Positions 1-64,000 of a stretch of DNA of 64,000 nt are shown here, in pieces. The DNA comes from Chitinophaga pinensis (GTDB taxonomy: Bacteria; Bacteroidota; Bacteroidia; NS11-12g; UBA955). The first letter of the stretch is position 1; each line of letters opens with the position of its first letter. The DNA is taken from the NCBI GenBank assembly GCA_945871905.1, contig CAMBXL010000004.1, positions 1 through 64,000 of the forward strand. The letters are read 5' to 3'. Position numbers and translations under genes: made by a program. A model generated the notes under the pieces. It worked only from the letters and a program-made list of their open reading frames with translations. It was not told where the DNA came from and made no database searches.

Positions 1-149
1 GCAATTATGTTTTTCATCCATATAAATTAGTTAAAGACGTAAGAACAGGTCAGGAAACCAGTAATATTCAAGCTGTGATGGATGGCGATTTAGATGATTT
101 TATCAAAGCTTTTTTAATGCAAAGTGGCGGTCAACAGTCTGATAAATAA
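1..149 (+). CDS. prfB: Peptide chain release factor 2, C-terminal end (partial)
   Basis: The frame is open from the left edge (first full codon at base 3) and encodes the last 48 residues of a class I release factor. It shows [12 protein letters not shown] followed by the family's closing segment [15 protein letters not shown]. Release factor 2 recognises UGA and UAA stop codons and triggers peptide release on the ribosome. The catalytic GGQ domain lies outside the window, so the RF2 rather than RF1 assignment rests on the C-terminal match alone. Confidence 0.85.
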
Positions 150-176
150 AGGTTTTTAAAACACGTTAAACTTAGT

Positions 177-184
177 TAAATTTG
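177..184 (+). promoter_or_regulatory. TAAATTTG -7 element for the lipoprotein gene
   Basis: TAAATTTG matches the Bacteroidota TAnnTTTG element and ends only 4 nt before the ATG at 189. Transcription starting about 11 nt after its first base would give an almost leaderless mRNA. No clear TTG at -33 was found. Confidence 0.5.
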
Positions 185-188
185 CAAA

Positions 189-680
189 ATGATTAAAAAA
201 TACATCACTACTCTTTGCCTTGTTTTGGTTTTGTTGGGTTGCTCAAATGAAGAAGAAAAGTTGTCAAAACAAATTCAATCATTAGAACTCAATAATCAAT
301 TTCAAAACAGTGATTCTTTGGTCAATATTTACGTACTATTTACTAGTAAGTATCCTGAGCATCCCAATTCAATTAAATTCATGTTTAAGGCTGCTGAAAT
401 TCAAGTGAAAAAGAATAATTTATTGGAAGGTATAAAACTTTATGAAACCATTGGAACAAATTACAACGACAAAGAACTTGCGCCTGAGGCATTAATTCGA
501 GCTTCTGTATGCTTTCAATCAATACCAGACCCAGCGAATGCCAAAAGAATGCTTGAATTATACATTAAGAAATTTCCTACACACGAAAGAATAGAAGAAG
601 TTAAGCAAATGAATGAGATAGTTGGTTTATCTGAAGAGGAACTAATAAAGCGATTTACAGATAAATTAAACAAACCTTAG
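189..680 (+). CDS. TPR-like outer-membrane lipoprotein
   Basis: A 163-residue protein with a lipoprotein signal: basic N-terminus, hydrophobic core, then lipobox LLGC with Cys about residue 18. The mature part is helical and resembles tetratricopeptide units of the YbgF/BamD kind (KYPEHPNSIKF..., LLEGIKLYETI, KRMLELYIKKFPTHE). It probably acts as a periplasm-facing scaffold anchored by lipid; the partner is unknown. It lies just after prfB and 7 nt before an HMG-CoA lyase gene, and neither neighbour explains it. The ATG is preceded by a close -7 element. Confidence 0.7.
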   Translation: MIKKYITTLCLVLVLLGCSNEEEKLSKQIQSLELNNQFQNSDSLVNIYVLFTSKYPEHPNSIKFMFKAAEIQVKKNNLLEGIKLYETIGTNYNDKELAPEALIRASVCFQSIPDPANAKRMLELYIKKFPTHERIEEVKQMNEIVGLSEEELIKRFTDKLNKP

Positions 681-687
681 TTTTTTT

Positions 688-1539
688 ATGTCTTTACAAA
701 TTATTGAATGTCCAAGGGATGCCATGCAAGGCTTTCATCACGCCATTTCTACGGATACCAAAATAAAATACATCAATCAATTATTAAAAGTTGGTTTTAA
801 TGTATTGGACTGTGGAAGTTTTGTTTCTGCAAAGGCTGTTCCTCAATTGGTAGATACCAAGCAGGTTTTACAAAATATTGACACCATTGAAAATCTTACT
901 CAATTGTTGGTTATTGTAGCCAATGAGAGGGGTGCGGAGGAAGCTGTAAGCTTTAATAATGTTTCATTTATTGGTTTCCCGTTTAGTATTTCCGAAGTAT
1001 TTCAAAAGAGAAATACCAATCAAGGCATGAATGATGCTTTACTTCGTTTGGCTAATTTAAATAAGATTGCAATGGAAGCTGATAAATCCATGGTTGTTTA
1101 TTTGTCTATGGGATTTGGTAATCCTTATGGAGAGCATTACAGTGTTGACTTAGCATTAGAATGGTGTAAAAAAATTGCTGACTTAGGTATCCAAACGATT
1201 AGTTTGTCAGATACAGTAGGTGTAGCAAAAGAGAGTGATATTAAGTCCTTGTTTCAAAAATGTAACAGTGAAATAAAAGGTGTTGAGTTTGGGGCGCATT
1301 TTCATACTCAATATCATTCATCATTAAAACCAATTGAAGTGGCTTATGCAGCAGGTTGTAGAAGATTTGATGCAGCTTTTAAAGGTTTTGGTGGTTGTCC
1401 TTTTGCAACTGATAAATTATTAGGTAATTTGCCAACAGAAATACTAGTGGATTACATGGATTCTATCTACGAAACTTCATTCATTCAAATGGAAGAATTT
1501 AACAAAGCCAAGGAATTGGCTGGTGAAGTTTTTATTTAA
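688..1539 (+). CDS. Hydroxymethylglutaryl-CoA lyase family protein
   Basis: A 283-residue TIM-barrel lyase of the HMGL-like family. It shows the N-terminal CPRDAMQG catalytic segment, SLSDTVGVA, the metal-binding GAHFH motif, and the glycine-rich GFGGCPFA loop holding the family's reactive cysteine. The expected reaction is cleavage of 3-hydroxy-3-methylglutaryl-CoA to acetyl-CoA and acetoacetate, the last step of leucine breakdown. It is slightly shorter than the usual ~300 residues. It follows the lipoprotein gene by 7 nt and runs convergently into the cyclophilin gene with a 6-nt gap. A leucine dehydrogenase at 60277-61377 fits the same catabolic theme. Confidence 0.88.
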   Translation: MSLQIIECPRDAMQGFHHAISTDTKIKYINQLLKVGFNVLDCGSFVSAKAVPQLVDTKQVLQNIDTIENLTQLLVIVANERGAEEAVSFNNVSFIGFPFSISEVFQKRNTNQGMNDALLRLANLNKIAMEADKSMVVYLSMGFGNPYGEHYSVDLALEWCKKIADLGIQTISLSDTVGVAKESDIKSLFQKCNSEIKGVEFGAHFHTQYHSSLKPIEVAYAAGCRRFDAAFKGFGGCPFATDKLLGNLPTEILVDYMDSIYETSFIQMEEFNKAKELAGEVFI

Positions 1540-1545
1540 ATTATC

Positions 1546-2247
1546 TTAATACACTAATTTAGTGCTGATTATCTTAACATCTTCCAACGGTCTGTCGTTA
1601 GGGTCGCGCTTTAAGTTTGCAATTTTATCTATCACATCAAATCCTTTAATGGTTTCACCAAAAACACTGTATTGATTGTCTAGTGAAGGGGTTTCAACAT
1701 GACAGATATAAAATTGACTTCCACTGCTTTCTTTTCTTGGATTTTGCATATCACCTAATCTAGCAGCCGCTAAAGCGCCTTTTTTGTGTATTAAATGAGG
1801 CACAAATTCAGCTGGGATTGTATAGCCTGGACCGCCATTGCCGTATGTTTCACCAGGAATAGCTGCTTTGCTATTAGGGTCGCCAACTTGAATCATGAAA
1901 TTGCTAATAACACGATGGAAAATAATATCATTGTAAAAGTTGTTATGGCATAATTTTATGAAGTTAGCTTTGTGAAAAGGTGTTTCATTGTATAATTTAA
2001 CTTTAATAGTTCCCAAGCTTGTTTCTATTGCAACAATTACATCTTTGTCCATTGTTAAAGCCAAAATAGAATCTTCATCCGAATTTTGAGTAGGTGGAGT
2101 GTTAATTACTTCTTCTGTTGTTTCATTGGTGATGTTTTGATAATTAACTTCTTCTGAGCTAGTTTTAGTGGTAGAAGGTTGGCAAGCAGTGAGTAATACA
2201 ACGCTTAAAATTAGGGGACTTACAAAATTTAAAATGATTCTTTTCAT
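1546..2247 (-). CDS. Cyclophilin-type peptidyl-prolyl isomerase lipoprotein
   Basis: A 233-residue protein with a lipoprotein signal (lipobox LLTAC, Cys about residue 22), a polar linker to about residue 68, and a cyclophilin domain to the end. Family motifs include FHRVISNFMIQVGDP, GSQFYICH and a final VFGETIKGFDVIDKI. It should catalyse cis-trans isomerisation of proline bonds in envelope proteins. It is the last gene of the leftward ruvX-def-hypothetical cluster, 6 nt after its neighbour. Confidence 0.9.
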   Translation of the reverse strand: MKRIILNFVSPLILSVVLLTACQPSTTKTSSEEVNYQNITNETTEEVINTPPTQNSDEDSILALTMDKDVIVAIETSLGTIKVKLYNETPFHKANFIKLCHNNFYNDIIFHRVISNFMIQVGDPNSKAAIPGETYGNGGPGYTIPAEFVPHLIHKKGALAAARLGDMQNPRKESSGSQFYICHVETPSLDNQYSVFGETIKGFDVIDKIANLKRDPNDRPLEDVKIISTKLVY

Positions 2248-2253
2248 AACAGT

Positions 2254-2607
2254 TTAATGGGTTTCTAAAATTGATTCGTTTATAAAATATTCAATAATGT
2301 GTTCGCGAATATAAGTTTCTTGTTCTAAAAATGACATATCGGGAAGAGAATTTATTAATTCCCAATGCGGCCAACCTTCGTCATCCATTCCCTTAAGTTC
2401 ATAATGACCTGAGTAGCTAAGTATTTTGCACATGGCAATGTGCATTAGGGAAACTTTATCGTCTTTTTTGAAATTTGTTTCTTGAATATAGCCAAGTTCA
2501 CGCATGCCAATAATAAACAATAAGGCATCCATGTTTGGTTTTTTACCAAAATTCTTGGTCATGAATTCCAATATGTCTTGCCATAATTTTGTTCTTTCTT
2601 CGGTCAT
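2254..2607 (-). CDS. Conserved hypothetical protein between def and the cyclophilin gene
   Basis: A 117-residue acidic, soluble-looking protein with no signal peptide or membrane segment. It is rich in Trp, Met and His and predicted mostly helical (WQDILEFMTKNFG..., LLFIIGMRELGYI). I do not recognise the family. It is packed between def and the cyclophilin gene with gaps of 4 and 6 nt, so it is very likely co-transcribed with them. Function unknown. Confidence 0.7.
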   Translation of the reverse strand: MTEERTKLWQDILEFMTKNFGKKPNMDALLFIIGMRELGYIQETNFKKDDKVSLMHIAMCKILSYSGHYELKGMDDEGWPHWELINSLPDMSFLEQETYIREHIIEYFINESILETH

Positions 2608-2611
2608 TATT

Positions 2612-3163
2612 TTATTTTTTTGGAAATCTCATTTTATAGTCGTGAGAGACTTTTCCTAACGAAATATTGTTTAATTTTCCTTTAATAAGGTTTCTTTTCA
2701 AAGGTGAGATAAAATCAACAAACAATTTGCCTTCTATATGGTCGTATTCGTGTTGTATAATTCTTGCAGCCATTCCACTGAACGATTTTTCATGTTCTAC
2801 AAAGTTTTCATCTAGGTAACGAATGGTTAATTCCGGTTTACGTGACACATTTTCACGAATCGTTGGAATACTTAGACAGCCTTCTTCATATTTCCATTCA
2901 TCGCCCCATTCTTTGATAATTTCAGGATTAATAAATGTTTGTTTGAAATTAGCAGGTTCAATGTCTTCGATAGGTGAACCATCAACAATAAATATTCGGA
3001 TAGGTAAGCCAATTTGTGGTGCTGCTAGTCCTATGCCATGACTGCTGTACATGGTTTCATACATGTTGTCTAACAATTCTTTTAATTGAGGATATTCCGG
3101 CGTTATGTTTTCGCCTTTTTTTCTCAAAACAGGACTTCCATAGGCATATATTGGTAAAATCAT
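2612..3163 (-). CDS. def: Peptide deformylase
   Basis: A 183-residue Fe/Zn hydrolase that removes the formyl group from the initiator methionine of new proteins. All three family motifs are present: GIGLAAPQIG, EEGCLSIP (metal Cys) and QHEYDHIEG (two metal His and catalytic Glu). The length is typical. The start ATG overlaps the stop of ruvX as ATGA, indicating translational coupling. Confidence 0.97.
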   Translation of the reverse strand: MILPIYAYGSPVLRKKGENITPEYPQLKELLDNMYETMYSSHGIGLAAPQIGLPIRIFIVDGSPIEDIEPANFKQTFINPEIIKEWGDEWKYEEGCLSIPTIRENVSRKPELTIRYLDENFVEHEKSFSGMAARIIQHEYDHIEGKLFVDFISPLKRNLIKGKLNNISLGKVSHDYKMRFPKK

Positions 3164-3570
3164 TTTGTTTCTAAATAGGTTTGCAAAATTAAGGCAGCAG
3201 CTACCGTATCTACAAGTTTTTTATTTTTTCTGTCTTTTTTCTTGTAACCGGCATCAATGAGGGTTTGTTTTGCCATTCTACTTGTGAGTCTTTCATCGAC
3301 TAGTTTAATGGGGATATTTGGGAAATTTGTACTTAATTCAATGTTGAATTTCTCAACAAGTGGAGTAGCATCGGTATCATTTCCATCCATATTTTTGGGA
3401 AACCCTAAAATAATAGTCTCCACATTTTCTCTTAGAAAGTAATCTTTTAGATACTGTATAACTTTGGGTGTATCAATGGTATCCAAAGGAATAGCAAGCA
3501 TTTGCATGGGGTCTGTAACAGCCAAACCCACTCTTCTTAATCCGTAATCTAAAGCTAATATTCTACCCAT
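3160..3570 (-). CDS. ruvX: Putative pre-16S rRNA nuclease / Holliday junction resolvase RuvX (YqgF)
   Basis: A 136-residue RNase H-fold nuclease. Motifs: MGRILALDYGLRRVGLA (first Asp), ILGFPKNMDG and VDERLTS, with a late Asp in VDTVAAALIL. The family processes the 5' end of 16S rRNA and was first proposed as a Holliday-junction resolvase. The frame extends upstream to a TTG, but the ATG at 3570 fits the family N-terminus. First gene of the leftward operon, coupled to def by a 4-nt overlap. Confidence 0.93.
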   Translation of the reverse strand: MGRILALDYGLRRVGLAVTDPMQMLAIPLDTIDTPKVIQYLKDYFLRENVETIILGFPKNMDGNDTDATPLVEKFNIELSTNFPNIPIKLVDERLTSRMAKQTLIDAGYKKKDRKNKKLVDTVAAALILQTYLETK

Positions 3571-3630
3571 TTTTATTAATCGCAAATTGCGTTTTTTATT
3601 CCTCGATAAAAAAATTATTTTCGCACACTC

Positions 3631-4863
3631 ATGAAACTTAACAATGGAAGATATACAATTGATGGAGTAGACGTATTAGAATTGGCAGAAAATTTTGATA
3701 CTCCTATCTATGTTTACAGTGCCGAAAAAATGCACGATCAATTTAAAACATTACAAGAAGCTTTCCCAGGTGTCAAGCTTGGATTGCATTATGCCTGTAA
3801 GGCTTTGTCTAACATTAATGTTCTTAAGTTAATGAAATCATTTGGAACGGGTTTGGATGCAGTGTCTATTCAAGAAGTTTGGTTAGGTCTAAAAGCAGGT
3901 TTTGAACCTTCTGAAATTCTTTACACGCCCAATGGTGTAAGTATGGATGAAATTGAAATGGCTATCAATGAAGGAGTAAAAATAAATATTGATAATATCT
4001 CTATCCTTGAACAATTTGGTGCTAAGTACGGTAATAAAGTGCCTGTATGCATTCGTGTTAATCCTCATATCATGGCAGGTGGTAACACTAAAATTTCTAC
4101 AGGCCATATCGATTCTAAGTTTGGGATTAGTTACTATCAGCTAAGACATGTAGAAAGAGTAGTTAAGTTATATGATATCAATGTTGAAGGTCTTCACATG
4201 CACACAGGTAGTGATATTTTAGATGCTGAAGTTTTCTTAAGAGGTGCTGAGTTATTGTTTGAAGCAGCAGCAGGTTTTAAAGATTTAAGATACATGGACT
4301 TTGGAAGTGGTTTTAAAGTTGCCTATAAAGAAAATGATATAACAACTAATATTAAGGATATTGGAAACAAAATTGCAGAGAGGTTCAAAAAATTCTGTAG
4401 TGAATACGGTAGAGAATTAGAGCTATGGTTCGAACCAGGCAAATTCTTAGTAAGTGAATCTGGCTTTTTTCTAGTTAAGACTAATGTTGTCAAACAAACC
4501 ACAAGCACTATGTTTGCTGGTGTTGATAGTGGTTTGAATCACCTTATCAGACCGATGTTGTATGATGCTTACCATCATATTACTAATGTTAGCAATCCAC
4601 AGGGTGTAGAACGTATATATGCGGTGGTTGGTTATATTTGTGAAACCGACACTTTTGGTTGGGACAGAAAATTAAATGAAGTAAGAGAAGGTGATATTTT
4701 AGCCTTTCATAATGCTGGTGCTTATGGATTCAGTATGGCTAGTAATTATAACTCTCGATTCAGACCTGCTGAAGTTCTAATACTAGACGGAAAAGCCCAT
4801 TTGATTCGCAAAAGAGAAACAATACAAGACATATTAAATAATCAAATAGAATTGAACTTTTAA
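3631..4863 (+). CDS. lysA: Diaminopimelate decarboxylase
   Basis: A 410-residue PLP enzyme of the alanine-racemase fold that converts meso-diaminopimelate to L-lysine. The PLP lysine is in HYACKAL (Lys57). Other signatures are HMHTGSDI, the glycine-rich MDFGSGF, WFEPGKF (where EPGR is more usual), a cross-dimer Cys in YICETDTF, and NAGAYGFSMASNYN. It starts at an ATG 60 nt from divergent ruvX, with a near -7 element TATTTTCG at 3616-3623. The lysine-pathway gene dapB is at 31130. Confidence 0.95.
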   Translation: MKLNNGRYTIDGVDVLELAENFDTPIYVYSAEKMHDQFKTLQEAFPGVKLGLHYACKALSNINVLKLMKSFGTGLDAVSIQEVWLGLKAGFEPSEILYTPNGVSMDEIEMAINEGVKINIDNISILEQFGAKYGNKVPVCIRVNPHIMAGGNTKISTGHIDSKFGISYYQLRHVERVVKLYDINVEGLHMHTGSDILDAEVFLRGAELLFEAAAGFKDLRYMDFGSGFKVAYKENDITTNIKDIGNKIAERFKKFCSEYGRELELWFEPGKFLVSESGFFLVKTNVVKQTTSTMFAGVDSGLNHLIRPMLYDAYHHITNVSNPQGVERIYAVVGYICETDTFGWDRKLNEVREGDILAFHNAGAYGFSMASNYNSRFRPAEVLILDGKAHLIRKRETIQDILNNQIELNF

Positions 4864-4869
4864 TAAGTC

Positions 4870-7800
4870 CTATTCTATTATTATTTTTTGAGTAAATACT
4901 TGGTTTTGCTGCCAAACTTTCAGAAGATAAACGCCTTTTGGGTCTTTACTTAAATCGATAACAGTTGATTGACTGTTTGCTATCATTCTTTCATCTATTT
5001 TTTGCCCAAGCATAGACCAAACCTCAATAAGGTTATAATTATTTATATACTTAAATTTAATCGTAAATATACCATTACTTGGATTTGGATAAACCTCTAT
5101 TTTACTTGCATTTAATTCATTGACATATAATTTGTTGACTGTTACGCAGTTTGAGGTGTCTTTACAATTGTTTTGCGTAATTTCTACCGCATATTCACCA
5201 TTGATGTTAGGTCGGAATGTTCTTGAGGTTGCCCCTTCAATTTTTTGCCATTGTGGTGAGCACACATACCATTGATAATCTACTTGAGTGGCACTAGCGG
5301 TTAGTAAAGTGTCTTCTGATATGATGTTAATATTCGGTTTGATAACAGTAAGTTTAATTGAAATCAAACTATCACAACCAAAGTAATTGGCAATTGTAAC
5401 AGAAAATGAATCAGAATCGTAATGAGGATTTCCTATTGGATCAACGTAAACTCGACAACTTGAAGTATTTATTGAGCTCGAGGAGTTTTTAATTTTCAAA
5501 TTAATTTGAATCAAACTGTCACAACCTTTATAGTTTGGAATAACAACATTAAAGGATTTACTTTCTTTGTGTAAAGAACCATCGGGTGCTATATAGGTGT
5601 GGCAGACTGCTGTATCAATTTTACTTTTTGAATTTAAAATACTTAAATGTATGTTTATGATACTGTCGCAACCAAGGTAATTGTTGATAGTGGAAATGTA
5701 TTCTCCTGATGAGTCAATTGTTCTTCCATCGGGTGTAATGTATGACTGACAAGCAGAAGTAATGATTGAGCTATAACTTTTAGTTTTAATCGTAACTTGT
5801 AGTTGAATAAAACTATCGCAGCCCCAATAGTTAGGAATGGTATCTCTAAATAAACCAGATTGTTTGTAGATATATTTAGAACTAGGGGATATCAAACTAT
5901 CACAACTACTAATAATAAGATTAGATTCAGTTGGAAGGCAAACAGAGGTTAATTTACCTGAAGGTCTTCCACTGTTTGTATAGTTGAAATCAAATGTTTT
6001 CTTTATGCTAGAATTGCTTAAATCATATTCAAATAGTTGTCCCAAATCAAATTTTCCTCCCAAATTGGAAGTACTGTATATTTTGTTGTTTTGCCCTGCT
6101 GTTAATCTAGAACTTGAGCTAGGATAAATTAAAGTGTCAAAATGATGTATCGTTGACAATGAATCATTGCCTAAATGGTATGTGTATAGCGTTCCTTTGT
6201 TATTATTTCCACCCTCAATTGTTATACCTATCAAAGTGTTGTTATTTCCTGCGATTAAACTTCCTGAAGGGTGATATCCAATAGTATTGTTATTAAAATC
6301 TAAAAGTTTATTGACATTTTGGTTTTGAATATCAACTTCAAACAATACTCCAAAACCGTCTTTTCCTCCTTGGGTTGTTACGCCGTATAACTTACCATTT
6401 GAAGCTTGAAAAAGTTCGCTATTAGGTTCAAATCCCCAAAGTGTGTCATCAAAATCTATTATTGGGGTGAGTTGTGAATTGCTTGGATTAAATTTAAAAA
6501 GAGTTCCAAAGTCATTATTGCCGCCAAATGAAGTAACGCCATACAAGTTATTGTCTTGAGCTAAGGCAAGTCCTGCAATAGGTTCTGCGCCAACTGTTGA
6601 GTAGTTGAAATCTGCTTTTTTTGTGGTTTGTAAAGTTTGAGGATTGTATTCATAAATGGTTCCATCATTATTGTTGCCACCAAAGCGTGTTACTCCCCAA
6701 ATACGATTTTGGTAATAACAAAGTTGACCAGTAGGTTGAAAGCCAAGGGTAGTTGAAAATTCAGTTCTTTTGTAATATTCATTGTTTTTAAGGTCATATT
6801 CATACAACGTTCCCAAGTTAGTAGCTCCATTATTTTGATTGGTGCCACCAAATACAGTCGTTCCAAAGAGTGTATAAGCGTATGGATTTATAACAGTACT
6901 TTGTGGTGAATAGCCATTGTCAGATTGGTTTAAATGTTTTTTTACGGTAAAAGTATTGTTATTGATAGAATATTCAAACAAGACTCCTGAATTATTTAAT
7001 CCACCTCGGTTTGTGAGTCCAACTATTTTTTGATTAGGCATTAAAACAACACTTCCAAATGGATTTCTACCATTGCTGCCATTAAAATTAACACGTACAG
7101 ATAATGTTGAATTATTGGTATTGTATTCAAACAAAGTACCTTGTGAATTACTTCCACCTTGAGAGGTAAGACCATAGAGAATGCCATTTCCAGTATGCAC
7201 TAATTTCCCAAAAGGATTTCGTCCATAGTTTGATCCATCAAAATCAATTCTCTTCACAAACGAATCATTTTGAATATTGAATTCAAACAGGGTTCCAATA
7301 TTATTAGTTCCGCCCAAAAAAGTCATACCGTACAACAATCCATTAGGCGCAAGTTCTAATTCACCATAAGGACTACTTCCTGAATTAGTGCCATTAAAAT
7401 TGAATTTAACCTGAAAAGAGTCAATACTTGGAGAATATTCGAAAATAATTCCGAAGTTATTTTGTCCCCCTTGGAATGTCATTCCATACATTTTGTTATT
7501 TACTAGATATAAACTTCCAAATGGATTTCTTCCAGAGTTTGTTCCATCCATTTCAACTTTTGCTTTCAAACTGTCCGTTGACAAGTCATATTCAAATAAA
7601 ACCCCTGCATTGTATGTGCCACCTTGATAGGCTAAACCATAGAGTTTATTATTAAGCATAGTGACACTTCCAAAAGGATTTCTACCATTTGATGCACCAT
7701 TAAAATGAGCCAAAATTTGATAAGATTGATTGCTGATTGTGTATTCAAAGATTACACCGTGATTAAAATTGCCACCAGCACTTGTTAGTCCATATAATTT

Positions 7801-8172
7801 ACCATTATTAAAAATCAAACTACCAGTAGGGGTTATTCCATTAGCCTCAGAAAAATCAAATCTTTTGGTGAAAGTGTTAAGACTGTCGTTGTATTCAAAC
7901 AAGACACCGTTGTTGTATTTTCCTCCAGAAGTTGTAAGGCCGTAAAGGGTGTGATTCCCCACATATGTAAGTTGAGTGTAGCGAGGATTGGCACCAGAAA
8001 TGCCATCAAATAAATGAATATTGTTTAGGTTGTTTCCGTTTATATCTGTTTTAAAAAGAGTTCCAAACTCATTTCCACCGTTTGATGTTACCCCTATAAG
8101 TCCAGGTTGTGCAGATAAACTGACAACTATCAAAAAGAAAATGAATATAAGTATGAGTTTTTTTAATATCAT
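4870..8172 (-). CDS. Giant exported GloVer-repeat protein with T9SS type A sorting domain
   Basis: An 1100-residue secreted protein. Residues 1-22 form a signal peptide. Residues about 24-700 contain 14 repeats of the GloVer type (G-x-T-x2-GG-x2-N-x-GTLFEY), probably a beta-propeller-like fold. Residues about 755-945 hold four ~44-residue repeats, each with a leading Cys and a closing NYxGCDSxI. An Ig-like stretch follows. From about residue 1025 comes a C-terminal sorting domain starting VYPNPSNGIF and ending KGVYLLKV...QKIIIE, which directs export and surface attachment by type IX secretion. It has no operon partners; it is convergent with lysA. Substrate or adhesive target unknown. Confidence 0.88.
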   Translation of the reverse strand: MILKKLILIFIFFLIVVSLSAQPGLIGVTSNGGNEFGTLFKTDINGNNLNNIHLFDGISGANPRYTQLTYVGNHTLYGLTTSGGKYNNGVLFEYNDSLNTFTKRFDFSEANGITPTGSLIFNNGKLYGLTSAGGNFNHGVIFEYTISNQSYQILAHFNGASNGRNPFGSVTMLNNKLYGLAYQGGTYNAGVLFEYDLSTDSLKAKVEMDGTNSGRNPFGSLYLVNNKMYGMTFQGGQNNFGIIFEYSPSIDSFQVKFNFNGTNSGSSPYGELELAPNGLLYGMTFLGGTNNIGTLFEFNIQNDSFVKRIDFDGSNYGRNPFGKLVHTGNGILYGLTSQGGSNSQGTLFEYNTNNSTLSVRVNFNGSNGRNPFGSVVLMPNQKIVGLTNRGGLNNSGVLFEYSINNNTFTVKKHLNQSDNGYSPQSTVINPYAYTLFGTTVFGGTNQNNGATNLGTLYEYDLKNNEYYKRTEFSTTLGFQPTGQLCYYQNRIWGVTRFGGNNNDGTIYEYNPQTLQTTKKADFNYSTVGAEPIAGLALAQDNNLYGVTSFGGNNDFGTLFKFNPSNSQLTPIIDFDDTLWGFEPNSELFQASNGKLYGVTTQGGKDGFGVLFEVDIQNQNVNKLLDFNNNTIGYHPSGSLIAGNNNTLIGITIEGGNNNKGTLYTYHLGNDSLSTIHHFDTLIYPSSSSRLTAGQNNKIYSTSNLGGKFDLGQLFEYDLSNSSIKKTFDFNYTNSGRPSGKLTSVCLPTESNLIISSCDSLISPSSKYIYKQSGLFRDTIPNYWGCDSFIQLQVTIKTKSYSSIITSACQSYITPDGRTIDSSGEYISTINNYLGCDSIINIHLSILNSKSKIDTAVCHTYIAPDGSLHKESKSFNVVIPNYKGCDSLIQINLKIKNSSSSINTSSCRVYVDPIGNPHYDSDSFSVTIANYFGCDSLISIKLTVIKPNINIISEDTLLTASATQVDYQWYVCSPQWQKIEGATSRTFRPNINGEYAVEITQNNCKDTSNCVTVNKLYVNELNASKIEVYPNPSNGIFTIKFKYINNYNLIEVWSMLGQKIDERMIANSQSTVIDLSKDPKGVYLLKVWQQNQVFTQKIIIE

Positions 8173-8252
8173 TGTATAAAATTAAATATTTTTATTAATT
8201 TCAATTTGCTAAAATAATACAAGAATTTATTTTTTTCAATTTATTTATTAAT

Positions 8253-8266
8253 GTAATGTTTGTTAC
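8253..8266 (+). promoter_or_regulatory. Operator 1: GTAATGTTTGTTAC upstream of tauE-like/sqr
   Basis: A 14-bp near-palindrome fitting GTAAC-N4-GTTAC with one arm mismatch. Its first base is 36 nt before the first base of the -7 element at 8289. It is one of four sites with identical spacing, inferred to bind the Crp/Fnr protein encoded at 18078-18722. Confidence 0.65.
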
Positions 8267-8288
8267 ACAAATTTGGGTTTATTGAACT

Positions 8289-8296
8289 TAGTTTTG
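8289..8296 (+). promoter_or_regulatory. TAGTTTTG -7 element for the tauE-like gene
   Basis: Exact TAnnTTTG. The ATG at 8303 is only 6 nt further on, so the transcript would be nearly leaderless. No independent -33 TTG is conserved among the four sulfur promoters, which suits activator dependence. Confidence 0.6.
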
Positions 8297-8302
8297 CTCA
8301 TT

Positions 8303-9100
8303 ATGGAAATTATAGGATATATAGCATCAATCTTAATTGGCGTCTCATTAGGATTAATTGGAGGAGGGGGTAGTATTTTAACTGTCCCGGTTTTGGTTTA
8401 TTTATTTGGGGTTAACCCCGTAGTAGCCACAGGTTATTCTTTGTTTATTGTTGGTATAACAAGTTCTGTTGGAACTTATTCTTACTTTAAAAAAGGTTTA
8501 GTAAATATTAAAACAGCAGTTGTTTTTGGTATTCCCTCAATAATAGCGGTATTTTTAACAAGGGCATACATAGTACCTGCAATACCTTCAGAGGTTTTTA
8601 CAATTGGAAGTTTGGTGGTTACCAAAAGTATTTTAATGATGATCATATTTGCTGTTTTAATGATAGCGGCTTCATACAGTATGATTAAAAAAGACAAAGC
8701 CAAAAAAGAGGAAGAAGCAAGTAAACAAACCTTTAACTATCCTGTCATTTTATTAGAGGGTATGGTTGTTGGTATTTTAACAGGATTAGTAGGTGCAGGA
8801 GGTGGTTTTTTAATTATTCCGGCATTAGTGGTATTGAGTAAATTGCCGATGAAAGAGGCTGTAGGAACATCTTTGGTGATTATTGCGGCAAAGTCATTAA
8901 TTGGATTTTTGGGAGAGGGTGCCGAAGTTCAAGTTGATTGGACCTTCCTAATGACTATTTCAGCTTTTGCAATAGTGGGAATATTTGTTGGAACTTATTT
9001 GTCAAAGAAAATAGAAGGTGCTAAATTAAAACCAACTTTTGGGTGGTTTGTATTGGTGATGGGGATTTATATTATCATAAAAGAACTATTTTTAAAATAA
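8303..9100 (+). CDS. TauE/SafE-family sulfite/sulfur-anion exporter
   Basis: A 265-residue integral membrane protein with about eight hydrophobic segments and the two related glycine-rich halves typical of TauE/SafE (GLIGGGGSILTVPVL near the start, GLVGAGGGFLIIPAL in the middle). Family members export sulfite, sulfoacetate or related anions. Placed 6 nt before sulfide:quinone oxidoreductase and behind the sulfur operator, it probably removes sulfite made during sulfide oxidation. The frame reaches back to a TTG at 8273, but the ATG at 8303 lies downstream of the -7 element and gives a normal N-terminus. Confidence 0.85.
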   Translation: MEIIGYIASILIGVSLGLIGGGGSILTVPVLVYLFGVNPVVATGYSLFIVGITSSVGTYSYFKKGLVNIKTAVVFGIPSIIAVFLTRAYIVPAIPSEVFTIGSLVVTKSILMMIIFAVLMIAASYSMIKKDKAKKEEEASKQTFNYPVILLEGMVVGILTGLVGAGGGFLIIPALVVLSKLPMKEAVGTSLVIIAAKSLIGFLGEGAEVQVDWTFLMTISAFAIVGIFVGTYLSKKIEGAKLKPTFGWFVLVMGIYIIIKELFLK

Positions 9101-9106
9101 AATATC

Positions 9107-10381
9107 ATGAAAAAGAAATTTCAAATCGTTATTATTGGTGCAGGGAACGCCGGTATTTCAGTAGCTGTACAGTTGCTAAGAAAAAACAGTGGTTTAGACA
9201 TTGCCTTAGTTGATCCTTCGGAATACCACTACTATCAACCTGCATATACCTTAGTTGCTGCGGGTGTATTTGACATCAATAAAACAAAGAAATTTCAAAA
9301 AGATTACATTCCTCAAAACACTACTTGGATAAAAGACTCTGTTACAGAATTTAAACATGACACCAACAGCATAGTATGCGGAAGTGGGAATGAAATCAGT
9401 TATGATATAATGATAGTTGCCCCAGGAATTCAATTGGATTGGTCGAAAATTAAAGGTTCAAAAGAAGCTATTTTTAACAACCCAAAAGTAACATCAAATT
9501 ATTTGTTTGAATTGCCTACTAAGACATGGCAAATGATTCAAGATTTCAAAGGAGGAGTTGCGGTGTTTACCAATCCTAATACGCCAATAAAATGTGGTGG
9601 AGCCCCTCATAAAATCATGTATTTGGCTGTCGATTATTGGAGAAAAAAAGGAATTTTAGACAAATGTCAAGTTCACTATATAAGTGGTGCAGGGGTTTTG
9701 TTTGGTATTAAAGAATATTTAGGAGCGTTAGAGCAAACAGTTGCAGAAGGAAACATACACACCCATTTTGGTTCCAATGTGGTAGAAATTAATTCAAGTA
9801 ACAATACCGTTGTGTATGAAACAAAAGCCAATAAAGAAGTTTTGGAAAATGAAGTTAAACAATTTGGTGGCGCCTGCTATGGAATAACAGAACAAGCCGA
9901 CGAACAATTAAAAAAAGTAGAAATAGCTTTTGATTTTTGCCATGTAGTTCCTCCACAATCGGCTCCGGATTTTGTTAAAAACAGTCCTTTAGCAGACCCC
10001 AACAATCCCCATGGTTATGTTGAAGTGGACATGTACACGTTGCAACACAGTAGGTTTAAAAATGTATTTTCTTTAGGCGATGTTATTAATGCCCCATGTA
10101 GTAAAACGGGTGCGGCAATTCGTAAACAAGCTCCTGTGGTGGTTGATAATATTTTAAGTTATCTGAAAAACGAAGCAATAGTGGCGAAATATTCTGGATA
10201 CAGTGCTTGTCCAATCCCAACAAAATATGGTAGATTATTATTAGCCGAATTTGATTATACCAACAAACCTGCAATGTCATTTCCAATCAACCAAACTAAA
10301 CCTTGGTGGGTAATGTGGATTTTGAAATTAAAGATATTGCCTTGGCTTTATTGGAATAAAATTTTAAAAGGAACCGCTTAG
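9107..10381 (+). CDS. sqr: Sulfide:quinone oxidoreductase (FAD flavoprotein)
   Basis: A 424-residue two-dinucleotide-binding flavoprotein. It has an N-terminal FAD motif (VIIGAGNAGIS), PIKCGGAPHK with Cys163, a C-terminal FAD segment FSLGDVINAPCSKTGAA with Cys331, and a hydrophobic, Trp-rich tail suited to membrane and quinone contact. The two cysteines sit where SQR keeps its redox pair. The enzyme oxidises H2S to a persulfide or polysulfide and passes electrons to quinone. Co-transcribed with the TauE/SafE gene. The related NADH dehydrogenase family lacks the CGGAP and APCSKT cysteines. Confidence 0.9.
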   Translation: MKKKFQIVIIGAGNAGISVAVQLLRKNSGLDIALVDPSEYHYYQPAYTLVAAGVFDINKTKKFQKDYIPQNTTWIKDSVTEFKHDTNSIVCGSGNEISYDIMIVAPGIQLDWSKIKGSKEAIFNNPKVTSNYLFELPTKTWQMIQDFKGGVAVFTNPNTPIKCGGAPHKIMYLAVDYWRKKGILDKCQVHYISGAGVLFGIKEYLGALEQTVAEGNIHTHFGSNVVEINSSNNTVVYETKANKEVLENEVKQFGGACYGITEQADEQLKKVEIAFDFCHVVPPQSAPDFVKNSPLADPNNPHGYVEVDMYTLQHSRFKNVFSLGDVINAPCSKTGAAIRKQAPVVVDNILSYLKNEAIVAKYSGYSACPIPTKYGRLLLAEFDYTNKPAMSFPINQTKPWWVMWILKLKILPWLYWNKILKGTA

Positions 10382-10382
10382 T

Positions 10383-10396
10383 GTAACAAAAGTGAC
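10383..10396 (+). promoter_or_regulatory. Operator 2: GTAACAAAAGTGAC upstream of the yeeE-tsdA-soxB operon
   Basis: It begins 2 nt after the sqr stop codon and 36 nt before the -7 element at 10419. It fits GTAAC-N4-GTTAC with one arm change. Confidence 0.65.
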
Positions 10397-10418
10397 TAAA
10401 CAAAAATGACGAACATCA

Positions 10419-10426
10419 TATTTTTG
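10419..10426 (+). promoter_or_regulatory. TATTTTTG -7 element for the yeeE-tsdA-soxB operon
   Basis: Exact TAnnTTTG match. The predicted start of transcription near 10430 leaves a leader of about 16 nt before the ATG at 10446. Confidence 0.6.
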
Positions 10427-10445
10427 CATTAATAAATTAGAAGAA

Positions 10446-11021
10446 ATGAATATTATAGAATTTATCACACAACCTTGGCCGTGGTACGTAGCGGGCCCAT
10501 TGATTGGATTAACAGTGCCTACCTTATTGATTTTAGGTAACAAAACCTTTGGAATTAGTTCCTCTATGCGACATATTTGTGCCGCTTGTATTCCTGCAAA
10601 AATTCCGTTTTTTCAATATGATTGGAAAAAAGAAATTTGGAATTTGGTGTTTGTACTTGGCATTTTCTTTGGTGCTGTTATTGCCACACAATTGTTTTCA
10701 AATCCAGAAGATATAATTGTTAGCGAAAAGTTAGTCAATGACATTAAACAATATGGTATTACAGATTACAGTCAGTTAGTTCCTGTAGATCTATTAAATT
10801 GGGAGTCATTAATAACAGTAAGAGGCTTTATAATGATTGTAATTGGAGGATTTATGGTTGGTTTTGGAACCCGTTATGCAGGAGGTTGTACAAGTGGACA
10901 TGCAATTATGGGATTGTCTAGTTTGCAATGGCCTTCATTGGTTGCAACATGCTGCTTTATGTTAGGGGGTATAGTGATGGCCAATTTTATTTTACCTTTT
11001 ATTTTATCAATTCAATTTTAA
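10446..11021 (+). CDS. YeeE/YedE-family sulfur transporter, first half
   Basis: A 191-residue membrane protein with about four to five hydrophobic segments and the hallmark RYAGGCTSGHAIMGLS, whose Cys in GGCTSGH is the thiosulfate-relaying residue of YeeE/TsuA transporters. Full-length YeeE proteins contain two such halves; here the second is encoded by the next gene, 12 nt downstream. Expected role: moving thiosulfate or a related sulfur species across the inner membrane. First gene of the five-gene unit ending with the soxB-like gene. Confidence 0.87.
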   Translation: MNIIEFITQPWPWYVAGPLIGLTVPTLLILGNKTFGISSSMRHICAACIPAKIPFFQYDWKKEIWNLVFVLGIFFGAVIATQLFSNPEDIIVSEKLVNDIKQYGITDYSQLVPVDLLNWESLITVRGFIMIVIGGFMVGFGTRYAGGCTSGHAIMGLSSLQWPSLVATCCFMLGGIVMANFILPFILSIQF

Positions 11022-11033
11022 ACAAGAAAAATT

Positions 11034-11522
11034 ATGCAAGAAAAACAAGAATATCAAGTTAGATCAACAGATGCAGTTTGTGTCAATGAAAGTCAATTAA
11101 AAGACAAATGGTATAGCAATATCAAGTATCTTATAGTCGGTATCTCTTTTGGTTTCATCTTTGTAAAAGCTGAAATCGTAAGTTGGTTCAGAATACAAGA
11201 AATGTTTAGATTTCAATCTTTTCATATGTATGGCGTTATAGGAAGCGCTGTTATTGTTGGAATGATATCAGTTTGGATTATCAAAAAATTTAAAGTCAAG
11301 TCAATCCAAGGAGAAAAGATTGTTATTCAGAATAAAACATTTAACAAAGGACAAATTTATGGTGCTTTAATATTCGGTTTTGGTTGGGCATTGACAGGAG
11401 CTTGTCCGGGACCATTGTTTGCTCAAATCGGAACAGGCGCTACAGTTGTTTCAATAACTTTGTTGAGTGCTATTTTAGGAACATGGGTTTACGGATATTT
11501 CAGAGATAAACTACCACATTAA
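11034..11522 (+). CDS. YeeE/YedE-family sulfur transporter, second half (DUF6691)
   Basis: A 162-residue membrane protein with an N-terminal cytoplasmic stretch (to about residue 30) and about four transmembrane segments. Its FGWALTGACPGPLFAQIG motif carries the second conserved relay cysteine of the YeeE fold. It pairs with the preceding half to form a split transporter. The spacing to both neighbours (12 and 11 nt) supports a single mRNA. Confidence 0.85.
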   Translation: MQEKQEYQVRSTDAVCVNESQLKDKWYSNIKYLIVGISFGFIFVKAEIVSWFRIQEMFRFQSFHMYGVIGSAVIVGMISVWIIKKFKVKSIQGEKIVIQNKTFNKGQIYGALIFGFGWALTGACPGPLFAQIGTGATVVSITLLSAILGTWVYGYFRDKLPH

Positions 11523-11533
11523 TCAATAAATAT

Positions 11534-12619
11534 ATGGAAAACAATAAACAGACCTTGAACCAAAAAGAAAACGATTTACTGAAAATTATTCAAAGTTTAA
11601 TTTCGGTTATCTTATTGTTTGTCTTTTCAATTGTTGTTGTGTTGATTTTCTTTATCTATCAACCAGATTTTAGTTCATGGTTTGGAGAAAATGAGGATGA
11701 GCAAAAGAGTGAACAATCTGTCAATAGTATAACAGAATCAGCTCCACAAGTTCCGCTTGATGATTTTTGGAAGCCAGCTTTAATCTCTGATGATTTATCA
11801 CCCGAAATTAAAGCTCAAATAGAATATGGCAAAGAATTAATTGTTCATACTTCAAAATATTTGGGCCCTAAAGGGTCGGTTAAGCCAATTAGCAATGGAA
11901 TGAATTGTCAAAACTGTCATTTGGATGCAGGGACAAAACCTTGGGGAAATAATTATGGGGCTGTGTTTTCTACTTATCCCAAATACAGAGCTAGAAGTGG
12001 GAGTAAAGAAGATTTGACCAAACGTGTCAATGATTGTTTTGAAAGAAGTTTGAATGGCAAACCATTGAAAGAAGACAGTAAAGAAATGATTGCTATTAAA
12101 GCATACATTGAGTTTATTGGAAAGGAAGTGCCTAAAAGTGAAAAACCTAAAGGGTCTGGAATCTATGATTTAGCATTTATAGACCGCCCAATTGATCCTA
12201 TCAAAGGGAAGGTTCTGTATGAAGGTAAATGCCAATCTTGTCATCAAGTAAACGGTGAAGGGCAAATGAATGCTGATGGAACAGAATATTTGTTTCCACC
12301 TTTGTGGGGCAAAAACTCGTATAACCATGGCGCAGGGCTGTATAGAATGAGTAGAATGGCGGGTTATATTAGATACAACATGCCTCAAGGTGCAAGTTTT
12401 GCAAAACCTCAATTGACAGATGAAGAAGCTTGGGACATTGCTGCCTTTATTAATTCTCAAGAAAGACCAAGCAAAAGCCTGAAAAAGGATTGGCCTAAAA
12501 TAGAAGAAAAACCATTCGATCATCCTTTTGGTCCATTTGCTGATAATTTTACCGAAGCTGAACATAAATTTGGTCCTTATCAACCGATAGTGGATGCCAA
12601 AAAACAAAACAAAAAATAA
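11534..12619 (+). CDS. tsdA: Dihaem c-type cytochrome, thiosulfate dehydrogenase TsdA-like
   Basis: A 361-residue membrane-anchored (TM about residues 17-40) periplasmic cytochrome with two haem sites, CQNCH (Cys125-His129) and CQSCH (Cys233-His237). The sequence NCQNCHLDAGTKPWG and a lone Cys168 in NDCFERSLNGKPL match TsdA, in which a cysteine ligates the active haem. TsdA joins two thiosulfates to tetrathionate, or does the reverse. It sits between the split transporter and DsrE/SoxB-like genes. Reaction direction cannot be read from sequence. A generic electron-transfer cytochrome is less likely because of the distal Cys. Confidence 0.85.
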   Translation: MENNKQTLNQKENDLLKIIQSLISVILLFVFSIVVVLIFFIYQPDFSSWFGENEDEQKSEQSVNSITESAPQVPLDDFWKPALISDDLSPEIKAQIEYGKELIVHTSKYLGPKGSVKPISNGMNCQNCHLDAGTKPWGNNYGAVFSTYPKYRARSGSKEDLTKRVNDCFERSLNGKPLKEDSKEMIAIKAYIEFIGKEVPKSEKPKGSGIYDLAFIDRPIDPIKGKVLYEGKCQSCHQVNGEGQMNADGTEYLFPPLWGKNSYNHGAGLYRMSRMAGYIRYNMPQGASFAKPQLTDEEAWDIAAFINSQERPSKSLKKDWPKIEEKPFDHPFGPFADNFTEAEHKFGPYQPIVDAKKQNKK

Positions 12620-12623
12620 TCTC

Positions 12624-13046
12624 ATGAAAAAAACAATTCTAATCTCAAGCGTTTTAATTTCAGTTTTGTCTGTAATAGCATTTACAAGCAAAAAAGAAAA
12701 ACAACACCGCATCGTTTTTCAATTTACAAATGCAGACACTTTGCAACAAAAAGCCTTTACCAAACAGTTGCAAAATATAACAGACTATTGGCCTAATGTA
12801 AAAATTGAAGTGGTGGTTTATAACAAAGGATTGGAATATTTAATGACAGATTTTTCTAAACATATCAAAGAAATAGAGGCTTTAAAAGCAAAAGGAGTTA
12901 ACTTTGTTGTTTGTGAAAACACTATGAAACAGAGGAAAATAGAAAAAACAAAATTCATACAATCTGCAACCTATATTCCTGCAGGAATTATTGAAATAGT
13001 AGAAAAGCAAGAACAGGGTTGGAGTTATGTAAAAGGAGGGTATTAA
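12624..13046 (+). CDS. Exported DsrE-family sulfur-carrier-like protein
   Basis: A 140-residue protein starting at the ATG after tsdA; the frame also runs back into tsdA, but the signal-peptide-like start MKKTILIS is preferred. After the hydrophobic N-terminus comes a DsrE/F-like fold (KIEVVVYNKGLEYLM, GVNFVVCENTM) with one cysteine, Cys97, at the position that carries sulfur in DsrE/TusD relatives. It probably binds or relays sulfane sulfur in the periplasm. Spaced 4 nt after tsdA and 1 nt before the soxB-like gene. Confidence 0.8.
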   Translation: MKKTILISSVLISVLSVIAFTSKKEKQHRIVFQFTNADTLQQKAFTKQLQNITDYWPNVKIEVVVYNKGLEYLMTDFSKHIKEIEALKAKGVNFVVCENTMKQRKIEKTKFIQSATYIPAGIIEIVEKQEQGWSYVKGGY

Positions 13047-13047
13047 T

Positions 13048-14739
13048 ATGAAGAACAATAATAGAAGAAATTTTTTAAAGTCTTTAGGGACTATAGGATT
13101 AGGTGCTACAGTAATAGCGCCTATTTCTGCTTTTGCTGACAATACAAAAAACGAAAATGTAGATAAAACATACTCGAAAGATGAAGTAGTAAAAGTGAAT
13201 ATTTTACAAACTACTGACATCCATTGTCAAGTTCATCCACACGACGAGTTGTTTTGGGAAAACAATCAATCTGTTTTTAGAACAACAGGCGGATATCCTC
13301 AAATTACAACTTTACTTAATCAGTTAAGAAAAAAACACAAGCACACGTTTACCATAGATACTGGTGATATGTTTCAAGGGAGTGAACTCAGTATGAAAAC
13401 GACTGGAAAAGCGTTTGTTCCAATTTTGAATACCATGAATTACGACTTATATCTGCCAGGAAATTGGGAGGTGATTTATGGAAAAAGAAGCATGCAAACA
13501 CTTTTGGGTTCTTTAAATGCACCTAAAATTTGTGCCAACATGTACCATGATTTAGGTGAAGGAAAGAAAGGAGAATTAATTTTTCAACCTTACCATATTT
13601 GGAATGTAGCAGGTGTTAAAATTGGTTTTATTGGATATACCGACCCATTGGTGCCAATAAGACAAAATCCAAATTACAGCAAAGGGATTCTGTATACCAA
13701 ACCTGAGGAAAATTTGGCACATTACGTAGATGTATTGAAAAATCAAGAACAATGCGCAGCCATTATGATTATTGCACATTTAGGATTGTCACAACAAATT
13801 GCATTAGCAAATATGCCTGAATGTGAGGGTGTTTCTTATATTTTGGGTGGCGATACGCACGAAAGAGTAAGAGTGCCCATTCAATGTAAATATTCCAAAG
13901 TTGTAGAACCTGGAGCATTTGGTTCTTTTATCGGTAATTTGGAATTAAGTATAAAAAATGGCGTTTTAATTGGAGATAAATATGATTTAATAGAAGTGAA
14001 AAGTAATTCATTGAAACCTAACAAAGAGATGCTTTCTATTATTTCCGAAAACGAACATTTATACAAAGAACACATCAATGAAATTGTTGGATATAGTAAA
14101 TTGCCTTTGTATAGATATTTTGTTATTGAAAATCCTATTGATACCATGATAGTTCAAGCACTTAAATGGAAGTTTAGTGATATTGACGTGGTTTTGTCTA
14201 ATGGATTTAGATTTTGTCCACCGCGTTCAACGCCGGATAAAACAGGAAATATTCCCATAACGAATGGTTATTTATTTGACATGTTGCCAATAGATAGTAA
14301 TGTTAGGATTGGGAAAGTAACAGGCACACAACTGAATAAATGGCTCGAAAAAGAATTGAATAATGTGTTTGCTAAAGATGCCAATAAACGTTTTGGCGGA
14401 TGGGTTGTTAAGTTTGAAGGTATGAAAGTTGAGTTTAAAGCTTTTGCTGAAGAGGGTCAAAGAGTTCAAAAGGTTGAAATAAACGGAGAACCATTGAATT
14501 TAGAAAAAACATATAAAATTTTAGCTTGTGAGAGAGATGGAGATCCAGAGGATATGCTTTGTCGAATGAAAAATGTAAAGGAACCTAAAACATTGCCTAA
14601 TACTCTTCATCAAACCATGAAAGAATATTTGAAAGAATTTTCTCCTGTAGTTCCAACACCAAAACACAACGCAGTGGCATTGGATGCGCCTGAAACATTG
14701 TTAACTCAGGTATACGGAGTTGATTATACTTTCAGATAA
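13048..14739 (+). CDS. soxB: SoxB-like thiosulfohydrolase (metallophosphatase / 5'-nucleotidase fold), Tat-exported
   Basis: A 563-residue two-domain hydrolase. The twin-arginine motif NRRNFLK near residue 6 implies folded export. The metallophosphatase part has TTDIHCQ, DTGDMFQGSE, GNWEVIYG, IIAHLG and GGDTHERV; NWE instead of the NHE/NHD of 5'-nucleotidases is a SoxB hallmark. The C-terminal 5'-nucleotidase domain follows from about residue 350 (LSNGFRFCPPRSTP). SoxB cleaves sulfate from a sulfur chain held on SoxYZ. No soxYZ or soxXA lies in the window, so the carrier is unknown. Last gene of the operon. Confidence 0.83.
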   Translation: MKNNNRRNFLKSLGTIGLGATVIAPISAFADNTKNENVDKTYSKDEVVKVNILQTTDIHCQVHPHDELFWENNQSVFRTTGGYPQITTLLNQLRKKHKHTFTIDTGDMFQGSELSMKTTGKAFVPILNTMNYDLYLPGNWEVIYGKRSMQTLLGSLNAPKICANMYHDLGEGKKGELIFQPYHIWNVAGVKIGFIGYTDPLVPIRQNPNYSKGILYTKPEENLAHYVDVLKNQEQCAAIMIIAHLGLSQQIALANMPECEGVSYILGGDTHERVRVPIQCKYSKVVEPGAFGSFIGNLELSIKNGVLIGDKYDLIEVKSNSLKPNKEMLSIISENEHLYKEHINEIVGYSKLPLYRYFVIENPIDTMIVQALKWKFSDIDVVLSNGFRFCPPRSTPDKTGNIPITNGYLFDMLPIDSNVRIGKVTGTQLNKWLEKELNNVFAKDANKRFGGWVVKFEGMKVEFKAFAEEGQRVQKVEINGEPLNLEKTYKILACERDGDPEDMLCRMKNVKEPKTLPNTLHQTMKEYLKEFSPVVPTPKHNAVALDAPETLLTQVYGVDYTFR

Positions 14740-14777
14740 TCTATTTAGGTAAAAATTATTCAAAATATTTCATAAGG

Positions 14778-14791
14778 GTAACAAATGTTAC
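14778..14791 (+). promoter_or_regulatory. Operator 3: GTAACAAATGTTAC upstream of the porin gene
   Basis: The best of the four sites: perfect 6-bp arms GTAACA/TGTTAC around a 2-base centre. It lies 36 nt before the -7-like element at 14814. It overlaps an upstream ATG at 14785, which argues that translation starts at 14833. Confidence 0.7.
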
Positions 14792-14813
14792 AATTTCTCT
14801 GTCATATTCTAGA

Positions 14814-14821
14814 GAAATTTG
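14814..14821 (+). promoter_or_regulatory. GAAATTTG -7-like element for the porin gene
   Basis: It matches TAnnTTTG except for the first base. Its position is fixed by the same 36-nt spacing to the operator as at the other three promoters. Confidence 0.5.
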
Positions 14822-14832
14822 CACCTAACTTT

Positions 14833-16275
14833 ATGAATATTATTTCTTTTACAAAAGCTTGTTTTTTATTGGTAGTTTTTGTTGTATCGATTTCCCTAAA
14901 TGCACAACACCAAGAAATTAATGAAAATCCTCAGGTATGGAAAGGCAAGCAACATGATAGTTTAAATAAAAGTGAAGATAATTTTCTTCAGGCATTTAAA
15001 AAAGGGCATGCCAGCGGTCATTTTAGGTATTTTTTTATGAATACCCAAAATCAAGGAGACTTAACAGACTACTATGCCAATGCAATAGGTGGAGGATTAA
15101 AATTTGAAACAGCCAAATTTCATAATTTCCAGTTTGGAGTAAGTGGCTTTTATATTTTCAATATTGGTTCATCAGATTTTGGACATTTAGATCCTGCTAC
15201 TGGTTTAGCCAATAGATATGAAATAGGACTTTTTGACATTTCAGATATTCATAATAAATATCACATGGATAGATTAGAAGAACTGTACATAAAATACAAT
15301 TTCAAATCTTCTAGGGTGCAATTTGGTAAGCAAATGATAAATACGCCTTTTATCAATCTTCAAGATGGTAGAATGAGACCTACTGAAGTTGAGGCATTAT
15401 GGGCTGACATAAAAATAAATCCAAAATTAAGATTTGAAGGGGGGTATATATTTAATATTTCGCCAAGAAGTACATTGAAATTTTATTCAGTACCGCATTC
15501 AATTGGTGTGTATCCCTCAGGAATTAATATTGAAGGAAAACCATCAAACTACAAAGGGAATTTATCATCAAAAGGGATTTTTCATTTTGGATTAAATGCC
15601 AAAGTTGCGAAGAATTTAAATGTACAAATTTGGGATTTGGTGGCAGAAAATATATTTCATTCAGTTTATTTTGAAACCAATTATAAGCATAAATTGAGTC
15701 CAAGTCACGAATTAAACTTTGGATTCCAATCAGTGTATCAGCATGCTTTAAATAATGGAGGAAATGACAGTTTTCATAAAACCTATTATCCCACTTCCGA
15801 AAGAGGATTAACCTTTGGTGGCAGAATTGGGATTAAACACAAAAGATATTCAATAAGTGCCAACTATAACAGAATTACAGCACATGGCCGTTATTTGATG
15901 CCTCGTGAATGGGGTAGAGATCCTTTTTACACTTTTTTGCCTAGAGAGAGAAATGAAGGTTTGGGAGATGTAAATGCTTTGGTTTTGAAATCATCGTTTC
16001 AACCCTTGAACTCTAATTTCAAATACAGTTTAGGCGCAGGCTATTTCGACTTGCCTGATGTTAAAAATGTGCGACTCAATAAATATGGGATGCCATCATA
16101 CTATCAAATTAATGCAGACTTAAGATATCACTTTAAAGGGGAATTAGAAGGGTTTGATTTACAAGTGTTGTGGGTACATAAAATCAATGCCTATTCAGGA
16201 TTCTTAGAAAACCGTTTTATTATTAATAAAGTAAACATGAATAATTTGAATGTTATTCTAAACTTTCATTTTTAA
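14833..16275 (+). CDS. OprD-like outer-membrane porin
   Basis: A 481-codon frame from the ATG at 14833; an in-frame ATG at 14785 lies inside the operator and would spoil the signal peptide. Residues 1-25 form the signal peptide (core ACFLLVVFVVS, end NAQ). The rest is alternating aromatic/polar strands of a beta-barrel, with LEELYIKYNF and VQFGKQMINTPFINLQDGRM resembling OprD-type porins, and a terminal Phe as in many outer-membrane proteins. It shares operator type with the sulfur genes, so a plausible job is uptake of thiosulfate or another sulfur compound. Convergent with fhs, 4-nt gap. Confidence 0.75.
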   Translation: MNIISFTKACFLLVVFVVSISLNAQHQEINENPQVWKGKQHDSLNKSEDNFLQAFKKGHASGHFRYFFMNTQNQGDLTDYYANAIGGGLKFETAKFHNFQFGVSGFYIFNIGSSDFGHLDPATGLANRYEIGLFDISDIHNKYHMDRLEELYIKYNFKSSRVQFGKQMINTPFINLQDGRMRPTEVEALWADIKINPKLRFEGGYIFNISPRSTLKFYSVPHSIGVYPSGINIEGKPSNYKGNLSSKGIFHFGLNAKVAKNLNVQIWDLVAENIFHSVYFETNYKHKLSPSHELNFGFQSVYQHALNNGGNDSFHKTYYPTSERGLTFGGRIGIKHKRYSISANYNRITAHGRYLMPREWGRDPFYTFLPRERNEGLGDVNALVLKSSFQPLNSNFKYSLGAGYFDLPDVKNVRLNKYGMPSYYQINADLRYHFKGELEGFDLQVLWVHKINAYSGFLENRFIINKVNMNNLNVILNFHF

Positions 16276-16279
16276 TGAT

Positions 16280-17947
16280 TTAACTTAATCCACTTATCAA
16301 ACCTTCATCGTTGATAAACATATGCTCGGAGGCAGGAATATTAGGTAGTCCGGGCATTCGCATCATACTGCCTAATATTGGAATTACAAAGCCAGCCCCT
16401 GAGGCTATTTCAAACTCTCTGATGGTGATTGAAAATCCCTGAGGTCGTCCTACTAGTTTCTCATTGTCTGAAAAAGATTTTTGTGTTTTTGCCATACAAA
16501 TTGGCAAGTGGTTTAATCCCAATTTGTCTATTTGTTTCAAGTCACCCAAAGCCTTAGGGGTGTATTCAATAGTGCTAGCGCCGTAAATTTCCTCGGCAAT
16601 GGTTTTGATTTTTTCTTTAATAGTCAATTTCCAATCATACAAAGGTTTGTAATGGTTTTCGTCTTTTTCAATCTGATTAACAACAGCTTCTGCAAGTTCC
16701 ATAGTGCCATTTCCTCCCAATCCCCAACCTTTGCTTAAAACGGCATTTACTCCTAAGTCAGTACACATCAATTTTAATAAGTTGATTTCTTCTTCGGAAT
16801 CTGTGTTAAAATAGTTGATGGCAACAATAGGTTTTAAACCAAACTTAGTAGCATTTTCTATGTGTTTTTCTAGATTAGCAAATCCATTTTTCACTCTTTC
16901 TATGTTTGGTGTATTTAATTCATCTGTTTTTGCACCTCCGTGATGTCTAAGTGCTCTAATGGTAGCAACAATAACCATGGCCTTCGGTTTTAATTGACCA
17001 TAAACACATTTCAAATTTAAGAATTTTTCGGCACCCAAATCAGCGCCAAAACCAGCCTCTGTTACAACGTAATCTGCTAAAGACAAGCCCATTTTAGTCG
17101 CAATAATGGTGTTAGTGCCTTGGGCAATATTGGCAAAAGGGCCACCGTGAATAATAGCAGGGTTGCCTTCTAAAGTCTGAACTAAATTGGGTTTTATGGC
17201 ATCTTTTAATAAAATAGTAATTGCTTCTTGAACCTTTAATTGTGAGGCATAAACTGGTTCGTTTTGATAGGTAAAACCAATAAATATTTTACCAATTTTT
17301 TCTTTCAAATCTTTCAAAGAATTGGACATGCAAAGAATGGCCATAATTTCAGAAGCTGCTGTAATATTGAATCCACCTTGACGCATTACGCCATTTGATT
17401 TTGGTCCAACCCCTGTAATAATATCTCTCAAACTTCGGTCATTCATGTCCATCACTCGTTTCCAAACCACTGTTTTTGGGTCTATTTTTATTTGATGATT
17501 GGGGTTTTGAATGACATTATCAATGATGGCAGCAAGGAAATTATTGGCTTTTTCAATGGCACTAAAATCGCCTGTAAAGTGTAAGTTAATGTCTTCCATC
17601 GGAATAACCTGTGAATAGCCTCCACCTGCTGCACCGCCTTTAATGCCAAAAACAGGGCCAAGAGAAGGTTCTCTCAACACAGCAATTGAAGATTTGCCAA
17701 TTTTATTGAGACCTTCATTGAGTCCTATCGTTACGGTAGTTTTGCCTTCACCTGCGGGAGTGGGAGTTATAGCGGTTACCAAAATTAAATGGCTGTTTTT
17801 GATTTTATCTTGATTGAGCAATGATAAAGGGAGTTTGGCTTTGTATTTGCCATAAAACTCTAAATCATCTTCTTGAATATTTAATTTAGCAGCTATTTCT
17901 TTAATTGGTTTTATAGCGACAGATTGCGCAATTTCTATATCAGTCAT
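16280..17947 (-). CDS. fhs: Formate--tetrahydrofolate ligase
   Basis: A 555-residue enzyme of typical length. The ATP loop TPAGEGKTTVTIGL is followed by REPSLGPVFGIKGGAAGGGYSQV and the MEDINLHFTGD motif. It makes 10-formyl-THF from formate, ATP and THF, feeding one-carbon metabolism. It interrupts the sulfur island on the opposite strand. No sulfur operator is seen at its start, so it is probably regulated separately. Confidence 0.97.
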   Translation of the reverse strand: MTDIEIAQSVAIKPIKEIAAKLNIQEDDLEFYGKYKAKLPLSLLNQDKIKNSHLILVTAITPTPAGEGKTTVTIGLNEGLNKIGKSSIAVLREPSLGPVFGIKGGAAGGGYSQVIPMEDINLHFTGDFSAIEKANNFLAAIIDNVIQNPNHQIKIDPKTVVWKRVMDMNDRSLRDIITGVGPKSNGVMRQGGFNITAASEIMAILCMSNSLKDLKEKIGKIFIGFTYQNEPVYASQLKVQEAITILLKDAIKPNLVQTLEGNPAIIHGGPFANIAQGTNTIIATKMGLSLADYVVTEAGFGADLGAEKFLNLKCVYGQLKPKAMVIVATIRALRHHGGAKTDELNTPNIERVKNGFANLEKHIENATKFGLKPIVAINYFNTDSEEEINLLKLMCTDLGVNAVLSKGWGLGGNGTMELAEAVVNQIEKDENHYKPLYDWKLTIKEKIKTIAEEIYGASTIEYTPKALGDLKQIDKLGLNHLPICMAKTQKSFSDNEKLVGRPQGFSITIREFEIASGAGFVIPILGSMMRMPGLPNIPASEHMFINDEGLISGLS

Positions 17948-18064
17948 AATGGCAAATTTAATGGAATATTTAATTTATCATCAATTTGATTTTATGATTT
18001 CTGTGAATCAATTTTGTTGATAATGCTATTTTCTATAATGCCCAATTGGCAAAAAGTTTTTTTG

Positions 18065-18072
18065 TATATTTG
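18065..18072 (+). promoter_or_regulatory. TATATTTG -7 element for the Crp/Fnr-family gene
   Basis: Exact TAnnTTTG with a TTG 16 nt upstream (18046-18048). The ATG at 18078 follows after 5 nt. The position 36 nt upstream (18029) does not match the GTAAC operator, so self-activation by the same arrangement is not supported. Confidence 0.55.
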
Positions 18073-18077
18073 CATGT

Positions 18078-18722
18078 ATGAGTGAACATGCTATTGAACA
18101 AGAATTTAATATTACCGGTGAATTACGTCAAAAGTTATACGATAACAGTATCGTAAAGAATTATAAGGCGGGAGATATTATATTAGATGAAAATGCAAGC
18201 ATAAGATCAATTCCTATTGTAACAAAAGGAAGTATTAGAGTAATGAGAAGTGATGATGAAGGGAGAGAAATATTTCTTTATTACATCAAAGCAGGTGAGA
18301 GTTGTATCATGTCTTTTTTGGGTGGAATGCACAACGAAACCTCAAAAGTAAGAGCTGAGGTAGAAGAAGATGCCGAAATTTTGTTTTTACCGGTTGAGAA
18401 AGTAACATTGTTTATTCGTGATTATCCTCAATGGTTGGATTATATTTTCAGATTGTATCACAAAAGATTCGAGGAATTATTGGAAGTGGTAAATGCCATA
18501 GCCTTTAAAAAAGTAGATGAGAGGTTATTATTGCTATTGAGAAAAAAAGCAGATTTAATGAAAAGTAATGTTATTATAGTGTCGCATGAGCATTTGGCAA
18601 ATGAGCTAGCAACAGCTAGGGTAGTGGTTTCACGACTTTTAAAGCAGCTAGAAGATGAAGGCGTGGTGGAGTTGGGACGCAATAAAATCACCATACTTAA
18701 AAAGAGTATTTTGGAAAGTTAG
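18078..18722 (+). CDS. Crp/Fnr-family transcriptional regulator
   Basis: A 214-residue regulator. It has an N-terminal cyclic-nucleotide-binding-type barrel (about 20-125, IVTKGSIRVMR...), a dimerisation helix (about 125-155), and a winged helix with recognition segment HEHLANELATARVVVSRLLKQL. It has only one cysteine (SCIMSF, about residue 76), so it cannot bind an Fnr-type Fe-S cluster; a thiol or persulfide signal at that Cys is possible but unproven. It lies between the porin/fhs pair and the persulfide dioxygenase unit, at the centre of the sulfur island, and is the best candidate for binding the four GTAAC operators. Confidence 0.88.
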   Translation: MSEHAIEQEFNITGELRQKLYDNSIVKNYKAGDIILDENASIRSIPIVTKGSIRVMRSDDEGREIFLYYIKAGESCIMSFLGGMHNETSKVRAEVEEDAEILFLPVEKVTLFIRDYPQWLDYIFRLYHKRFEELLEVVNAIAFKKVDERLLLLLRKKADLMKSNVIIVSHEHLANELATARVVVSRLLKQLEDEGVVELGRNKITILKKSILES

Positions 18723-18729
18723 GTTCTGT

Positions 18730-18743
18730 GTAACCAAAGTAAC
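18730..18743 (+). promoter_or_regulatory. Operator 4: GTAACCAAAGTAAC upstream of the persulfide dioxygenase operon
   Basis: It fits GTAAC-N4-GTTAC with one arm change and starts 36 nt before the -7 element at 18766. It begins 8 nt after the regulator gene's stop codon. Confidence 0.65.
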
Positions 18744-18765
18744 GTTAATTAATAAAAACTACAAT

Positions 18766-18773
18766 TAATTTTG
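18766..18773 (+). promoter_or_regulatory. TAATTTTG -7 element for the persulfide dioxygenase operon
   Basis: Exact TAnnTTTG. Predicted transcription start near 18777, leaving a short leader to the ATG at 18794. Confidence 0.6.
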
Positions 18774-18793
18774 TACCATAAAATAAGAATATT

Positions 18794-20212
18794 ATGCAAG
18801 TAGAACAAATTTACACAGGATGTTTAGCTCAAGGAGCTTATTACATCACGTCGAATGGTGAGGCTATTATTATTGACCCACTTAGAGAAACCCAACCTTA
18901 CATGGAGCGTTTACAAAGAGATGGCGTTCAGTTAAAATATATTTTAGAAACACATTTTCACGCAGATTTCGTGAGCGGACACGTGGATTTAAGTAAAAAA
19001 ACAGGTGCCCCTATCGTTTATGGACCAACGGCTCAACCAACTTTTGATGCCATTATTGCTACTGATAATCAACTATTAAAAGTAGGCAATATTCAAATTA
19101 AAGTGTTACACACTCCCGGTCATACCATGGAAAGTACTACTTATTTGTTGATAGATGAAAACGGAAAAGACTACGCTATTTTTAGTGGAGATACTTTGTT
19201 TTTAGGAGATGTAGGTCGTCCAGACTTAGCTCAAAAAGCAGCAAGTATGACTCAAGAGGATTTAGCTGGTTTATTGTACGAAAGTTTAAATAACAAAATT
19301 ATGCCGTTGGCAGATGATGTTATTGTTTATCCTGCTCACGGTGCCGGTAGTGCTTGTGGTAAAAACATGATGAAAGAAACTGTGGATACTTTAGGCAATC
19401 AAAAGAAAATGAACTATGCCTTAAATCAACCTAATAAAGAAGCCTTTATTGCAGCTGTAACAGATGGTTTGTTACCTCCTCCGGGTTATTTTGGAATGAA
19501 CGTTGCCATGAACAAATTTGGTTATGAGAGTTTCGAAAATGTATTAAACAACGGATTACGTGCATTAACAGTTGAAGAATTTGAAGTAGCTGCTGAGGAA
19601 ACTGGCTCTGTAATTATAGATACAAGAGCAAATGGTGATTTTGCAAAAGGTTTCGTTCCTCAATCTATCAATATTGGTATAAAAGGTGACTTTGCGCCTT
19701 GGGTTGGTGCTATGATTATAGATGTTAAACAACCTATTTTAATAGTTACTAATGTTGGTGAAGAAGAAGAAGTGGTAACAAGATTGAGTAGAGTAGGTTT
19801 TGACAATGTTTTAGGGCATTTAAAAGGTGGATACGATGCTTGGTTAGCCTCTGGTAAAGAAACGGATAAAGTAAACCGCATTACTGCTGATACATTTGCA
19901 GAACAAGTTAAAATTGGTGAATCTAAAATTGTGGATATTAGAAAAGAATCAGAATATGCAGCAGAACATGTAGACGAAGCCTACAGTATGCCTTTAGCTG
20001 ACATTAATGAGTGGATCAAAGATGTTAAACCTGAAGAGCATTTCTTTATGCATTGTGCAGGTGGGTACAGAAGCATGATTGCCGCTAGTATTTTACAAGC
20101 AAGAGGATACCGTAATTTTACAGAAGTAGAAGGTGGTTTTGCTTCTATTTCTAAAACCAATGTACCTAAATCAGATTTTGTATGTCAGTCAAAAGTTTTA
20201 AAACAATCTTAA
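18794..20212 (+). CDS. Metallo-beta-lactamase-fold persulfide dioxygenase with two rhodanese domains
   Basis: A 472-residue cytoplasmic protein. The N-terminal MBL domain (about 1-250) has THFHADFVSGH (His54, His56, Asp58), TPGHTMES, FSGDTLFLGDVGRPDL and YPAHGAGSACG, as in ETHE1-type dioxygenases that oxidise persulfides to sulfite using one iron. The usual second His after HxHAD is Phe59. Rhodanese domain 1 (about 260-355) lacks the active-site Cys; rhodanese domain 2 (about 365-460) has it (CAGGYR, Cys421). It probably takes persulfide made by SQR and yields sulfite. First gene of a six-gene unit. Confidence 0.88.
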   Translation: MQVEQIYTGCLAQGAYYITSNGEAIIIDPLRETQPYMERLQRDGVQLKYILETHFHADFVSGHVDLSKKTGAPIVYGPTAQPTFDAIIATDNQLLKVGNIQIKVLHTPGHTMESTTYLLIDENGKDYAIFSGDTLFLGDVGRPDLAQKAASMTQEDLAGLLYESLNNKIMPLADDVIVYPAHGAGSACGKNMMKETVDTLGNQKKMNYALNQPNKEAFIAAVTDGLLPPPGYFGMNVAMNKFGYESFENVLNNGLRALTVEEFEVAAEETGSVIIDTRANGDFAKGFVPQSINIGIKGDFAPWVGAMIIDVKQPILIVTNVGEEEEVVTRLSRVGFDNVLGHLKGGYDAWLASGKETDKVNRITADTFAEQVKIGESKIVDIRKESEYAAEHVDEAYSMPLADINEWIKDVKPEEHFFMHCAGGYRSMIAASILQARGYRNFTEVEGGFASISKTNVPKSDFVCQSKVLKQS

Positions 20213-20547
20213 TATTAGGAGGACTATTCGTTATGTTTAATTTTTTTAATAATCTATTCGCACAAGGTGACAATAACCAATTACAAGCTGCTATCAATGA
20301 AGGTGCTTATTTGGTAGACTTAAGAACACAAGGAGAATTTGCCGATGGAACAGCAAAAGGTGCTGTAAATATTCCACTCGACCAAGTTCAAAACCAAATA
20401 GCTAAGTTCAAAAACAAGAAACACATTGTGTTTTTTTGCAGAAGTGGAAGCAGAAGTAGTCAAGCAAAAGCCATATTAGAAAAAAAAGGTTTTACCAATG
20501 TAATCAATGGTGGCACTTGGCAAAATGTAAGTGGTTTAGTTAAATAA
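20182..20547 (+). CDS. Exported single-domain rhodanese
   Basis: A 121-residue protein with a signal peptide (about 1-28, ending LFAQ) and one rhodanese domain with active loop CRSGSRS (Cys86). Rhodaneses move sulfane sulfur between donors and thiols; the signal places this one in the periplasm. The first ATG lies 31 nt inside the preceding gene in another frame. It is retained because it gives a complete signal peptide, while a later ATG at 20233 would truncate it. Co-transcribed and probably translationally coupled. Confidence 0.85.
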   Translation: MSVKSFKTILILGGLFVMFNFFNNLFAQGDNNQLQAAINEGAYLVDLRTQGEFADGTAKGAVNIPLDQVQNQIAKFKNKKHIVFFCRSGSRSSQAKAILEKKGFTNVINGGTWQNVSGLVK

Positions 20548-20549
20548 TT

Positions 20550-21152
20550 TTGACTGATACACCTTTCAATAAAGCGTATTGGGACAGTCGGTATCAAGAC
20601 CATCAAATAGGGTGGGATTTAGGGGAGGTTTCGCCTCCCCTAAAAGCCTACTTTGATACTTTAGAAAACAAATCTATAAGTATTTTAATCCCTGGTTGTG
20701 GTAATTCATACGAGGCAGATTATTTACTAAACTTAGGTTTTACTAATGTAACATTGATAGACATTTCTCCAACCTTGGTTCAACAACTCCAAGAAAAGCA
20801 CAAAGGAAATTCCTCAATAATAATAGTAGAAGGTGATTTTTTTGAACACCAAGCCCAATATGACTTAATAATAGAACAAACCTTTTATTGTGCACTTCAC
20901 CCTTCGTTGAGAGAGAAATATGTCAATAAAATGAGCGATTTACTAAAGCCTGATGGGTTATTAGTTGGATTGCTGTTTGCCAGTCATTTTCAAACGCCTG
21001 GACCTCCATTTGGAGGTACAAAAGAAGAATATGAGTTGTGTTTTAATGAGCAATTTGAGGTTTTGAAAATGGAACCGTGTTACAATTCATTTCAAAAAAG
21101 ACAGGGTAATGAGCTGTTTATTAAATTAAAAAACAAAAATGTTAAAAGATAG
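20550..21152 (+). CDS. TPMT-family thiol S-methyltransferase-like protein (TTG start)
   Basis: A 200-residue SAM-dependent methyltransferase of the thiopurine S-methyltransferase family: early FNKAYWDSRY and IGWDLGEVSPPL, motif I ILIPGCGNSYEADYL, and a later EQTFYCALHP. TPMT relatives methylate thiols, selenols or tellurite. In this operon H2S, a methylthiol or a persulfide is a reasonable substrate guess. The start must be TTG at 20550: an in-frame stop ends at 20543 and the next Met is deep inside the domain. It overlaps the next gene by 14 nt. Confidence 0.83.
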   Translation: MTDTPFNKAYWDSRYQDHQIGWDLGEVSPPLKAYFDTLENKSISILIPGCGNSYEADYLLNLGFTNVTLIDISPTLVQQLQEKHKGNSSIIIVEGDFFEHQAQYDLIIEQTFYCALHPSLREKYVNKMSDLLKPDGLLVGLLFASHFQTPGPPFGGTKEEYELCFNEQFEVLKMEPCYNSFQKRQGNELFIKLKNKNVKR

Positions 21153-21378
21153 AATTTTAAGTCAGTGGAATTTTGCTAGAATAGTAAGATTAGTGTTGGG
21201 TGGTGTTATTATTACCCAAGGGGTGATGGTTCACGATTGGGGCTTAGGAATAATGGGAAGCTTATTTGCTTCTATGGCTTTATTTGGTTTTGGTTGTGCC
21301 GGTGGTGCTTGTGCAACGCCTATTAAAAAAAGTAATAATAAATCAATACAAGATGTTGAATTTGAAGAAGTTCGTTAA
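21139..21378 (+). CDS. Small inner-membrane protein, DUF2892-like (YgaP C-terminal type)
   Basis: A 79-residue protein with two transmembrane helices (about 14-30 and 34-52) resembling the membrane part of YgaP, which is normally fused to a rhodanese. After helix 2 it carries the motif GCAGGACATP with two cysteines four residues apart. It overlaps the methyltransferase by 14 nt and the next gene by 26 nt. A role in passing sulfane sulfur or sulfide products across the membrane beside the rhodaneses is inferred, not shown. Confidence 0.75.
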   Translation: MLKDRILSQWNFARIVRLVLGGVIITQGVMVHDWGLGIMGSLFASMALFGFGCAGGACATPIKKSNNKSIQDVEFEEVR

Positions 21379-21571
21379 GGAAAATGCGCTAGTCATTATT
21401 GGCGTAATAGTAGGTGCTACGGGAGGCTATTTGTATTACCATTATGTTGGTTGTGCAAGTGGTTCGTGCGCCATAACCTCCAAACCAATAAACAGTACCG
21501 TTTACGGCGCTATTATGGGAGGATTGTTACTGAGTATGCTAAAAAAAGAACCTGTTAAAACCAATCAATAA
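21353..21571 (+). CDS. Small membrane protein, DUF6132-like
   Basis: A 72-residue protein starting at the ATG at 21353; the open frame runs further back to a TTG inside the previous gene, but that part is out-of-frame coding shadow. It has helix 1 (about 13-29), then YHYVGCASGSCAITSKP, then a glycine-rich helix 2 (about 47-62). The CASGSC motif echoes CAGGAC of the preceding protein. It ends 2 nt before thioredoxin. Function unknown; a redox or sulfur relay is plausible from motif and context. Confidence 0.72.
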   Translation: MLNLKKFVKENALVIIGVIVGATGGYLYYHYVGCASGSCAITSKPINSTVYGAIMGGLLLSMLKKEPVKTNQ

Positions 21572-21573
21572 TT

Positions 21574-21867
21574 ATGAACTTTACAGAGATTATCAATAGC
21601 GAACAACCAGTTTTGGTTGACTTTTTTGCAGAATGGTGTGGACCATGTAAAATGATGGCACCTGTGTTGAAAGAAGTTAAAGAAATAGTGGGCGACCAAG
21701 CATCTATTATAAAAATAGATGTAGACAAAAATCCACAAGTAGCCAATGCTTACCAAATTCAAGGAGTACCAACCTTTATGGTTTTCAAACAAGGAAAAAT
21801 GCTTTGGAGAAAAAGCGGCGCTATCCCCAAACATGAATTGGTGAAAGTGATTCAACAGTTTAAATAA
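21574..21867 (+). CDS. trxA: Thioredoxin
   Basis: A 97-residue cytoplasmic thioredoxin with WCGPC active site (Cys22, Cys25), KIDVDKNPQVA and the cis-Pro VPTFMVFKQGK. It reduces disulfides and can strip persulfides from rhodanese or SQR products. Last gene of the unit before a strong terminator. A separate general-purpose thioredoxin probably exists elsewhere in the genome. Confidence 0.93.
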   Translation: MNFTEIINSEQPVLVDFFAEWCGPCKMMAPVLKEVKEIVGDQASIIKIDVDKNPQVANAYQIQGVPTFMVFKQGKMLWRKSGAIPKHELVKVIQQFK

Positions 21868-21916
21868 AGGTTGAATGATAATACAGTTTAAATAAAAACC
21901 TAAAAACAATACTATT

Positions 21917-21949
21917 AATAGGCTACAAAACATTGTAGCCTATTTTTTT
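21917..21949 (+). terminator. Rho-independent terminator of the persulfide dioxygenase operon
   Basis: A 12-bp perfect stem (AATAGGCTACAA with its complement), 4-base loop, then a T run, 49 nt after the thioredoxin stop codon. Confidence 0.9.
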
Positions 21950-22002
21950 GCATTATATTGAATAAATGAATTTACCTTTTTAAATTGACAGGTATAAAGG
22001 GT

Positions 22003-23703
22003 ATGAAAAATCTAATTATCATTCTCGCCTTTTTTGCCACAGGTTCTCTTTTTGCAGAAACTATTAAAACGATTCAACCGCAACCCAAAAAAGCCACCGT
22101 ATACCTGAGTGGTGCAGAGCTTTCTTACTTTGAATCTATTTATTTAACGGCAGGAACTAACCAAATTATTATTGAAGGGGTTTCTCCTTATGTTGATGAA
22201 CAATCTATTTCCGCTTATTTTAAAGGCGCTTTGGTAATCGATTCAAGAAAATCATTGCGTTATCCAGAGCAAACAAAAATCAACAAAATTGAACAGAATT
22301 ATCAAATCCTCATTGATAAAATCACAGATTCTCTGGAAGATCTTTCTTATCTTATCAAAGATTGTAATAACAAAATGAGTGGTTACCAACGCGAAAGACA
22401 ATTGCTATTAAACAACCGTTTAATAAAAGGGGAGTTTGCCAAAGATTCTTTGGAATTGTTAAAGTAAAGCTTGGATTTGCTTAGAAGTCGACTTAATAAC
22501 ATAGACGAAGAGGAGTTAAACATTGAAAAAAAACTGAATAAATTTGAAAAACGTAGAAACAACCTCCAAACACGATACAACCATTACATCAATCTTCAAT
22601 CCAACCACCAAATAGTTGACCCCAATTTAAGTACACCCATTCATCAAATTATAGTTACTGTAGAGGCAACCATTCCAATCACAGGCAATTTATCTTTAAA
22701 ATACTTTATAGCCAATGCAGGTTGGATGCCATTATACGATATACAATCTACCTCAGGGAGTTCTAAAATACAATTGATTTATCGTGCCCAAGTTTATCAA
22801 AACTCAGGTTTAAATTGGAAGGACATCTCTTTGGTTTTATCTACAAGTAATCCATCTGTTGGAAACACCAAACCTGTATTGAATGAATGGAACTTAGTAT
22901 TTGGTTATCCCAACAGTTATACAGACAATCTTTACAAAAAAACTAAAACACCCAATGCTTTAAATTACAATACTTTACCAAGTAAAAGTTTAAAGGAACA
23001 GAACATAAATATGCAAGAGGATGATTCAAGAGGTGTAGAAATGAATGGAAATAACAACAGTGATATAGAACAACTATTCACGGTCAATGGTAACTTACTT
23101 AGAACCGAATACGAAATAAAAACCAAATACAACATTCAGTCGGACAACAAGTCGCACCATGTGATAATCAACAACATCGAAGTGCCCGTTAATTTAGCCT
23201 ACTTGGCAGTTCCTAAGTTGGACAGTGATGCATTTTTGATGGGTAAAATTTCCAATTGGGAGGATTTGAACTTAATTCCTGCAATGGCAAGAATCTACTT
23301 TGATGAGTCATACATAGGCACCACTTCGGTATATCCAGAAAGTTTGAAAGACACCTTGTATGTGAATTTGGGTAGAGACAAGTCTATAGTTATCAAACGT
23401 CAAAATGTAAAAGAGAAATGCAAAGAAACCATATTGGGCGAATTTAAAGTGGTAACAAAAACCATTGAAATAACGATTAGAAATACCAAAAGCATCGCCT
23501 TAGATTTTGAAATAGATGATCAAATCCCTGTTTCAAAAGACCCAGCAATCAAAGTAACGTTAATCGATAATGATAAAGCGGTTTACAATGAAGTGACAGG
23601 TAAACTCACATGGGCTATGAACATTAAACCAAAGGATATTAAAAAGCTTCGTTTTTCATTCGAGGTCAAATATCCAAAAGACAAAGTAGTTGCCGGTTTG
23701 TAG
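22003..23703 (+). pseudogene. MuiA-family (DUF4139) protein gene split by an in-frame TAA
   Basis: One reading frame of 567 codons encodes a signal peptide (about 1-19), an N-terminal DUF4140-type domain (KKATVYLSGAELSY), a coiled coil, and a C-terminal DUF4139 domain with NAGWMPLYDI and the closing KYPKDKVVAGL. A single TAA at 22465-22467 interrupts the coiled coil after codon 154, and both sides stay in the same frame and match the family. Either the gene is recently inactivated, the base is a sequencing error, or two products are made (a TTG at 22471 follows). The frame also extends to a TTG at 21985; ATG 22003 is preferred. Family function is poorly known. Confidence 0.8.
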
Positions 23704-23720
23704 TAAAATGAATTAGAATA

Positions 23721-23755
23721 AAAAAACCTATCCAAGAAAAAGGATAGGTTTTTTT
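23721..23755 (+). terminator. Rho-independent terminator after the MuiA-family gene
   Basis: Stem CCTATCC/GGATAGG extended by A/T pairs, 8-base loop and a T run, starting 18 nt after the stop codon. Confidence 0.88.
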
Positions 23756-23817
23756 ATTGATTAAAGATTAACCAAATTGCATTTTATTAAATGGCGAAAA
23801 AGAAACAGGTTTTTAAA

Positions 23818-23825
23818 TATATTTG
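23818..23825 (+). promoter_or_regulatory. TATATTTG -7 element for the 105-residue membrane protein gene
   Basis: Exact TAnnTTTG, 39 nt before the ATG at 23865. Confidence 0.55.
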
Positions 23826-23864
23826 CAATGAGATAAACCAACTGATAGATATAAGTTAATAAAC

Positions 23865-24182
23865 ATGGAAGAAAACGAATCAATAAGCGAGGGTTTTAAT
23901 AGGGAGTTAGAACAAGCTTCAGCCAATAAAATTTTAGACCCTGCTTACCAAAAAAAGAAGCTAGTTTTATGGGGAATTAGAAATTCCATTTCTGTGGTAC
24001 TATATGTAATCTTTTGGAACTACAATTGGGTTCAGTTTTCATTGTATTTCACCATTCCATTGTCGCTATTAAGTTTATTGGCGATTCTTGCCATGCCATA
24101 CATCCTTAAAAGAAAAATAGCAAGCGCAAAGATAAAAATATTAGAAACGGAGAGTCAACTTGGCCAAGATAATGGAGAATAA
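23865..24182 (+). CDS. Hypothetical protein with two transmembrane segments
   Basis: A 105-residue protein: charged N-terminal 30 residues, two hydrophobic segments (about 37-55 and 58-78) joined by a short turn, and a charged helical tail (KRKIASAKIKILETESQ). I do not recognise the family. It has its own promoter, and a strong terminator lies upstream, so it is a separate transcription unit. It could be a small membrane scaffold; no catalytic residues stand out. Confidence 0.6.
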   Translation: MEENESISEGFNRELEQASANKILDPAYQKKKLVLWGIRNSISVVLYVIFWNYNWVQFSLYFTIPLSLLSLLAILAMPYILKRKIASAKIKILETESQLGQDNGE

Positions 24183-24300
24183 ATAGACGAGTCTATTTTG
24201 TTGGGTTTGAATTAAGACGTTGTTGTTGATTTCTACTGATCCGAAAACTACAAAATTAATGAATCTAATGTTTTTTTTAAATTTTAAACAAACAATTAAA

Positions 24301-24319
24301 TATATTTGTTTGTTTGTTT
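24301..24319 (+). promoter_or_regulatory. TATATTTG -7 element followed by TTTG repeats
   Basis: TATATTTG at 24301-24308 runs into a short TTTG tandem repeat (24305-24319), 42 nt before the ATG at 24362. The repeat makes the exact -7 position uncertain. Confidence 0.45.
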
Positions 24320-24361
24320 CATAATTATCTTCATTATTCGACTTAAACCCCAACCCAAACA

Positions 24362-25261
24362 ATGACCTTTAAATTAGATTTTTTTCATAAACTATTCCTT
24401 TCGCCAAACACAAGAAGTCGTATTGAAAAAATATTTTTAATCATTGCCCTTCTAAGCTTTTTTGTCCATCTCATCATTATATTGCTCGTCAATTTTGATT
24501 TAATATCTCTAAACAAATCATCGAGTCTGCTCGAAAGTCCAATATCATCCATCTACACACCATTTTCCTTTATTCTTGTTTATGAGGTGTATTTGCTTAT
24601 TTATTATCTTCCACAGTCCCTTACAACCTACATCAACAAACAATACGAAATTATTCTATTGATAATTATGAGGCGTCTGTTCAAGGATTTGTCTAATCTT
24701 AAAATTTCGCCCGATTGGTTGACTATCAAATATGATTTACAATTTACTTATGACATTGTGACCTCTCTTTTGTTGTTTTTCCTAATCTTTTTGTTTTACA
24801 AACAGAGTTTAAAGAAAGATACAAAATTAGACAACGATGATGCTGAGCTTGAAAAAACACTAAGGTACACCAAGATAAAAAAATACATTGCCTCTGTTTT
24901 AGTTCCTGTTGTTTTAATTTTGGCCCTTTACTCCTTTGCTTCTTGGATAATTGAAGCTTATATTTCTGTTGAAAAATCTGGAGAATCTTTTCAAAACATC
25001 AACCATGTGTTTTTTGATCAGTTTTTCACTGTTTTGGTTATTGTGGATGTTGTTTTGCTTTTAGTTTCCTTTTTCTACACCGATAAATTTCACTTAATAA
25101 TCAGAAATTCAGGCTTTATCATTTCTACCATCTTAATTAGGCTGTCATTTTCAACCGAAGGGCTTATGAACAATATATTGGTTATAGTTGCAGTATTGTT
25201 TGGACTTTCTATTTTGGTTATTTACAACAAATTCGAAAAGAACTATTCTTCAGGAAAGTAA
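24362..25261 (+). CDS. Hypothetical polytopic membrane protein
   Basis: A 299-residue protein with about six to seven hydrophobic helices (near residues 22-45, 60-82, 131-148, 172-194, 218-238, 245-262 and 266-284) and short charged loops. No catalytic or transport motif that I recognise. It starts at ATG, ends about 120 nt before the convergent umuC, and appears monocistronic. Function unknown. Confidence 0.65.
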   Translation: MTFKLDFFHKLFLSPNTRSRIEKIFLIIALLSFFVHLIIILLVNFDLISLNKSSSLLESPISSIYTPFSFILVYEVYLLIYYLPQSLTTYINKQYEIILLIIMRRLFKDLSNLKISPDWLTIKYDLQFTYDIVTSLLLFFLIFLFYKQSLKKDTKLDNDDAELEKTLRYTKIKKYIASVLVPVVLILALYSFASWIIEAYISVEKSGESFQNINHVFFDQFFTVLVIVDVVLLLVSFFYTDKFHLIIRNSGFIISTILIRLSFSTEGLMNNILVIVAVLFGLSILVIYNKFEKNYSSGK

Positions 25262-25384
25262 TGCTTTTAATTTTTCTTTATTGAGCCCCCTTTCTCGCTC
25301 GCATCTTGCGAGTAATCTATCACACCGCCTCTGGCTTTGTTCAAACCATGGGTTATGTTGAATCCGTGAGTTAATTAAACCATT

Positions 25385-26653
25385 TTAATGGTTTATTTTA
25401 ACTTCAATTAAATCGTTCCAATTGGTCGTGTAATTGGGTGACAGTTTTTCCTGCTTCAGTTGCCAGCGTTTCGTAAACCCTTGTGAGGCTATTTTTACGG
25501 TGTCTTTGCCGTATTGTCGGTTTAATTTATCTAATACAGACAACGCTGCTTTGTGTTTGTCTCTGTTAATAGTGTCAAACAAGCGGTGTTGAACATTATC
25601 TTCAGGCACAATTTCGCTTACAATAACACCTGCTTTTTTGTAATAATACTCCTTTTTGTAAAGGGTATCCAAACCTCTAAGGGCATGTTCTATAAGTTCT
25701 ATGCTGCTGTTAGTGGCGGCAGGCAAAGGAATAGAAATGCTTCGGCTGTACTGTGGTAAATCTTTCCTAAACGGATTGGTGTGTATGAAAATAAGGATTT
25801 GGCTGGCACAGGTTTTTTGGTGTCTAAGTTTGGCAGCACATCGCGAGGCATAATTGGCTACCGCTTCGGCAATAGGTGCTTTGTCATTCAACATCGTTCC
25901 AAACGACCTAGACACACAAATAGTTTGTTTACTAGGTGCGTGCATTTCGAGGTCGAGGCACGAAATACCATTCAGTTCTTTCACTGTTCTAAGTCCTACC
26001 ACAGACATCTTGCTTTTTATCCATTGTTCACTACAGCGTGACAGGTCGTAAGCGGTATTTACTTGATGGGCTTTCAGGAATTTGTCATATTGCCGACCGA
26101 CACCCCAAACATCCGCAACATCTGTCTTTTTTAGGGATTCAATACGTTTTTCTTCGGTATCTATCACATACACGCCACTGTTAGAAGGGTGTTTTTTGCC
26201 TATTTTATTCGCTACTTTGGCAAGTGTTTTGGTAGGTGCTATGCCCACACTTACAGGAATACCGGTGTTTCTAAAACTGGTTTTCTTTATCAAAGAAGCA
26301 TAAGCTTGCAAAGGCGTATTTTTAAAGTCGTGTAGACTTAAGAAAGCTTCATCTATGGAATAAATTTCAATGTCAGGAGAAAATTCAGAAAGGGTTTGCA
26401 TAACACGTTGACTCATGTCACCGTACAAGGCGTAATTGGACGAAAATACATGAACTTGGTGTTTTTCTATCTCCGCTTTAATTTCAAAAGCGGGAGCGCC
26501 CATTCTAATACCAAGTGCTTTGGCTTCATTGCTTCGTGCTATAACACAACCGTCATTATTCGACAGCACTACAATAGGTTTTCCATTGAGGGAAGGATTA
26601 AATACACGCTCACAAGAGGCATAGAAATTATTGCAGTCGATTAATGCAAACAT
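25385..26653 (-). CDS. umuC: Y-family DNA polymerase V catalytic subunit
   Basis: A 422-residue translesion polymerase, the usual UmuC length. [17 protein letters not shown] contains the first catalytic Asp, and [11 protein letters not shown] the acidic pair. Helix-hairpin-helix (VADVWGVG) and little-finger regions follow. The ATG at 26653 is chosen over an upstream frame extension. It follows umuD by 5 nt. It copies damaged DNA with low fidelity during the SOS response. Confidence 0.95.
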
Positions 26654-26658
26654 AAGGG

Positions 26659-27105
26659 TTACATTTTGTGAATGACATAAGTAACGATACCCCAAATAAC
26701 AAAGTCGTTTTCTTCTTTAATTTCTATAGGTTTGTAGTCGGGATTAGCGGGCAAAAGCCAAAGTTTCTGTTTTTCTTTTTTTATCGTTTTGAGTGTAAAT
26801 TCTCCATCGATATAGCAAACTGCTTTTTTGCCATTGCTAGGTTCCAAGGAACGGTCTATAACCAAGATGTCACCTTCTTTAATTCCTGCATCTATCATTG
26901 ATGAGCCTTTAACACGGGCATAAAAAGTAGAACTTGGGTTTTTTACTAAACTTTGGTTGAGGTCCAAACTTAGTTCGGTGTATTCTTCGGCAGGCGAGGG
27001 GAATCCGGCACTTACTTTTCCGACAAATGGAAGTTTTAAACTGCTTTCGGTATCGGCAGAATAAAAGGAGAGGTCTTTTTCGGATTTAATAAGAGTGAGT
27101 TTCAT
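26659..27105 (-). CDS. umuD: UmuD, self-cleaving S24-family subunit of DNA polymerase V
   Basis: A 148-residue LexA-like protein. Cleavage site Ala33-Gly34 in [11 protein letters not shown], catalytic Ser69 (KGSSMIDAG) and Lys106 (EFTLKTI). RecA-stimulated self-cleavage converts it to the active polymerase partner. The start is ATG 27105, preceded by a TAAATTTG element; the upstream frame extension crosses that promoter. Forms an operon with umuC. No SOS box could be recognised, since the consensus for this phylum is not known to me. Confidence 0.93.
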
Positions 27106-27123
27106 TGGACAAACAACGCTGTA

Positions 27124-27131
27124 CAAATTTA
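27124..27131 (-). promoter_or_regulatory. TAAATTTG -7 element for umuDC
   Basis: Exact TAnnTTTG on the minus strand, 18 nt before the umuD ATG. A TTG lies about 23 nt upstream. Confidence 0.5.
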
Positions 27132-27218
27132 AACCAATTAGGCTGTATTTTAGTCAATATCATAAAAAAAATAGTTCAATGATTTTTAATAAGTTGTATT
27201 TTGATATTGGAATTTAAT

Positions 27219-27226
27219 TACATTTG
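27219..27226 (+). promoter_or_regulatory. TACATTTG -7 element for the small exported protein gene
   Basis: Exact TAnnTTTG. It supports a translation start downstream of about 27230, not the frame opening at 27201. Confidence 0.5.
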
Positions 27227-27245
27227 CATCGAATTTAATTCCAAT

Positions 27246-27635
27246 TTGAAAAAAGTACTATCAAATATCAGAACTCATCAATGTAAAATTTTTACAATAA
27301 TGATTTTGATTTATTCGATAACAATACTGTCTTCCTTTTTAATAGGTAAGGGTTACAATTTTAGTAATAATGATACTGAATTTAATAATTCAAGTGACGA
27401 CTTTAAAATATCATCAGAACTGTACGACTTAGTAGAGGCCGTAAAATCAGAAGAAGAAAAGGAAAATAAGGAATATTCTAATGGCTGTTTTGGTGTTTTA
27501 GATAATCGCAATAGATTACATTTTGTTTTAAATTCATGTCAATTTGAGTCATACAGACAGTCACAAGTCATTTATTTAAATAAATCACCTAAATACTTAT
27601 TGTATCATCAGTTAAAGATTTATTCATTAAGCTAG
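27246..27635 (+). CDS. Hypothetical protein with N-terminal signal-anchor
   Basis: About 129 residues if it starts at the TTG at 27246 (first lysines, then a hydrophobic stretch ILIYSITILSSFLIG), or 111 residues from the ATG at 27300. The mature part is acidic and Asn/Ser-rich, with two cysteines (NGCFGVLDN, LNSCQFES) that could form a disulfide outside the membrane. I do not recognise it. It has its own -7 element and no operon partner. The start is uncertain. Confidence 0.5.
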   Translation: MKKVLSNIRTHQCKIFTIMILIYSITILSSFLIGKGYNFSNNDTEFNNSSDDFKISSELYDLVEAVKSEEEKENKEYSNGCFGVLDNRNRLHFVLNSCQFESYRQSQVIYLNKSPKYLLYHQLKIYSLS

Positions 27636-27654
27636 TGTAAAAACTGCTTTTTTT

Positions 27655-27679
27655 GTCTTTTTTAAAGTGTAAAAAAGAC
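27655..27679. repeat. 9-bp inverted repeat upstream of the SulP gene
   Basis: GTCTTTTTT and AAAAAAGAC around a 7-base centre. It may be a weak terminator of the preceding gene or an operator for the transporter; there is no T run after the stem. Confidence 0.4.
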
Positions 27680-27698
27680 TAATAAATTATTTAAAAAA

Positions 27699-28775
27699 AT
27701 GAAAAAAAATGAAATGCATATCCCCAAAGATGGGATAGCAGGATTAAAAGAAAATTATAAAACGGATGCTATATCTGGTTTCGTTGTGTTTTTGTTGGCT
27801 TTACCATTAAGTTTAGGTATAGCCAAAGCTTCTGAATTTCCTCCAGCAACAGGGTTATTAACTGCCATTATTGGAGGACTAGTTGTTAGTTTATTTATGG
27901 GTTCGCATTTAACTATTAAAGGTCCGGCTGTTGGCTTAATAGTGATAGTTGCTAGTGCGGTGTCTGATTTTGGTGGTGGAGAAACAGGCTGGCAAATTGC
28001 CTGTGGAATAATGGTTGTTGCAGGTTTGGTTCAAATACTATTTGGCTTTTTAAAACTAGGTAAATTAGTAGATTTCTTCCCCCTGTCTACTATTCACGGA
28101 ATGTTGGCTGCCATTGGTCTTATTATAATATTAAAACAAATTCCGGTTCTATTGGACATCGATCCTATGTTAACAAAAGGAAAATCGCCAATAGATTTAT
28201 TGTTAGAAATACCCTTTTATATCAAACATTTAGATGCTAAAGCGACATTAATAGGTGTGGTTAGTTTGTTTATTATGATGACTTGGCACAAAATTCCGGT
28301 ATTGTTTTTAAGGAAAATTCCGGCCCCATTAATTGTTTTATTGATTGCTATACCTGCCGAATTGATGTTCAATTTCCAATATACAGAACCTTCCTACGCA
28401 TTGGTAAATATTGGGAACTTATTTGATTATGTTAAATACAATGCCAATTTTGATGGGTTATCTCAACTGGGGTTGTTTATAAAGTATGTTATTATGTTTG
28501 CGTTGGTTGGTAGTTTAGAATCATTATTGACAGTAAAATCCGTAGATATATTAGACCCATACAAAAGAAAGTCAAACAATGACAAAGATTTAATTGCCGT
28601 TGGAATAGGGAATACTATTGCTGCATTTTTAGGTGGACTACCAATGATTTCAGAAGTGGCCCGTAGTTCAGCTAATATAAAAAATGGTGCAAAAACAAGA
28701 TGGTCAAACTTTTTTCATGGATTTATGCAATTTATAGTGGGGTTGTTTTTCTTAGCTCACTTGCAATTTTTGTAA
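27699..28775 (+). CDS. SulP-family inorganic anion transporter, C-terminally truncated
   Basis: A 358-residue membrane protein covering only the first ~10 helices of a SulP permease: TDAISGFVVFLLALPLSLGIAKAS, the substrate-site region GPAVGLIVIVASAV, and GSLESLLTVKSVD followed by GGLPMISEVARSSAN. Usual members have ~500 or more residues with further helices and often a cytoplasmic STAS domain, all absent here; the frame stops after RWSNFFHGF plus about 15 residues. No continuation is found in other frames before the next gene. It may be a deletion remnant or nonfunctional. Likely substrates of the intact family are sulfate or bicarbonate. Confidence 0.8.
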   Translation: MKKNEMHIPKDGIAGLKENYKTDAISGFVVFLLALPLSLGIAKASEFPPATGLLTAIIGGLVVSLFMGSHLTIKGPAVGLIVIVASAVSDFGGGETGWQIACGIMVVAGLVQILFGFLKLGKLVDFFPLSTIHGMLAAIGLIIILKQIPVLLDIDPMLTKGKSPIDLLLEIPFYIKHLDAKATLIGVVSLFIMMTWHKIPVLFLRKIPAPLIVLLIAIPAELMFNFQYTEPSYALVNIGNLFDYVKYNANFDGLSQLGLFIKYVIMFALVGSLESLLTVKSVDILDPYKRKSNNDKDLIAVGIGNTIAAFLGGLPMISEVARSSANIKNGAKTRWSNFFHGFMQFIVGLFFLAHLQFL

Positions 28776-28855
28776 CACCTATTGTACATCGATTAATGAT
28801 GCGTTTTCATATTGATGATGAATCATAAAAATAAAATATAAATATGATTTATTTA

Positions 28856-31015
28856 TTAAAGCATAAATCGCCAAACCAACTTCCCTAAAACTGTGGTTCG
28901 CATGTGATTGAATGCGCCAGAAGAAGTGTCGTAAATTTGGTTGACTATAAAGTAAAAATCAGTTCCCACTTTAGGAATAACTTGTAGCCTAAAATTCATA
29001 CTGAATTCATCTGCTGCTGAATTCCATTGTGAGAGAACAGAACCAAAAACCATTGGATTAACTGCATATTCCAATCTTGTGCTTAATAAATTGATTTGAA
29101 ATGAACCTGACGGAAGCCTTACGTTATTGTGGTTGTACCTCACCAATAAGTTAAAATGTTTGTTGGCGCGCCATAGTACTTCACTCGTTGTTTGTAGCGA
29201 CTTGCCATCATAAAATTGACCCGTAATTAATTTATTGTACATCGATAATGTTCTGCCAGTAAAGGTGCTAATCTCAAATTCGTATTGCCTCCACCAATAA
29301 GTTGAGTCAGGAATTAAAATACCCTCTGAAATAGAAAAACTATCTTTTAATCCCTCTGCCATTATTTTATAGTCAAACCCAATTTTTTCTCCTTTTTTTG
29401 TTTCAAAACCTAAATATCTAATTTGATATTCAAAAGATTGAACACTGTTGTCGTTGTTGTATTGGGTATAGGTTAATCCGGTTGGCACAAAATCAAATTG
29501 TCTAATCCATTTCAGCCAATTTTTAGGTCTAGGTTTTAAGTTGATTAACGCAAATGATTCTTTAAAATCGCGTCTTCGCATCAATCCCATTTCGGGGTTG
29601 AAAGCAGCAGGGCTTTTTTGGTTTGAAGCAAAGATAGTTAAAAAGTCATTTTGATAATGTACAAATGCTCTGTAAGCATAAGCCTGACGATTGAATGTGG
29701 TATCGTGTTCGTGTGACTGTATGTAGGCGCCTCCAATGTCTAAATTTTTGTTGCCAAGGAATTTGGATGTACTATATCTTCCATTGACACCCGTGGTTGA
29801 GTGCCAAGCATTTTTGTCGATTTTGTGTGTCGTCATAGCGCCAATAACACTTTGTTTGCCGATATCTTGCCTCCAACTTGCGGTAGTATAATTGGTGGAC
29901 AATTGTGAAGGAGTTTCGGCCGTTTGTAAACTCATTAATCCTAAGGTTTGTCGGTTTTCTTTGCCTAATATTCTGGCACCTGCAATAATTGGAACTGTTT
30001 GTCTTTGTTCGTTTAATCCTATTTTTCGAGTGTAAAAGGGGATAATGCGATTGCCACCAAAACCAAAATTGAAATAATCTTCGCCTTCTAAAAAAAACTC
30101 TCTCAGTTCTGGGAAAAACAAAGGAAATCTTGTAATATTAACTTGTTGTTGATCGGCCTCCACTTGAGCAAAATCTGTATTGAAAGTTAGGTTGAGGCGG
30201 TAGGTTGGCGTAATCAAATAATTAACATCTCCACCCAAATTTCCAACAGGTCTAATTTTAGAGTTAGCTCTTTCACCACCGCCTATGGCATAAGGTTTTA
30301 TCTCAACGAATTTTTTGTTACTTAATTGGTTTAAACCATGTAATTCTCCTGCCAAATTTACTTGCTCTATACGGTTATTCCTGTTCCAAGCTTTCCATCT
30401 AACCTGTTCTCTTTTTCTGCGTATATTTCGTTCAAAATTAATACCCCAAACTTGCTCTTTTATGTCTGCCCTGTATTTTAAAGTATAGAGCGGAATTTCC
30501 ATTTCGGCAAACCAACCCTCGGAATTAACGGTAGTTTTGACATTCCAAACCCCATTCCAAAAAATATTAGTTGAGACGCCGTTGTTAAACACTTGTAAGT
30601 CTGCACGCGCACCATTGGGATTGGTAACAAACATAAAACCATTCCTTTTGTCATTGTAGGTATCAATAATAAAAATAAAGTTATCATCGATATTATAATT
30701 GAAATCACGTTTGTTTTCCTTCGCAATTATCTCTTTAGGTTGGTTGTCATAACACCAAATACCAACATACATTTTATCGTTACTAAACAGAATGGCAACT
30801 TCTGTTTTTTCAGTCGATTTAGCACCTTGAATTAACTCTCTTTGGGTGAAATCGTTAATTTTTGCAGCATTTTTCCATACTATTTTATTTAGATTTCCAT
30901 CTATTTTAATAGGTTCATCTATAAATTGAGCTTGTAATTTGTTATTTATAGTATCTTGCGCTTGGAGTCTCCAACAAGCAATGAGAATAACAATAATTAA
31001 AGCCTTTTTTAACAT
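28856..31015 (-). CDS. DUF5916-family outer-membrane-associated protein
   Basis: A 719-residue exported protein: signal peptide (about 1-20, ending LQAQ), an N-terminal carbohydrate-binding-9-like domain (PIKIDGNLNKIVW..., VGIWCYDNQP; about 30-210) and a long DUF5916 barrel-like region (about 225-719) with PEGR-like FPELREFFLEGEDYFNFGF. The end is rich in aromatic strands and closes LVWRFML. It probably sits in the outer membrane and binds a carbohydrate or other ligand; no activity is established for the family. The ATG at 31015 is used, since an upstream TTG overlaps the -7 element. Confidence 0.82.
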   Translation of the reverse strand: MLKKALIIVILIACWRLQAQDTINNKLQAQFIDEPIKIDGNLNKIVWKNAAKINDFTQRELIQGAKSTEKTEVAILFSNDKMYVGIWCYDNQPKEIIAKENKRDFNYNIDDNFIFIIDTYNDKRNGFMFVTNPNGARADLQVFNNGVSTNIFWNGVWNVKTTVNSEGWFAEMEIPLYTLKYRADIKEQVWGINFERNIRRKREQVRWKAWNRNNRIEQVNLAGELHGLNQLSNKKFVEIKPYAIGGGERANSKIRPVGNLGGDVNYLITPTYRLNLTFNTDFAQVEADQQQVNITRFPLFFPELREFFLEGEDYFNFGFGGNRIIPFYTRKIGLNEQRQTVPIIAGARILGKENRQTLGLMSLQTAETPSQLSTNYTTASWRQDIGKQSVIGAMTTHKIDKNAWHSTTGVNGRYSTSKFLGNKNLDIGGAYIQSHEHDTTFNRQAYAYRAFVHYQNDFLTIFASNQKSPAAFNPEMGLMRRRDFKESFALINLKPRPKNWLKWIRQFDFVPTGLTYTQYNNDNSVQSFEYQIRYLGFETKKGEKIGFDYKIMAEGLKDSFSISEGILIPDSTYWWRQYEFEISTFTGRTLSMYNKLITGQFYDGKSLQTTSEVLWRANKHFNLLVRYNHNNVRLPSGSFQINLLSTRLEYAVNPMVFGSVLSQWNSAADEFSMNFRLQVIPKVGTDFYFIVNQIYDTSSGAFNHMRTTVLGKLVWRFML

Positions 31016-31024
31016 TTTGGGCTG

Positions 31025-31032
31025 CAAAAATA
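31025..31032 (-). promoter_or_regulatory. TATTTTTG -7 element for the DUF5916 gene
   Basis: Exact TAnnTTTG on the minus strand, 9 nt before the ATG at 31015. Confidence 0.55.
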
Positions 31033-31085
31033 CATTTTATTCACAGGTTTTATCATGTTAAATTTAGGCTTTGTCTAACTGGTAT

Positions 31086-31115
31086 TTGAACTATTAAATA
31101 AATCAAGTAAGTTTG
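31086..31115 (+). promoter_or_regulatory. Promoter of the dapB-lepB-hutH-DUF58 unit
   Basis: TTG at 31086-31088, 19-nt spacer, TAAGTTTG at 31108-31115. This fits the Bacteroidota TTG-N19-TAnnTTTG form, and the ATG follows 14 nt later. Confidence 0.65.
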
Positions 31116-31129
31116 CATTTTATAACAAA

Positions 31130-31858
31130 ATGCCAAAAAGATTAAAAATTGCAATTATAGGTTATGGTAAAATGGGCAAAATGATAGAAACTATTGCCCA
31201 AGACAAAGGACACAACATTCATTTGATTATTGATGTAGATGCAACTGAAAATGATTGGAATAAACTTTCTGATTGTGATGTGGCCATTGAGTTTTCTCGT
31301 CCCGAAAGTGCTGTTAATAATATCCTTAAATGTTTTGAAAGTAAAGTTCCAGTTGTAGTGGGCACTACAGGATGGTACAACGCTTATGATCAAATATCTA
31401 ATGCTTGTAAACAATACCAAGGGGCATTGATGACAGCTACTAATTTTAGTATTGGTGTCAATTTGTTTTTTCATATCAATAAGATTTTAGCTCAAGCTAT
31501 GAATAACTTACCTGAATACAATGTAAGTATTCAAGAAATTCATCATACCCAGAAGTTGGATGCCCCAAGTGGAACTGCTATTACTATAGCACAAGGTGTT
31601 TTAAATAGTTTAAGTCGTAAGTCAGAATGGGTTTTGTCTAACGAATACACTTCTGAAAATCAATTAAGTATAGATGCTATTCGCAAAGACGACGTTCCGG
31701 GGACGCACTCTGTAACTTATTCCTCTGCAATAGATGATATTGAAATAAAACATACCGCCCACAACCGTTCTGGATTTGCAATTGGTGCTGTTGTCGCCGC
31801 AGAATGGATGGTTGGAAAAAAAGGAGTATTTACCATGAATGATTTAATAGGTTTTTAA
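31130..31858 (+). CDS. dapB: 4-hydroxy-tetrahydrodipicolinate reductase
   Basis: A 242-residue NAD(P)H enzyme of diaminopimelate/lysine synthesis. N-terminal Rossmann motif IIGYGKMGKMI, VVGTTGW, and the catalytic IQEIHHTQKLDAPSGTA (His-His and Lys). The length is slightly under the usual ~250-270, as in other Bacteroidota. First gene of a tight unit, 13 nt before lepB. Works in the same pathway as lysA at 3631. Confidence 0.96.
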   Translation: MPKRLKIAIIGYGKMGKMIETIAQDKGHNIHLIIDVDATENDWNKLSDCDVAIEFSRPESAVNNILKCFESKVPVVVGTTGWYNAYDQISNACKQYQGALMTATNFSIGVNLFFHINKILAQAMNNLPEYNVSIQEIHHTQKLDAPSGTAITIAQGVLNSLSRKSEWVLSNEYTSENQLSIDAIRKDDVPGTHSVTYSSAIDDIEIKHTAHNRSGFAIGAVVAAEWMVGKKGVFTMNDLIGF

Positions 31859-31871
31859 TCGCAATAATATA

Positions 31872-33590
31872 ATGAATCCAACTAATATATCAATTTTTCT
31901 AATTGTTTACATTCCACTTTTCCTTGCGACTCGCATAGGATTGTTTTTAATGTTTCGAAATGCAGGTGTTAAGCATGCTTGGTTAGCCTTTGTTCCTGTG
32001 TTGTGTAATTGGCCATGGATACAACTCGTTGGAAGACCCAAAACTTGGATGATTTGGAGTCTTATTCCTGCAGCAAATGTCATTATTTGGTTCTCTTTGG
32101 TGATAGACCTACTTGAAAGTTTTGGTAAATTCAAGTTTGTAGAACAAGTTGTTGGCGTTTTATTTCCATTTTATTCCTACATAAAAATAGGACTCGACTC
32201 AAAAACACCTTTTTTGGGTGCTAGTAGAACCCCTGAGTTCAGAAAAAAATACCTAAGTGCTCCTAAAAAAATGCAAAGAGAATGGGCTGATGCTTTGTTT
32301 TTTGCGTTTGTCGTAGCCTATATTATTCGTACATTCCAATTAGAACCTTATAAAATTCCAACTTCTTCAATGGAAGACAGTATGTTGGTGGGAGATTTTC
32401 TTTTTGTAAGTAAAATGAATTACGGTCCTCGTTTTCCAATTACCCCAATTGCTTTTCCTTTGGTACATCAAGATATTTTGGGAGCAAAAGCTTATTCTGA
32501 TTTAATACATTTACCATACATGCGTTTACCTGGTTTTCAAAACATAAAACGCAATGACCCTGTTGTATTTAATGTGCCTTGGGATCAATTAGACCCAACA
32601 GTAAGAGCTCCTGATAAAATGCAAAACTATGTAAAGAGATGTGTGGGAGTTCCCGGAGATACGCTTTCTATAGTAAATGGCAAATTGTATATTAATGGAC
32701 AATTGGGTTATCAACCACCGAAACAATTAAACCGTTATTTTATTAAATTCAAACCTAACTCAACTATCCCTACAGCTGAAACATTAACCAAAGAATACGA
32801 CATCTATGATTATGTATTTATTGACAATCGCACAGTAGCAATCTCTGTTTGTTTGGAAGATTTAGAAGCAATTAATCGTGATTTTAAGATAGATTACGTG
32901 AAACAAGACTTATCTCCAAGTAAAGGGAATCACTTTGCCCCAGATTATTTAGACTTCAATGCTATTGTTAGTGTAAAAGCAGGTCAAAAATTATCAGACG
33001 ATGATTTAAGAAAATTGGGAGTAATTTACAGTCAACCATTAAGTTCAAACTTAGAAAACTTATTGGTAATGATGGATGAAAAAATGATTGAACCTAGTCA
33101 GTATGCATCAGTAATCAAAGTAGATTCTATTAAAAGAAAAACTCAATTACTATCCAAATCTACCAATGCTTTCCCTGACGAAATGCAAATTCATCCTTGG
33201 AATAAAGACAATTTTGGGCCAATCTATTTGCCACGAAGGGGAGAATCTGTTAAAATTAATGCCAATAATTTCTATTTGTATTACCGTGCTATTGTAAATT
33301 ATGAAGGCAATGAAAACTTTGAATTACGTGGAAGTACGCCCTATTTGAATGGTGAAGCGATAGAATCCTATACTTTCAAAATGGATTATTATTGGATGAT
33401 GGGAGATAACAGAGACAATTCACTCGATTCGCGTTTTTGGGGATATGTGCCTGAAAATCATATTGTAGGAAAACCTTTGTTTGTTTTCTTTAGTATTCAA
33501 TACAAACATGCCGATAATCCTAAACCGGGAACTGATGGCAATGATTATGTAAAAGTTAGATGGAACAGATTGTTTAAAGCGATAAAGTAA
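31872..33590 (+). CDS. lepB: Signal peptidase I (long Bacteroidota type)
   Basis: A 572-residue membrane protease, much longer than E. coli LepB. Several N-terminal transmembrane segments (about 1-110) precede the S26 domain. Catalytic Ser166 in PTSSMEDSM, Lys255 in NYVKRCVGVPGD, and the closing box MGDNRDNSLDSRFWG. A large insert separates the Lys box from the C-terminal boxes. It removes signal peptides from exported proteins, including the T9SS clients encoded here. It is 1 nt from the next gene. Confidence 0.95.
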   Translation: MNPTNISIFLIVYIPLFLATRIGLFLMFRNAGVKHAWLAFVPVLCNWPWIQLVGRPKTWMIWSLIPAANVIIWFSLVIDLLESFGKFKFVEQVVGVLFPFYSYIKIGLDSKTPFLGASRTPEFRKKYLSAPKKMQREWADALFFAFVVAYIIRTFQLEPYKIPTSSMEDSMLVGDFLFVSKMNYGPRFPITPIAFPLVHQDILGAKAYSDLIHLPYMRLPGFQNIKRNDPVVFNVPWDQLDPTVRAPDKMQNYVKRCVGVPGDTLSIVNGKLYINGQLGYQPPKQLNRYFIKFKPNSTIPTAETLTKEYDIYDYVFIDNRTVAISVCLEDLEAINRDFKIDYVKQDLSPSKGNHFAPDYLDFNAIVSVKAGQKLSDDDLRKLGVIYSQPLSSNLENLLVMMDEKMIEPSQYASVIKVDSIKRKTQLLSKSTNAFPDEMQIHPWNKDNFGPIYLPRRGESVKINANNFYLYYRAIVNYEGNENFELRGSTPYLNGEAIESYTFKMDYYWMMGDNRDNSLDSRFWGYVPENHIVGKPLFVFFSIQYKHADNPKPGTDGNDYVKVRWNRLFKAIK

Positions 33591-33591
33591 A

Positions 33592-35070
33592 ATGCATTCA
33601 AAATTGGTAATTGGCGAAGAAATACATTTAAATCAATTAATAGAACTTGTACAAAATCAAGTTCCAATCTCCTTAAGTGAACAAGCAAAAATTAGAGTAG
33701 AGTCTTGTTTTCAGTATTTGCAAAATAAAATCAACAATACTAATGAATTGATATATGGCGTAAACACTGGATTTGGGGCTTTTTGTAACACCTCAATTTC
33801 AAATGAGGATTTACATCATTTGCAATACAATTTGTTGCGTTCGCACGCTTGTGGAACAGGAGAATTAGTACCCACTCATATCGTTAAACTTATGCTGTTG
33901 CTCAAAGCACAGTCCTTGTCATACGGTCATTCAGGCGTACAACTTCAAACCATTCAAAGAATTATTGATTTTTATAACTTATCAATCATACCAGTGGTTT
34001 ATCAACAAGGTTCACTTGGCGCCTCAGGTGATTTAGCACCATTAGCACATCTTTGCTTGCCATTAATAGGTGAAGGGTTTGTTTGGTATGAAGGAAAAAT
34101 TGTTGAAGCGGATTTCGTTCTTAAAAAATACAATTTGGAACCTTTAACTTTGACTGCTAAAGAAGGTTTGGCATTAATCAATGGCACACAATTTATGTCA
34201 GCATACGGGTTACAAATGGTTATGGATTCGGAACGTATATTCGAGCAATTGAATTATGTAGTGGCCCTTTCATTCGAGGCTTTTGATTGTAGAATTGAAC
34301 CGTTTTTACCACAAGTTCATCAAATTCGCAAACAAAGTGGTCAATCGTTTATTGCCAATCAACTTAAATCACTGGTACAGGGAAGTGAAATAGTAAGCAA
34401 AGTTAAAACTCAAGTTCAAGACCCTTATTCGTTCCGATGTATACCACAAGTACATGGCGCAAGTTGGGATGCCATGAATTATGTGAAACAAGTTATAATG
34501 AATGAAATAAATTCAGTGACAGACAATCCCAATGTGTTTGTTGAAGATAATTTAGTGATTAGTGGAGGTAATTTTCATGGTCAACCTTTGGCGTTAACAC
34601 TCGATTTTGCAGCTATTGCAATGGCAGAATTGGCTAATATATCTGAAAGACGAATTTATAAATTAGTAGGGGGAGAACGAGGATTGCCAATGTTCTTAAC
34701 TACAAATGGTGGTTTGGAAAGCGGTTTAATGATTGCGCAATACACCGCTGCAAGTATAGTTAGCCAAAACAAACAGTGGTGCACACCTGCAAGTGTAGAC
34801 AGCATTGTAAGTAGCAATGGACAAGAAGACCATGTAAGTATGGGTTCAAATGCTGCAACTAAGCTTTACAAAGTTATTGAAAATGTAAAACAAGTTATTG
34901 CTATAGAAGCTTTTACAGCTATGATGGCATTTGAATATCGAAGACCGTTAAAAACATCTTCTGTATTGGAGCAATTCATTGTAAATTACCATTCAAATAT
35001 TGAATTACCAAAAGGTGACGTGTTTTTATCTCCTTATTTATTGAAATCAAAAACGTTTTTATTTGAATAA
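33592..35070 (+). CDS. hutH: Histidine/aromatic amino acid ammonia-lyase
   Basis: A 492-residue MIO enzyme. The Ala144-Ser145-Gly146 triad in QGSLGASGDLAPLAH forms the MIO cofactor; GVNTGFGAF, RSHACGTGE, VTDNPNVF and QEDHVSMG are family motifs. Histidine ammonia-lyase (histidine to urocanate) is the best call, but a tyrosine- or phenylalanine-lyase cannot be excluded. No hutU, hutI or hutG is nearby; instead it sits between lepB and a DUF58 gene with 1- and 3-nt gaps. Confidence 0.88.
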   Translation: MHSKLVIGEEIHLNQLIELVQNQVPISLSEQAKIRVESCFQYLQNKINNTNELIYGVNTGFGAFCNTSISNEDLHHLQYNLLRSHACGTGELVPTHIVKLMLLLKAQSLSYGHSGVQLQTIQRIIDFYNLSIIPVVYQQGSLGASGDLAPLAHLCLPLIGEGFVWYEGKIVEADFVLKKYNLEPLTLTAKEGLALINGTQFMSAYGLQMVMDSERIFEQLNYVVALSFEAFDCRIEPFLPQVHQIRKQSGQSFIANQLKSLVQGSEIVSKVKTQVQDPYSFRCIPQVHGASWDAMNYVKQVIMNEINSVTDNPNVFVEDNLVISGGNFHGQPLALTLDFAAIAMAELANISERRIYKLVGGERGLPMFLTTNGGLESGLMIAQYTAASIVSQNKQWCTPASVDSIVSSNGQEDHVSMGSNAATKLYKVIENVKQVIAIEAFTAMMAFEYRRPLKTSSVLEQFIVNYHSNIELPKGDVFLSPYLLKSKTFLFE

Positions 35071-35073
35071 ACT

Positions 35074-35976
35074 ATGAATTTGCAAGAAATAGGTTCGCGT
35101 TTTGAAAACTTAGATTTTCTTGCAAGTCAGGTTGTGGAAGGATTTATTACAGGATTACATAAAAGTCCTTTTCACGGATTTTCGGTTGAATTTGCCGAAC
35201 ACCGTTTATATAACACGGGAGAATCAACCAAAAATATTGATTGGAAATTATATGGTAGAACCGATAAATTATTTATCAAGAAATACGATGAAGAGACTAA
35301 TTTAAGGTGTCACCTGCTTTTAGACGTTTCGTCAAGCATGTATTATCCCTCAGAAAGTTTGGATAAAATAAAATTTGGAGCAATGGCAGTTGCAGTTATT
35401 GGAAACATCTTAAAAAAACAAAGAGATGCATTTTCATTAACCACATTCGATAGTAAAATTCAATTTACCTCAGATACACGTTCTTCATTAAGTCACTACA
35501 GGTTGATAATAAATGAATTGCAAAGTATTGTAAATACTAAGCCAGAGAAAACGACTACTAATGTAGCAGAAGTGCTTAACCAAATTGCAGAAAAAATACA
35601 CCGCAGAAGTTTGGTCGTTATTATTAGTGATATGTTCGACGATGTCGAAAATTCAAATGCCTTATTTGATGCATTGAAACACATGAGATTCAAAAAACAC
35701 GAAATCATTGTTTTCCATATAGGGGATAAAAAAACAGAATCAGATTTTGAATTTGAAAACAGACCCTACCGATTTACTGACATTGAAACAGGAGAGGAGC
35801 TCAAGTTATTTCCCAATGAAGTGAAAGAGAATTTCCTAAATAAAACTAAGGAGTTTGAAAAATCAATCAAGGAAAAGTGTGTGCAATTTAAGATAGATTA
35901 CAATAAAATTGACACAGCACAGGATTTTTCACAATTACTAATGCCTTTTTATGTAAAAAGGATGAAGATGAAATAA
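35074..35976 (+). CDS. DUF58 / von Willebrand A-like protein
   Basis: A 300-residue soluble protein with the DUF58 signature VEFAEHRLYNTGES...IDWKLYGRTDKLFIK (about 40-70) and a vWA-like core with DVSSSM metal-site motif (about 87-92). DUF58 proteins usually work with MoxR-type AAA ATPases in complex assembly; no MoxR gene lies in this window. Last gene of the dapB unit. Confidence 0.88.
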   Translation: MNLQEIGSRFENLDFLASQVVEGFITGLHKSPFHGFSVEFAEHRLYNTGESTKNIDWKLYGRTDKLFIKKYDEETNLRCHLLLDVSSSMYYPSESLDKIKFGAMAVAVIGNILKKQRDAFSLTTFDSKIQFTSDTRSSLSHYRLIINELQSIVNTKPEKTTTNVAEVLNQIAEKIHRRSLVVIISDMFDDVENSNALFDALKHMRFKKHEIIVFHIGDKKTESDFEFENRPYRFTDIETGEELKLFPNEVKENFLNKTKEFEKSIKEKCVQFKIDYNKIDTAQDFSQLLMPFYVKRMKMK

Positions 35977-36029
35977 AGTAAACTTTCAATTTTTACGACT
36001 TCTAAATGGCATATAATCTTTATATTCCA

Positions 36030-36037
36030 TATCTTTG
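36030..36037 (+). promoter_or_regulatory. TATCTTTG -7 element for the ABC-F gene
   Basis: Exact TAnnTTTG, 9 nt before the ATG at 36047. Confidence 0.5.
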
Positions 36038-36046
36038 CAAGATTAA

Positions 36047-37960
36047 ATGCTCACACTTAACGAACTTTCTTTTGACTTTGGAGGTAGATACCTTTATAGA
36101 GATGTAAATTGGCAAATAAAACCAGGCGAGCGCATTGGTTTAGTTGGACAGAATGGAACAGGGAAATCAACATTATTAAGAATTATAACAGGCGAATACC
36201 AACCTACAGAAGGTGGTTTGTCGAAATCTAAAGATTGTACCATTGGTTTTTTAAATCAGGACTTGCTTAGTTATGAAAGCAATGAAAGCATCTTTAATGT
36301 TGCTCTTCAGGCGTTTGACAAGGCCCTTCAATTACAGAAAGAAATCGATGAAATAATGATTCGTTTGGAATACGATTATTCAGATGAGGTTCTTAATGCT
36401 TTGGGTAATAGACAAGAAGAATTCGAAGCCTTAGATGGTTATAATATTCAATTCAAAACTGAAGAAATTCTGGAAGGTTTAGGTTTTAAAACTGTGGATT
36501 TAAAAAGACCATTGTCTGAGTTCAGTGGTGGTTGGAGAATGCGTGTTATGTTGGCAAAACTTTTGTTGCAAAATCCCCGTTTGTTGTTACTCGATGAGCC
36601 TACGAATCACTTGGATTTACCATCTATTGAATGGTTGGAGGACTACTTGCAATCTTATGAAGGAACTGTTATTATAGTATCTCACGATAGACAGTTTTTG
36701 GATAAAATGATTAACAAGATTGTAGAAGTTGCTAATAAGAAAGTTTATGTTTATACAGGCAATTACTCTAGCTATTTAACTCAAAAAGTAGAACGTGATG
36801 ACCTTCAACAAAGGGCGTTTGAAAATCAACAACAATTTATCAAACAACAAGAAAAACTGATTGACCGTTTTAAAGCCAAAGCAAGTAAGGCTACAATGGC
36901 ACAAAGTAGAATGAAAATGCTTGATAAAATTGAACGAATAGAAGAAGTTCAAAACGATGAAGCGGTTATGAATCTGAAGTTTAAGATTAAACAACAACCC
37001 GGAAAAGTTTTGGTTGAATTAAAAAACATTAGTAAAACTTACGGCACCCAATTGATTTTTAAACAAGCTAATGCAACCATTGACCGTGGTGATAAAATTG
37101 CATTAATTGGTGCAAACGGAAAGGGAAAATCGACCTTATTAAGAATAATAGACCAAAGCGAAGGAACCCAATCAGGCGCGGTTGAATATGGTTATAATTT
37201 AATTAAAACGTTTTATGCACAGCATCAATTGGAATCATTGAATGTACAAAAAGAAATACTGCAGGAACTTTCAGACATGGGTTCCGCAAAACTTGAAAAT
37301 GAATTACGAACGATTTTAGGATGTTTCTTGTTTACAGGTGATGATGTTTTCAAAAAAATTAAAGTATTGAGTGGTGGAGAGAAAGCCAGAGTTGCACTTG
37401 CCAAAACCCTTATTTACGAAGCCAATTTTTTATTGCTCGATGAGCCAACGAATCACTTGGATATTCAAAGTATGAATATATTAATTCAAGCTTTACAAGA
37501 CTATGAGGGTTCATTTATAACAGTTTCTCACGACAGACACTTTATTTCACAAATTGCAAACAAAATATGGTGGATAGAAAATGGTGAGATAAAAGAATAT
37601 TTAGGAACCTACGATGAATGGAAGTTTTACATGCAAGAAAGAGAGTTGGCAATGAAACAAGAATCTGCAAATGCTAAGAAAAATGAAACTTCTTATACAG
37701 CCGTAACAAAAACAGCAGAGAAAAACCCCAATTCAGAGTCTGACAAACAAAAAAAACAAATTCAGCAACAATTAGATCAGATTGAAAAAGAATTGGAATC
37801 ATTGAATCTTAAAAAGTCTGACATTGAATTAAAGCTCTCAGAAACCAATGATCCTAAGGTAATTGGCACACTTTCTGAGGAATATAAAATATTAAAATCT
37901 CAAATTGATGAAAAAAACACATCGTTTGAAACAATATTTGAACAACTTTTAAGTTATTAA
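36047..37960 (+). CDS. ABC-F family ATPase (ribosome-associated)
   Basis: A 637-residue soluble protein with two ATP-binding cassettes and no membrane segments. Walker A GQNGTGKST (about residue 35) and GANGKGKST (about 355); signatures SGGWRMRV and SGGEKARV; Walker B LLLLDEPTNHLD and FLLLDEPTNHLD. A linker of charged helices (about 240-310) and a C-terminal coiled coil (about 560-637) resemble Uup-type proteins. ABC-F proteins act on the ribosome E site in translation rescue or antibiotic protection; the subfamily cannot be fixed by eye. It is 11 nt from the next gene. Confidence 0.93.
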   Translation: MLTLNELSFDFGGRYLYRDVNWQIKPGERIGLVGQNGTGKSTLLRIITGEYQPTEGGLSKSKDCTIGFLNQDLLSYESNESIFNVALQAFDKALQLQKEIDEIMIRLEYDYSDEVLNALGNRQEEFEALDGYNIQFKTEEILEGLGFKTVDLKRPLSEFSGGWRMRVMLAKLLLQNPRLLLLDEPTNHLDLPSIEWLEDYLQSYEGTVIIVSHDRQFLDKMINKIVEVANKKVYVYTGNYSSYLTQKVERDDLQQRAFENQQQFIKQQEKLIDRFKAKASKATMAQSRMKMLDKIERIEEVQNDEAVMNLKFKIKQQPGKVLVELKNISKTYGTQLIFKQANATIDRGDKIALIGANGKGKSTLLRIIDQSEGTQSGAVEYGYNLIKTFYAQHQLESLNVQKEILQELSDMGSAKLENELRTILGCFLFTGDDVFKKIKVLSGGEKARVALAKTLIYEANFLLLDEPTNHLDIQSMNILIQALQDYEGSFITVSHDRHFISQIANKIWWIENGEIKEYLGTYDEWKFYMQERELAMKQESANAKKNETSYTAVTKTAEKNPNSESDKQKKQIQQQLDQIEKELESLNLKKSDIELKLSETNDPKVIGTLSEEYKILKSQIDEKNTSFETIFEQLLSY

Positions 37961-37971
37961 ACCATTATAAG

Positions 37972-39234
37972 ATGAAATCTATCTACCTAATTTTATTCTA
38001 TTTTATTATTTCTCAGACACAAGCGGCATATTTACCCTTGCAGTATATCAATACAACCTATGAGAGTAATATTAAAACAGTGCTTATAACGCAGGATAAT
38101 TCATACGAAAGATTTCCTGCTATTGACTTAAATAGTCAACAAAAATTAAGATTAGAATTTGATGATTTAATGCCCGAAAACGATAATTATCAGTTTACTT
38201 TTATTCATTGCTCTTCAGATTGGAAACCGTCTAACTTGAAAAAAAACGAATACCTTGCTGGTAATTTCTTCCAAAATATTTTAGAATATTCGTTCTCAAC
38301 TTCAACATTTCAGGTATTTACGCACTATGGTGTTTCTTTTCCATCAGATGAAATGAAACCTACTTTATCGGGCAATTATTTATTGGTTGTTTACCGTAAT
38401 TTCGATGAACAAGATATTATCCTAAGCCGTCGATTTATGGTTGTTGATGATAAATTTGTAATTAATCCTAGCGTAAAAATAGCGACCAATGCCGCAGATA
38501 GATTTATTAAACAAGAAGTTGATTTTACTGTAAATATTGGTGAAAATAGAGTCCCAAATCCGATGATGGATATTAAAGCGACTATCATTCAAAACCTAAG
38601 ATGGGATAATGCCAAGACGAATTTAAAACCCCGATTTGTGAATGGTAAAATTTTGGACTACGATTATGAGGATAACAATCTTTTTACCGGAGGAAATGAG
38701 TTTAGATATTTTGATATTAGAAGTTTAAGATTTTTGAGTTTCAATGTCAGAAGAAAATACATGGAGGGTAATTTAAAAAATGTCGTTCTATATAACGATG
38801 CAACTAAAATAAATTTACCCTACTTACAAACAATTGATTTCAATGGTAAATATGTTGTTGACAATAGAGATGGTGGTGTAAAAGGAGAAATCGAAAGTGA
38901 TTATGCGCAAGTATATTTTACTTTTGTTAGCGATAAGCTAGAAAAAGATGTTTATATATTTGGAGAAGTAAGTGATTGGCAAATTAAAGAAGAGTTTAAA
39001 TTGGAGTGGAATGAAAAGTTTGGGCAATATGAAAAATCAATGTTGTTAAAACAAGCTTATTACAACTACCATTATGTAACCGTAAATGACGATCAATCAG
39101 TGAATTTACAACAAACAGAAGGTGATTTTAGTGCTACAGAAAATGATTACCACATTATGATTTATCACAAAAATCAATTCATGCAATACGATGAACTATT
39201 AGGAACTGCCTACATCAATTCAAACAGAAGATAA
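37972..39234 (+). CDS. Type IX secretion system plug protein (DUF5103)
   Basis: A 420-residue exported protein with signal peptide (about 1-18). The beta-rich body matches the DUF5103 family: LRLEFDDLMPENDNYQFTFIHCSSDWKPS near residues 54-85, and a C-terminal GEVSDWQIKEEFKLEWN domain. In Flavobacterium the family member Plug closes the periplasmic side of the SprA translocon. Its gene ends directly before porX, whose ATG is the next base, so the two are co-expressed. Confidence 0.85.
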   Translation: MKSIYLILFYFIISQTQAAYLPLQYINTTYESNIKTVLITQDNSYERFPAIDLNSQQKLRLEFDDLMPENDNYQFTFIHCSSDWKPSNLKKNEYLAGNFFQNILEYSFSTSTFQVFTHYGVSFPSDEMKPTLSGNYLLVVYRNFDEQDIILSRRFMVVDDKFVINPSVKIATNAADRFIKQEVDFTVNIGENRVPNPMMDIKATIIQNLRWDNAKTNLKPRFVNGKILDYDYEDNNLFTGGNEFRYFDIRSLRFLSFNVRRKYMEGNLKNVVLYNDATKINLPYLQTIDFNGKYVVDNRDGGVKGEIESDYAQVYFTFVSDKLEKDVYIFGEVSDWQIKEEFKLEWNEKFGQYEKSMLLKQAYYNYHYVTVNDDQSVNLQQTEGDFSATENDYHIMIYHKNQFMQYDELLGTAYINSNRR

Positions 39235-40794
39235 ATGAGAACCGATAAAATAAAAATACTTTGGGCGGATGATGAAATCGATTTATTAAAACCGCATATT
39301 TTATTCCTTGAACAAAAAGGGTATGAGATTATAACGGTAAATAATGGGAATTCAGCCATTTCAAAAACCATCAGCGAACGTCCGGACATTGTGTTTTTAG
39401 ACGAAAACATGCCAGGTATTACTGGATTAGAAACTCTTAAACAAATAAAGGCTATAGACAATGATGTGAAGGTGATAATGATAACCAAAAGCGAAGAAGA
39501 GTATATTATGGACGATGCTATTGGCTCACAAATCTCGGATTATTTAATCAAACCAGTTAATCCCCATCAAATTCTTCATTCTATTAAGAAAATCATAGAT
39601 AAATCGCGATTGGTTACCGAAAAAACTACTCAAAACTATCAGCAAGATTTTAGAAATTTAACCAACATGATGATGGATAATTCTAGTTTGGATGAATGGA
39701 AAGAAGTTTATAATAAGTTGATTTTTTGGGAATTAGAGTTAGGAAGATCTTCTGATAAAAGCATGAATATGATTTATGAAAGTCAGAAAAAAGAAGCCAA
39801 CCACAATTTTAGCAAATTTATAACCAAAAACTATATCAATTATTTACAGCCTACAGGAGAAAATGGGCCTGTAATGAGTAATAATTTGTTTAGAAGAAAA
39901 ATAGTTCCTCAATTAACCGAGGAAGTTCCAACCTTTTTTATATTAATCGATAATTTGCGATTAGACCAATGGAGAACAATAGCTCCAATTATTAAAGAGA
40001 AGTTTAAAATCATAGAAGACGACCAATATTTAGCATTATTACCTACCACAACACAATATTGTAGAAATGCCATTTTCAGTGGTTTGCTGCCTTCAGAAAT
40101 TGAAAAGCGTTTCCCTACAAAATGGAGTAATGATGAAGATGAAGGAGGTAAGAATAATTTTGAAGAAGATTTTTTCAATGATTTATTAGGAAGATTAAGG
40201 ATAGTAGGTAAAACAAGTTACACAAAAGTTACCAATTTAGATGGAGGTAAAAACTTGGTTGATAACATCAATAATTTATTCAAAAACTACATCAATGTAA
40301 TCGTTTATAACTTTGTTGACGCCTTCAGTCATGCCCGGACAGATGTTAGTATTATAAGGGAATTGGCAGAAGACGAAGCTGCATATCGTTCTGTTACAGA
40401 AAGTTGGTTTAGGCATTCGCCATTATGGGAAGTGATGCAATTGATGTCAGAGAAAAAATGCAAAGTAATAATAACCACAGACCATGGTTCTGTTAGGGTT
40501 GATAAACCTGTAAAAGTAATAGGGGATAAAAACACCAATACCAACTTAAGATACAAACAAGGCAAGAATTTGAGTTATGAAGCCAAAGAAGTTTTTGAAA
40601 TAAAAAAACCAGAATCAGCTTTTTTGCCTAAAGTTAATGTAAGTCAATCCTTTATTGTGTGTAAGGAAGATGATTTTTTTGCGTATCCCAACAACTACAA
40701 TTACTATGTAAAATATTACTCCAATACCTTTCAACACGGGGGTATTTCACTAGAAGAAATGCTCATTCCTTTTGCTGTTTTAGAGCCTAGGTAA
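39235..40794 (+). CDS. porX: T9SS regulator PorX (response regulator with PglZ domain)
   Basis: A 519-residue protein: receiver domain (about 5-125) with acidic pocket Asp12-Asp13 and phospho-acceptor Asp56 in VFLDENMPG, a helical linker, then an alkaline-phosphatase-like PglZ domain (about 205-515) with FILIDNLRLDQW and ITTDHGSVRV metal-site motifs. This architecture defines PorX, which with PorY controls T9SS genes and has phosphodiesterase activity on cyclic nucleotides or oligonucleotides. Immediately follows the plug gene. No porY in the window. Confidence 0.93.
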   Translation: MRTDKIKILWADDEIDLLKPHILFLEQKGYEIITVNNGNSAISKTISERPDIVFLDENMPGITGLETLKQIKAIDNDVKVIMITKSEEEYIMDDAIGSQISDYLIKPVNPHQILHSIKKIIDKSRLVTEKTTQNYQQDFRNLTNMMMDNSSLDEWKEVYNKLIFWELELGRSSDKSMNMIYESQKKEANHNFSKFITKNYINYLQPTGENGPVMSNNLFRRKIVPQLTEEVPTFFILIDNLRLDQWRTIAPIIKEKFKIIEDDQYLALLPTTTQYCRNAIFSGLLPSEIEKRFPTKWSNDEDEGGKNNFEEDFFNDLLGRLRIVGKTSYTKVTNLDGGKNLVDNINNLFKNYINVIVYNFVDAFSHARTDVSIIRELAEDEAAYRSVTESWFRHSPLWEVMQLMSEKKCKVIITTDHGSVRVDKPVKVIGDKNTNTNLRYKQGKNLSYEAKEVFEIKKPESAFLPKVNVSQSFIVCKEDDFFAYPNNYNYYVKYYSNTFQHGGISLEEMLIPFAVLEPR

Positions 40795-40810
40795 AATTTT
40801 GTTATTATTG

Positions 40811-40841
40811 TTTGATTTTATCATAAATAAGTCTATATTTG
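40811..40841 (+). promoter_or_regulatory. Strong consensus promoter of the 49-residue basic protein gene
   Basis: TTTG at 40811-40814, 19-nt spacer, TATATTTG at 40834-40841; ATG at 40862. It is the best -33/-7 match in the window. Confidence 0.7.
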
Positions 40842-40861
40842 CAGACCTAAAAAATAATGTC

Positions 40862-41011
40862 ATGGCTGTAACCAGATTAAAAAGAAAAGATAGAAGAAAT
40901 AAAGAGTTTACTAGAGTTAGAAAAACAAACTTGAAAAACGTTAAGAAAATGGTTTATATACAATCTCCATATAAAGAGGTTTCAGGTATCGTTTTAGAAG
41001 ACCAAGCTTAA
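40862..41011 (+). CDS. Small basic conserved protein
   Basis: 49 residues starting at the ATG after a consensus promoter; the frame reaches back to a TTG at 40799 but that would span the promoter. The N-terminal half is very basic (RLKRKDRRNKEF), and the C-terminal half is ordinary (IQSPYKEVSG...LEDQ). The size, charge and isolated strong promoter with terminator suggest an abundant nucleic-acid- or ribosome-associated protein. I do not recognise it as a named ribosomal protein. Confidence 0.7.
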   Translation: MAVTRLKRKDRRNKEFTRVRKTNLKNVKKMVYIQSPYKEVSGIVLEDQA

Positions 41012-41035
41012 TATTTATTTACAAATATATTTAAG

Positions 41036-41062
41036 AACCCGCTTCATGCGGGTTTCTTTGTT
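41036..41062 (+). terminator. Rho-independent terminator after the small basic protein gene
   Basis: Stem AACCCGC/GCGGGTT with 5-base loop and a T-rich tail, 24 nt after the stop codon. Confidence 0.85.
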
Positions 41063-41138
41063 TATTATCGAACTGTTACAAAATTGTCAATATTTAAAAC
41101 AAATTAAAAAAATCACGCAACTCTTCAAAATTATTAAT

Positions 41139-41146
41139 TATTTTTG
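41139..41146 (+). promoter_or_regulatory. TATTTTTG -7 element for the sugar-phosphate isomerase gene
   Basis: Exact TAnnTTTG, 6 nt before the ATG at 41153. Confidence 0.5.
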
Positions 41147-41152
41147 CCTTTT

Positions 41153-42136
41153 ATGTCTATAATAACTCACGAATCTGCTTTAGAAAATTTCAATCATCAA
41201 ATACAGTTTGCACTTGACCACAGTAGTCCTCATGGATTTTCTCATTCTCAATTCAATAACATCGTTATTGCAGGTCTTGGAGGTTCAGGAATTGGTGGAA
41301 GAATTGTAAAAACTATCTTCTCTAACAAATCATCTTTACCTATTGAAGTAATAAGCGATTATTCATTGCCTTCATATACTTCTAAAAATACATTTGTAAT
41401 ATTAAGTTCATATAGTGGCACAACTGAAGAAACATTAGCAATGTATCAACAAGCAAAATCTTTGGGATGTCAAATGGTTTGCATTACCTCTGGTGGTGAG
41501 TTATTGGAATTGGCAACAAAAGACCAAGTAAAAACTTACATGGTTGAATTAGGTTATCAACCAAGAATGGCTTTAGGATTTTCATTGTCCTATAACATTT
41601 TAATTTTATCTGAATTATTTAATCTTTCTCTAAGAACTGAATTGGAAGGCGTTTTATCGTTTTACAACGATATTGAATCAATGAAAACTAAAGCGAAAGA
41701 AATGATTGAATTTTTTAGCCCTTATCCTGATAATAAATTTACAATAGTTACAGACAATCAAACTGAAGCTATTGGAGTTAGATTTTGTCAACAAATTCAA
41801 GAAAATGCAAAAACTGAAGCTTTTGTGAATGTATTACCTGAAGCTAATCATAATGTTTTTGAAACTTATTATGGTGAATTGTCTTCTAACTTTATATTCA
41901 TCAATAGCAATACCAACGACAGAAATAACGGACGTTTTGCATACCTCAAAAAATTACTGGTTGATACCAATAATAAAGTGTATGAATTACCCCTACAAAA
42001 TTATTCTTTAATGGAAATCTACAAATGTATACATATTACAGATTGGTTCTCTATATACTTGTCTAACCAAAAAGGCAAAGATAACATGAGTGTTCCAAAC
42101 ATTATGGGATTGAAAGGATTTTTAAAAACATTTTAA
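41153..42136 (+). CDS. Bifunctional phosphoglucose/phosphomannose isomerase
   Basis: A 327-residue protein with two SIS sugar-isomerase domains. VIAGLGGSGIGGR and LSSYSGTTEETL bind the sugar phosphate; LPEANHNVFETY near the C-terminus holds the catalytic His. It interconverts fructose-6-phosphate with glucose- or mannose-6-phosphate. The length is typical of this short archaeal/Bacteroidota type. The ATG at 41153 is chosen over a TTG 9 nt upstream. Followed after 1 nt by the FAH-family gene. Confidence 0.88.
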   Translation: MSIITHESALENFNHQIQFALDHSSPHGFSHSQFNNIVIAGLGGSGIGGRIVKTIFSNKSSLPIEVISDYSLPSYTSKNTFVILSSYSGTTEETLAMYQQAKSLGCQMVCITSGGELLELATKDQVKTYMVELGYQPRMALGFSLSYNILILSELFNLSLRTELEGVLSFYNDIESMKTKAKEMIEFFSPYPDNKFTIVTDNQTEAIGVRFCQQIQENAKTEAFVNVLPEANHNVFETYYGELSSNFIFINSNTNDRNNGRFAYLKKLLVDTNNKVYELPLQNYSLMEIYKCIHITDWFSIYLSNQKGKDNMSVPNIMGLKGFLKTF

Positions 42137-42137
42137 T

Positions 42138-43151
42138 ATGAAATTAGTCACTTATTTAAATAACAATAATCCTAAATTAGGAATTATTGTCAATAATTTG
42201 ATTTTTGATGTCAATGCACAAAACAATGCATTGCCAAACAATATGCTTACACTCCTTAATCAAGAAGAGAGAGGAATGGATGCTTTACGTGAATTAGAAC
42301 GAAACATAAAAGAAGGTAAAATTGTTGAAAATGGTATTTCATTCAGTCAAGCGCATCTATTAGCGCCTGTTCCACAGCCAACCAGTTGCAGAGATGGTTA
42401 CGCTTTTAGACAACACGTTGCAGCGGCAAGAAGAAACCGTGGAGTTCCCATGATTCCAGAATTTGACTCTTATCCTATCATGTATTTTACCAATCACAAT
42501 GCCGTTCAAGGGCCAGGTGAGGTGTGGTGCATGCCAGACCATTTTCAAAAATTAGATTTTGAACTTGAAGTAGCTGCAATTATTGGAAAAAAAGGAAGAA
42601 ATATAAGCGCAGATAAAGCAGATGCTTACATTGCCGGTTATACCATTATGAATGACATGAGTGCAAGAACCTTGCAAATGGAAGAGATGTTACTAAACCT
42701 TGGCCCCGCAAAAGGAAAAGATTTTTCAACCGTTATAGGTCCTTACATGATTACACCTGATGAGTTAGAATCATATAAAGTGCCAGCCAAAGCAGAACAT
42801 GTTGGTAATAATTACAATTTAGACATGAAATGTTGGGTTAATGGAATTGAAGTAAGTAGCGGAAATGTTGCAGATATGGATTGGACTTTTGCAGAAATAA
42901 TTGAAAGATGCGCTTATGGTGTAGATATTTTTCCAGGTGATGTAATTGGTTCAGGTACTGTAGGTACAGGTTGCTTTCTTGAGTTAAATGGTACAGGCTT
43001 GTTAAATGATAAAAACTATAAAGTTCAATGGTTACAACCTAATGATATTGTAGAAATGGAAATTACGGGATTAGGTAAATTAAGCAATACTATAATAGCT
43101 GTTGACACCGATTTTTCTATACTTTCAAAGAAAAAACCAGTTAACGCTTAA
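42138..43151 (+). CDS. Fumarylacetoacetate hydrolase family protein
   Basis: A 337-residue enzyme with the FAH fold: PVPQPTSCRDGYAF near the N-terminal part of the domain, FELEVAAIIGKKGRNI with metal-binding glutamates, NDMSARTLQ, and SGTVGTGCFLE. These enzymes hydrolyse or decarboxylate beta-diketo acids, for example in tyrosine breakdown. The exact substrate is not evident. It lies between the isomerase and dprA. Confidence 0.87.
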   Translation: MKLVTYLNNNNPKLGIIVNNLIFDVNAQNNALPNNMLTLLNQEERGMDALRELERNIKEGKIVENGISFSQAHLLAPVPQPTSCRDGYAFRQHVAAARRNRGVPMIPEFDSYPIMYFTNHNAVQGPGEVWCMPDHFQKLDFELEVAAIIGKKGRNISADKADAYIAGYTIMNDMSARTLQMEEMLLNLGPAKGKDFSTVIGPYMITPDELESYKVPAKAEHVGNNYNLDMKCWVNGIEVSSGNVADMDWTFAEIIERCAYGVDIFPGDVIGSGTVGTGCFLELNGTGLLNDKNYKVQWLQPNDIVEMEITGLGKLSNTIIAVDTDFSILSKKKPVNA

Positions 43152-43162
43152 GTATAATTTAT

Positions 43163-44299
43163 TTGGACTATAAAACACCTCTTTCTTGGGATAATGATGA
43201 ATTGATTTATCAAATTTCTTTAACTCAAATTCCTGGGGTAGGTGAATATTTAGCCAAGTTATTGGTCAGTTATTGCGGAAGTGCTAAAGGAGTTTTTACT
43301 GAGAAAAAGTCATTTTTATTAAAAATACCTGAAATCGGAGATTTTACCGCACACAGCATCTCTAAATTCAAGCATTTTGACTTTGCAGTTCAAGAAATTG
43401 AATTGTTAAAAGCCAATAATATTACTCCTCTCTTTTATTTGGATGAAAAATTTCCTGCTAAACTAAAAGTATATGATGACAGCCCCATTTTGATGTATTA
43501 TAAAGGCAATGCTAATCTAAATCATCAAAAAATAATTTCGATAGTAGGGACTCGAAAATCAACAGCTTATGGAAAACAGTTTACTGATGATTTGATTTTA
43601 GAATTAGCCAAATATGATGTCATGGTAATAAGTGGATTAGCCTTTGGAACAGACACTAATGCACACAAAGCTTGTGTTAAAAACAATGTAACTACCGTTG
43701 GCGTTTTGGGACATGGTTTTCATGCTTTGTTTCCAACTAGTAATAAAAGGCTTTCAGAGGAAATGATTCTTAATGGTGGTTTATTAACAGAATATAATTT
43801 TAGCATGCCTGGGAATAAGGAGAATTTTCCAAAAAGAAATCGAATCGTTGCAGGGATGTCTGATGCAATAATCGTTGTAGAGAGTGGGATAAAAGGAGGT
43901 AGTTTAATTACCGCAGATATAGCAAATTCATACGACAAAGACATTTATGCATTGCCGGGAAGGATAAATGACCCTTACAGTTTGGGATGTAATAAATTAC
44001 TTTACGACCACAAAGCGAGTATTATAGATTCTATTCCTGGGTTAATTTTTTCGCTTGGATATCAAAAAAACAAACCCAGTAAACAATCACAACAAATGCA
44101 AATGGATTTGCATTTAAGTGCCGATGAAAAATTGGTGTACAATGAATTGTCTAAAGGAGAACAGACAATAGACGACTTGTTTTTTAATACCAAAATAAGT
44201 GTTAGCAAACTGGCATTGGTGCTTTTAGATTTAGAATTTAAAAATTTAGTTAAAAGTTTGCCGGGCAAAAAATACACATTAGCTTATTCCATGGGTTAA
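43163..44299 (+). CDS. dprA: DNA-processing protein DprA (TTG start)
   Basis: A 378-residue protein: N-terminal helix-hairpin-helix region (QIPGVGEYLAKLL), a Rossmann-like DprA core (IVGTRKSTAYGK, ISGLAFGTDTNAH, GHGFHALFPTSNK, PKRNRIVAGMSDAIIVVE, SLITA, ALPGRINDP) and a C-terminal winged helix (about 310-378). DprA loads RecA on incoming single-stranded DNA in transformation. The only usual start is TTG at 43163, because an in-frame stop ends at 43144 and no ATG follows until the core. Confidence 0.94.
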   Translation: MDYKTPLSWDNDELIYQISLTQIPGVGEYLAKLLVSYCGSAKGVFTEKKSFLLKIPEIGDFTAHSISKFKHFDFAVQEIELLKANNITPLFYLDEKFPAKLKVYDDSPILMYYKGNANLNHQKIISIVGTRKSTAYGKQFTDDLILELAKYDVMVISGLAFGTDTNAHKACVKNNVTTVGVLGHGFHALFPTSNKRLSEEMILNGGLLTEYNFSMPGNKENFPKRNRIVAGMSDAIIVVESGIKGGSLITADIANSYDKDIYALPGRINDPYSLGCNKLLYDHKASIIDSIPGLIFSLGYQKNKPSKQSQQMQMDLHLSADEKLVYNELSKGEQTIDDLFFNTKISVSKLALVLLDLEFKNLVKSLPGKKYTLAYSMG

Positions 44300-44345
44300 T
44301 ATTATTTAAAATTATTTACCTAATCTTGTAATATAATTATAATCA

Positions 44346-46499
44346 TTGAAGACAAATTTAAAAGCTATTGATATTGTAAAAGAAATTGAAACTATTTTGA
44401 CTGATCAAAATGGTAAGGTACTCAATCATAAACAAATTTTTTCTAGACTTTCAGCCTCATTGAAGCCGACAAATCCAGAAAACTTATTGCCATATTTAAC
44501 AGCGATGGTAGATGATGCCATTATTCACCAACATGATACTTTCAAATTTTCAATTCCTCAAACAGTTACTTTTATTGAAGGAGTTGTAGATATCTCAAAA
44601 AGTGGGAGAGTGTTCTTAATAGTTGAGGGAGAAGCTGAGGATTATATAGTTAATGATTCAAACGTCAAATTATTGCCATTTGACAAAGTTATGGCAGTTA
44701 AAACCAAAAAGAATAAGGTTGACATTATAAAACGAATACAGCATTCAGACAAAAATTATGTTGGCGTTCTTAATAAAAAAAAAAGCTATTGGTTTGTAGT
44801 TCCCGATTCAAACAAGTTTAAACATCCTTTTGATGTTAAATTTTCTCACCATTTAAAAGTTGGTAATAAAGTAGTTTTCAAAATCATTGATTACCCTGCT
44901 CAATCTAAATTTCCACGTGCAGAAATAATTGAAATACTTGGAAAACAAGGCGATCACCATACCGAAATGCACGCCATATTGGCCGAATACGGATTGCCTG
45001 AAAAATTCGAAGATGAAGTGAACAGTGCATCCGATTTACTGAGTGCTACAATTTCAGAAAGTGAAATAAAAAAGCGTGAAGATTTCAGAGGAGTTCTTAC
45101 ATTTACAATTGATCCTGATACAGCAAAAGATTTTGATGATGCCATATCATACAAAAAATTGAAAGATGGTAATTTCGAAATTGGGGTACATATTGCCGAT
45201 GTTTCACATTACGTAAAACCAGGAGATATCATCGATAAAGAAGCTATTAAAAGAGCAACATCCGTTTATTTGGTTGATAGAGTTGTTCCAATGTTACCAT
45301 TCAATCTGTCCGACTCTATTTGTTCCCTTGTGCCTAATGAAGACAGGTTGACTTTTTCAGTAATATTTGAAATTTCGCCTGAATTTAACCTATTAAAGAC
45401 CCGTTTTTCCAAAACTATTATTCACTCAGACAAGAGATTTTCTTATGAAGAGGCTCAAGAGATTTTGGATAATAAAGAAGGATTATACCATGATGAATTA
45501 GCCCATATATTGTCATTTACTCAACATTTAACTAAAAAAAGATTTGACAATGGCGCTTTGAATTTTGAATCAACAGAATACAAGTTTGTATTAGACGAGA
45601 ATTTTAAACCCTTGTCAATGGCTGTTAAACAAAGGCAAGCCACTAATAGATTGATAGAAGAATTAATGCTTTTGGCTAATCAATCGGTTGCTACTTTTAT
45701 TTATACTCAAAAACCAAGAAAACCGTTTGTATATAGAACACACGATGAACCGAGTGATTTAAAGATTACAGAACTGAAAAAGTTTGTTGCCAAATTTGGT
45801 TATACTTTACAGATAGACAATGAAAAAATATTGAGAGATTCAATCAATAAATTGTCGCTAGCTATAGAAGGCAAAATAGAACAAGATGTGATTCAATCAA
45901 TGTGTATTAGAAGTATGTCAAAAGCATCCTATACGCCTAATAAACCAAGTCATTATGGCTTAGCTTTTGAGTATTATACCCATTTTACTTCTCCTATCAG
46001 AAGATATCCTGATGTTATCGTTCACCGATTGTTATTTGGTTATTTAAATGGTCAAACTATGGCTGAAATATGCCATTGGAACATGGAACAGTTGGATGGC
46101 GCCTGCAAGCATTGTTCAAAAATGGAAATTACGGCTTCCGAGGCAGAAAGAGCATCTATTAAATACAAACAAGCTGAATGGATGGAGCAGCATATTGGTC
46201 AAAAGTTTGAGGGAGTGATTACAGGGTTGACCGATTTTGGAATGTTTGTTGAGATTAAGAAATTCAAATGTGAGGGTATGGTCAGATTGAACTCAATAAT
46301 TGGCGACCATTATGAATATGATTCAGCGATGATGGCAGTTATAGGAAGAAAATATTACAAGCAATACAAAATGGGAGACACTGTAATGGTTCAAGTATTG
46401 GATGCAAGTAAAAAAACAAGAACGATAGATTTAGTATTTAGCACAGATAATAATAAAAACAAGAAGAAAAATTATGGCCGATCATCACATCAATTCTAA
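44346..46499 (+). CDS. rnr: Ribonuclease R (TTG start)
   Basis: A 717-residue 3'-5' exoribonuclease: winged-helix start, cold-shock domains (about 70-200), RNB catalytic domain (about 255-580, with TIDPDTAKDFDDAI carrying the metal-binding aspartates) and S1 domain (about 620-705, FEGVITGLTDFGMFVEI). An in-frame TAA at 44340-44342 lies 3 nt before the TTG at 44346, and no ATG occurs for about 47 codons, so TTG is the best start. The 3' end overlaps the prenyl synthase by 26 nt. Confidence 0.95.
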   Translation: MKTNLKAIDIVKEIETILTDQNGKVLNHKQIFSRLSASLKPTNPENLLPYLTAMVDDAIIHQHDTFKFSIPQTVTFIEGVVDISKSGRVFLIVEGEAEDYIVNDSNVKLLPFDKVMAVKTKKNKVDIIKRIQHSDKNYVGVLNKKKSYWFVVPDSNKFKHPFDVKFSHHLKVGNKVVFKIIDYPAQSKFPRAEIIEILGKQGDHHTEMHAILAEYGLPEKFEDEVNSASDLLSATISESEIKKREDFRGVLTFTIDPDTAKDFDDAISYKKLKDGNFEIGVHIADVSHYVKPGDIIDKEAIKRATSVYLVDRVVPMLPFNLSDSICSLVPNEDRLTFSVIFEISPEFNLLKTRFSKTIIHSDKRFSYEEAQEILDNKEGLYHDELAHILSFTQHLTKKRFDNGALNFESTEYKFVLDENFKPLSMAVKQRQATNRLIEELMLLANQSVATFIYTQKPRKPFVYRTHDEPSDLKITELKKFVAKFGYTLQIDNEKILRDSINKLSLAIEGKIEQDVIQSMCIRSMSKASYTPNKPSHYGLAFEYYTHFTSPIRRYPDVIVHRLLFGYLNGQTMAEICHWNMEQLDGACKHCSKMEITASEAERASIKYKQAEWMEQHIGQKFEGVITGLTDFGMFVEIKKFKCEGMVRLNSIIGDHYEYDSAMMAVIGRKYYKQYKMGDTVMVQVLDASKKTRTIDLVFSTDNNKNKKKNYGRSSHQF

Positions 46500-47448
46500 A
46501 GCAATAGAAAATTATATTTTATCAAACCCATTCAAAGGTAAGCCAGAGAATTTATATAATGCTATGAATTATATCATGCAGTTGGGTGGCAAAAGAATGC
46601 GTCCACAACTCATGCTTCTTTCTTATTTAGCGGTTAAAAATGAGGTGAATAACAGTGCATTTAATATAGCACTTGCTTTGGAAACTTTTCATAACTTCTC
46701 TTTAGTACATGATGATATTATGGACAATGCCCCAATCAGAAGAGGAAAAAAAACGGTTCACGAAGAGTGGGATATTCCTACTGCTATTTTAGTAGGAGAT
46801 AATTTACTTATTAAGTGTTATGAGCTCATTATGGAGACTGATTTTGAAAATAAGATTCCATTGATGAAAGAATTTACCAAAATGGCTAGTTTAGTTTGCG
46901 ATGGTCAACAATTAGATATGAATATGCCGTTCAAAGAATTTGTTACTGAAGATGATTATTTGAAAATGATAGAGTTAAAAACGGCTGTTTTGCCAGCTTG
47001 TGCTCTAAAAATGGGAGCAATGTCAGCAGGAGCAAATGAGGTTGAATGTCAATTATTTTATGATTTTGGACTTAATTTAGGAATGGCTTTTCAATTGCAA
47101 GATGATTATTTGGATGCTTTTGGTTTGGAATCCCAAATAGGCAAACAAGTTGGAGGAGATATTTTAGAGAATAAAAAAACAGTGTTATTTATTCATGCAT
47201 TAAATCATTTGTCAGATTCTTTAAAAGAGGAATTATTAAATTGGTACGACAATAAATCGAATTCTGAAGAAAAGATTCAGAAAGTAAAAGAGTTGTTTGA
47301 ACAAGCAGACAGTAGAAATTATCTTTTGAATTTAAAAGCTTCATATGAAGCAAAGGCGCTTGAGTATTTAAGATCAATCACAATGAATCAAACCGTAAAA
47401 ACAGAATTTGATAATTTGTTTGGATTTTTAAAGAGTCGCGCTAACTAA
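46474..47448 (+). CDS. Trans-isoprenyl diphosphate synthase
   Basis: A 324-residue polyprenyl synthetase with both Asp-rich motifs: DDIMD (residues 80-84) followed by RRGKKTVH, and DDYLD (210-214). GGKRMRPQL is the upstream family motif. It condenses isopentenyl diphosphate with an allylic diphosphate; the chain length cannot be fixed by eye. It starts inside the 3' end of rnr, so the two are coupled. Confidence 0.92.
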   Translation: MADHHINSKAIENYILSNPFKGKPENLYNAMNYIMQLGGKRMRPQLMLLSYLAVKNEVNNSAFNIALALETFHNFSLVHDDIMDNAPIRRGKKTVHEEWDIPTAILVGDNLLIKCYELIMETDFENKIPLMKEFTKMASLVCDGQQLDMNMPFKEFVTEDDYLKMIELKTAVLPACALKMGAMSAGANEVECQLFYDFGLNLGMAFQLQDDYLDAFGLESQIGKQVGGDILENKKTVLFIHALNHLSDSLKEELLNWYDNKSNSEEKIQKVKELFEQADSRNYLLNLKASYEAKALEYLRSITMNQTVKTEFDNLFGFLKSRAN

Positions 47449-47492
47449 TACTGATATTAATCAATTTAGGTGCTGACTTAGCTCAGTCTGTT

Positions 47493-47506
47493 CATTGTTA
47501 ACAATG
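47493..47506. promoter_or_regulatory. Perfect 14-bp palindrome CATTGTTAACAATG
   Basis: It lies 2 nt upstream of the -7 element at 47509, where a bound repressor would block RNA polymerase. No regulator gene is adjacent. Confidence 0.45.
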
Positions 47507-47508
47507 TT

Positions 47509-47516
47509 TATGTTTG
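47509..47516 (+). promoter_or_regulatory. TATGTTTG -7 element for the coiled-coil protein gene
   Basis: Exact TAnnTTTG, 18 nt before the ATG at 47535. Confidence 0.55.
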
Positions 47517-47534
47517 TAACATATAATAATAACA

Positions 47535-47912
47535 ATGAAAGACTCATTATCACATTTACACTTACTATGCGAAGATTGGCATAGAGAACTTAGTTTTTTC
47601 AAAGACGAGTTAAAGATTTTCAAAAACAGGTTAGACGAAGTTGCGAGTAAAAACACGCACAAAGATGTTTTAATCCAAGTTGAACACTTTGAAAACAAAT
47701 TAAAAATTATGTCCAACAATATTGATGAATTGTTACACGATGTACAATTAAAAGCTGGGGTAGTATCTCAACAATCTGTCGCCCAGCCCAAGTATATACA
47801 TGTTAAAATGATGGAAGTAGATGTGAATATTCAAGACTTAATGGAATATACTTCCAAAGATTTTTATGAAACCAAGCACGAGTTTTATCATTTTTTAGCG
47901 AAAACATTCTAG
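47535..47912 (+). CDS. Hypothetical coiled-coil protein
   Basis: 125 residues, soluble, His- and charge-rich and almost wholly helical, with heptad-like runs (about 8-75). Segments such as HLLCEDWHRELSFFKDELKIF and VEHFENKLKIM suggest a helical bundle resembling hemerythrin-like or haem-free four-helix proteins, but no ligand set is clear. Monocistronic, with its own promoter, a palindromic candidate operator and a strong terminator. Function unknown. Confidence 0.65.
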   Translation: MKDSLSHLHLLCEDWHRELSFFKDELKIFKNRLDEVASKNTHKDVLIQVEHFENKLKIMSNNIDELLHDVQLKAGVVSQQSVAQPKYIHVKMMEVDVNIQDLMEYTSKDFYETKHEFYHFLAKTF

Positions 47913-47930
47913 AAATACCAATAATAATTG

Positions 47931-47961
47931 AAGCCGGACTATTAATAGACCGGCTTTTTTT
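47931..47961 (+). terminator. Rho-independent terminator after the coiled-coil protein gene
   Basis: Stem AAGCCGG/CCGGCTT with an inner CTAT/ATAG pairing and a following T run, 18 nt after the stop codon. Confidence 0.88.
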
Positions 47962-48024
47962 GTTTCTATAATTTCAACTTGAGTTTAAAAATTTTTAATA
48001 GTTAATAAATGAATTAAAATTAGC

Positions 48025-48032
48025 TAAATTTG
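48025..48032 (+). promoter_or_regulatory. TAAATTTG -7 element for the mtaB unit
   Basis: Exact TAnnTTTG. It ends 9 nt before the ATG at 48042 and overlaps an upstream TTG that could otherwise be taken as the start. Confidence 0.55.
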
Positions 48033-48041
48033 CACTTATTA

Positions 48042-49367
48042 ATGCAAAAGACAGTCGCGTTTTATACATTAGGTTGTAAGTTAAATTTCTCTGAAACAAG
48101 TACCATTTCAAGACAACTTCAAGAACATGGTTTTGAAAAAAAAGAATTTACCGATTCTGCGGATGTATATGTCATTAATACTTGTTCTGTAACTGACCAT
48201 GCTGATAGAAAGTGTAAAAAAGTGGTTAAAGAAGCATTAAAATACAATCCCAATGCTTTTATCGTTATCATTGGCTGTTATGCTCAGTTAAAACCTGAGG
48301 AAATTTCAAATATACCTGGCGTCGACATGGTATTGGGTGCTGCAGAAAAATTCAATTTGGTTCAGCACATTGGAGATTCCTTTCAGAAGAAAGAAAAAGC
48401 TACGATTTTTAATAATCCAATTAAAGAAACAAATATTTTTATTCCCGGTTTTTCTATCGGTGATAGAACGCGTTCTTTTCTTAAAGTGCAAGATGGATGC
48501 GATTATTTTTGCTCTTTTTGTACCATCCCTTTGGCGCGTGGAAAAAGCAGAAGTAATACCATTGAACAAACAATGGAAACGATCCAAAAAGTAACTGAAA
48601 CATCGGTAAAAGAAATTGTATTAACAGGCGTTAATTTGGGCGATTTTGGTGTTCAAAATCAAGAAACTTTCTATGATTTACTCAAAGAGATTGAAAAACA
48701 TGATGGCAACCAAAGATATCGTATTTCTTCGATAGAGCCTAACTTATTAAGCTCGAATATTATTAAACTTGTTTCAAAATCTCGAAAAATAATGCCTCAT
48801 TTTCATATTCCACTTCAAAGTGGTTCGGATGAGATTTTAAAGAGCATGAGAAGAAAATATCAAAAAGCTTTGTACCAAGAACGCGTCGCAGAGATTAAGC
48901 AACTTATGCCTCATTGTTCCATTGGTGTTGATGTTATTGTAGGATACCCAGGAGAGGATGAGGAACATTTTTTGGAAACATACCAATTCTTAAATGAACT
49001 TGACGTGAGCTACTTACACGTTTTTCCATATTCTGAGAGAAAACAAACAACTGCTGCTAAATTACCAGGAAAAGTACATCAGTTTAAACGCAATGAAAGA
49101 ACGGAAATGCTTAGAATTTTAAGCGAAAAAAAGAAACAACAATTTTATAATCAATTTATAGGTCAAGAAGCTTTCGTGTTATTTGAAAATGAAGAGAAAA
49201 AAGGTAAAATGTTCGGTTTTACAAGCAATTATATTAAAGTAGAGGTAGATTATGACCCGTTATTAATTAACGAAATTGTAAAAGTTGAACTTACTTCTAT
49301 AAATACAGATGGTCACATGAACGCAACAATCAATTACACTAATCAACAATTATTAAATGTATCCTAA
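48042..49367 (+). CDS. mtaB: tRNA t6A37 methylthiotransferase MtaB
   Basis: A 441-residue radical-SAM methylthiotransferase. The N-terminal UPF0004 domain has GCKLNFSETS, NTCSVTDHADRKCKK and IIGCYAQL with three Fe-S cysteines; the SAM-cluster motif is C153-x3-C157-x2-C160 in QDGCDYFCSFCTIPLARG; a TRAM domain ends the protein. It converts t6A37 to ms2t6A37 in tRNAs. The ATG at 48042 is chosen over the TTG inside the -7 element. It overlaps lgt by 11 nt. Confidence 0.93.
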   Translation: MQKTVAFYTLGCKLNFSETSTISRQLQEHGFEKKEFTDSADVYVINTCSVTDHADRKCKKVVKEALKYNPNAFIVIIGCYAQLKPEEISNIPGVDMVLGAAEKFNLVQHIGDSFQKKEKATIFNNPIKETNIFIPGFSIGDRTRSFLKVQDGCDYFCSFCTIPLARGKSRSNTIEQTMETIQKVTETSVKEIVLTGVNLGDFGVQNQETFYDLLKEIEKHDGNQRYRISSIEPNLLSSNIIKLVSKSRKIMPHFHIPLQSGSDEILKSMRRKYQKALYQERVAEIKQLMPHCSIGVDVIVGYPGEDEEHFLETYQFLNELDVSYLHVFPYSERKQTTAAKLPGKVHQFKRNERTEMLRILSEKKKQQFYNQFIGQEAFVLFENEEKKGKMFGFTSNYIKVEVDYDPLLINEIVKVELTSINTDGHMNATINYTNQQLLNVS

Positions 49368-50562
49368 TTTTTATTACATATTCCAAGACTGGTTCGGTTT
49401 AGAAATCGATGGTCTTAAACTTATTAACTCATTTGGTTTTTTTGTGGCAATGTCTTTCATATTGGCCAATTATATAATGACCAAAGAACTCAAAAGGAAA
49501 TTTAACGATGGCGTATTGGGTAAAAAACAATTTATTACAATCTTAAAAGGTAAGGCATTTTCTGTTTCTGATTATGTAACTGCTGCTATTACTGGATTTA
49601 TTATTGGTTTCAAATTTTTACCTGTGTTAATTGATTTTTCTGTTGTAAACAATGATCCTCAATCCTATATCCTATCAACAAAAGGTGATTTCATCTATGG
49701 ACTATTAGTCATGCTTGCTTTCTTAGGGTTTAACTATTGGCAAGACAAGAGACAAAGATTACCTGAAATTGTCAAAGAACAAAAACAAATTGACCCTTCT
49801 TATCACATGGGAGCAATCACTATGGCAGCATTTATTGGAGGGATTTTTGGTGCTAAGTTGTTCCATATCTTAGAGAACATGTCTCAGTTTTATGCCAATC
49901 CTATGGATTCAATTATGTCTTTTAGTGGATTGACTTATTATGGTGGATTGATTGTTGGTGCAGCTTCGGTTTTATTTGTAGCCCATAAAAGAGGCATTCC
50001 TGTTTTGCACATGTTGGATGTAGGTGGCCCAGCAATGATGTTGGCTTATGGCACAGGTCGTATAGGTTGTCATGTAAGTGGTGATGGCGATTGGGGAATT
50101 GTAAATGAATTGCCTAAACCTAAATGGATGAATCTATTGCCAGACTGGATGTGGGCTTATAACTACCCTAACAATGTCAACAAAGTTTGTAATCCTTTTA
50201 CTGAGACTGATCCAAGGTATTTAGAAAACATTAATTGTGATTTTAATGTAACTCCCTACTTAATAGCCAATGTCTTTCCAACACCATTGTATGAAGCAAT
50301 TGCATGTGCCTTATTGTTTTTTATATTGTGGATGTTAAGAAAACGACTAAAATATGCAGGAGTTCTTTTTGGAATCTATTTAATATTGAATGGTCTTGAA
50401 AGATTCCTAATTGAAAAAATAAGAGTCAATACAATTATGGATACTTTTAATATGACCCAAGCAGAAATTATTTCATTTTCATTGATGTTTTTAGGCGTTT
50501 TGTTAATCTTATTTAGCCTTAACAAAAAAATATCTGTAAAGGGAAATGATAATGTGGCATAA
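49357..50562 (+). CDS. lgt: Prolipoprotein diacylglyceryl transferase
   Basis: A 401-residue inner-membrane enzyme with about seven helices, larger than E. coli Lgt owing to loops at about 90-135 and 255-290. Core motifs: GLTYYGGLIVG, YGTGRIGCHVSGDGDWG (the conserved Arg-Gly signature) and GIYLILNGLERFLIEKIRVN. It transfers diacylglyceryl to the lipobox Cys, the first step for lipoproteins such as those at 189 and 1546. Translationally coupled to mtaB. Confidence 0.92.
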   Translation: MYPNFYYIFQDWFGLEIDGLKLINSFGFFVAMSFILANYIMTKELKRKFNDGVLGKKQFITILKGKAFSVSDYVTAAITGFIIGFKFLPVLIDFSVVNNDPQSYILSTKGDFIYGLLVMLAFLGFNYWQDKRQRLPEIVKEQKQIDPSYHMGAITMAAFIGGIFGAKLFHILENMSQFYANPMDSIMSFSGLTYYGGLIVGAASVLFVAHKRGIPVLHMLDVGGPAMMLAYGTGRIGCHVSGDGDWGIVNELPKPKWMNLLPDWMWAYNYPNNVNKVCNPFTETDPRYLENINCDFNVTPYLIANVFPTPLYEAIACALLFFILWMLRKRLKYAGVLFGIYLILNGLERFLIEKIRVNTIMDTFNMTQAEIISFSLMFLGVLLILFSLNKKISVKGNDNVA

Positions 50563-50582
50563 GGATTGTGAATATTAAATTT

Positions 50583-51227
50583 ATGAAATCGATAATTTTA
50601 TCTTTATTTGTTTTAATGTCCTATGAAACTATGGCACAATCCAATTTGAAAGACAGCACTTTAAAGAAAGATTCTATTCAAAAACAAGACAGTTCACAAA
50701 AGCGCGACCGTTATGTTGTGAGAATAGGCGTTGAAATTGTTGATGGTGATACCATGTCTGTGTATTTAATCAATCGATTTGTAAAGAGTAAAGAAACCAT
50801 TACCCAAGAGGAAAAAGACAACTATGCTAAATTGGTTAGATATGTAAAAAAAGCTTTGCCCTATGCCAAATTAGCGGCTTTCAGATTGCAAATGATGGAG
50901 GACAACCTTAATTTATTGACAACTGAAAAAGCTAGAAAAAAATATATTAAGGAAAGCGAAAAAGCAGTTAAAAAGCAATTCATGGATGATTTAAAAAACT
51001 TTTATGTAGAAGAGGGTAAAATATTACTAAAGTTAATTCATCGAGAAACAGGTAAAACCACTTGGGATATTCTCAAAAACTACAGAGGTACTTTTGAAAC
51101 TTTATTTTGGCAAGCAATGGCAAAAACATACGATGCCAATATGAAAGTGACTTATGATCCTGTTATTGATTACCAAATAGAAGAAATTATTAAATCATTA
51201 GAAGTTGACAATGTTCCCAAAAATTGA
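50583..51227 (+). CDS. DUF4294 exported protein
   Basis: A 214-residue protein with signal peptide (about 1-19) and a Lys/Asp/Ser-rich linker, then the DUF4294 domain (about 50-212): DGDTMSVYLINRF, KLVRYVKKALPYAKLA, HRETGKTTWDILKNYRGTFETLFWQ. The domain is common in Bacteroidota; its function is unknown. The ATG at 50583 is preferred over a GTG at 50568. It overlaps bshB1 by 17 nt. Confidence 0.85.
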   Translation: MKSIILSLFVLMSYETMAQSNLKDSTLKKDSIQKQDSSQKRDRYVVRIGVEIVDGDTMSVYLINRFVKSKETITQEEKDNYAKLVRYVKKALPYAKLAAFRLQMMEDNLNLLTTEKARKKYIKESEKAVKKQFMDDLKNFYVEEGKILLKLIHRETGKTTWDILKNYRGTFETLFWQAMAKTYDANMKVTYDPVIDYQIEEIIKSLEVDNVPKN

Positions 51228-51936
51228 ATTATTGGCTTTCGCTGCCCATCCTGATGATATAGAAATTTCTATTTCAGGGACTTTATTAAAACACAAAGCT
51301 GCAGGATTAAAAATAGGTATTGTGGACTTAACTAAAGGGGAGTTAGGTACACGAGGAAACGAAACTATACGTTCTCAAGAAAGTGAAAAAGCCTCAAAAC
51401 TCCTTAACATAGATATTAGAGTAAATTTAGGTTTGAAAGATGGTTTTTTAACTAATGACGAAGCTTCTTTGAGAGCAATTGTGACCGAAATCAGAAAATA
51501 CAGACCTAATATTGTTTTAATTAACGCAGAAAGAGACAGGCACCCTGACCATGGTAAGGCACATACTATGTTAAAGGAAGCTTGCTTTTTAGCTGGATTG
51601 CCCAAATTAATAATCGAATACAATGGAGAAAATCTAGAAGCTTGGCGACCTAAAAATGTGTTTTCTTATATTCAAGACTATTTAATAGAACCAGATATTT
51701 TAATTGATGTTACTCCATATTGGAAAACTAGAATGGATTCTTTATTGGCTTATTCATCGCAATTTTACAATCTAAATTCAGATGAAATGGAAACTCCAAT
51801 TTCGTCAAAAAGTTTTTTGGATAGTATAGAAGGCAGAGCTATTCAATGGGGTAGACTTATTAATTGTCGATATGCAGAAGGATTAAGGAAAGTCAATTAT
51901 TTTGAAGTAAAACTACTTACTGACTTAGTTTCATGA
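51211..51936 (+). CDS. bshB1: Bacillithiol biosynthesis deacetylase BshB1
   Basis: A 241-residue LmbE-like zinc deacetylase: AAHPDDIEISISGTL (metal His-Asp-Asp), KGELGTRGNETIR, and the closing SKSFLDSIEGRAIQWG typical of BshB1. It removes acetyl from GlcNAc-malate during bacillithiol synthesis. The ATG at 51211 lies inside DUF4294's 3' end. It shows the cell probably uses bacillithiol as its small thiol, which matters for the persulfide chemistry of the island at 8-22 kb. Confidence 0.9.
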   Translation: MFPKIELLAFAAHPDDIEISISGTLLKHKAAGLKIGIVDLTKGELGTRGNETIRSQESEKASKLLNIDIRVNLGLKDGFLTNDEASLRAIVTEIRKYRPNIVLINAERDRHPDHGKAHTMLKEACFLAGLPKLIIEYNGENLEAWRPKNVFSYIQDYLIEPDILIDVTPYWKTRMDSLLAYSSQFYNLNSDEMETPISSKSFLDSIEGRAIQWGRLINCRYAEGLRKVNYFEVKLLTDLVS

Positions 51937-52415
51937 CCAAAAGAATCCTTGTTACATTGCTAATTGTATTAGTTCCTTTTGGAATATATTGGTTATATAC
52001 GTTTAATAAAATTGAAGCCCCTGAATTCGTTGAAGTTAAGTTTTTGAATACTGAAGTAGTCGCTTTTGACAATGTTGAAATTGATGGAGTGGTTACTTTT
52101 TTTAACCCAAATTATAAGGATTGCAGACTTTTGAATACTGAATTAAAAGCGAGTGCAAACGGAATTTTTCTTGGGCATATCGTTCAAATAGAAAAAGTTG
52201 AAATTCCCTCAAATGCGCCTTTTTCTATCCCATTAAAAATGAAAGTAAATCCAGTTCAAATAGGATTAACTGAAGGTATTTCTAGTTTGGTTGAAAAAGC
52301 ATTAAACCAAAACAAATCTTTCAAATTGTATATAGAAGGCTATTCAAGAATAAAAGTTGGAGAAACCATTTATAAAGTCCCTATCAAGCAGGACTTGTTA
52401 GTCAATATGGATTAA
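51933..52415 (+). CDS. LEA type 2-like protein (LEA14/WHy domain)
   Basis: A 160-residue protein with an N-terminal membrane anchor (about 4-22) and a beta-sandwich domain like LEA14/WHy proteins (IDGVVTFFNPNYKDCRLLNTELKASANG). It starts by ATGA overlap with bshB1 and converges on the aminotransferase gene with a 4-nt overlap. Possible role in stress or envelope protection; not established. Confidence 0.75.
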   Translation: MTKRILVTLLIVLVPFGIYWLYTFNKIEAPEFVEVKFLNTEVVAFDNVEIDGVVTFFNPNYKDCRLLNTELKASANGIFLGHIVQIEKVEIPSNAPFSIPLKMKVNPVQIGLTEGISSLVEKALNQNKSFKLYIEGYSRIKVGETIYKVPIKQDLLVNMD

Positions 52416-53236
52416 ATTCCAAATATCTTGGAGTGTAATTCAAAGGTTTGATTAAATTGATAGAAAGATTGTTCAAAACTTTCAACCCAAACAATTCCCT
52501 TAGTTGCATTACTTAGGAAAACCTCATCCGCATTTTTTAAATCATCTTCACTAATTGCTTGTTCACTATATGCTATACCTAGCGACTTTAGTTGATTGAT
52601 AATATGCTGTCTCATTACACCATCTAAACAATATTCAGATAAGGGAGGTGTGTAAACCACACCATCGGAAATAATGAAAATATTAGCATTAAAAGTTTCA
52701 CATATATTTCCTGCTTCATTGTATAAAACAACCGAGTCAAAATGATTGTCTCTTGCAAAAATACCTGCTAAAACATAATTGATTGCTGACAAAGGTTTGA
52801 AAAAACTAACGAAATTAGAAGCTTTTAAAATTTGACCATAAGCCCCAAGTTTAAAACCAATATCATTTAATTTATATCTCGACTCACTTTCGGAAACTTC
52901 AATTAAAAAAGAAGTTTTATCTCTAGCGGGTGCATAAAAACCTTCACTTTCTCTAAAAAAAACTATTCGACATCGTGCATTGATAAAACCATTTTTTAAA
53001 CACAACCATTCTAAATGTTCAGTAAAATAAGCCAATGTCCACTTATCACTCAATGGCAAATGAAATAATTTAGAAGCTCTTAATATCCTATCATAATGCA
53101 ATTCAAGTAGTTGTGGTTTTTTGTTAATGATTTTAATACTCTCAAAAAATCCATCACCGTATTTGTAAATACGGCTAGAAGCATTGAAAAGCTTATCATC
53201 TGCGTGCGTCAGAACACCATTAAAACTGATTAACAT
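52412..53236 (-). CDS. Class IV aminotransferase / 4-amino-4-deoxychorismate lyase-like
   Basis: A 274-residue PLP enzyme of the BCAT/PabC fold: N-terminal YGDGFFESIKI, PLP Lys147 in FFKPLSAINYVLAG, NANIFIISDGVVYTPPLSEYCLDGVMR, and EVFLSNATKGI. It may be an aminodeoxychorismate lyase (folate) or a branched-chain aminotransferase; the short length and context favour the first slightly. Transcribed alone, leftward. Confidence 0.85.
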   Translation of the reverse strand: MLISFNGVLTHADDKLFNASSRIYKYGDGFFESIKIINKKPQLLELHYDRILRASKLFHLPLSDKWTLAYFTEHLEWLCLKNGFINARCRIVFFRESEGFYAPARDKTSFLIEVSESESRYKLNDIGFKLGAYGQILKASNFVSFFKPLSAINYVLAGIFARDNHFDSVVLYNEAGNICETFNANIFIISDGVVYTPPLSEYCLDGVMRQHIINQLKSLGIAYSEQAISEDDLKNADEVFLSNATKGIVWVESFEQSFYQFNQTFELHSKIFGI

Positions 53237-53308
53237 GTAACAAAAGTAAAAAAAAAATTCTAATTAATACAACTTGCTTAGAATTATTTAAAAATTTAAT
53301 AATTTAAG

Positions 53309-53316
53309 TATATTTG
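53309..53316 (+). promoter_or_regulatory. TATATTTG -7 element for the giant PKD protein gene
   Basis: Exact TAnnTTTG, only 4 nt before the ATG at 53321. This implies a nearly leaderless mRNA. Confidence 0.55.
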
Positions 53317-53320
53317 TAAA

Positions 53321-56300
53321 ATGAAAATAAAGTTACCAATTTTATTATCCTTGTTTTTTATTGCTACCATTACTAAATCACAGAATACAAACGATACTAT
53401 CAATTTCCCTTATTGGATAAACATGATGCAAGATAAAAATGTCAATTTTTATCAAACACAAAGAGCTTTTAATCTGTATTGGCAAAATAAAACTATTGAG
53501 AAAGGTAGTGGTTGGAAAGCCTTCAAAAGATGGGAATGGATGGCTGAGAGGACAATTGACAGTTTGGGTAATTTCCCAGACGTAATTTCACAATTGAATC
53601 AATTAAATCAAATGATTAAGGATGATGAAAATCGTTTTAAATACAGAACTTTTGGATTAGGCCCTGGAAGTGTTTCTTGCAAAACACAAGGAGATTGGAA
53701 AGAATTTGGACCTATTTTCACTCCAACTAATAATACCGGTCAAATCAATGGAATGGGACGCTTAAACGCAGTAGCTATTCATCCTAAAGATACCAATATA
53801 ATTTTTGGAGGTGCCTGTGCAGGTGGTATTTGGAAAACAACTAATGGCGGTTTAACATGGTCTGTGTATTCTGATTCTCTTCCAACACTTGGGGTTTCTT
53901 CAATTGCTTTTGACCCAATAAATCCAGATACTATGTACATTGGTACTGGCGATAGAGATGCAGGAGATGCCGCAGGATTTGGAGTATTTAAATCAACAAA
54001 TGGTGGTAAAACTTGGGTTATGAGCAATTCAGGTATGGGTAACAGAACAGTTGGAAGACTAATTGTTAGTCCTAGAAACCCCAGTATTATTTTAGCGGCT
54101 ACTAGCAATGGTGTATATCGCTCTACAAATTATGGTTCAACATGGACATTAATTTCAACTGCCACAGGGAATTTTAAAGATATCATTTTTAAACCCAATA
54201 ATCATAATGTTGTTTATGCAACAAGGGATGGTTTTCTGTTTCGTTCAACCGACAACGGTGTAAGTTTCTCTTCAATTAATACCGGTTTACCAACGACTTC
54301 GGTTTCACGAGGTGTAATTGATGTAAATGAAAACATGCCTAACCTAGTATATTTTTGGTTAGCAAACGGAAGTGTAAACAGAGGTTTTTACCTTTCTAGA
54401 GACAGTGGTACAACCTTTAGAACACAATCAACTACTCCCAATCTTCACGACTATTCTACAAATGGAAGTGGTACAGGAGGACAAGCTTGGTATGATAAAG
54501 ACATGGTGACTGATCCAAGTAATGCTGCTATAATTTATGTAGGTGGGGTAAATATTTTTAGATCGAACGACACTGGAAGGACTTGGACTATTGCTGGATA
54601 TTGGGTTAACAAAATCCATGCCGATCAACATGAATTGATTTCTTGTGCTAGAACAAAACGAATATTTTCGGCTAATGATGGAGGACTATACTTTACAAGA
54701 GACAGAGGCGTTAATTGGATTCCCGTAAAAAGCGGACTTGGCATTGCTCAAATTTATAAAATGGATTGCTCCAGAACCCAAAAAGACATCATAATTAATG
54801 GATATCAAGACAATGGAACTGGTAATTTTAACAAGGGGTGGTTTACGACTAGAGGAGGCGACGGAATGGATTGTGCGATTGATCAAACTGATAATCGATA
54901 CAGCTATGGAGAATTGTATTATGGAAGTATTTTTAGAGTTTTTGGGGTAAATACTCAAGCAACTATTGCCGCCAATGGTACCAATGGAATTAATGAAGAT
55001 GGCGCATGGGTAACACCTTTAACTCTCAGAGAAGGAAGCGGCAATACCATGTATGTTGGTTATAAAAACATTTGGCGAAGCAATAACATTAGAAACAATC
55101 CGCCTACTTGGACTAGAATATCAAATAACTTAGGAGGTACGAATACTTCAAATTTCAATAAAGTGGAAAGTAACATCGCCAATTCTGATATTCTTTATGC
55201 AGGAAGATCTAATGGCACTTTTTACAGAAGTGATGATATTAATGCAACTACTCCAACTTGGACTTCTATCACACAACCCATTTCAGGTGTTGTAAATGCT
55301 ATTGAAACTGACCCTAAAATACAAAATGCTGTTTATATTGCGATTGGAACCCGTGTTTACCGTTCTTTAAATAGAGGTGGAACATGGACGCAAGTGGCTT
55401 CTAACTTGTCACACAATGTTAATTGTATTTTATTAGACACTTCTAATTCTAAAAAAGGAATTTATGTTGGTACAAATGGTGGTGGTATTTGGTACACTGA
55501 TACAACAATCAATTTTTGGAAATATTATGCCAAAGGATTGCCCCATTCGGTAAGAGTAACTGATATAAAATTGTATTATGACAACTCAAAACAATGTAAA
55601 AACCATATCCTTTATGCCTCAACTTATAACCGTGGAAATTGGTTTGGACCAGTTCTAAATGATGGCGTTGACAAACCGATTGCTAGAATCAATGCCTATG
55701 ATTCAGTTTTGTGTTTTAAGTCAACTTTAAATTTAACAAGTGATGCTTGTAATGTGCCAGGAAGATATAAGTGGGAATTTAGTTCTAATCAATATCAATT
55801 TGTAAATGGGACTGACACTTTCAGTAGAAATGTATCTGTGAAATTCAATTCCAAAGGCAATGTTTCGTTTAAATTTATGGCAGAAAATTGTGTTGGTATT
55901 GATACCTTAATAGGTTCTGTCCTTATTGGAGACACCGTCATTTCGCCCAATTGTATTCCGACCACTACCAATTCTTTTGCGGGGTTGGGAATTTACAAGG
56001 TAACGATGAATGGTGCCGAAAATATCTCAGGTGGCAGAGTGCCAGAAGGTGGGTATGTCGATTTTTCTTGTGGAAAGGTTTTTAAAGTTAAAAGAGGAAA
56101 AAAATACCTTTTAAATGTTGAAACAGGAGCTCTGAACAGTGAGCAAGTTAAAGCATTTATTGACTTTAATAATGATGGTGATTTTACAGATGCAGGCGAA
56201 CTCGTTTATCAGCCTGCCGCTGCTTTGTTGAACCATTCCGACACCATTACCATTCCCCTAAATTCTACAATAAATAAAATCATTAGATTTAGAATCAGAA

Positions 56301-59300
56301 GTGATTTTAGCTCATTGGGTACTAATCCTTGTTCTGACCTTAACTATGGTCAAACCGAAGACTACGGTATTATTATCGTCGATTCAATTGTTCCTAAATT
56401 TGAAACAAATAAAGCTATTGTATGTAAAGACAATCAATTACTTTTTTCTGATTCTACAGAAAGTTTAGGATTTAGTTATCTGTGGGATTTCGGCTCTGGT
56501 GCAATGCCTGCAACCTCAAACACAAAAGGCCCTCATTCTGTAAAATACAACAGCCCTGGTTATAAAAAAATTAGCCTCACAATTGATGGATTTAAAACCA
56601 TAAAAGACAGTTTTGTAATGGTGAGTGAAATTCCTAACACTGCTTTGAGTTTTACTTTGGGAGATTCTTCACTGTGTGAAAAGGAATCTTTTAAATTGTC
56701 TACAATCGACCTTAACAACACTGCTACTAATTTCAAATGGCTCATAAACTCAATTGTTAATACCGATTCAATAAGCAAAACTTTTTCTAAACAAAATGTC
56801 TCTTTACCTGATTCAGGAACTTATCAAATAATAGCTTCTAACCAATATTGCAGTGACACCAGTACAAGAATTATTAAAATCAATCCTCATCCTTTGGTCA
56901 ACTTTAATATTAATGATTCCAATCAATGCTTAAGTGGTAACGTGTTTCAAATGACTAACATTTCTTCTATTATGTCGGGAAATATGAATTACAATTGGAA
57001 TTTTAGCGACTTAACTCAATCAACTTTGCAAAATCCAAATAAAACTTATTCTACTTTTGGTACATATAAAATAAGTTTAATAGCAAACTCCAATTTCCAA
57101 TGTATTGATTCAATGTCAAAATGGATCATTGTAAATGAAAATGCTAATTTAGATTTTACATTTAATCAAAATTCTGCTTGTTATAACAGTCACGAAATGG
57201 CCATCAATAATTTAACAAGTATATCCAATGGAACTTTCAATACTCTTTGGAATTACAGGGATGGTACATTTGATTCTGCGTTTCAACCTGCTGCTAAGAG
57301 ATATTCCAACTACTCTTTAAATAATGCTGTAAAACTTAAGGTAATTACCAATTTGGGTTGTGCGGATAGTTTGACTAAGAATTATACATTATTAGCATCG
57401 CCTTCAGCAAGTTTTAATGTCAATAGTTTCAATCAATGTTTGTCTGACAATCAATTTAACTTTACAAATACTTCAACTATTGCGAATGGCAGTTTCAATT
57501 CTCTTTGGAATTTCGGAGACCTCTCTTCTGCGACTAATATGAGTCCAACCAAAATATACACTAAAGATTCTGTCTATGATGTTAGTTTGATTGTAACAAG
57601 CAATATGGGTTGTAAAGACACTATTATTCAACAAGTTAATGTATTGCCAATGCCACAGGTTGTTATAAGTACTTCTGATACTTTAAGGTGTTTACTGGAC
57701 AACACCTTTACTTTAAATAGTAATTCTAAAATTAAGTCAGGTTCACTATCAAACATTTGGAAGTTTGGTAATGGCGATACAAGTTCACAAAAAACAGTAA
57801 CTAAGGTTTATTTAAATCAAGGTACTTATACTCTTAAATTAATAGAGCAATCCAACTTAGGTTGTATTGATAGTGCAAGTAAATTGCTTTATGTAAAACC
57901 TAATGCTAATACAAATTTTAGCATCACTTTAAATAATCAATGTTTCAAAAACAATGCTTTTAATTTCAATAACTTGTCTTCGATTTCAAATGGCTCTTTC
58001 AATTCATTATGGCATTTTGGTAATGGCAATAACAGTTCTGTCAATAATCCTAGTGGTATTAAATATTCAAGCTTTAATGATTCCTTTATTGTTAAATTGG
58101 TAACAACAAGTGTTTTTCAATGTAAAGATTCAATTCAGAAAACCGCCTATTTAAGACCAAGTCCAATTGTGTCATTCGCAATCAATGACAGCAGTCAATG
58201 TAAGAACCAGAATAAATTTAGATTTACTAATTCTTCAAGTGTTGTCTCAGGAACTTTATTAAATAATTGGACATTTGGTGATGGGATCATTTCAACTCTT
58301 ACAAACCCAATTCACGATTATGATTCTGTTAAAAACTACCTAGTTAAACTGAAAGTGAGTACCAATAAAATGTGTGTTGATAGCCTCATTAAAACAGTCA
58401 TTGTATTACCAAGTACCAAAGTAAATTTCCAAATCAACAATTCGGCGCAATGTTTCAATGGACATCAATTTTCATTAACAGACAACAGTGTTCTTAATTC
58501 AGGTACATATACGAATGTTTGGGAAATGGGGGATGCCTCGGTAAAAAATGGAACGACAATTACTCATAAATATTTGAATCCTGGAAACTATACCATTAAA
58601 CTAATCACAAATTCACAGTTGAACTGTAAAGATACTTTCGCATCAATTGTCAACGTATTTGTGAGCCCCAAAGCTAAAATTCAAATAAACGATTCTGACC
58701 AGTGTTTACTTGCTAATGATTTTCAGTTGAACGATATCAGCACTAAAGCCACTGTAGCAATCAGAGAGTGGAAATTAATGCCAAATACAGTCATTGGAAA
58801 TGCAACGCAATTGGATTACACTTTCACAAATGTTGGTGATTATAAAATTCAATTAATAGTGGAAACCAATCAGTTTTGTAGAGATACTGTTTTGCAAAAT
58901 GTAAAAGTAGTTCCAAGTCCAGAATTTACGGTTAGTGGTGCTGTTAAGTATTGTCAAAAAGAGCCTATTCGATTAGAAGCAATCTCAACTGACCCAAACA
59001 ATACTTTTAATTGGCAAATTCCAAATGAAATTTCATTCAATGGAAATCCGTTTAACTCGATAGCAAATACTTTGGGTAATAAATCGGTTCAATGTATAGC
59101 GACAAATGCTTTTGGCTGTCAAACTACATTAAACTTAAAAAATAGAATTGCGGTGTATCCTAAACCGGTTCCTATTATTGATACAAGTGTTCAAATGGTA
59201 AATAACAATTTAGTGGCCGAATTTTACGACATTACTCCAATTGCTATTAAAGTTAGATCATGGAATACAAGCCCTTTGAGTGGCGTTTTAGGTGGTGCAA

Positions 59301-59698
59301 GCAATCCAAACAGACTCAGTGTAACTATTAGTGATTCGGTAACTTTGACTGTTGCTTTAACGCTTACAGACACAAACAATTGTTCTGGAACAACTATGAG
59401 AAAATTCTTCTTTATAGTGCCTAACAACTATTATTTTCCAAACACGTTTTCTCCAAATGAAGACGGCATCAATGATCAGTTTAATATCGTAGGATTTAGC
59501 AAAGTAAAGGAATTCGAAATGATGATTTTCAACAGATGGGGTGAATTGATATTTAAAACCAACGACCCTGTAAATGGTTGGAATGGAAAATCAAAAGGGG
59601 AGGATGTGCCTATCGGAGATTATATGTACACGATTAAACTCAAAGATTTAAATAGTAGAATTATTATCAAAAAAGGAATGCTTACCTTATTGAGATAA
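53321..59698 (+). CDS. Giant PKD/GEVED surface protein with T9SS type B sorting domain
   Basis: A 2125-residue secreted protein. Signal peptide about 1-20. Residues about 110-800 hold BNR/sortilin-like beta-propeller repeats (WKTTNGGLTW, FKSTNGGKTW, YRSTNYGSTW). A GEVED domain spans about 896-1020 (FIDFNNDGDFTDAGE...LNYGQTEDYG). A PKD unit follows, then eight tandem ~80-residue PKD-like repeats (about 1190-1865), each with a Cys near its start and end. The C-terminal about 2038-2125 is a gliding-associated type B sorting domain (YFPNTFSPNEDGINDQF..., FNRWGELIF). It is probably a cell-surface adhesin exported by T9SS; the ligand is unknown. Confidence 0.88.
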   Translation: MKIKLPILLSLFFIATITKSQNTNDTINFPYWINMMQDKNVNFYQTQRAFNLYWQNKTIEKGSGWKAFKRWEWMAERTIDSLGNFPDVISQLNQLNQMIKDDENRFKYRTFGLGPGSVSCKTQGDWKEFGPIFTPTNNTGQINGMGRLNAVAIHPKDTNIIFGGACAGGIWKTTNGGLTWSVYSDSLPTLGVSSIAFDPINPDTMYIGTGDRDAGDAAGFGVFKSTNGGKTWVMSNSGMGNRTVGRLIVSPRNPSIILAATSNGVYRSTNYGSTWTLISTATGNFKDIIFKPNNHNVVYATRDGFLFRSTDNGVSFSSINTGLPTTSVSRGVIDVNENMPNLVYFWLANGSVNRGFYLSRDSGTTFRTQSTTPNLHDYSTNGSGTGGQAWYDKDMVTDPSNAAIIYVGGVNIFRSNDTGRTWTIAGYWVNKIHADQHELISCARTKRIFSANDGGLYFTRDRGVNWIPVKSGLGIAQIYKMDCSRTQKDIIINGYQDNGTGNFNKGWFTTRGGDGMDCAIDQTDNRYSYGELYYGSIFRVFGVNTQATIAANGTNGINEDGAWVTPLTLREGSGNTMYVGYKNIWRSNNIRNNPPTWTRISNNLGGTNTSNFNKVESNIANSDILYAGRSNGTFYRSDDINATTPTWTSITQPISGVVNAIETDPKIQNAVYIAIGTRVYRSLNRGGTWTQVASNLSHNVNCILLDTSNSKKGIYVGTNGGGIWYTDTTINFWKYYAKGLPHSVRVTDIKLYYDNSKQCKNHILYASTYNRGNWFGPVLNDGVDKPIARINAYDSVLCFKSTLNLTSDACNVPGRYKWEFSSNQYQFVNGTDTFSRNVSVKFNSKGNVSFKFMAENCVGIDTLIGSVLIGDTVISPNCIPTTTNSFAGLGIYKVTMNGAENISGGRVPEGGYVDFSCGKVFKVKRGKKYLLNVETGALNSEQVKAFIDFNNDGDFTDAGELVYQPAAALLNHSDTITIPLNSTINKIIRFRIRSDFSSLGTNPCSDLNYGQTEDYGIIIVDSIVPKFETNKAIVCKDNQLLFSDSTESLGFSYLWDFGSGAMPATSNTKGPHSVKYNSPGYKKISLTIDGFKTIKDSFVMVSEIPNTALSFTLGDSSLCEKESFKLSTIDLNNTATNFKWLINSIVNTDSISKTFSKQNVSLPDSGTYQIIASNQYCSDTSTRIIKINPHPLVNFNINDSNQCLSGNVFQMTNISSIMSGNMNYNWNFSDLTQSTLQNPNKTYSTFGTYKISLIANSNFQCIDSMSKWIIVNENANLDFTFNQNSACYNSHEMAINNLTSISNGTFNTLWNYRDGTFDSAFQPAAKRYSNYSLNNAVKLKVITNLGCADSLTKNYTLLASPSASFNVNSFNQCLSDNQFNFTNTSTIANGSFNSLWNFGDLSSATNMSPTKIYTKDSVYDVSLIVTSNMGCKDTIIQQVNVLPMPQVVISTSDTLRCLLDNTFTLNSNSKIKSGSLSNIWKFGNGDTSSQKTVTKVYLNQGTYTLKLIEQSNLGCIDSASKLLYVKPNANTNFSITLNNQCFKNNAFNFNNLSSISNGSFNSLWHFGNGNNSSVNNPSGIKYSSFNDSFIVKLVTTSVFQCKDSIQKTAYLRPSPIVSFAINDSSQCKNQNKFRFTNSSSVVSGTLLNNWTFGDGIISTLTNPIHDYDSVKNYLVKLKVSTNKMCVDSLIKTVIVLPSTKVNFQINNSAQCFNGHQFSLTDNSVLNSGTYTNVWEMGDASVKNGTTITHKYLNPGNYTIKLITNSQLNCKDTFASIVNVFVSPKAKIQINDSDQCLLANDFQLNDISTKATVAIREWKLMPNTVIGNATQLDYTFTNVGDYKIQLIVETNQFCRDTVLQNVKVVPSPEFTVSGAVKYCQKEPIRLEAISTDPNNTFNWQIPNEISFNGNPFNSIANTLGNKSVQCIATNAFGCQTTLNLKNRIAVYPKPVPIIDTSVQMVNNNLVAEFYDITPIAIKVRSWNTSPLSGVLGGASNPNRLSVTISDSVTLTVALTLTDTNNCSGTTMRKFFFIVPNNYYFPNTFSPNEDGINDQFNIVGFSKVKEFEMMIFNRWGELIFKTNDPVNGWNGKSKGEDVPIGDYMYTIKLKDLNSRIIIKKGMLTLLR

Positions 59699-59923
59699 TA
59701 AATTGAGCAAATAAACTTAGTTTGATTGAAATGGTGTTTTTTAGGCTGCAAAAGTATTTCAAAAACTACATTTAAAAAGCGATGAACTATATTGAAATAA
59801 CTGAGGTTTTGAGAGATTTTGTAATGTAACCCTTTGGTAAGTGAATTAACTTACCCTAAATATTTATAAATTATTAATCCATTAATTGCCAGCCTGATAT
59901 TTAATACTAATTTTTAAAAAAAC

Positions 59924-59955
59924 TTGTTTTATTCATTTTTAATGCATTAGATTTG
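59924..59955 (+). promoter_or_regulatory. Promoter of the 78-residue protein gene
   Basis: TTG at 59924-59926, 21-nt spacer, TAGATTTG at 59948-59955; ATG at 59977. The rest of the 59699-59976 gap shows nothing I can support. Confidence 0.5.
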
Positions 59956-59976
59956 AATAAATAAATTTCATTAATC

Positions 59977-60213
59977 ATGGAAAAAATTACTTATTTACAT
60001 AACAGAATCATAAGATACAAGGAAATCTATGATTCACATTTAGAAAGAAGTTGCCATCAAATTGTAACGGGGTATACCACTTATCATGAATTCGTAAAAA
60101 TGAAAAACAAAAAGCTATATGGCTACAAAGTCATTGTAGATGAATTCAAATGGTTCGAAATTCAAAGGTTCATTACTATTCCTATAATAGGGTTATTTCT
60201 AAAATACAAATAA
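59977..60213 (+). CDS. Hypothetical small basic protein
   Basis: 78 residues, basic and rich in His, Tyr and Lys, with a short hydrophobic end (TIPIIGLFLKYK). Not recognised. A promoter and a terminator frame it, which supports a real gene. No signal peptide and no clear motif. Confidence 0.55.
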   Translation: MEKITYLHNRIIRYKEIYDSHLERSCHQIVTGYTTYHEFVKMKNKKLYGYKVIVDEFKWFEIQRFITIPIIGLFLKYK

Positions 60214-60224
60214 CTAATAAAAAT

Positions 60225-60262
60225 AAAAAAAGCCCTTAGAAATTAATCCAAGGGCTTTTTTT
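60225..60262. terminator. Bidirectional rho-independent terminator
   Basis: Stem AGCCCTT/AAGGGCT extended by seven A/T pairs, loop of 12 bases. It ends in a T run on either strand, serving the rightward small gene and the leftward leucine dehydrogenase gene. Confidence 0.88.
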
Positions 60263-60276
60263 GTTGTAGTAATACT

Positions 60277-61377
60277 TTATATTTTTGATTGAAGATGCAT
60301 AGTATCGTTTACTCTTTTCTCTGCTAATTGAATTGCAGCTAATTGAGTATTGATATTATCCGCTTCTGATTTTTCATAAATGTTAAGAACAGTATTGTAA
60401 ATGTTTTCTGTTTGAGCAAATGCAATTTCTCTTACATAACCGTTGTACTCACTGTATACATTGATTAATCCACCTGCGTTAATCAAGAAATCTGGGGCGT
60501 AATAAATACCTTTTGATTTAATCATATCACCATGAATGTTGTCATCTTCTAATTGATTATTTGCAGCACCTGCAACAATTTTACATTTCAATTGTCCGAT
60601 AGTGTTTGTGTTTAAAATAGCACCTAATGCACAAGGAGCAAATATGTCAACATCTAATCCGAATATTTCCTCAGGTTTTACAATAGTAGCACCATATTTA
60701 TCAGATGCAATTTTTAAGCCATGTTCAAATATATCGGTTGCAAATAGGATAGCACCATCTTTTTTTAACATTTCTATCAAATGAAGACCAACTTTTCCTG
60801 TTCCTTGAACTGCAATTTTTTTGCCAGCTAAATTATCACTTCCGTATGCTTTTTTAGCACTTGCTTTAATACCCATGTAAACACCATATGCAGTAACAGG
60901 ACTTGGATCGCCACCGCCACCCATAATCTCAGGCAAACCAACCACGTGGTCAGTTTCCATTGCTACGTATTCCATGTCTTTCGTTGTAGTTCCTACATCT
61001 TCAGCAGTAATGTATTTGCCACCTAAATTGTCAACAAATCTTCCGAACTTTCTCATCAAATGTTCAGATTTGTGTTTTGTAGGGTCTCCGATAATAACCG
61101 CTTTAGCACCACCCAAGTTTAAACCACTAATGGCTGCTTTGTAAGTCATCCCTCTAGATAATCTTAACGCATCATTGATAGCTTCCGCCTCAGACGAGTA
61201 ATTCCACATTCTTGTTCCACCTAAACCGGGGCCCAAAACTGTGTTATGAATAGCAATTATTGCTTTTAATCCAGTATGATTGTCTTGACAAATTAAAATT
61301 TGTTCGTGGTCATAACGGGCAACTTGCGAAAACACATCAAACTGTGTTTCATTTTGTGTAGCATGTGATAAACTCAT
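60277..61377 (-). CDS. Leucine dehydrogenase (Glu/Leu/Phe/Val dehydrogenase family)
   Basis: A 366-residue NAD-dependent oxidative deaminase. The N-terminal catalytic part has GGTRMW, substrate Lys80 and catalytic Lys92 in GLNLGGAKAV. The NAD-binding part has VQGTGKVG. GGGGDPSPVTAYGV and the lysine spacing fit leucine dehydrogenase best; phenylalanine or valine specificity is possible. It deaminates leucine to ketoisocaproate, in line with the HMG-CoA lyase at 688. Its own promoter (TACATTTG) lies at 61409-61416. Confidence 0.9.
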   Translation of the reverse strand: MSLSHATQNETQFDVFSQVARYDHEQILICQDNHTGLKAIIAIHNTVLGPGLGGTRMWNYSSEAEAINDALRLSRGMTYKAAISGLNLGGAKAVIIGDPTKHKSEHLMRKFGRFVDNLGGKYITAEDVGTTTKDMEYVAMETDHVVGLPEIMGGGGDPSPVTAYGVYMGIKASAKKAYGSDNLAGKKIAVQGTGKVGLHLIEMLKKDGAILFATDIFEHGLKIASDKYGATIVKPEEIFGLDVDIFAPCALGAILNTNTIGQLKCKIVAGAANNQLEDDNIHGDMIKSKGIYYAPDFLINAGGLINVYSEYNGYVREIAFAQTENIYNTVLNIYEKSEADNINTQLAAIQLAEKRVNDTMHLQSKI

Positions 61378-61408
61378 TTTATAATCTAAGGTTAAAAATT
61401 TTAAGGTG

Positions 61409-61416
61409 CAAATGTA
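61409..61416 (-). promoter_or_regulatory. TACATTTG -7 element for the leucine dehydrogenase gene
   Basis: Exact TAnnTTTG on the minus strand, 31 nt before the ATG at 61377. Confidence 0.55.
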
Positions 61417-61532
61417 ATATTTTAATTGATTATTTTTTTTGTATTTATTAAAGGATTATTGATTGAGTATTTATACTCTCTAAACTTAATGTTTAATAAA
61501 TTTTGACAGTCGTAAAATGATAATCGTAACTA

Positions 61533-62483
61533 TTACTTTGCAGCCGCTCTTCTCAATCGGTCGTTAATGGCTTTGCCCAAACCTGTCTCGGGCAGAAGTT
61601 TGGCGTAAATAACATCGTGTTTTTGCTCGTCTAATGTTCGCATTGCATCAAATAAATGCTTTGCCGCTTTATTTATATCGCCTTGGGGACTCAAATTTAT
61701 GCAAGGAAAATCATTGACTTGCGCTTGCCCAAACGTTAAGAATGCCATTGCTAAAGGTTGTTTCTCATTGATAATCGAATTAAATTCATCAACCAATCTA
61801 AAGGGCGTTCTAGGCGAATAGTGTTTGTCTAACTGCCCCGGCGCTGCAGGATTACTGTTTTGAGTTAAATGATATTCAACCTTTTCATTGATACCTTGCT
61901 CAATCGTTTCTATACTTAATCCACCTAATCTCAATATTTTAAAAGGCCTTACGGTACAATCTATAATAGTACTTTCTAACCCAACTTCACACGAACCGCC
62001 ATCAATAATATACGGAATTTTGTCCCCTAATTGCTTTTCAACATGAACCGCTTTGGTCGGACTGATATATCCAAATGGATTGGCACTAGGAGCTGCAAGT
62101 GGAAAATTCAAATGGTTTAACAATTGTAAGGTTAAGAGATGACTGGGAATCCTAAGTGCTACTTTGTCACTCCCTGAAGTAACTAAAAATGGTATATTAT
62201 CGTTTTTATACAATAATAAAGTAAGTGGTCCAGGCCAAAATAAATCCATCAACAATTGGGCTTTTTCTGGAATGTCCAATACATAGTTTTTCAACTGTTC
62301 TATGTTTCCAAAATGAATAATTAAAGGATCAAAATGTGGTCTGTTTTTGATTTCGAAAATCTTGAGTACAGCATTTTCATCACAAGCATTGCCAGCCAAT
62401 CCATAAACAGTTTCGGTTGGAATAGCAACTACTTCGCCTTTTTCAAGAAGGGTTTGAGCTAATAAAAGGTCTTGACCAATCAT
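61533..62483 (-). CDS. L-threonylcarbamoyladenylate synthase, Sua5 type
   Basis: A 316-residue YrdC/Sua5 protein. The N-terminal YrdC domain (about 1-195) has IPTETVYGLAGNA, the KNRP motif in FEIKNRPHFDPL, and SANPFGYISPTKA; the C-terminal Sua5 domain (about 230-316) begins with PAAPGQLDKHYSP. It makes threonylcarbamoyl-AMP for the t6A tRNA modification, the substrate of MtaB at 48042. Its ATG directly follows the NtrC-type gene's stop codon. Confidence 0.93.
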   Translation of the reverse strand: MIGQDLLLAQTLLEKGEVVAIPTETVYGLAGNACDENAVLKIFEIKNRPHFDPLIIHFGNIEQLKNYVLDIPEKAQLLMDLFWPGPLTLLLYKNDNIPFLVTSGSDKVALRIPSHLLTLQLLNHLNFPLAAPSANPFGYISPTKAVHVEKQLGDKIPYIIDGGSCEVGLESTIIDCTVRPFKILRLGGLSIETIEQGINEKVEYHLTQNSNPAAPGQLDKHYSPRTPFRLVDEFNSIINEKQPLAMAFLTFGQAQVNDFPCINLSPQGDINKAAKHLFDAMRTLDEQKHDVIYAKLLPETGLGKAINDRLRRAAAK

Positions 62484-63839
62484 TTAGCTTCTTTTTAAAC
62501 CGTATTTATCTATTTTGTTGTAAAGGTGACTTCTTTGGATATCAATTTCAACCGCTGTTTTAGCCACATTCCAATTGTTTTTTTTCAATTTAGCATCCAA
62601 AAACATGGCTTCAGCAAAATCTTTAAAATCTTGGAATTTATCGTGTTTGTCAACAAATAAATTATTGGTTTTTGAAACAGGAGTGGAGGGATTACTGTAT
62701 GCAATAACATCGTCTTTAGTTATTTTAGAATCAGACAATATCACCAAGCGCTCAACTACATTTCTTAATTCTCTTACATTCCCCGACCAATTAACATTTT
62801 TTAGTTCATCCAAAGCGTCAGAGGCAAAGGATTTTTTAACCCCGTTTTCTTCGCATATTTCTTTTAAAAATTTCTCAGCAATCACAGGAATATCGTCTTT
62901 TCTATCGTTTAAAGAAGGAACATGAATAACAATAACACTTAAACGGTGGTATAAATCCATTCTAAAGTTGCCTTTTTCAATTTCTTCAGGTAAGTTTTTA
63001 TTTGTTGCAGCTATAATTCTAACATCGACAGTAACCGATTTGTCGCCACCCACTCTTTGCAAAATGCCCTCTTGAATGACTCTTAACACTTTAGCTTGTG
63101 CAGACAAGCTCATGTCTCCAATTTCATCAAGAAATAAAGTACCTCCATGCGCCTGTTCAAACTTTCCTATTCTTTGTTTTATAGCAGTTGTAAATGCCCC
63201 TTTTTCATGACCAAAAAGTTCACTTTCAATCAATTCACTTGGAATAGCGGCACAATTTACCTCGATAATGGGAGCATTAGAACGATTGCTTTTTTCATGT
63301 ATCCAACGGGCAACCAACTCTTTACCACTTCCATTTTCACCAGTTATTAATACCCTAGCATCCGTTGGGGCTACTTTTGCGATGGTATCTTTTATTTTTG
63401 AAATTGCAGGTGTATCACCCACAATTTCTCTGGTTTTTGAAATTTTACGTTTCAAAACTTTTGTTTCAATCACCAAGTTGTTTTTGTCAACAGCATTGCG
63501 GAGTGTAATTAAAAGTCTGTTTAAATCAGGCGGCTTGGAAATGAAATCATAAGCCCCTTTGCGAACTGCTTCCACTGCTAACTCTATGCTACCATGACCC
63601 GAAATTAATATAAAAGGGGTTTCAGGTGTAATTTCAGTTGCTTTAGCCATCACTTCCATGCCATCCAAACCAGGCATTTTTATATCACATAAAATGGCGT
63701 CATATGTATGTTCTTGAATCATTTCTAGCCCTTTCTTACCATTTTCGGCAATATCAACCTGATACATTTCAGTCGTCAAGATGTTGGACAAGGCATCTCT
63801 TATTGGTTTTTCATCATCTATTACAAGTATATTGGGCAT
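62484..63839 (-). CDS. Sigma-54-type NtrC-family response regulator
   Basis: A 451-residue regulator: receiver domain (about 1-120) with phospho-acceptor Asp52 in LCDIKMPG, AAA+ domain (about 140-370) with Walker A TGENGSGKE and Walker B GTLFLDEIGDM, and a C-terminal Fis-type helix (about 410-450, NNWNVAKTAVEIDIQRSHLYNKI). The sigma-54 contact loop reads GAFTTA in place of GAFTGA. No sensor kinase gene is beside it in the window. First gene of the leftward unit with the Sua5-type gene. Confidence 0.92.
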   Translation of the reverse strand: MPNILVIDDEKPIRDALSNILTTEMYQVDIAENGKKGLEMIQEHTYDAILCDIKMPGLDGMEVMAKATEITPETPFILISGHGSIELAVEAVRKGAYDFISKPPDLNRLLITLRNAVDKNNLVIETKVLKRKISKTREIVGDTPAISKIKDTIAKVAPTDARVLITGENGSGKELVARWIHEKSNRSNAPIIEVNCAAIPSELIESELFGHEKGAFTTAIKQRIGKFEQAHGGTLFLDEIGDMSLSAQAKVLRVIQEGILQRVGGDKSVTVDVRIIAATNKNLPEEIEKGNFRMDLYHRLSVIVIHVPSLNDRKDDIPVIAEKFLKEICEENGVKKSFASDALDELKNVNWSGNVRELRNVVERLVILSDSKITKDDVIAYSNPSTPVSKTNNLFVDKHDKFQDFKDFAEAMFLDAKLKKNNWNVAKTAVEIDIQRSHLYNKIDKYGLKRS

Positions 63840-63855
63840 AGCAAAATTGTGTATT

Positions 63856-63863
63856 CAAAATTA
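63856..63863 (-). promoter_or_regulatory. TAATTTTG -7 element for the NtrC-type gene
   Basis: Exact TAnnTTTG on the minus strand, 16 nt before the ATG at 63839. A TTG lies about 22 nt upstream. Confidence 0.45.
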
Positions 63864-63864
63864 T

Positions 63865-63905
63865 ACAAGTTTACAAGTTCCGTATCAACAAGTTTTATAC
63901 AAGTT
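63865..63905. repeat. Four copies of ACAAGTT upstream of the NtrC-type gene
   Basis: Copies start at 63865, 63873, 63888 and 63899, just upstream of the -7 element. A cluster of direct 7-mers here could be a binding site for a regulator. Copy spacing is 8, 15 and 11 nt. Confidence 0.45.
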
Positions 63906-64000
63906 GAAATTAGGATTTTAATAAAAACAAGCAACGATGTTTTAAAAAAATATCACTTTATAAAAAAGACTTTTGGAAACAAATACTTAAAGTATTATTT

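Follow-up and report, generated by a model that had tools for sequence, protein, structure and literature searches.

The window, that is, the whole stretch of 64,000 nucleotides analysed here, harbours a run of eight genes on the same strand, encoding a TauE exporter, an SQR, two half-size YeeE/YedE transporters, TsdA, a DsrE-like protein, a SoxB-like protein and an OprD-like porin. According to the ORF calls, the gap between the TsdA and DsrE-like genes is 4 bases and that between the DsrE-like and SoxB-like genes is 1 base. These genes, together with those of a regulator, a dioxygenase and a rhodanese located downstream, are the following:

8273..9100, plus strand: TauE/SafE family exporter, predicted as likely to export sulfite (PF01925, 165.8 bits)
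9107..10381, plus strand: SQR-like FAD oxidoreductase, a relative of sulfide:quinone reductase type III (NF049943, 206 bits, below the cut-off of 525; PF07992)
10446..11021, plus strand: YeeE/YedE half-transporter, TsuA C-terminal half, PmpA-like (PF04143, 62.4 bits, strongest at profile positions 258-309 of 310)
11034..11522, plus strand: YeeE/YedE (DUF6691) half-transporter, N-terminal half, PmpB-like (PF04143, profile positions 10-104; PF20398)
11534..12619, plus strand: TsdA-like dihaem cytochrome c with an N-terminal hydrophobic anchor, thiosulfate dehydrogenase (PDB TsdA 4wqc, E 4e-45; PF21342)
12624..13046, plus strand: exported DsrE-like protein with a single Cys97, accessory and not obligatory (PF02635; fold of MTH1491, 1l1s, E 2.2e-10)
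13048..14739, plus strand: SoxB-like (SoxBL) metallophosphatase with a Tat-type RR signal, proposed to hydrolyse sulfonate groups (PF00149 and PF02872)
14785..16275, plus strand: OprD-like outer-membrane porin (PF03573, 29.7 bits, cut-off 25)
18078..18722, plus strand: Crp/Fnr-type regulator (PF00027, PF13545)
18794..20212, plus strand: MBL-fold persulfide/sulfur dioxygenase with rhodanese domains, SdoA-like (metallo-beta-lactamase and rhodanese family matches)
20182..20547, plus strand: single-domain rhodanese (PF00581)

The joint presence of SoxB-like and TsdA-like genes at 11534-14739, as proposed in the sequence-only reading, was borne out by the open reading frames and by matches to the PDB structures 2wdc and 4wqc. 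The TsdA of the window (361 aa) carries two CXXCH haem motifs (CQNCH and CQSCH) and a DCFERSLNG motif that is identical in Allochromatium vinosum TsdA when aligned to PDB TsdA, the conserved cysteine of which we take to be a haem ligand. The two YeeE proteins, of 191 and 162 aa, resemble the half-transporters PmpA and PmpB in being a pair of C- and N-terminal halves, but the latter have about 130 aa according to the available text of PMC11582611, and the pair is linked here to TsdA and SoxBL.

The same reading had noted that SoxXA and SoxYZ were missing from view and had suggested searching the full genome for soxYZ, soxXA and soxCD. Profile searches of the whole genome, which is 99.7% complete, extended that observation, as no matches were obtained for SoxY (PF13501), SoxZ (PF08770) or SoxC. 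For SoxA, only two matches were found, both below the cut-off of 110, with TsdA itself scoring 34.5 bits and a CCP/MauG-type cytochrome scoring 18.7, while the single match for SoxX was a multihaem cytochrome with 36.2 bits (cut-off 61). A SoxXA complex hidden elsewhere in the genome was therefore discarded, given that the weak matches corresponded to these cytochromes. As a positive control, the SoxY model recovered 40 out of 345 genomes of the phylum over its cut-off.

The SoxB label of the sequence-only reading stood in part. Among PDB sequences, SoxB 2wdc was the best match of SoxBL (E 2.7e-28), and its fold was also nearest to 2wdc (VIA Z of 39.6, rmsd of 2.1 over 483 residues), with nucleotidases at 37.2. 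SoxBL shares with canonical SoxB (the SoxXABYZ system; TIGR04486; PDB 2wdc and 4uwq) the two-domain phosphoesterase scaffold, formed by metallophosphatase and 5′-nucleotidase C-terminal domains, a Tat-type signal and the tryptophan at position 175, this position being located with PMC9774590 and with alignments in which 2wdc and 4uwq differ by W versus C. However, SoxBL is not a canonical SoxB: identity is about 25%, the score against the SoxB equivalog model TIGR04486 is 244.6 bits compared to a curated cut-off of 550, a threshold not reached in any of the 23 genomes with SoxBL, and the SoxYZ partner is absent from the genome of the window. In the tree, SoxBL formed a clade of its own (100/100), apart from the group of canonical SoxB (99/96). 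Moreover, two active-site changes run through the whole clade, Asn139 and Asp269, each replacing a histidine of SoxB. The change from His to Asp at 269 could alter the metal or the substrate, and it is counted against the interpretation proposed below. The active-site comparison comprised 33 SoxBL, 13 B2, 7 canonical and 3 outgroup (NT) sequences. Two of these three NT sequences (from Sporosarcina and Natronorubrum, by alignment) carry the SoxB-type tryptophan and are therefore not clean nucleotidases, and the NT group does not cluster together in the tree.

Regarding the distribution of the clade, 44 out of 198 genomes of the class gave a match, of which 20 (with 26-31% identity, mostly over the N-terminal half) and genome G097 (a 141-residue remnant with two stops) were left out, resulting in 23 genomes with SoxBL. 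TsdA was found in 38 of the 198 genomes, including all 23 with SoxBL (hypergeometric P of 2.3e-20, a value that ignores relatedness), while SoxY and SoxZ over the cut-off appeared in none of the 198, and thus in 0/23. In the phylum set, SoxB matches were found in 49 of 345 genomes, comprising 15 canonical proteins, one fragment (in the SoxY-positive genome G506), 19 matches at 218-331 bits and 14 at 142-161 bits. The comparison between SoxB and SoxY in the phylum considered the 15 canonical proteins and the 19 at 218-331 bits, and every one of the canonical-SoxB genomes (15/15) had SoxY. Neighbourhoods were counted in 20 of the other 22 SoxBL genomes (G053 and G148 were left out), where the stretches fetched contained TsdA near SoxBL in 17 cases, the YeeE pair in 14, the dioxygenase in 13, the porin in 12 and TauE in 11. 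On the other hand, tsdA was not near soxBL in G095 and G127 and lay about 12 kb away in G020, which is also counted against the interpretation below. Furthermore, the plasmid pRUNSL04 of Runella slithyformis keeps the order TsdA, DsrE, SoxBL and porin.

The SoxYZ-independent periplasmic route advanced in the sequence-only reading is supported by this pairing of SoxBL with TsdA in genomes devoid of SoxY and SoxZ. By analogy, the cluster is probably the Bacteroidota version of the thiosulfate route of Erythrobacter flavus 21-3, run by a distinct SoxB-like clade. In that strain, according to the accessible parts of PMC7608252, a TsdA/SoxB route has already been described which yields tetrathionate and then sulfate and zero-valent sulfur. 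As stated in the portions available of PMC7608252 and PMC9426585, deletion of tsdA or soxB stops sulfur formation in a strain with no Sox complex, the tsdA mutant still forms sulfur when given tetrathionate, and the evidence for what SoxB does comes from mutants and stoichiometry rather than from purified enzyme. Besides soxB (D0Y83_01365), E. flavus has two more genes with SoxB domains, D0Y83_01405 and D0Y83_01435, and deleting them left the sulfur globules unaffected (PMC7608252, in its accessible text); both this and the basis of the SoxB reaction in mutants count against the preferred reading of the window. The window and the E. flavus pathway (TsdA/SoxB/SdoAB, as far as both papers are available) have in common a clustered TsdA, SoxB-family protein and MBL-fold sulfur dioxygenase, with no Sox carrier complex or soxYZ. 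However, the phylum is another one, SoxBL lies apart from canonical SoxB, the YeeE pair, the OprD-like porin and DsrE belong to the cluster here, and the likeness is one of gene content. B2, the third SoxB-like type, was examined as a possible link to E. flavus, but no Erythrobacter or Qipengyuania appeared among the best 80 of 582 relatives. In the freely accessible literature searched, this Bacteroidota clade and cluster were found only insofar as the available text of PMC7608252 lists Bacteroidetes among the groups with both homologues.

For the window, we infer a route in which TsdA would oxidize thiosulfate to tetrathionate in the periplasm, and SoxBL, presumably exported by the Tat system, would cleave a terminal sulfonate off free tetrathionate, or off its breakdown product, without SoxYZ, so that sulfate would be released along with sulfur in the sulfane or zero-valent state. 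The PmpAB-like YeeE pair may then carry sulfur across the inner membrane, the dioxygenase-rhodanese would convert the imported sulfur to sulfite in the cytoplasm, and TauE would allow the sulfite to exit, with DsrE as an optional sulfur-binding helper. A more specific form, considered unlikely, is that of a carrier-free thiosulfohydrolase acting on free polythionate, its metal site altered by Asn139 and Asp269, with the internal pair Cys494/Cys505 taking up the sulfane sulfur and passing it to the YeeE importer, and DsrE serving as a dispensable relay.

It was likewise judged improbable that the substrate of SoxBL is either a conjugate with a small-molecule thiol or the cysteines of SoxBL itself, where the pair Cys494/Cys505 would take the sulfane sulfur and SoxBL would therefore carry its own acceptor. 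Both cysteines are invariant in 33/33 SoxBL, as are R496, G498 and P500 between them, and are absent from 13/13 B2 and 7/7 canonical SoxB, but a structural disulfide explains the pair equally well, and a precedent was looked for and none was found. There is also little likelihood that the cluster is reversed or detoxifying, with TsdA reducing tetrathionate and SoxBL clearing polythionates without feeding energy metabolism. Bifunctional TsdA enzymes exist (PMC7608252, in the text available), and the TsdA of the window has RYNMP, with Asn, compared to KHKMP, with Lys, in the A. vinosum TsdA sequence most frequent in PDB; however, the SQR-like enzyme, the sulfur dioxygenase and the sulfite exporter nearby suit oxidation. 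A TsdA running backwards is nonetheless counted against the preferred TsdA/SoxB-type route.

The sequence-only reading had described an exported DsrE-like protein with a single Cys97 preceding SoxB, which agrees with the ORF beginning with ATG at 12624, the PF02635 match (36.8 bits, over the cut-off of 22.7), the only cysteine (C97) and a signal-like N-terminal stretch. The fold and the conserved cysteine are shared with the MTH1491/DsrE-like proteins (PF02635; PDB 1l1s), the signal-like N-terminus being a difference. Its further suggestion of an alternative carrier fared worse. In such a scheme, which seems rather improbable, TsdA or another oxidant would load thiosulfate on Cys97 and SoxBL would hydrolyse the sulfonate from the conjugate, in line with the adjoining genes, the order kept in the Runella plasmid, the signal-like stretch and a cysteine invariant in 12/12 cluster homologues (15/15 with the plasmid ones added). 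The cysteine of SoxY sits on a C-terminal swinging arm, but C97 is internal (residue 97 of 140, the last of a strand and ahead of a helix), and no SoxY-type carrier arm is present. Moreover, a close DsrE was found in only 13/23 SoxBL genomes, compared to 23/23 for TsdA, so that an obligatory carrier was discarded; one further genome, with a remote match, raised the number to 14/23 at E <= 1e-6, a threshold at which the other 9/23 had no relative, among them the two remaining genomes of the set that belong to the family of the window. The compact cluster L035 shows TsdA, porin and SoxB-like genes without a small exported cysteine protein between them. Thus, the DsrE-like neighbour is probably not a replacement carrier. 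Finally, a periplasmic nucleotidase or other phosphoesterase merely located in a sulfur cluster is very improbable, since despite the shared superfamily, the top Foldseek match (3ivd, a putative 5′-nucleotidase) and the agreement of Asn139 with the Asn of the nucleotidase GNH motif, SoxBL has Trp140 at the SoxB Trp175 position in 33/33 sequences, where clear nucleotidase domains have His, is closest to SoxB by sequence and VIA Z, and never occurs without TsdA among the 198 genomes.

In textbooks, the chemistry of SoxB is bound to the SoxYZ carrier. SoxBL, never found with SoxYZ nor without TsdA in the 198 genomes, offers a clean natural test of SoxB-type hydrolysis of free tetrathionate. Surveys based on sox markers miss the carriers of SoxBL because the cut-off of the SoxB model leaves this clade out. 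If the TsdA/SoxB-type route holds true, many Bacteroidota would join the thiosulfate oxidizers, some of them with the cluster on plasmids.

The SoxB-like metallophosphatase of the window (SoxBL) is encoded in the following cluster:

8273-9100, + strand, TauE
9107-10381, + strand, SQR-like oxidoreductase
10446-11021, + strand, half-size YeeE/YedE protein, first
11034-11522, + strand, half-size YeeE/YedE protein, second
11534-12619, + strand, TsdA
12624-13046, + strand, DsrE-like protein
13048-14739, + strand, SoxBL
14785-16275, + strand, OprD-like porin
18078-20547, after the porin, Crp-type regulator, MBL-rhodanese dioxygenase and rhodanese

As the gaps from TauE to the porin were of just 1 to 64 bases, these genes are likely to form a single transcription unit. 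The source genome, with the window on contig C4, comprised 2.50 Mb and was 99.7% complete. Moreover, a secreted protein of 1100 aa, in which GG..N.GvLFEY-type motifs recur many times ahead of a sorting-like C-terminal tail, was found at 4870-8172 (− strand).

The closest solved relative of SoxBL by sequence was Thermus SoxB (2wdc), which also gave the best structural alignment with its AlphaFold2 model (mean pLDDT 88.1; Z 39.6, rmsd 2.1, 483 residues), followed by 5′-nucleotidases (Z 37.2); by Foldseek E-value, the putative nucleotidase 3ivd ranked marginally ahead. With the curated SoxB equivalog model TIGR04486, SoxBL scored 244.6 bits, below the cut-off of 550. In a tree of 56 proteins, the 33 SoxBL rows formed one group (100/100), separate from those of the 7 canonical SoxB rows (99/96) and the 13 rows of B2, a third SoxB-like type (100/97). 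SoxBL retained D57, H59, D107, H244 and H271, which we take, from the metallophosphatase family, to be metal-site residues. Its third motif was GNWE, sharing Trp with SoxB and Asn with nucleotidases, while the GHTH motif read G(G/A/N)DTH, with Asp269 in 33/33 SoxBL as opposed to His in the 23 other aligned proteins (23/23). Furthermore, C494 and C505 were invariant, having no counterparts in B2 or canonical SoxB rows, and Arg388 lay within an SNGFRF motif (33/33), a position also occupied by Arg in canonical SoxB (7/7). R6 was nearly invariant, and the N-terminal consensus RRxFLK is predicted to be a Tat-type signal, resembling that of the canonical SoxB of locus L098.

B2 proteins (about 480 aa; L113-L116, L129-L131, L134-L213) share a conserved FSNGWRYG motif and, among the matches listed, came from Alphaproteobacteria, Clostridia, Chloroflexi and methanogens. 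Several copies, e.g. L114-L116, lack a signal peptide, their sequence starting directly with the catalytic domain, and so look cytoplasmic.

The absence of SoxXA and SoxYZ, noticed within the window by the sequence-only reading, held genome-wide: SoxY, SoxZ and SoxC had no matches, and SoxA and SoxX searches gave only cytochromes below cut-off. Neither SoxY nor SoxZ exceeded the cut-off in any of the 198 class genomes, with single sub-cut-off matches in G068 and G187, respectively, while the SoxY model, as a positive control, scored over it in 40 of 345 phylum genomes.

SoxBL was found in 23 of the 198 class genomes, spanning 12 families, and TsdA (E <= 1e-20) in 38, including all 23 with SoxBL (P 2.3e-20, assuming independent genomes, which these are not). 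A 24th genome (G097), lacking a TsdA match, had only a decayed SoxBL remnant (L024, C44:12365-12787; 141 residues at 61% identity, interrupted by two in-frame stops). In the phylum set, SoxY was present in 15/15 canonical-SoxB genomes and in 0/19 with intermediate-scoring SoxB relatives. Given SoxY in all the former and TsdA in all SoxBL genomes, SoxB co-occurs with SoxYZ and SoxBL with TsdA, a pattern that concerns gene content and does not in itself demonstrate activity. The 20 fetched SoxBL neighbourhoods contained TsdA (17), the YeeE pair (14), the dioxygenase (13), the porin (12), TauE (11) and DsrE (11). On the 44.8-kb Runella slithyformis plasmid pRUNSL04 (L127, NC_015705.1), which holds the entire TsdA-DsrE-SoxBL cluster, TauE, two MBL hydrolases, TsdA, DsrE, SoxBL, the porin and the YeeE pair were found. 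SoxBL was likewise plasmid-borne in Runella rosea, and a Pontibacter akesuensis plasmid (L128, 9724-16653) had SoxBL, B2 and a third SoxB-family relative within 7 kb, near sulfur genes.

The DsrE-like protein had the MTH1491 fold (1l1s, E 2.2e-10) and an invariant Cys97, previously suggested to make it a substitute for the SoxYZ carrier. A search with the cluster DsrE profile found close copies in only 13 of the 23 SoxBL genomes, a remote match (9.4e-7) in one and none in nine. The cluster of G186 (L035) was ordered TauE-PDO-rhodanese-YeeE-YeeE-TsdA-porin-SoxBL, PDO being the sulfur dioxygenase, with no further kept ORF of at least 80 aa between its genes. DsrE is therefore not expected to be a required carrier, unless an unrelated protein encoded elsewhere fills that role in the DsrE-free genomes.

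A precedent is offered by Erythrobacter flavus 21-3, described as lacking the Sox complex, in which tsdA deletion is reported to abolish thiosulfate use and tetrathionate formation, soxB deletion to cause tetrathionate accumulation and abolish sulfur formation, and SdoA/B to oxidise the sulfur (PMC7608252); its tsdA mutant reportedly still produces sulfur from tetrathionate (PMC9426585). One review counts TsdA/SoxB as a pathway (PMC9774590), and eight Bohai Sea MAGs with SoxB and TsdA but no other Sox genes were interpreted likewise (PMC12345210). Indioceanicola profundi, listed among species with both genes (Fig. 7 legend, PMC7608252), is not a SoxYZ-free case, because soxY and soxZ immediately precede soxB (L235, 4620-5432; PF13501 138.6 bits, PF08770 110.2 bits). 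The window shares TsdA, a SoxB-type enzyme and a sulfur dioxygenase with E. flavus, although SoxBL may or may not be an orthologue of the SoxB proteins there. It additionally has TauE and a PmpAB-like pair; transporters of the PmpAB type reportedly aid uptake of zero-valent sulfur (PMC11582611). Its TsdA, which may act in either direction, has Asn, as does 4wqc, where the other A. vinosum TsdA PDB entries shown have Lys. On this basis, a route is proposed in which TsdA would convert thiosulfate to tetrathionate, SoxBL would yield sulfate and sulfane sulfur from it, the YeeE pair would import the sulfur, the dioxygenase would oxidise it to sulfite and TauE would export the sulfite. Of the SoxYZ-independent periplasmic route first suggested, the TsdA and SoxYZ-free parts are supported, the DsrE carrier is not.

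A TsdA/SoxB route independent of SoxYZ is already known. New, within the literature searched, is that in Bacteroidota it apparently relies on a separate SoxB-like clade bearing a characteristic active-site signature; also new there is that this clade is tied to TsdA, falls under the standard SoxB model cut-off and is sometimes plasmid-borne.
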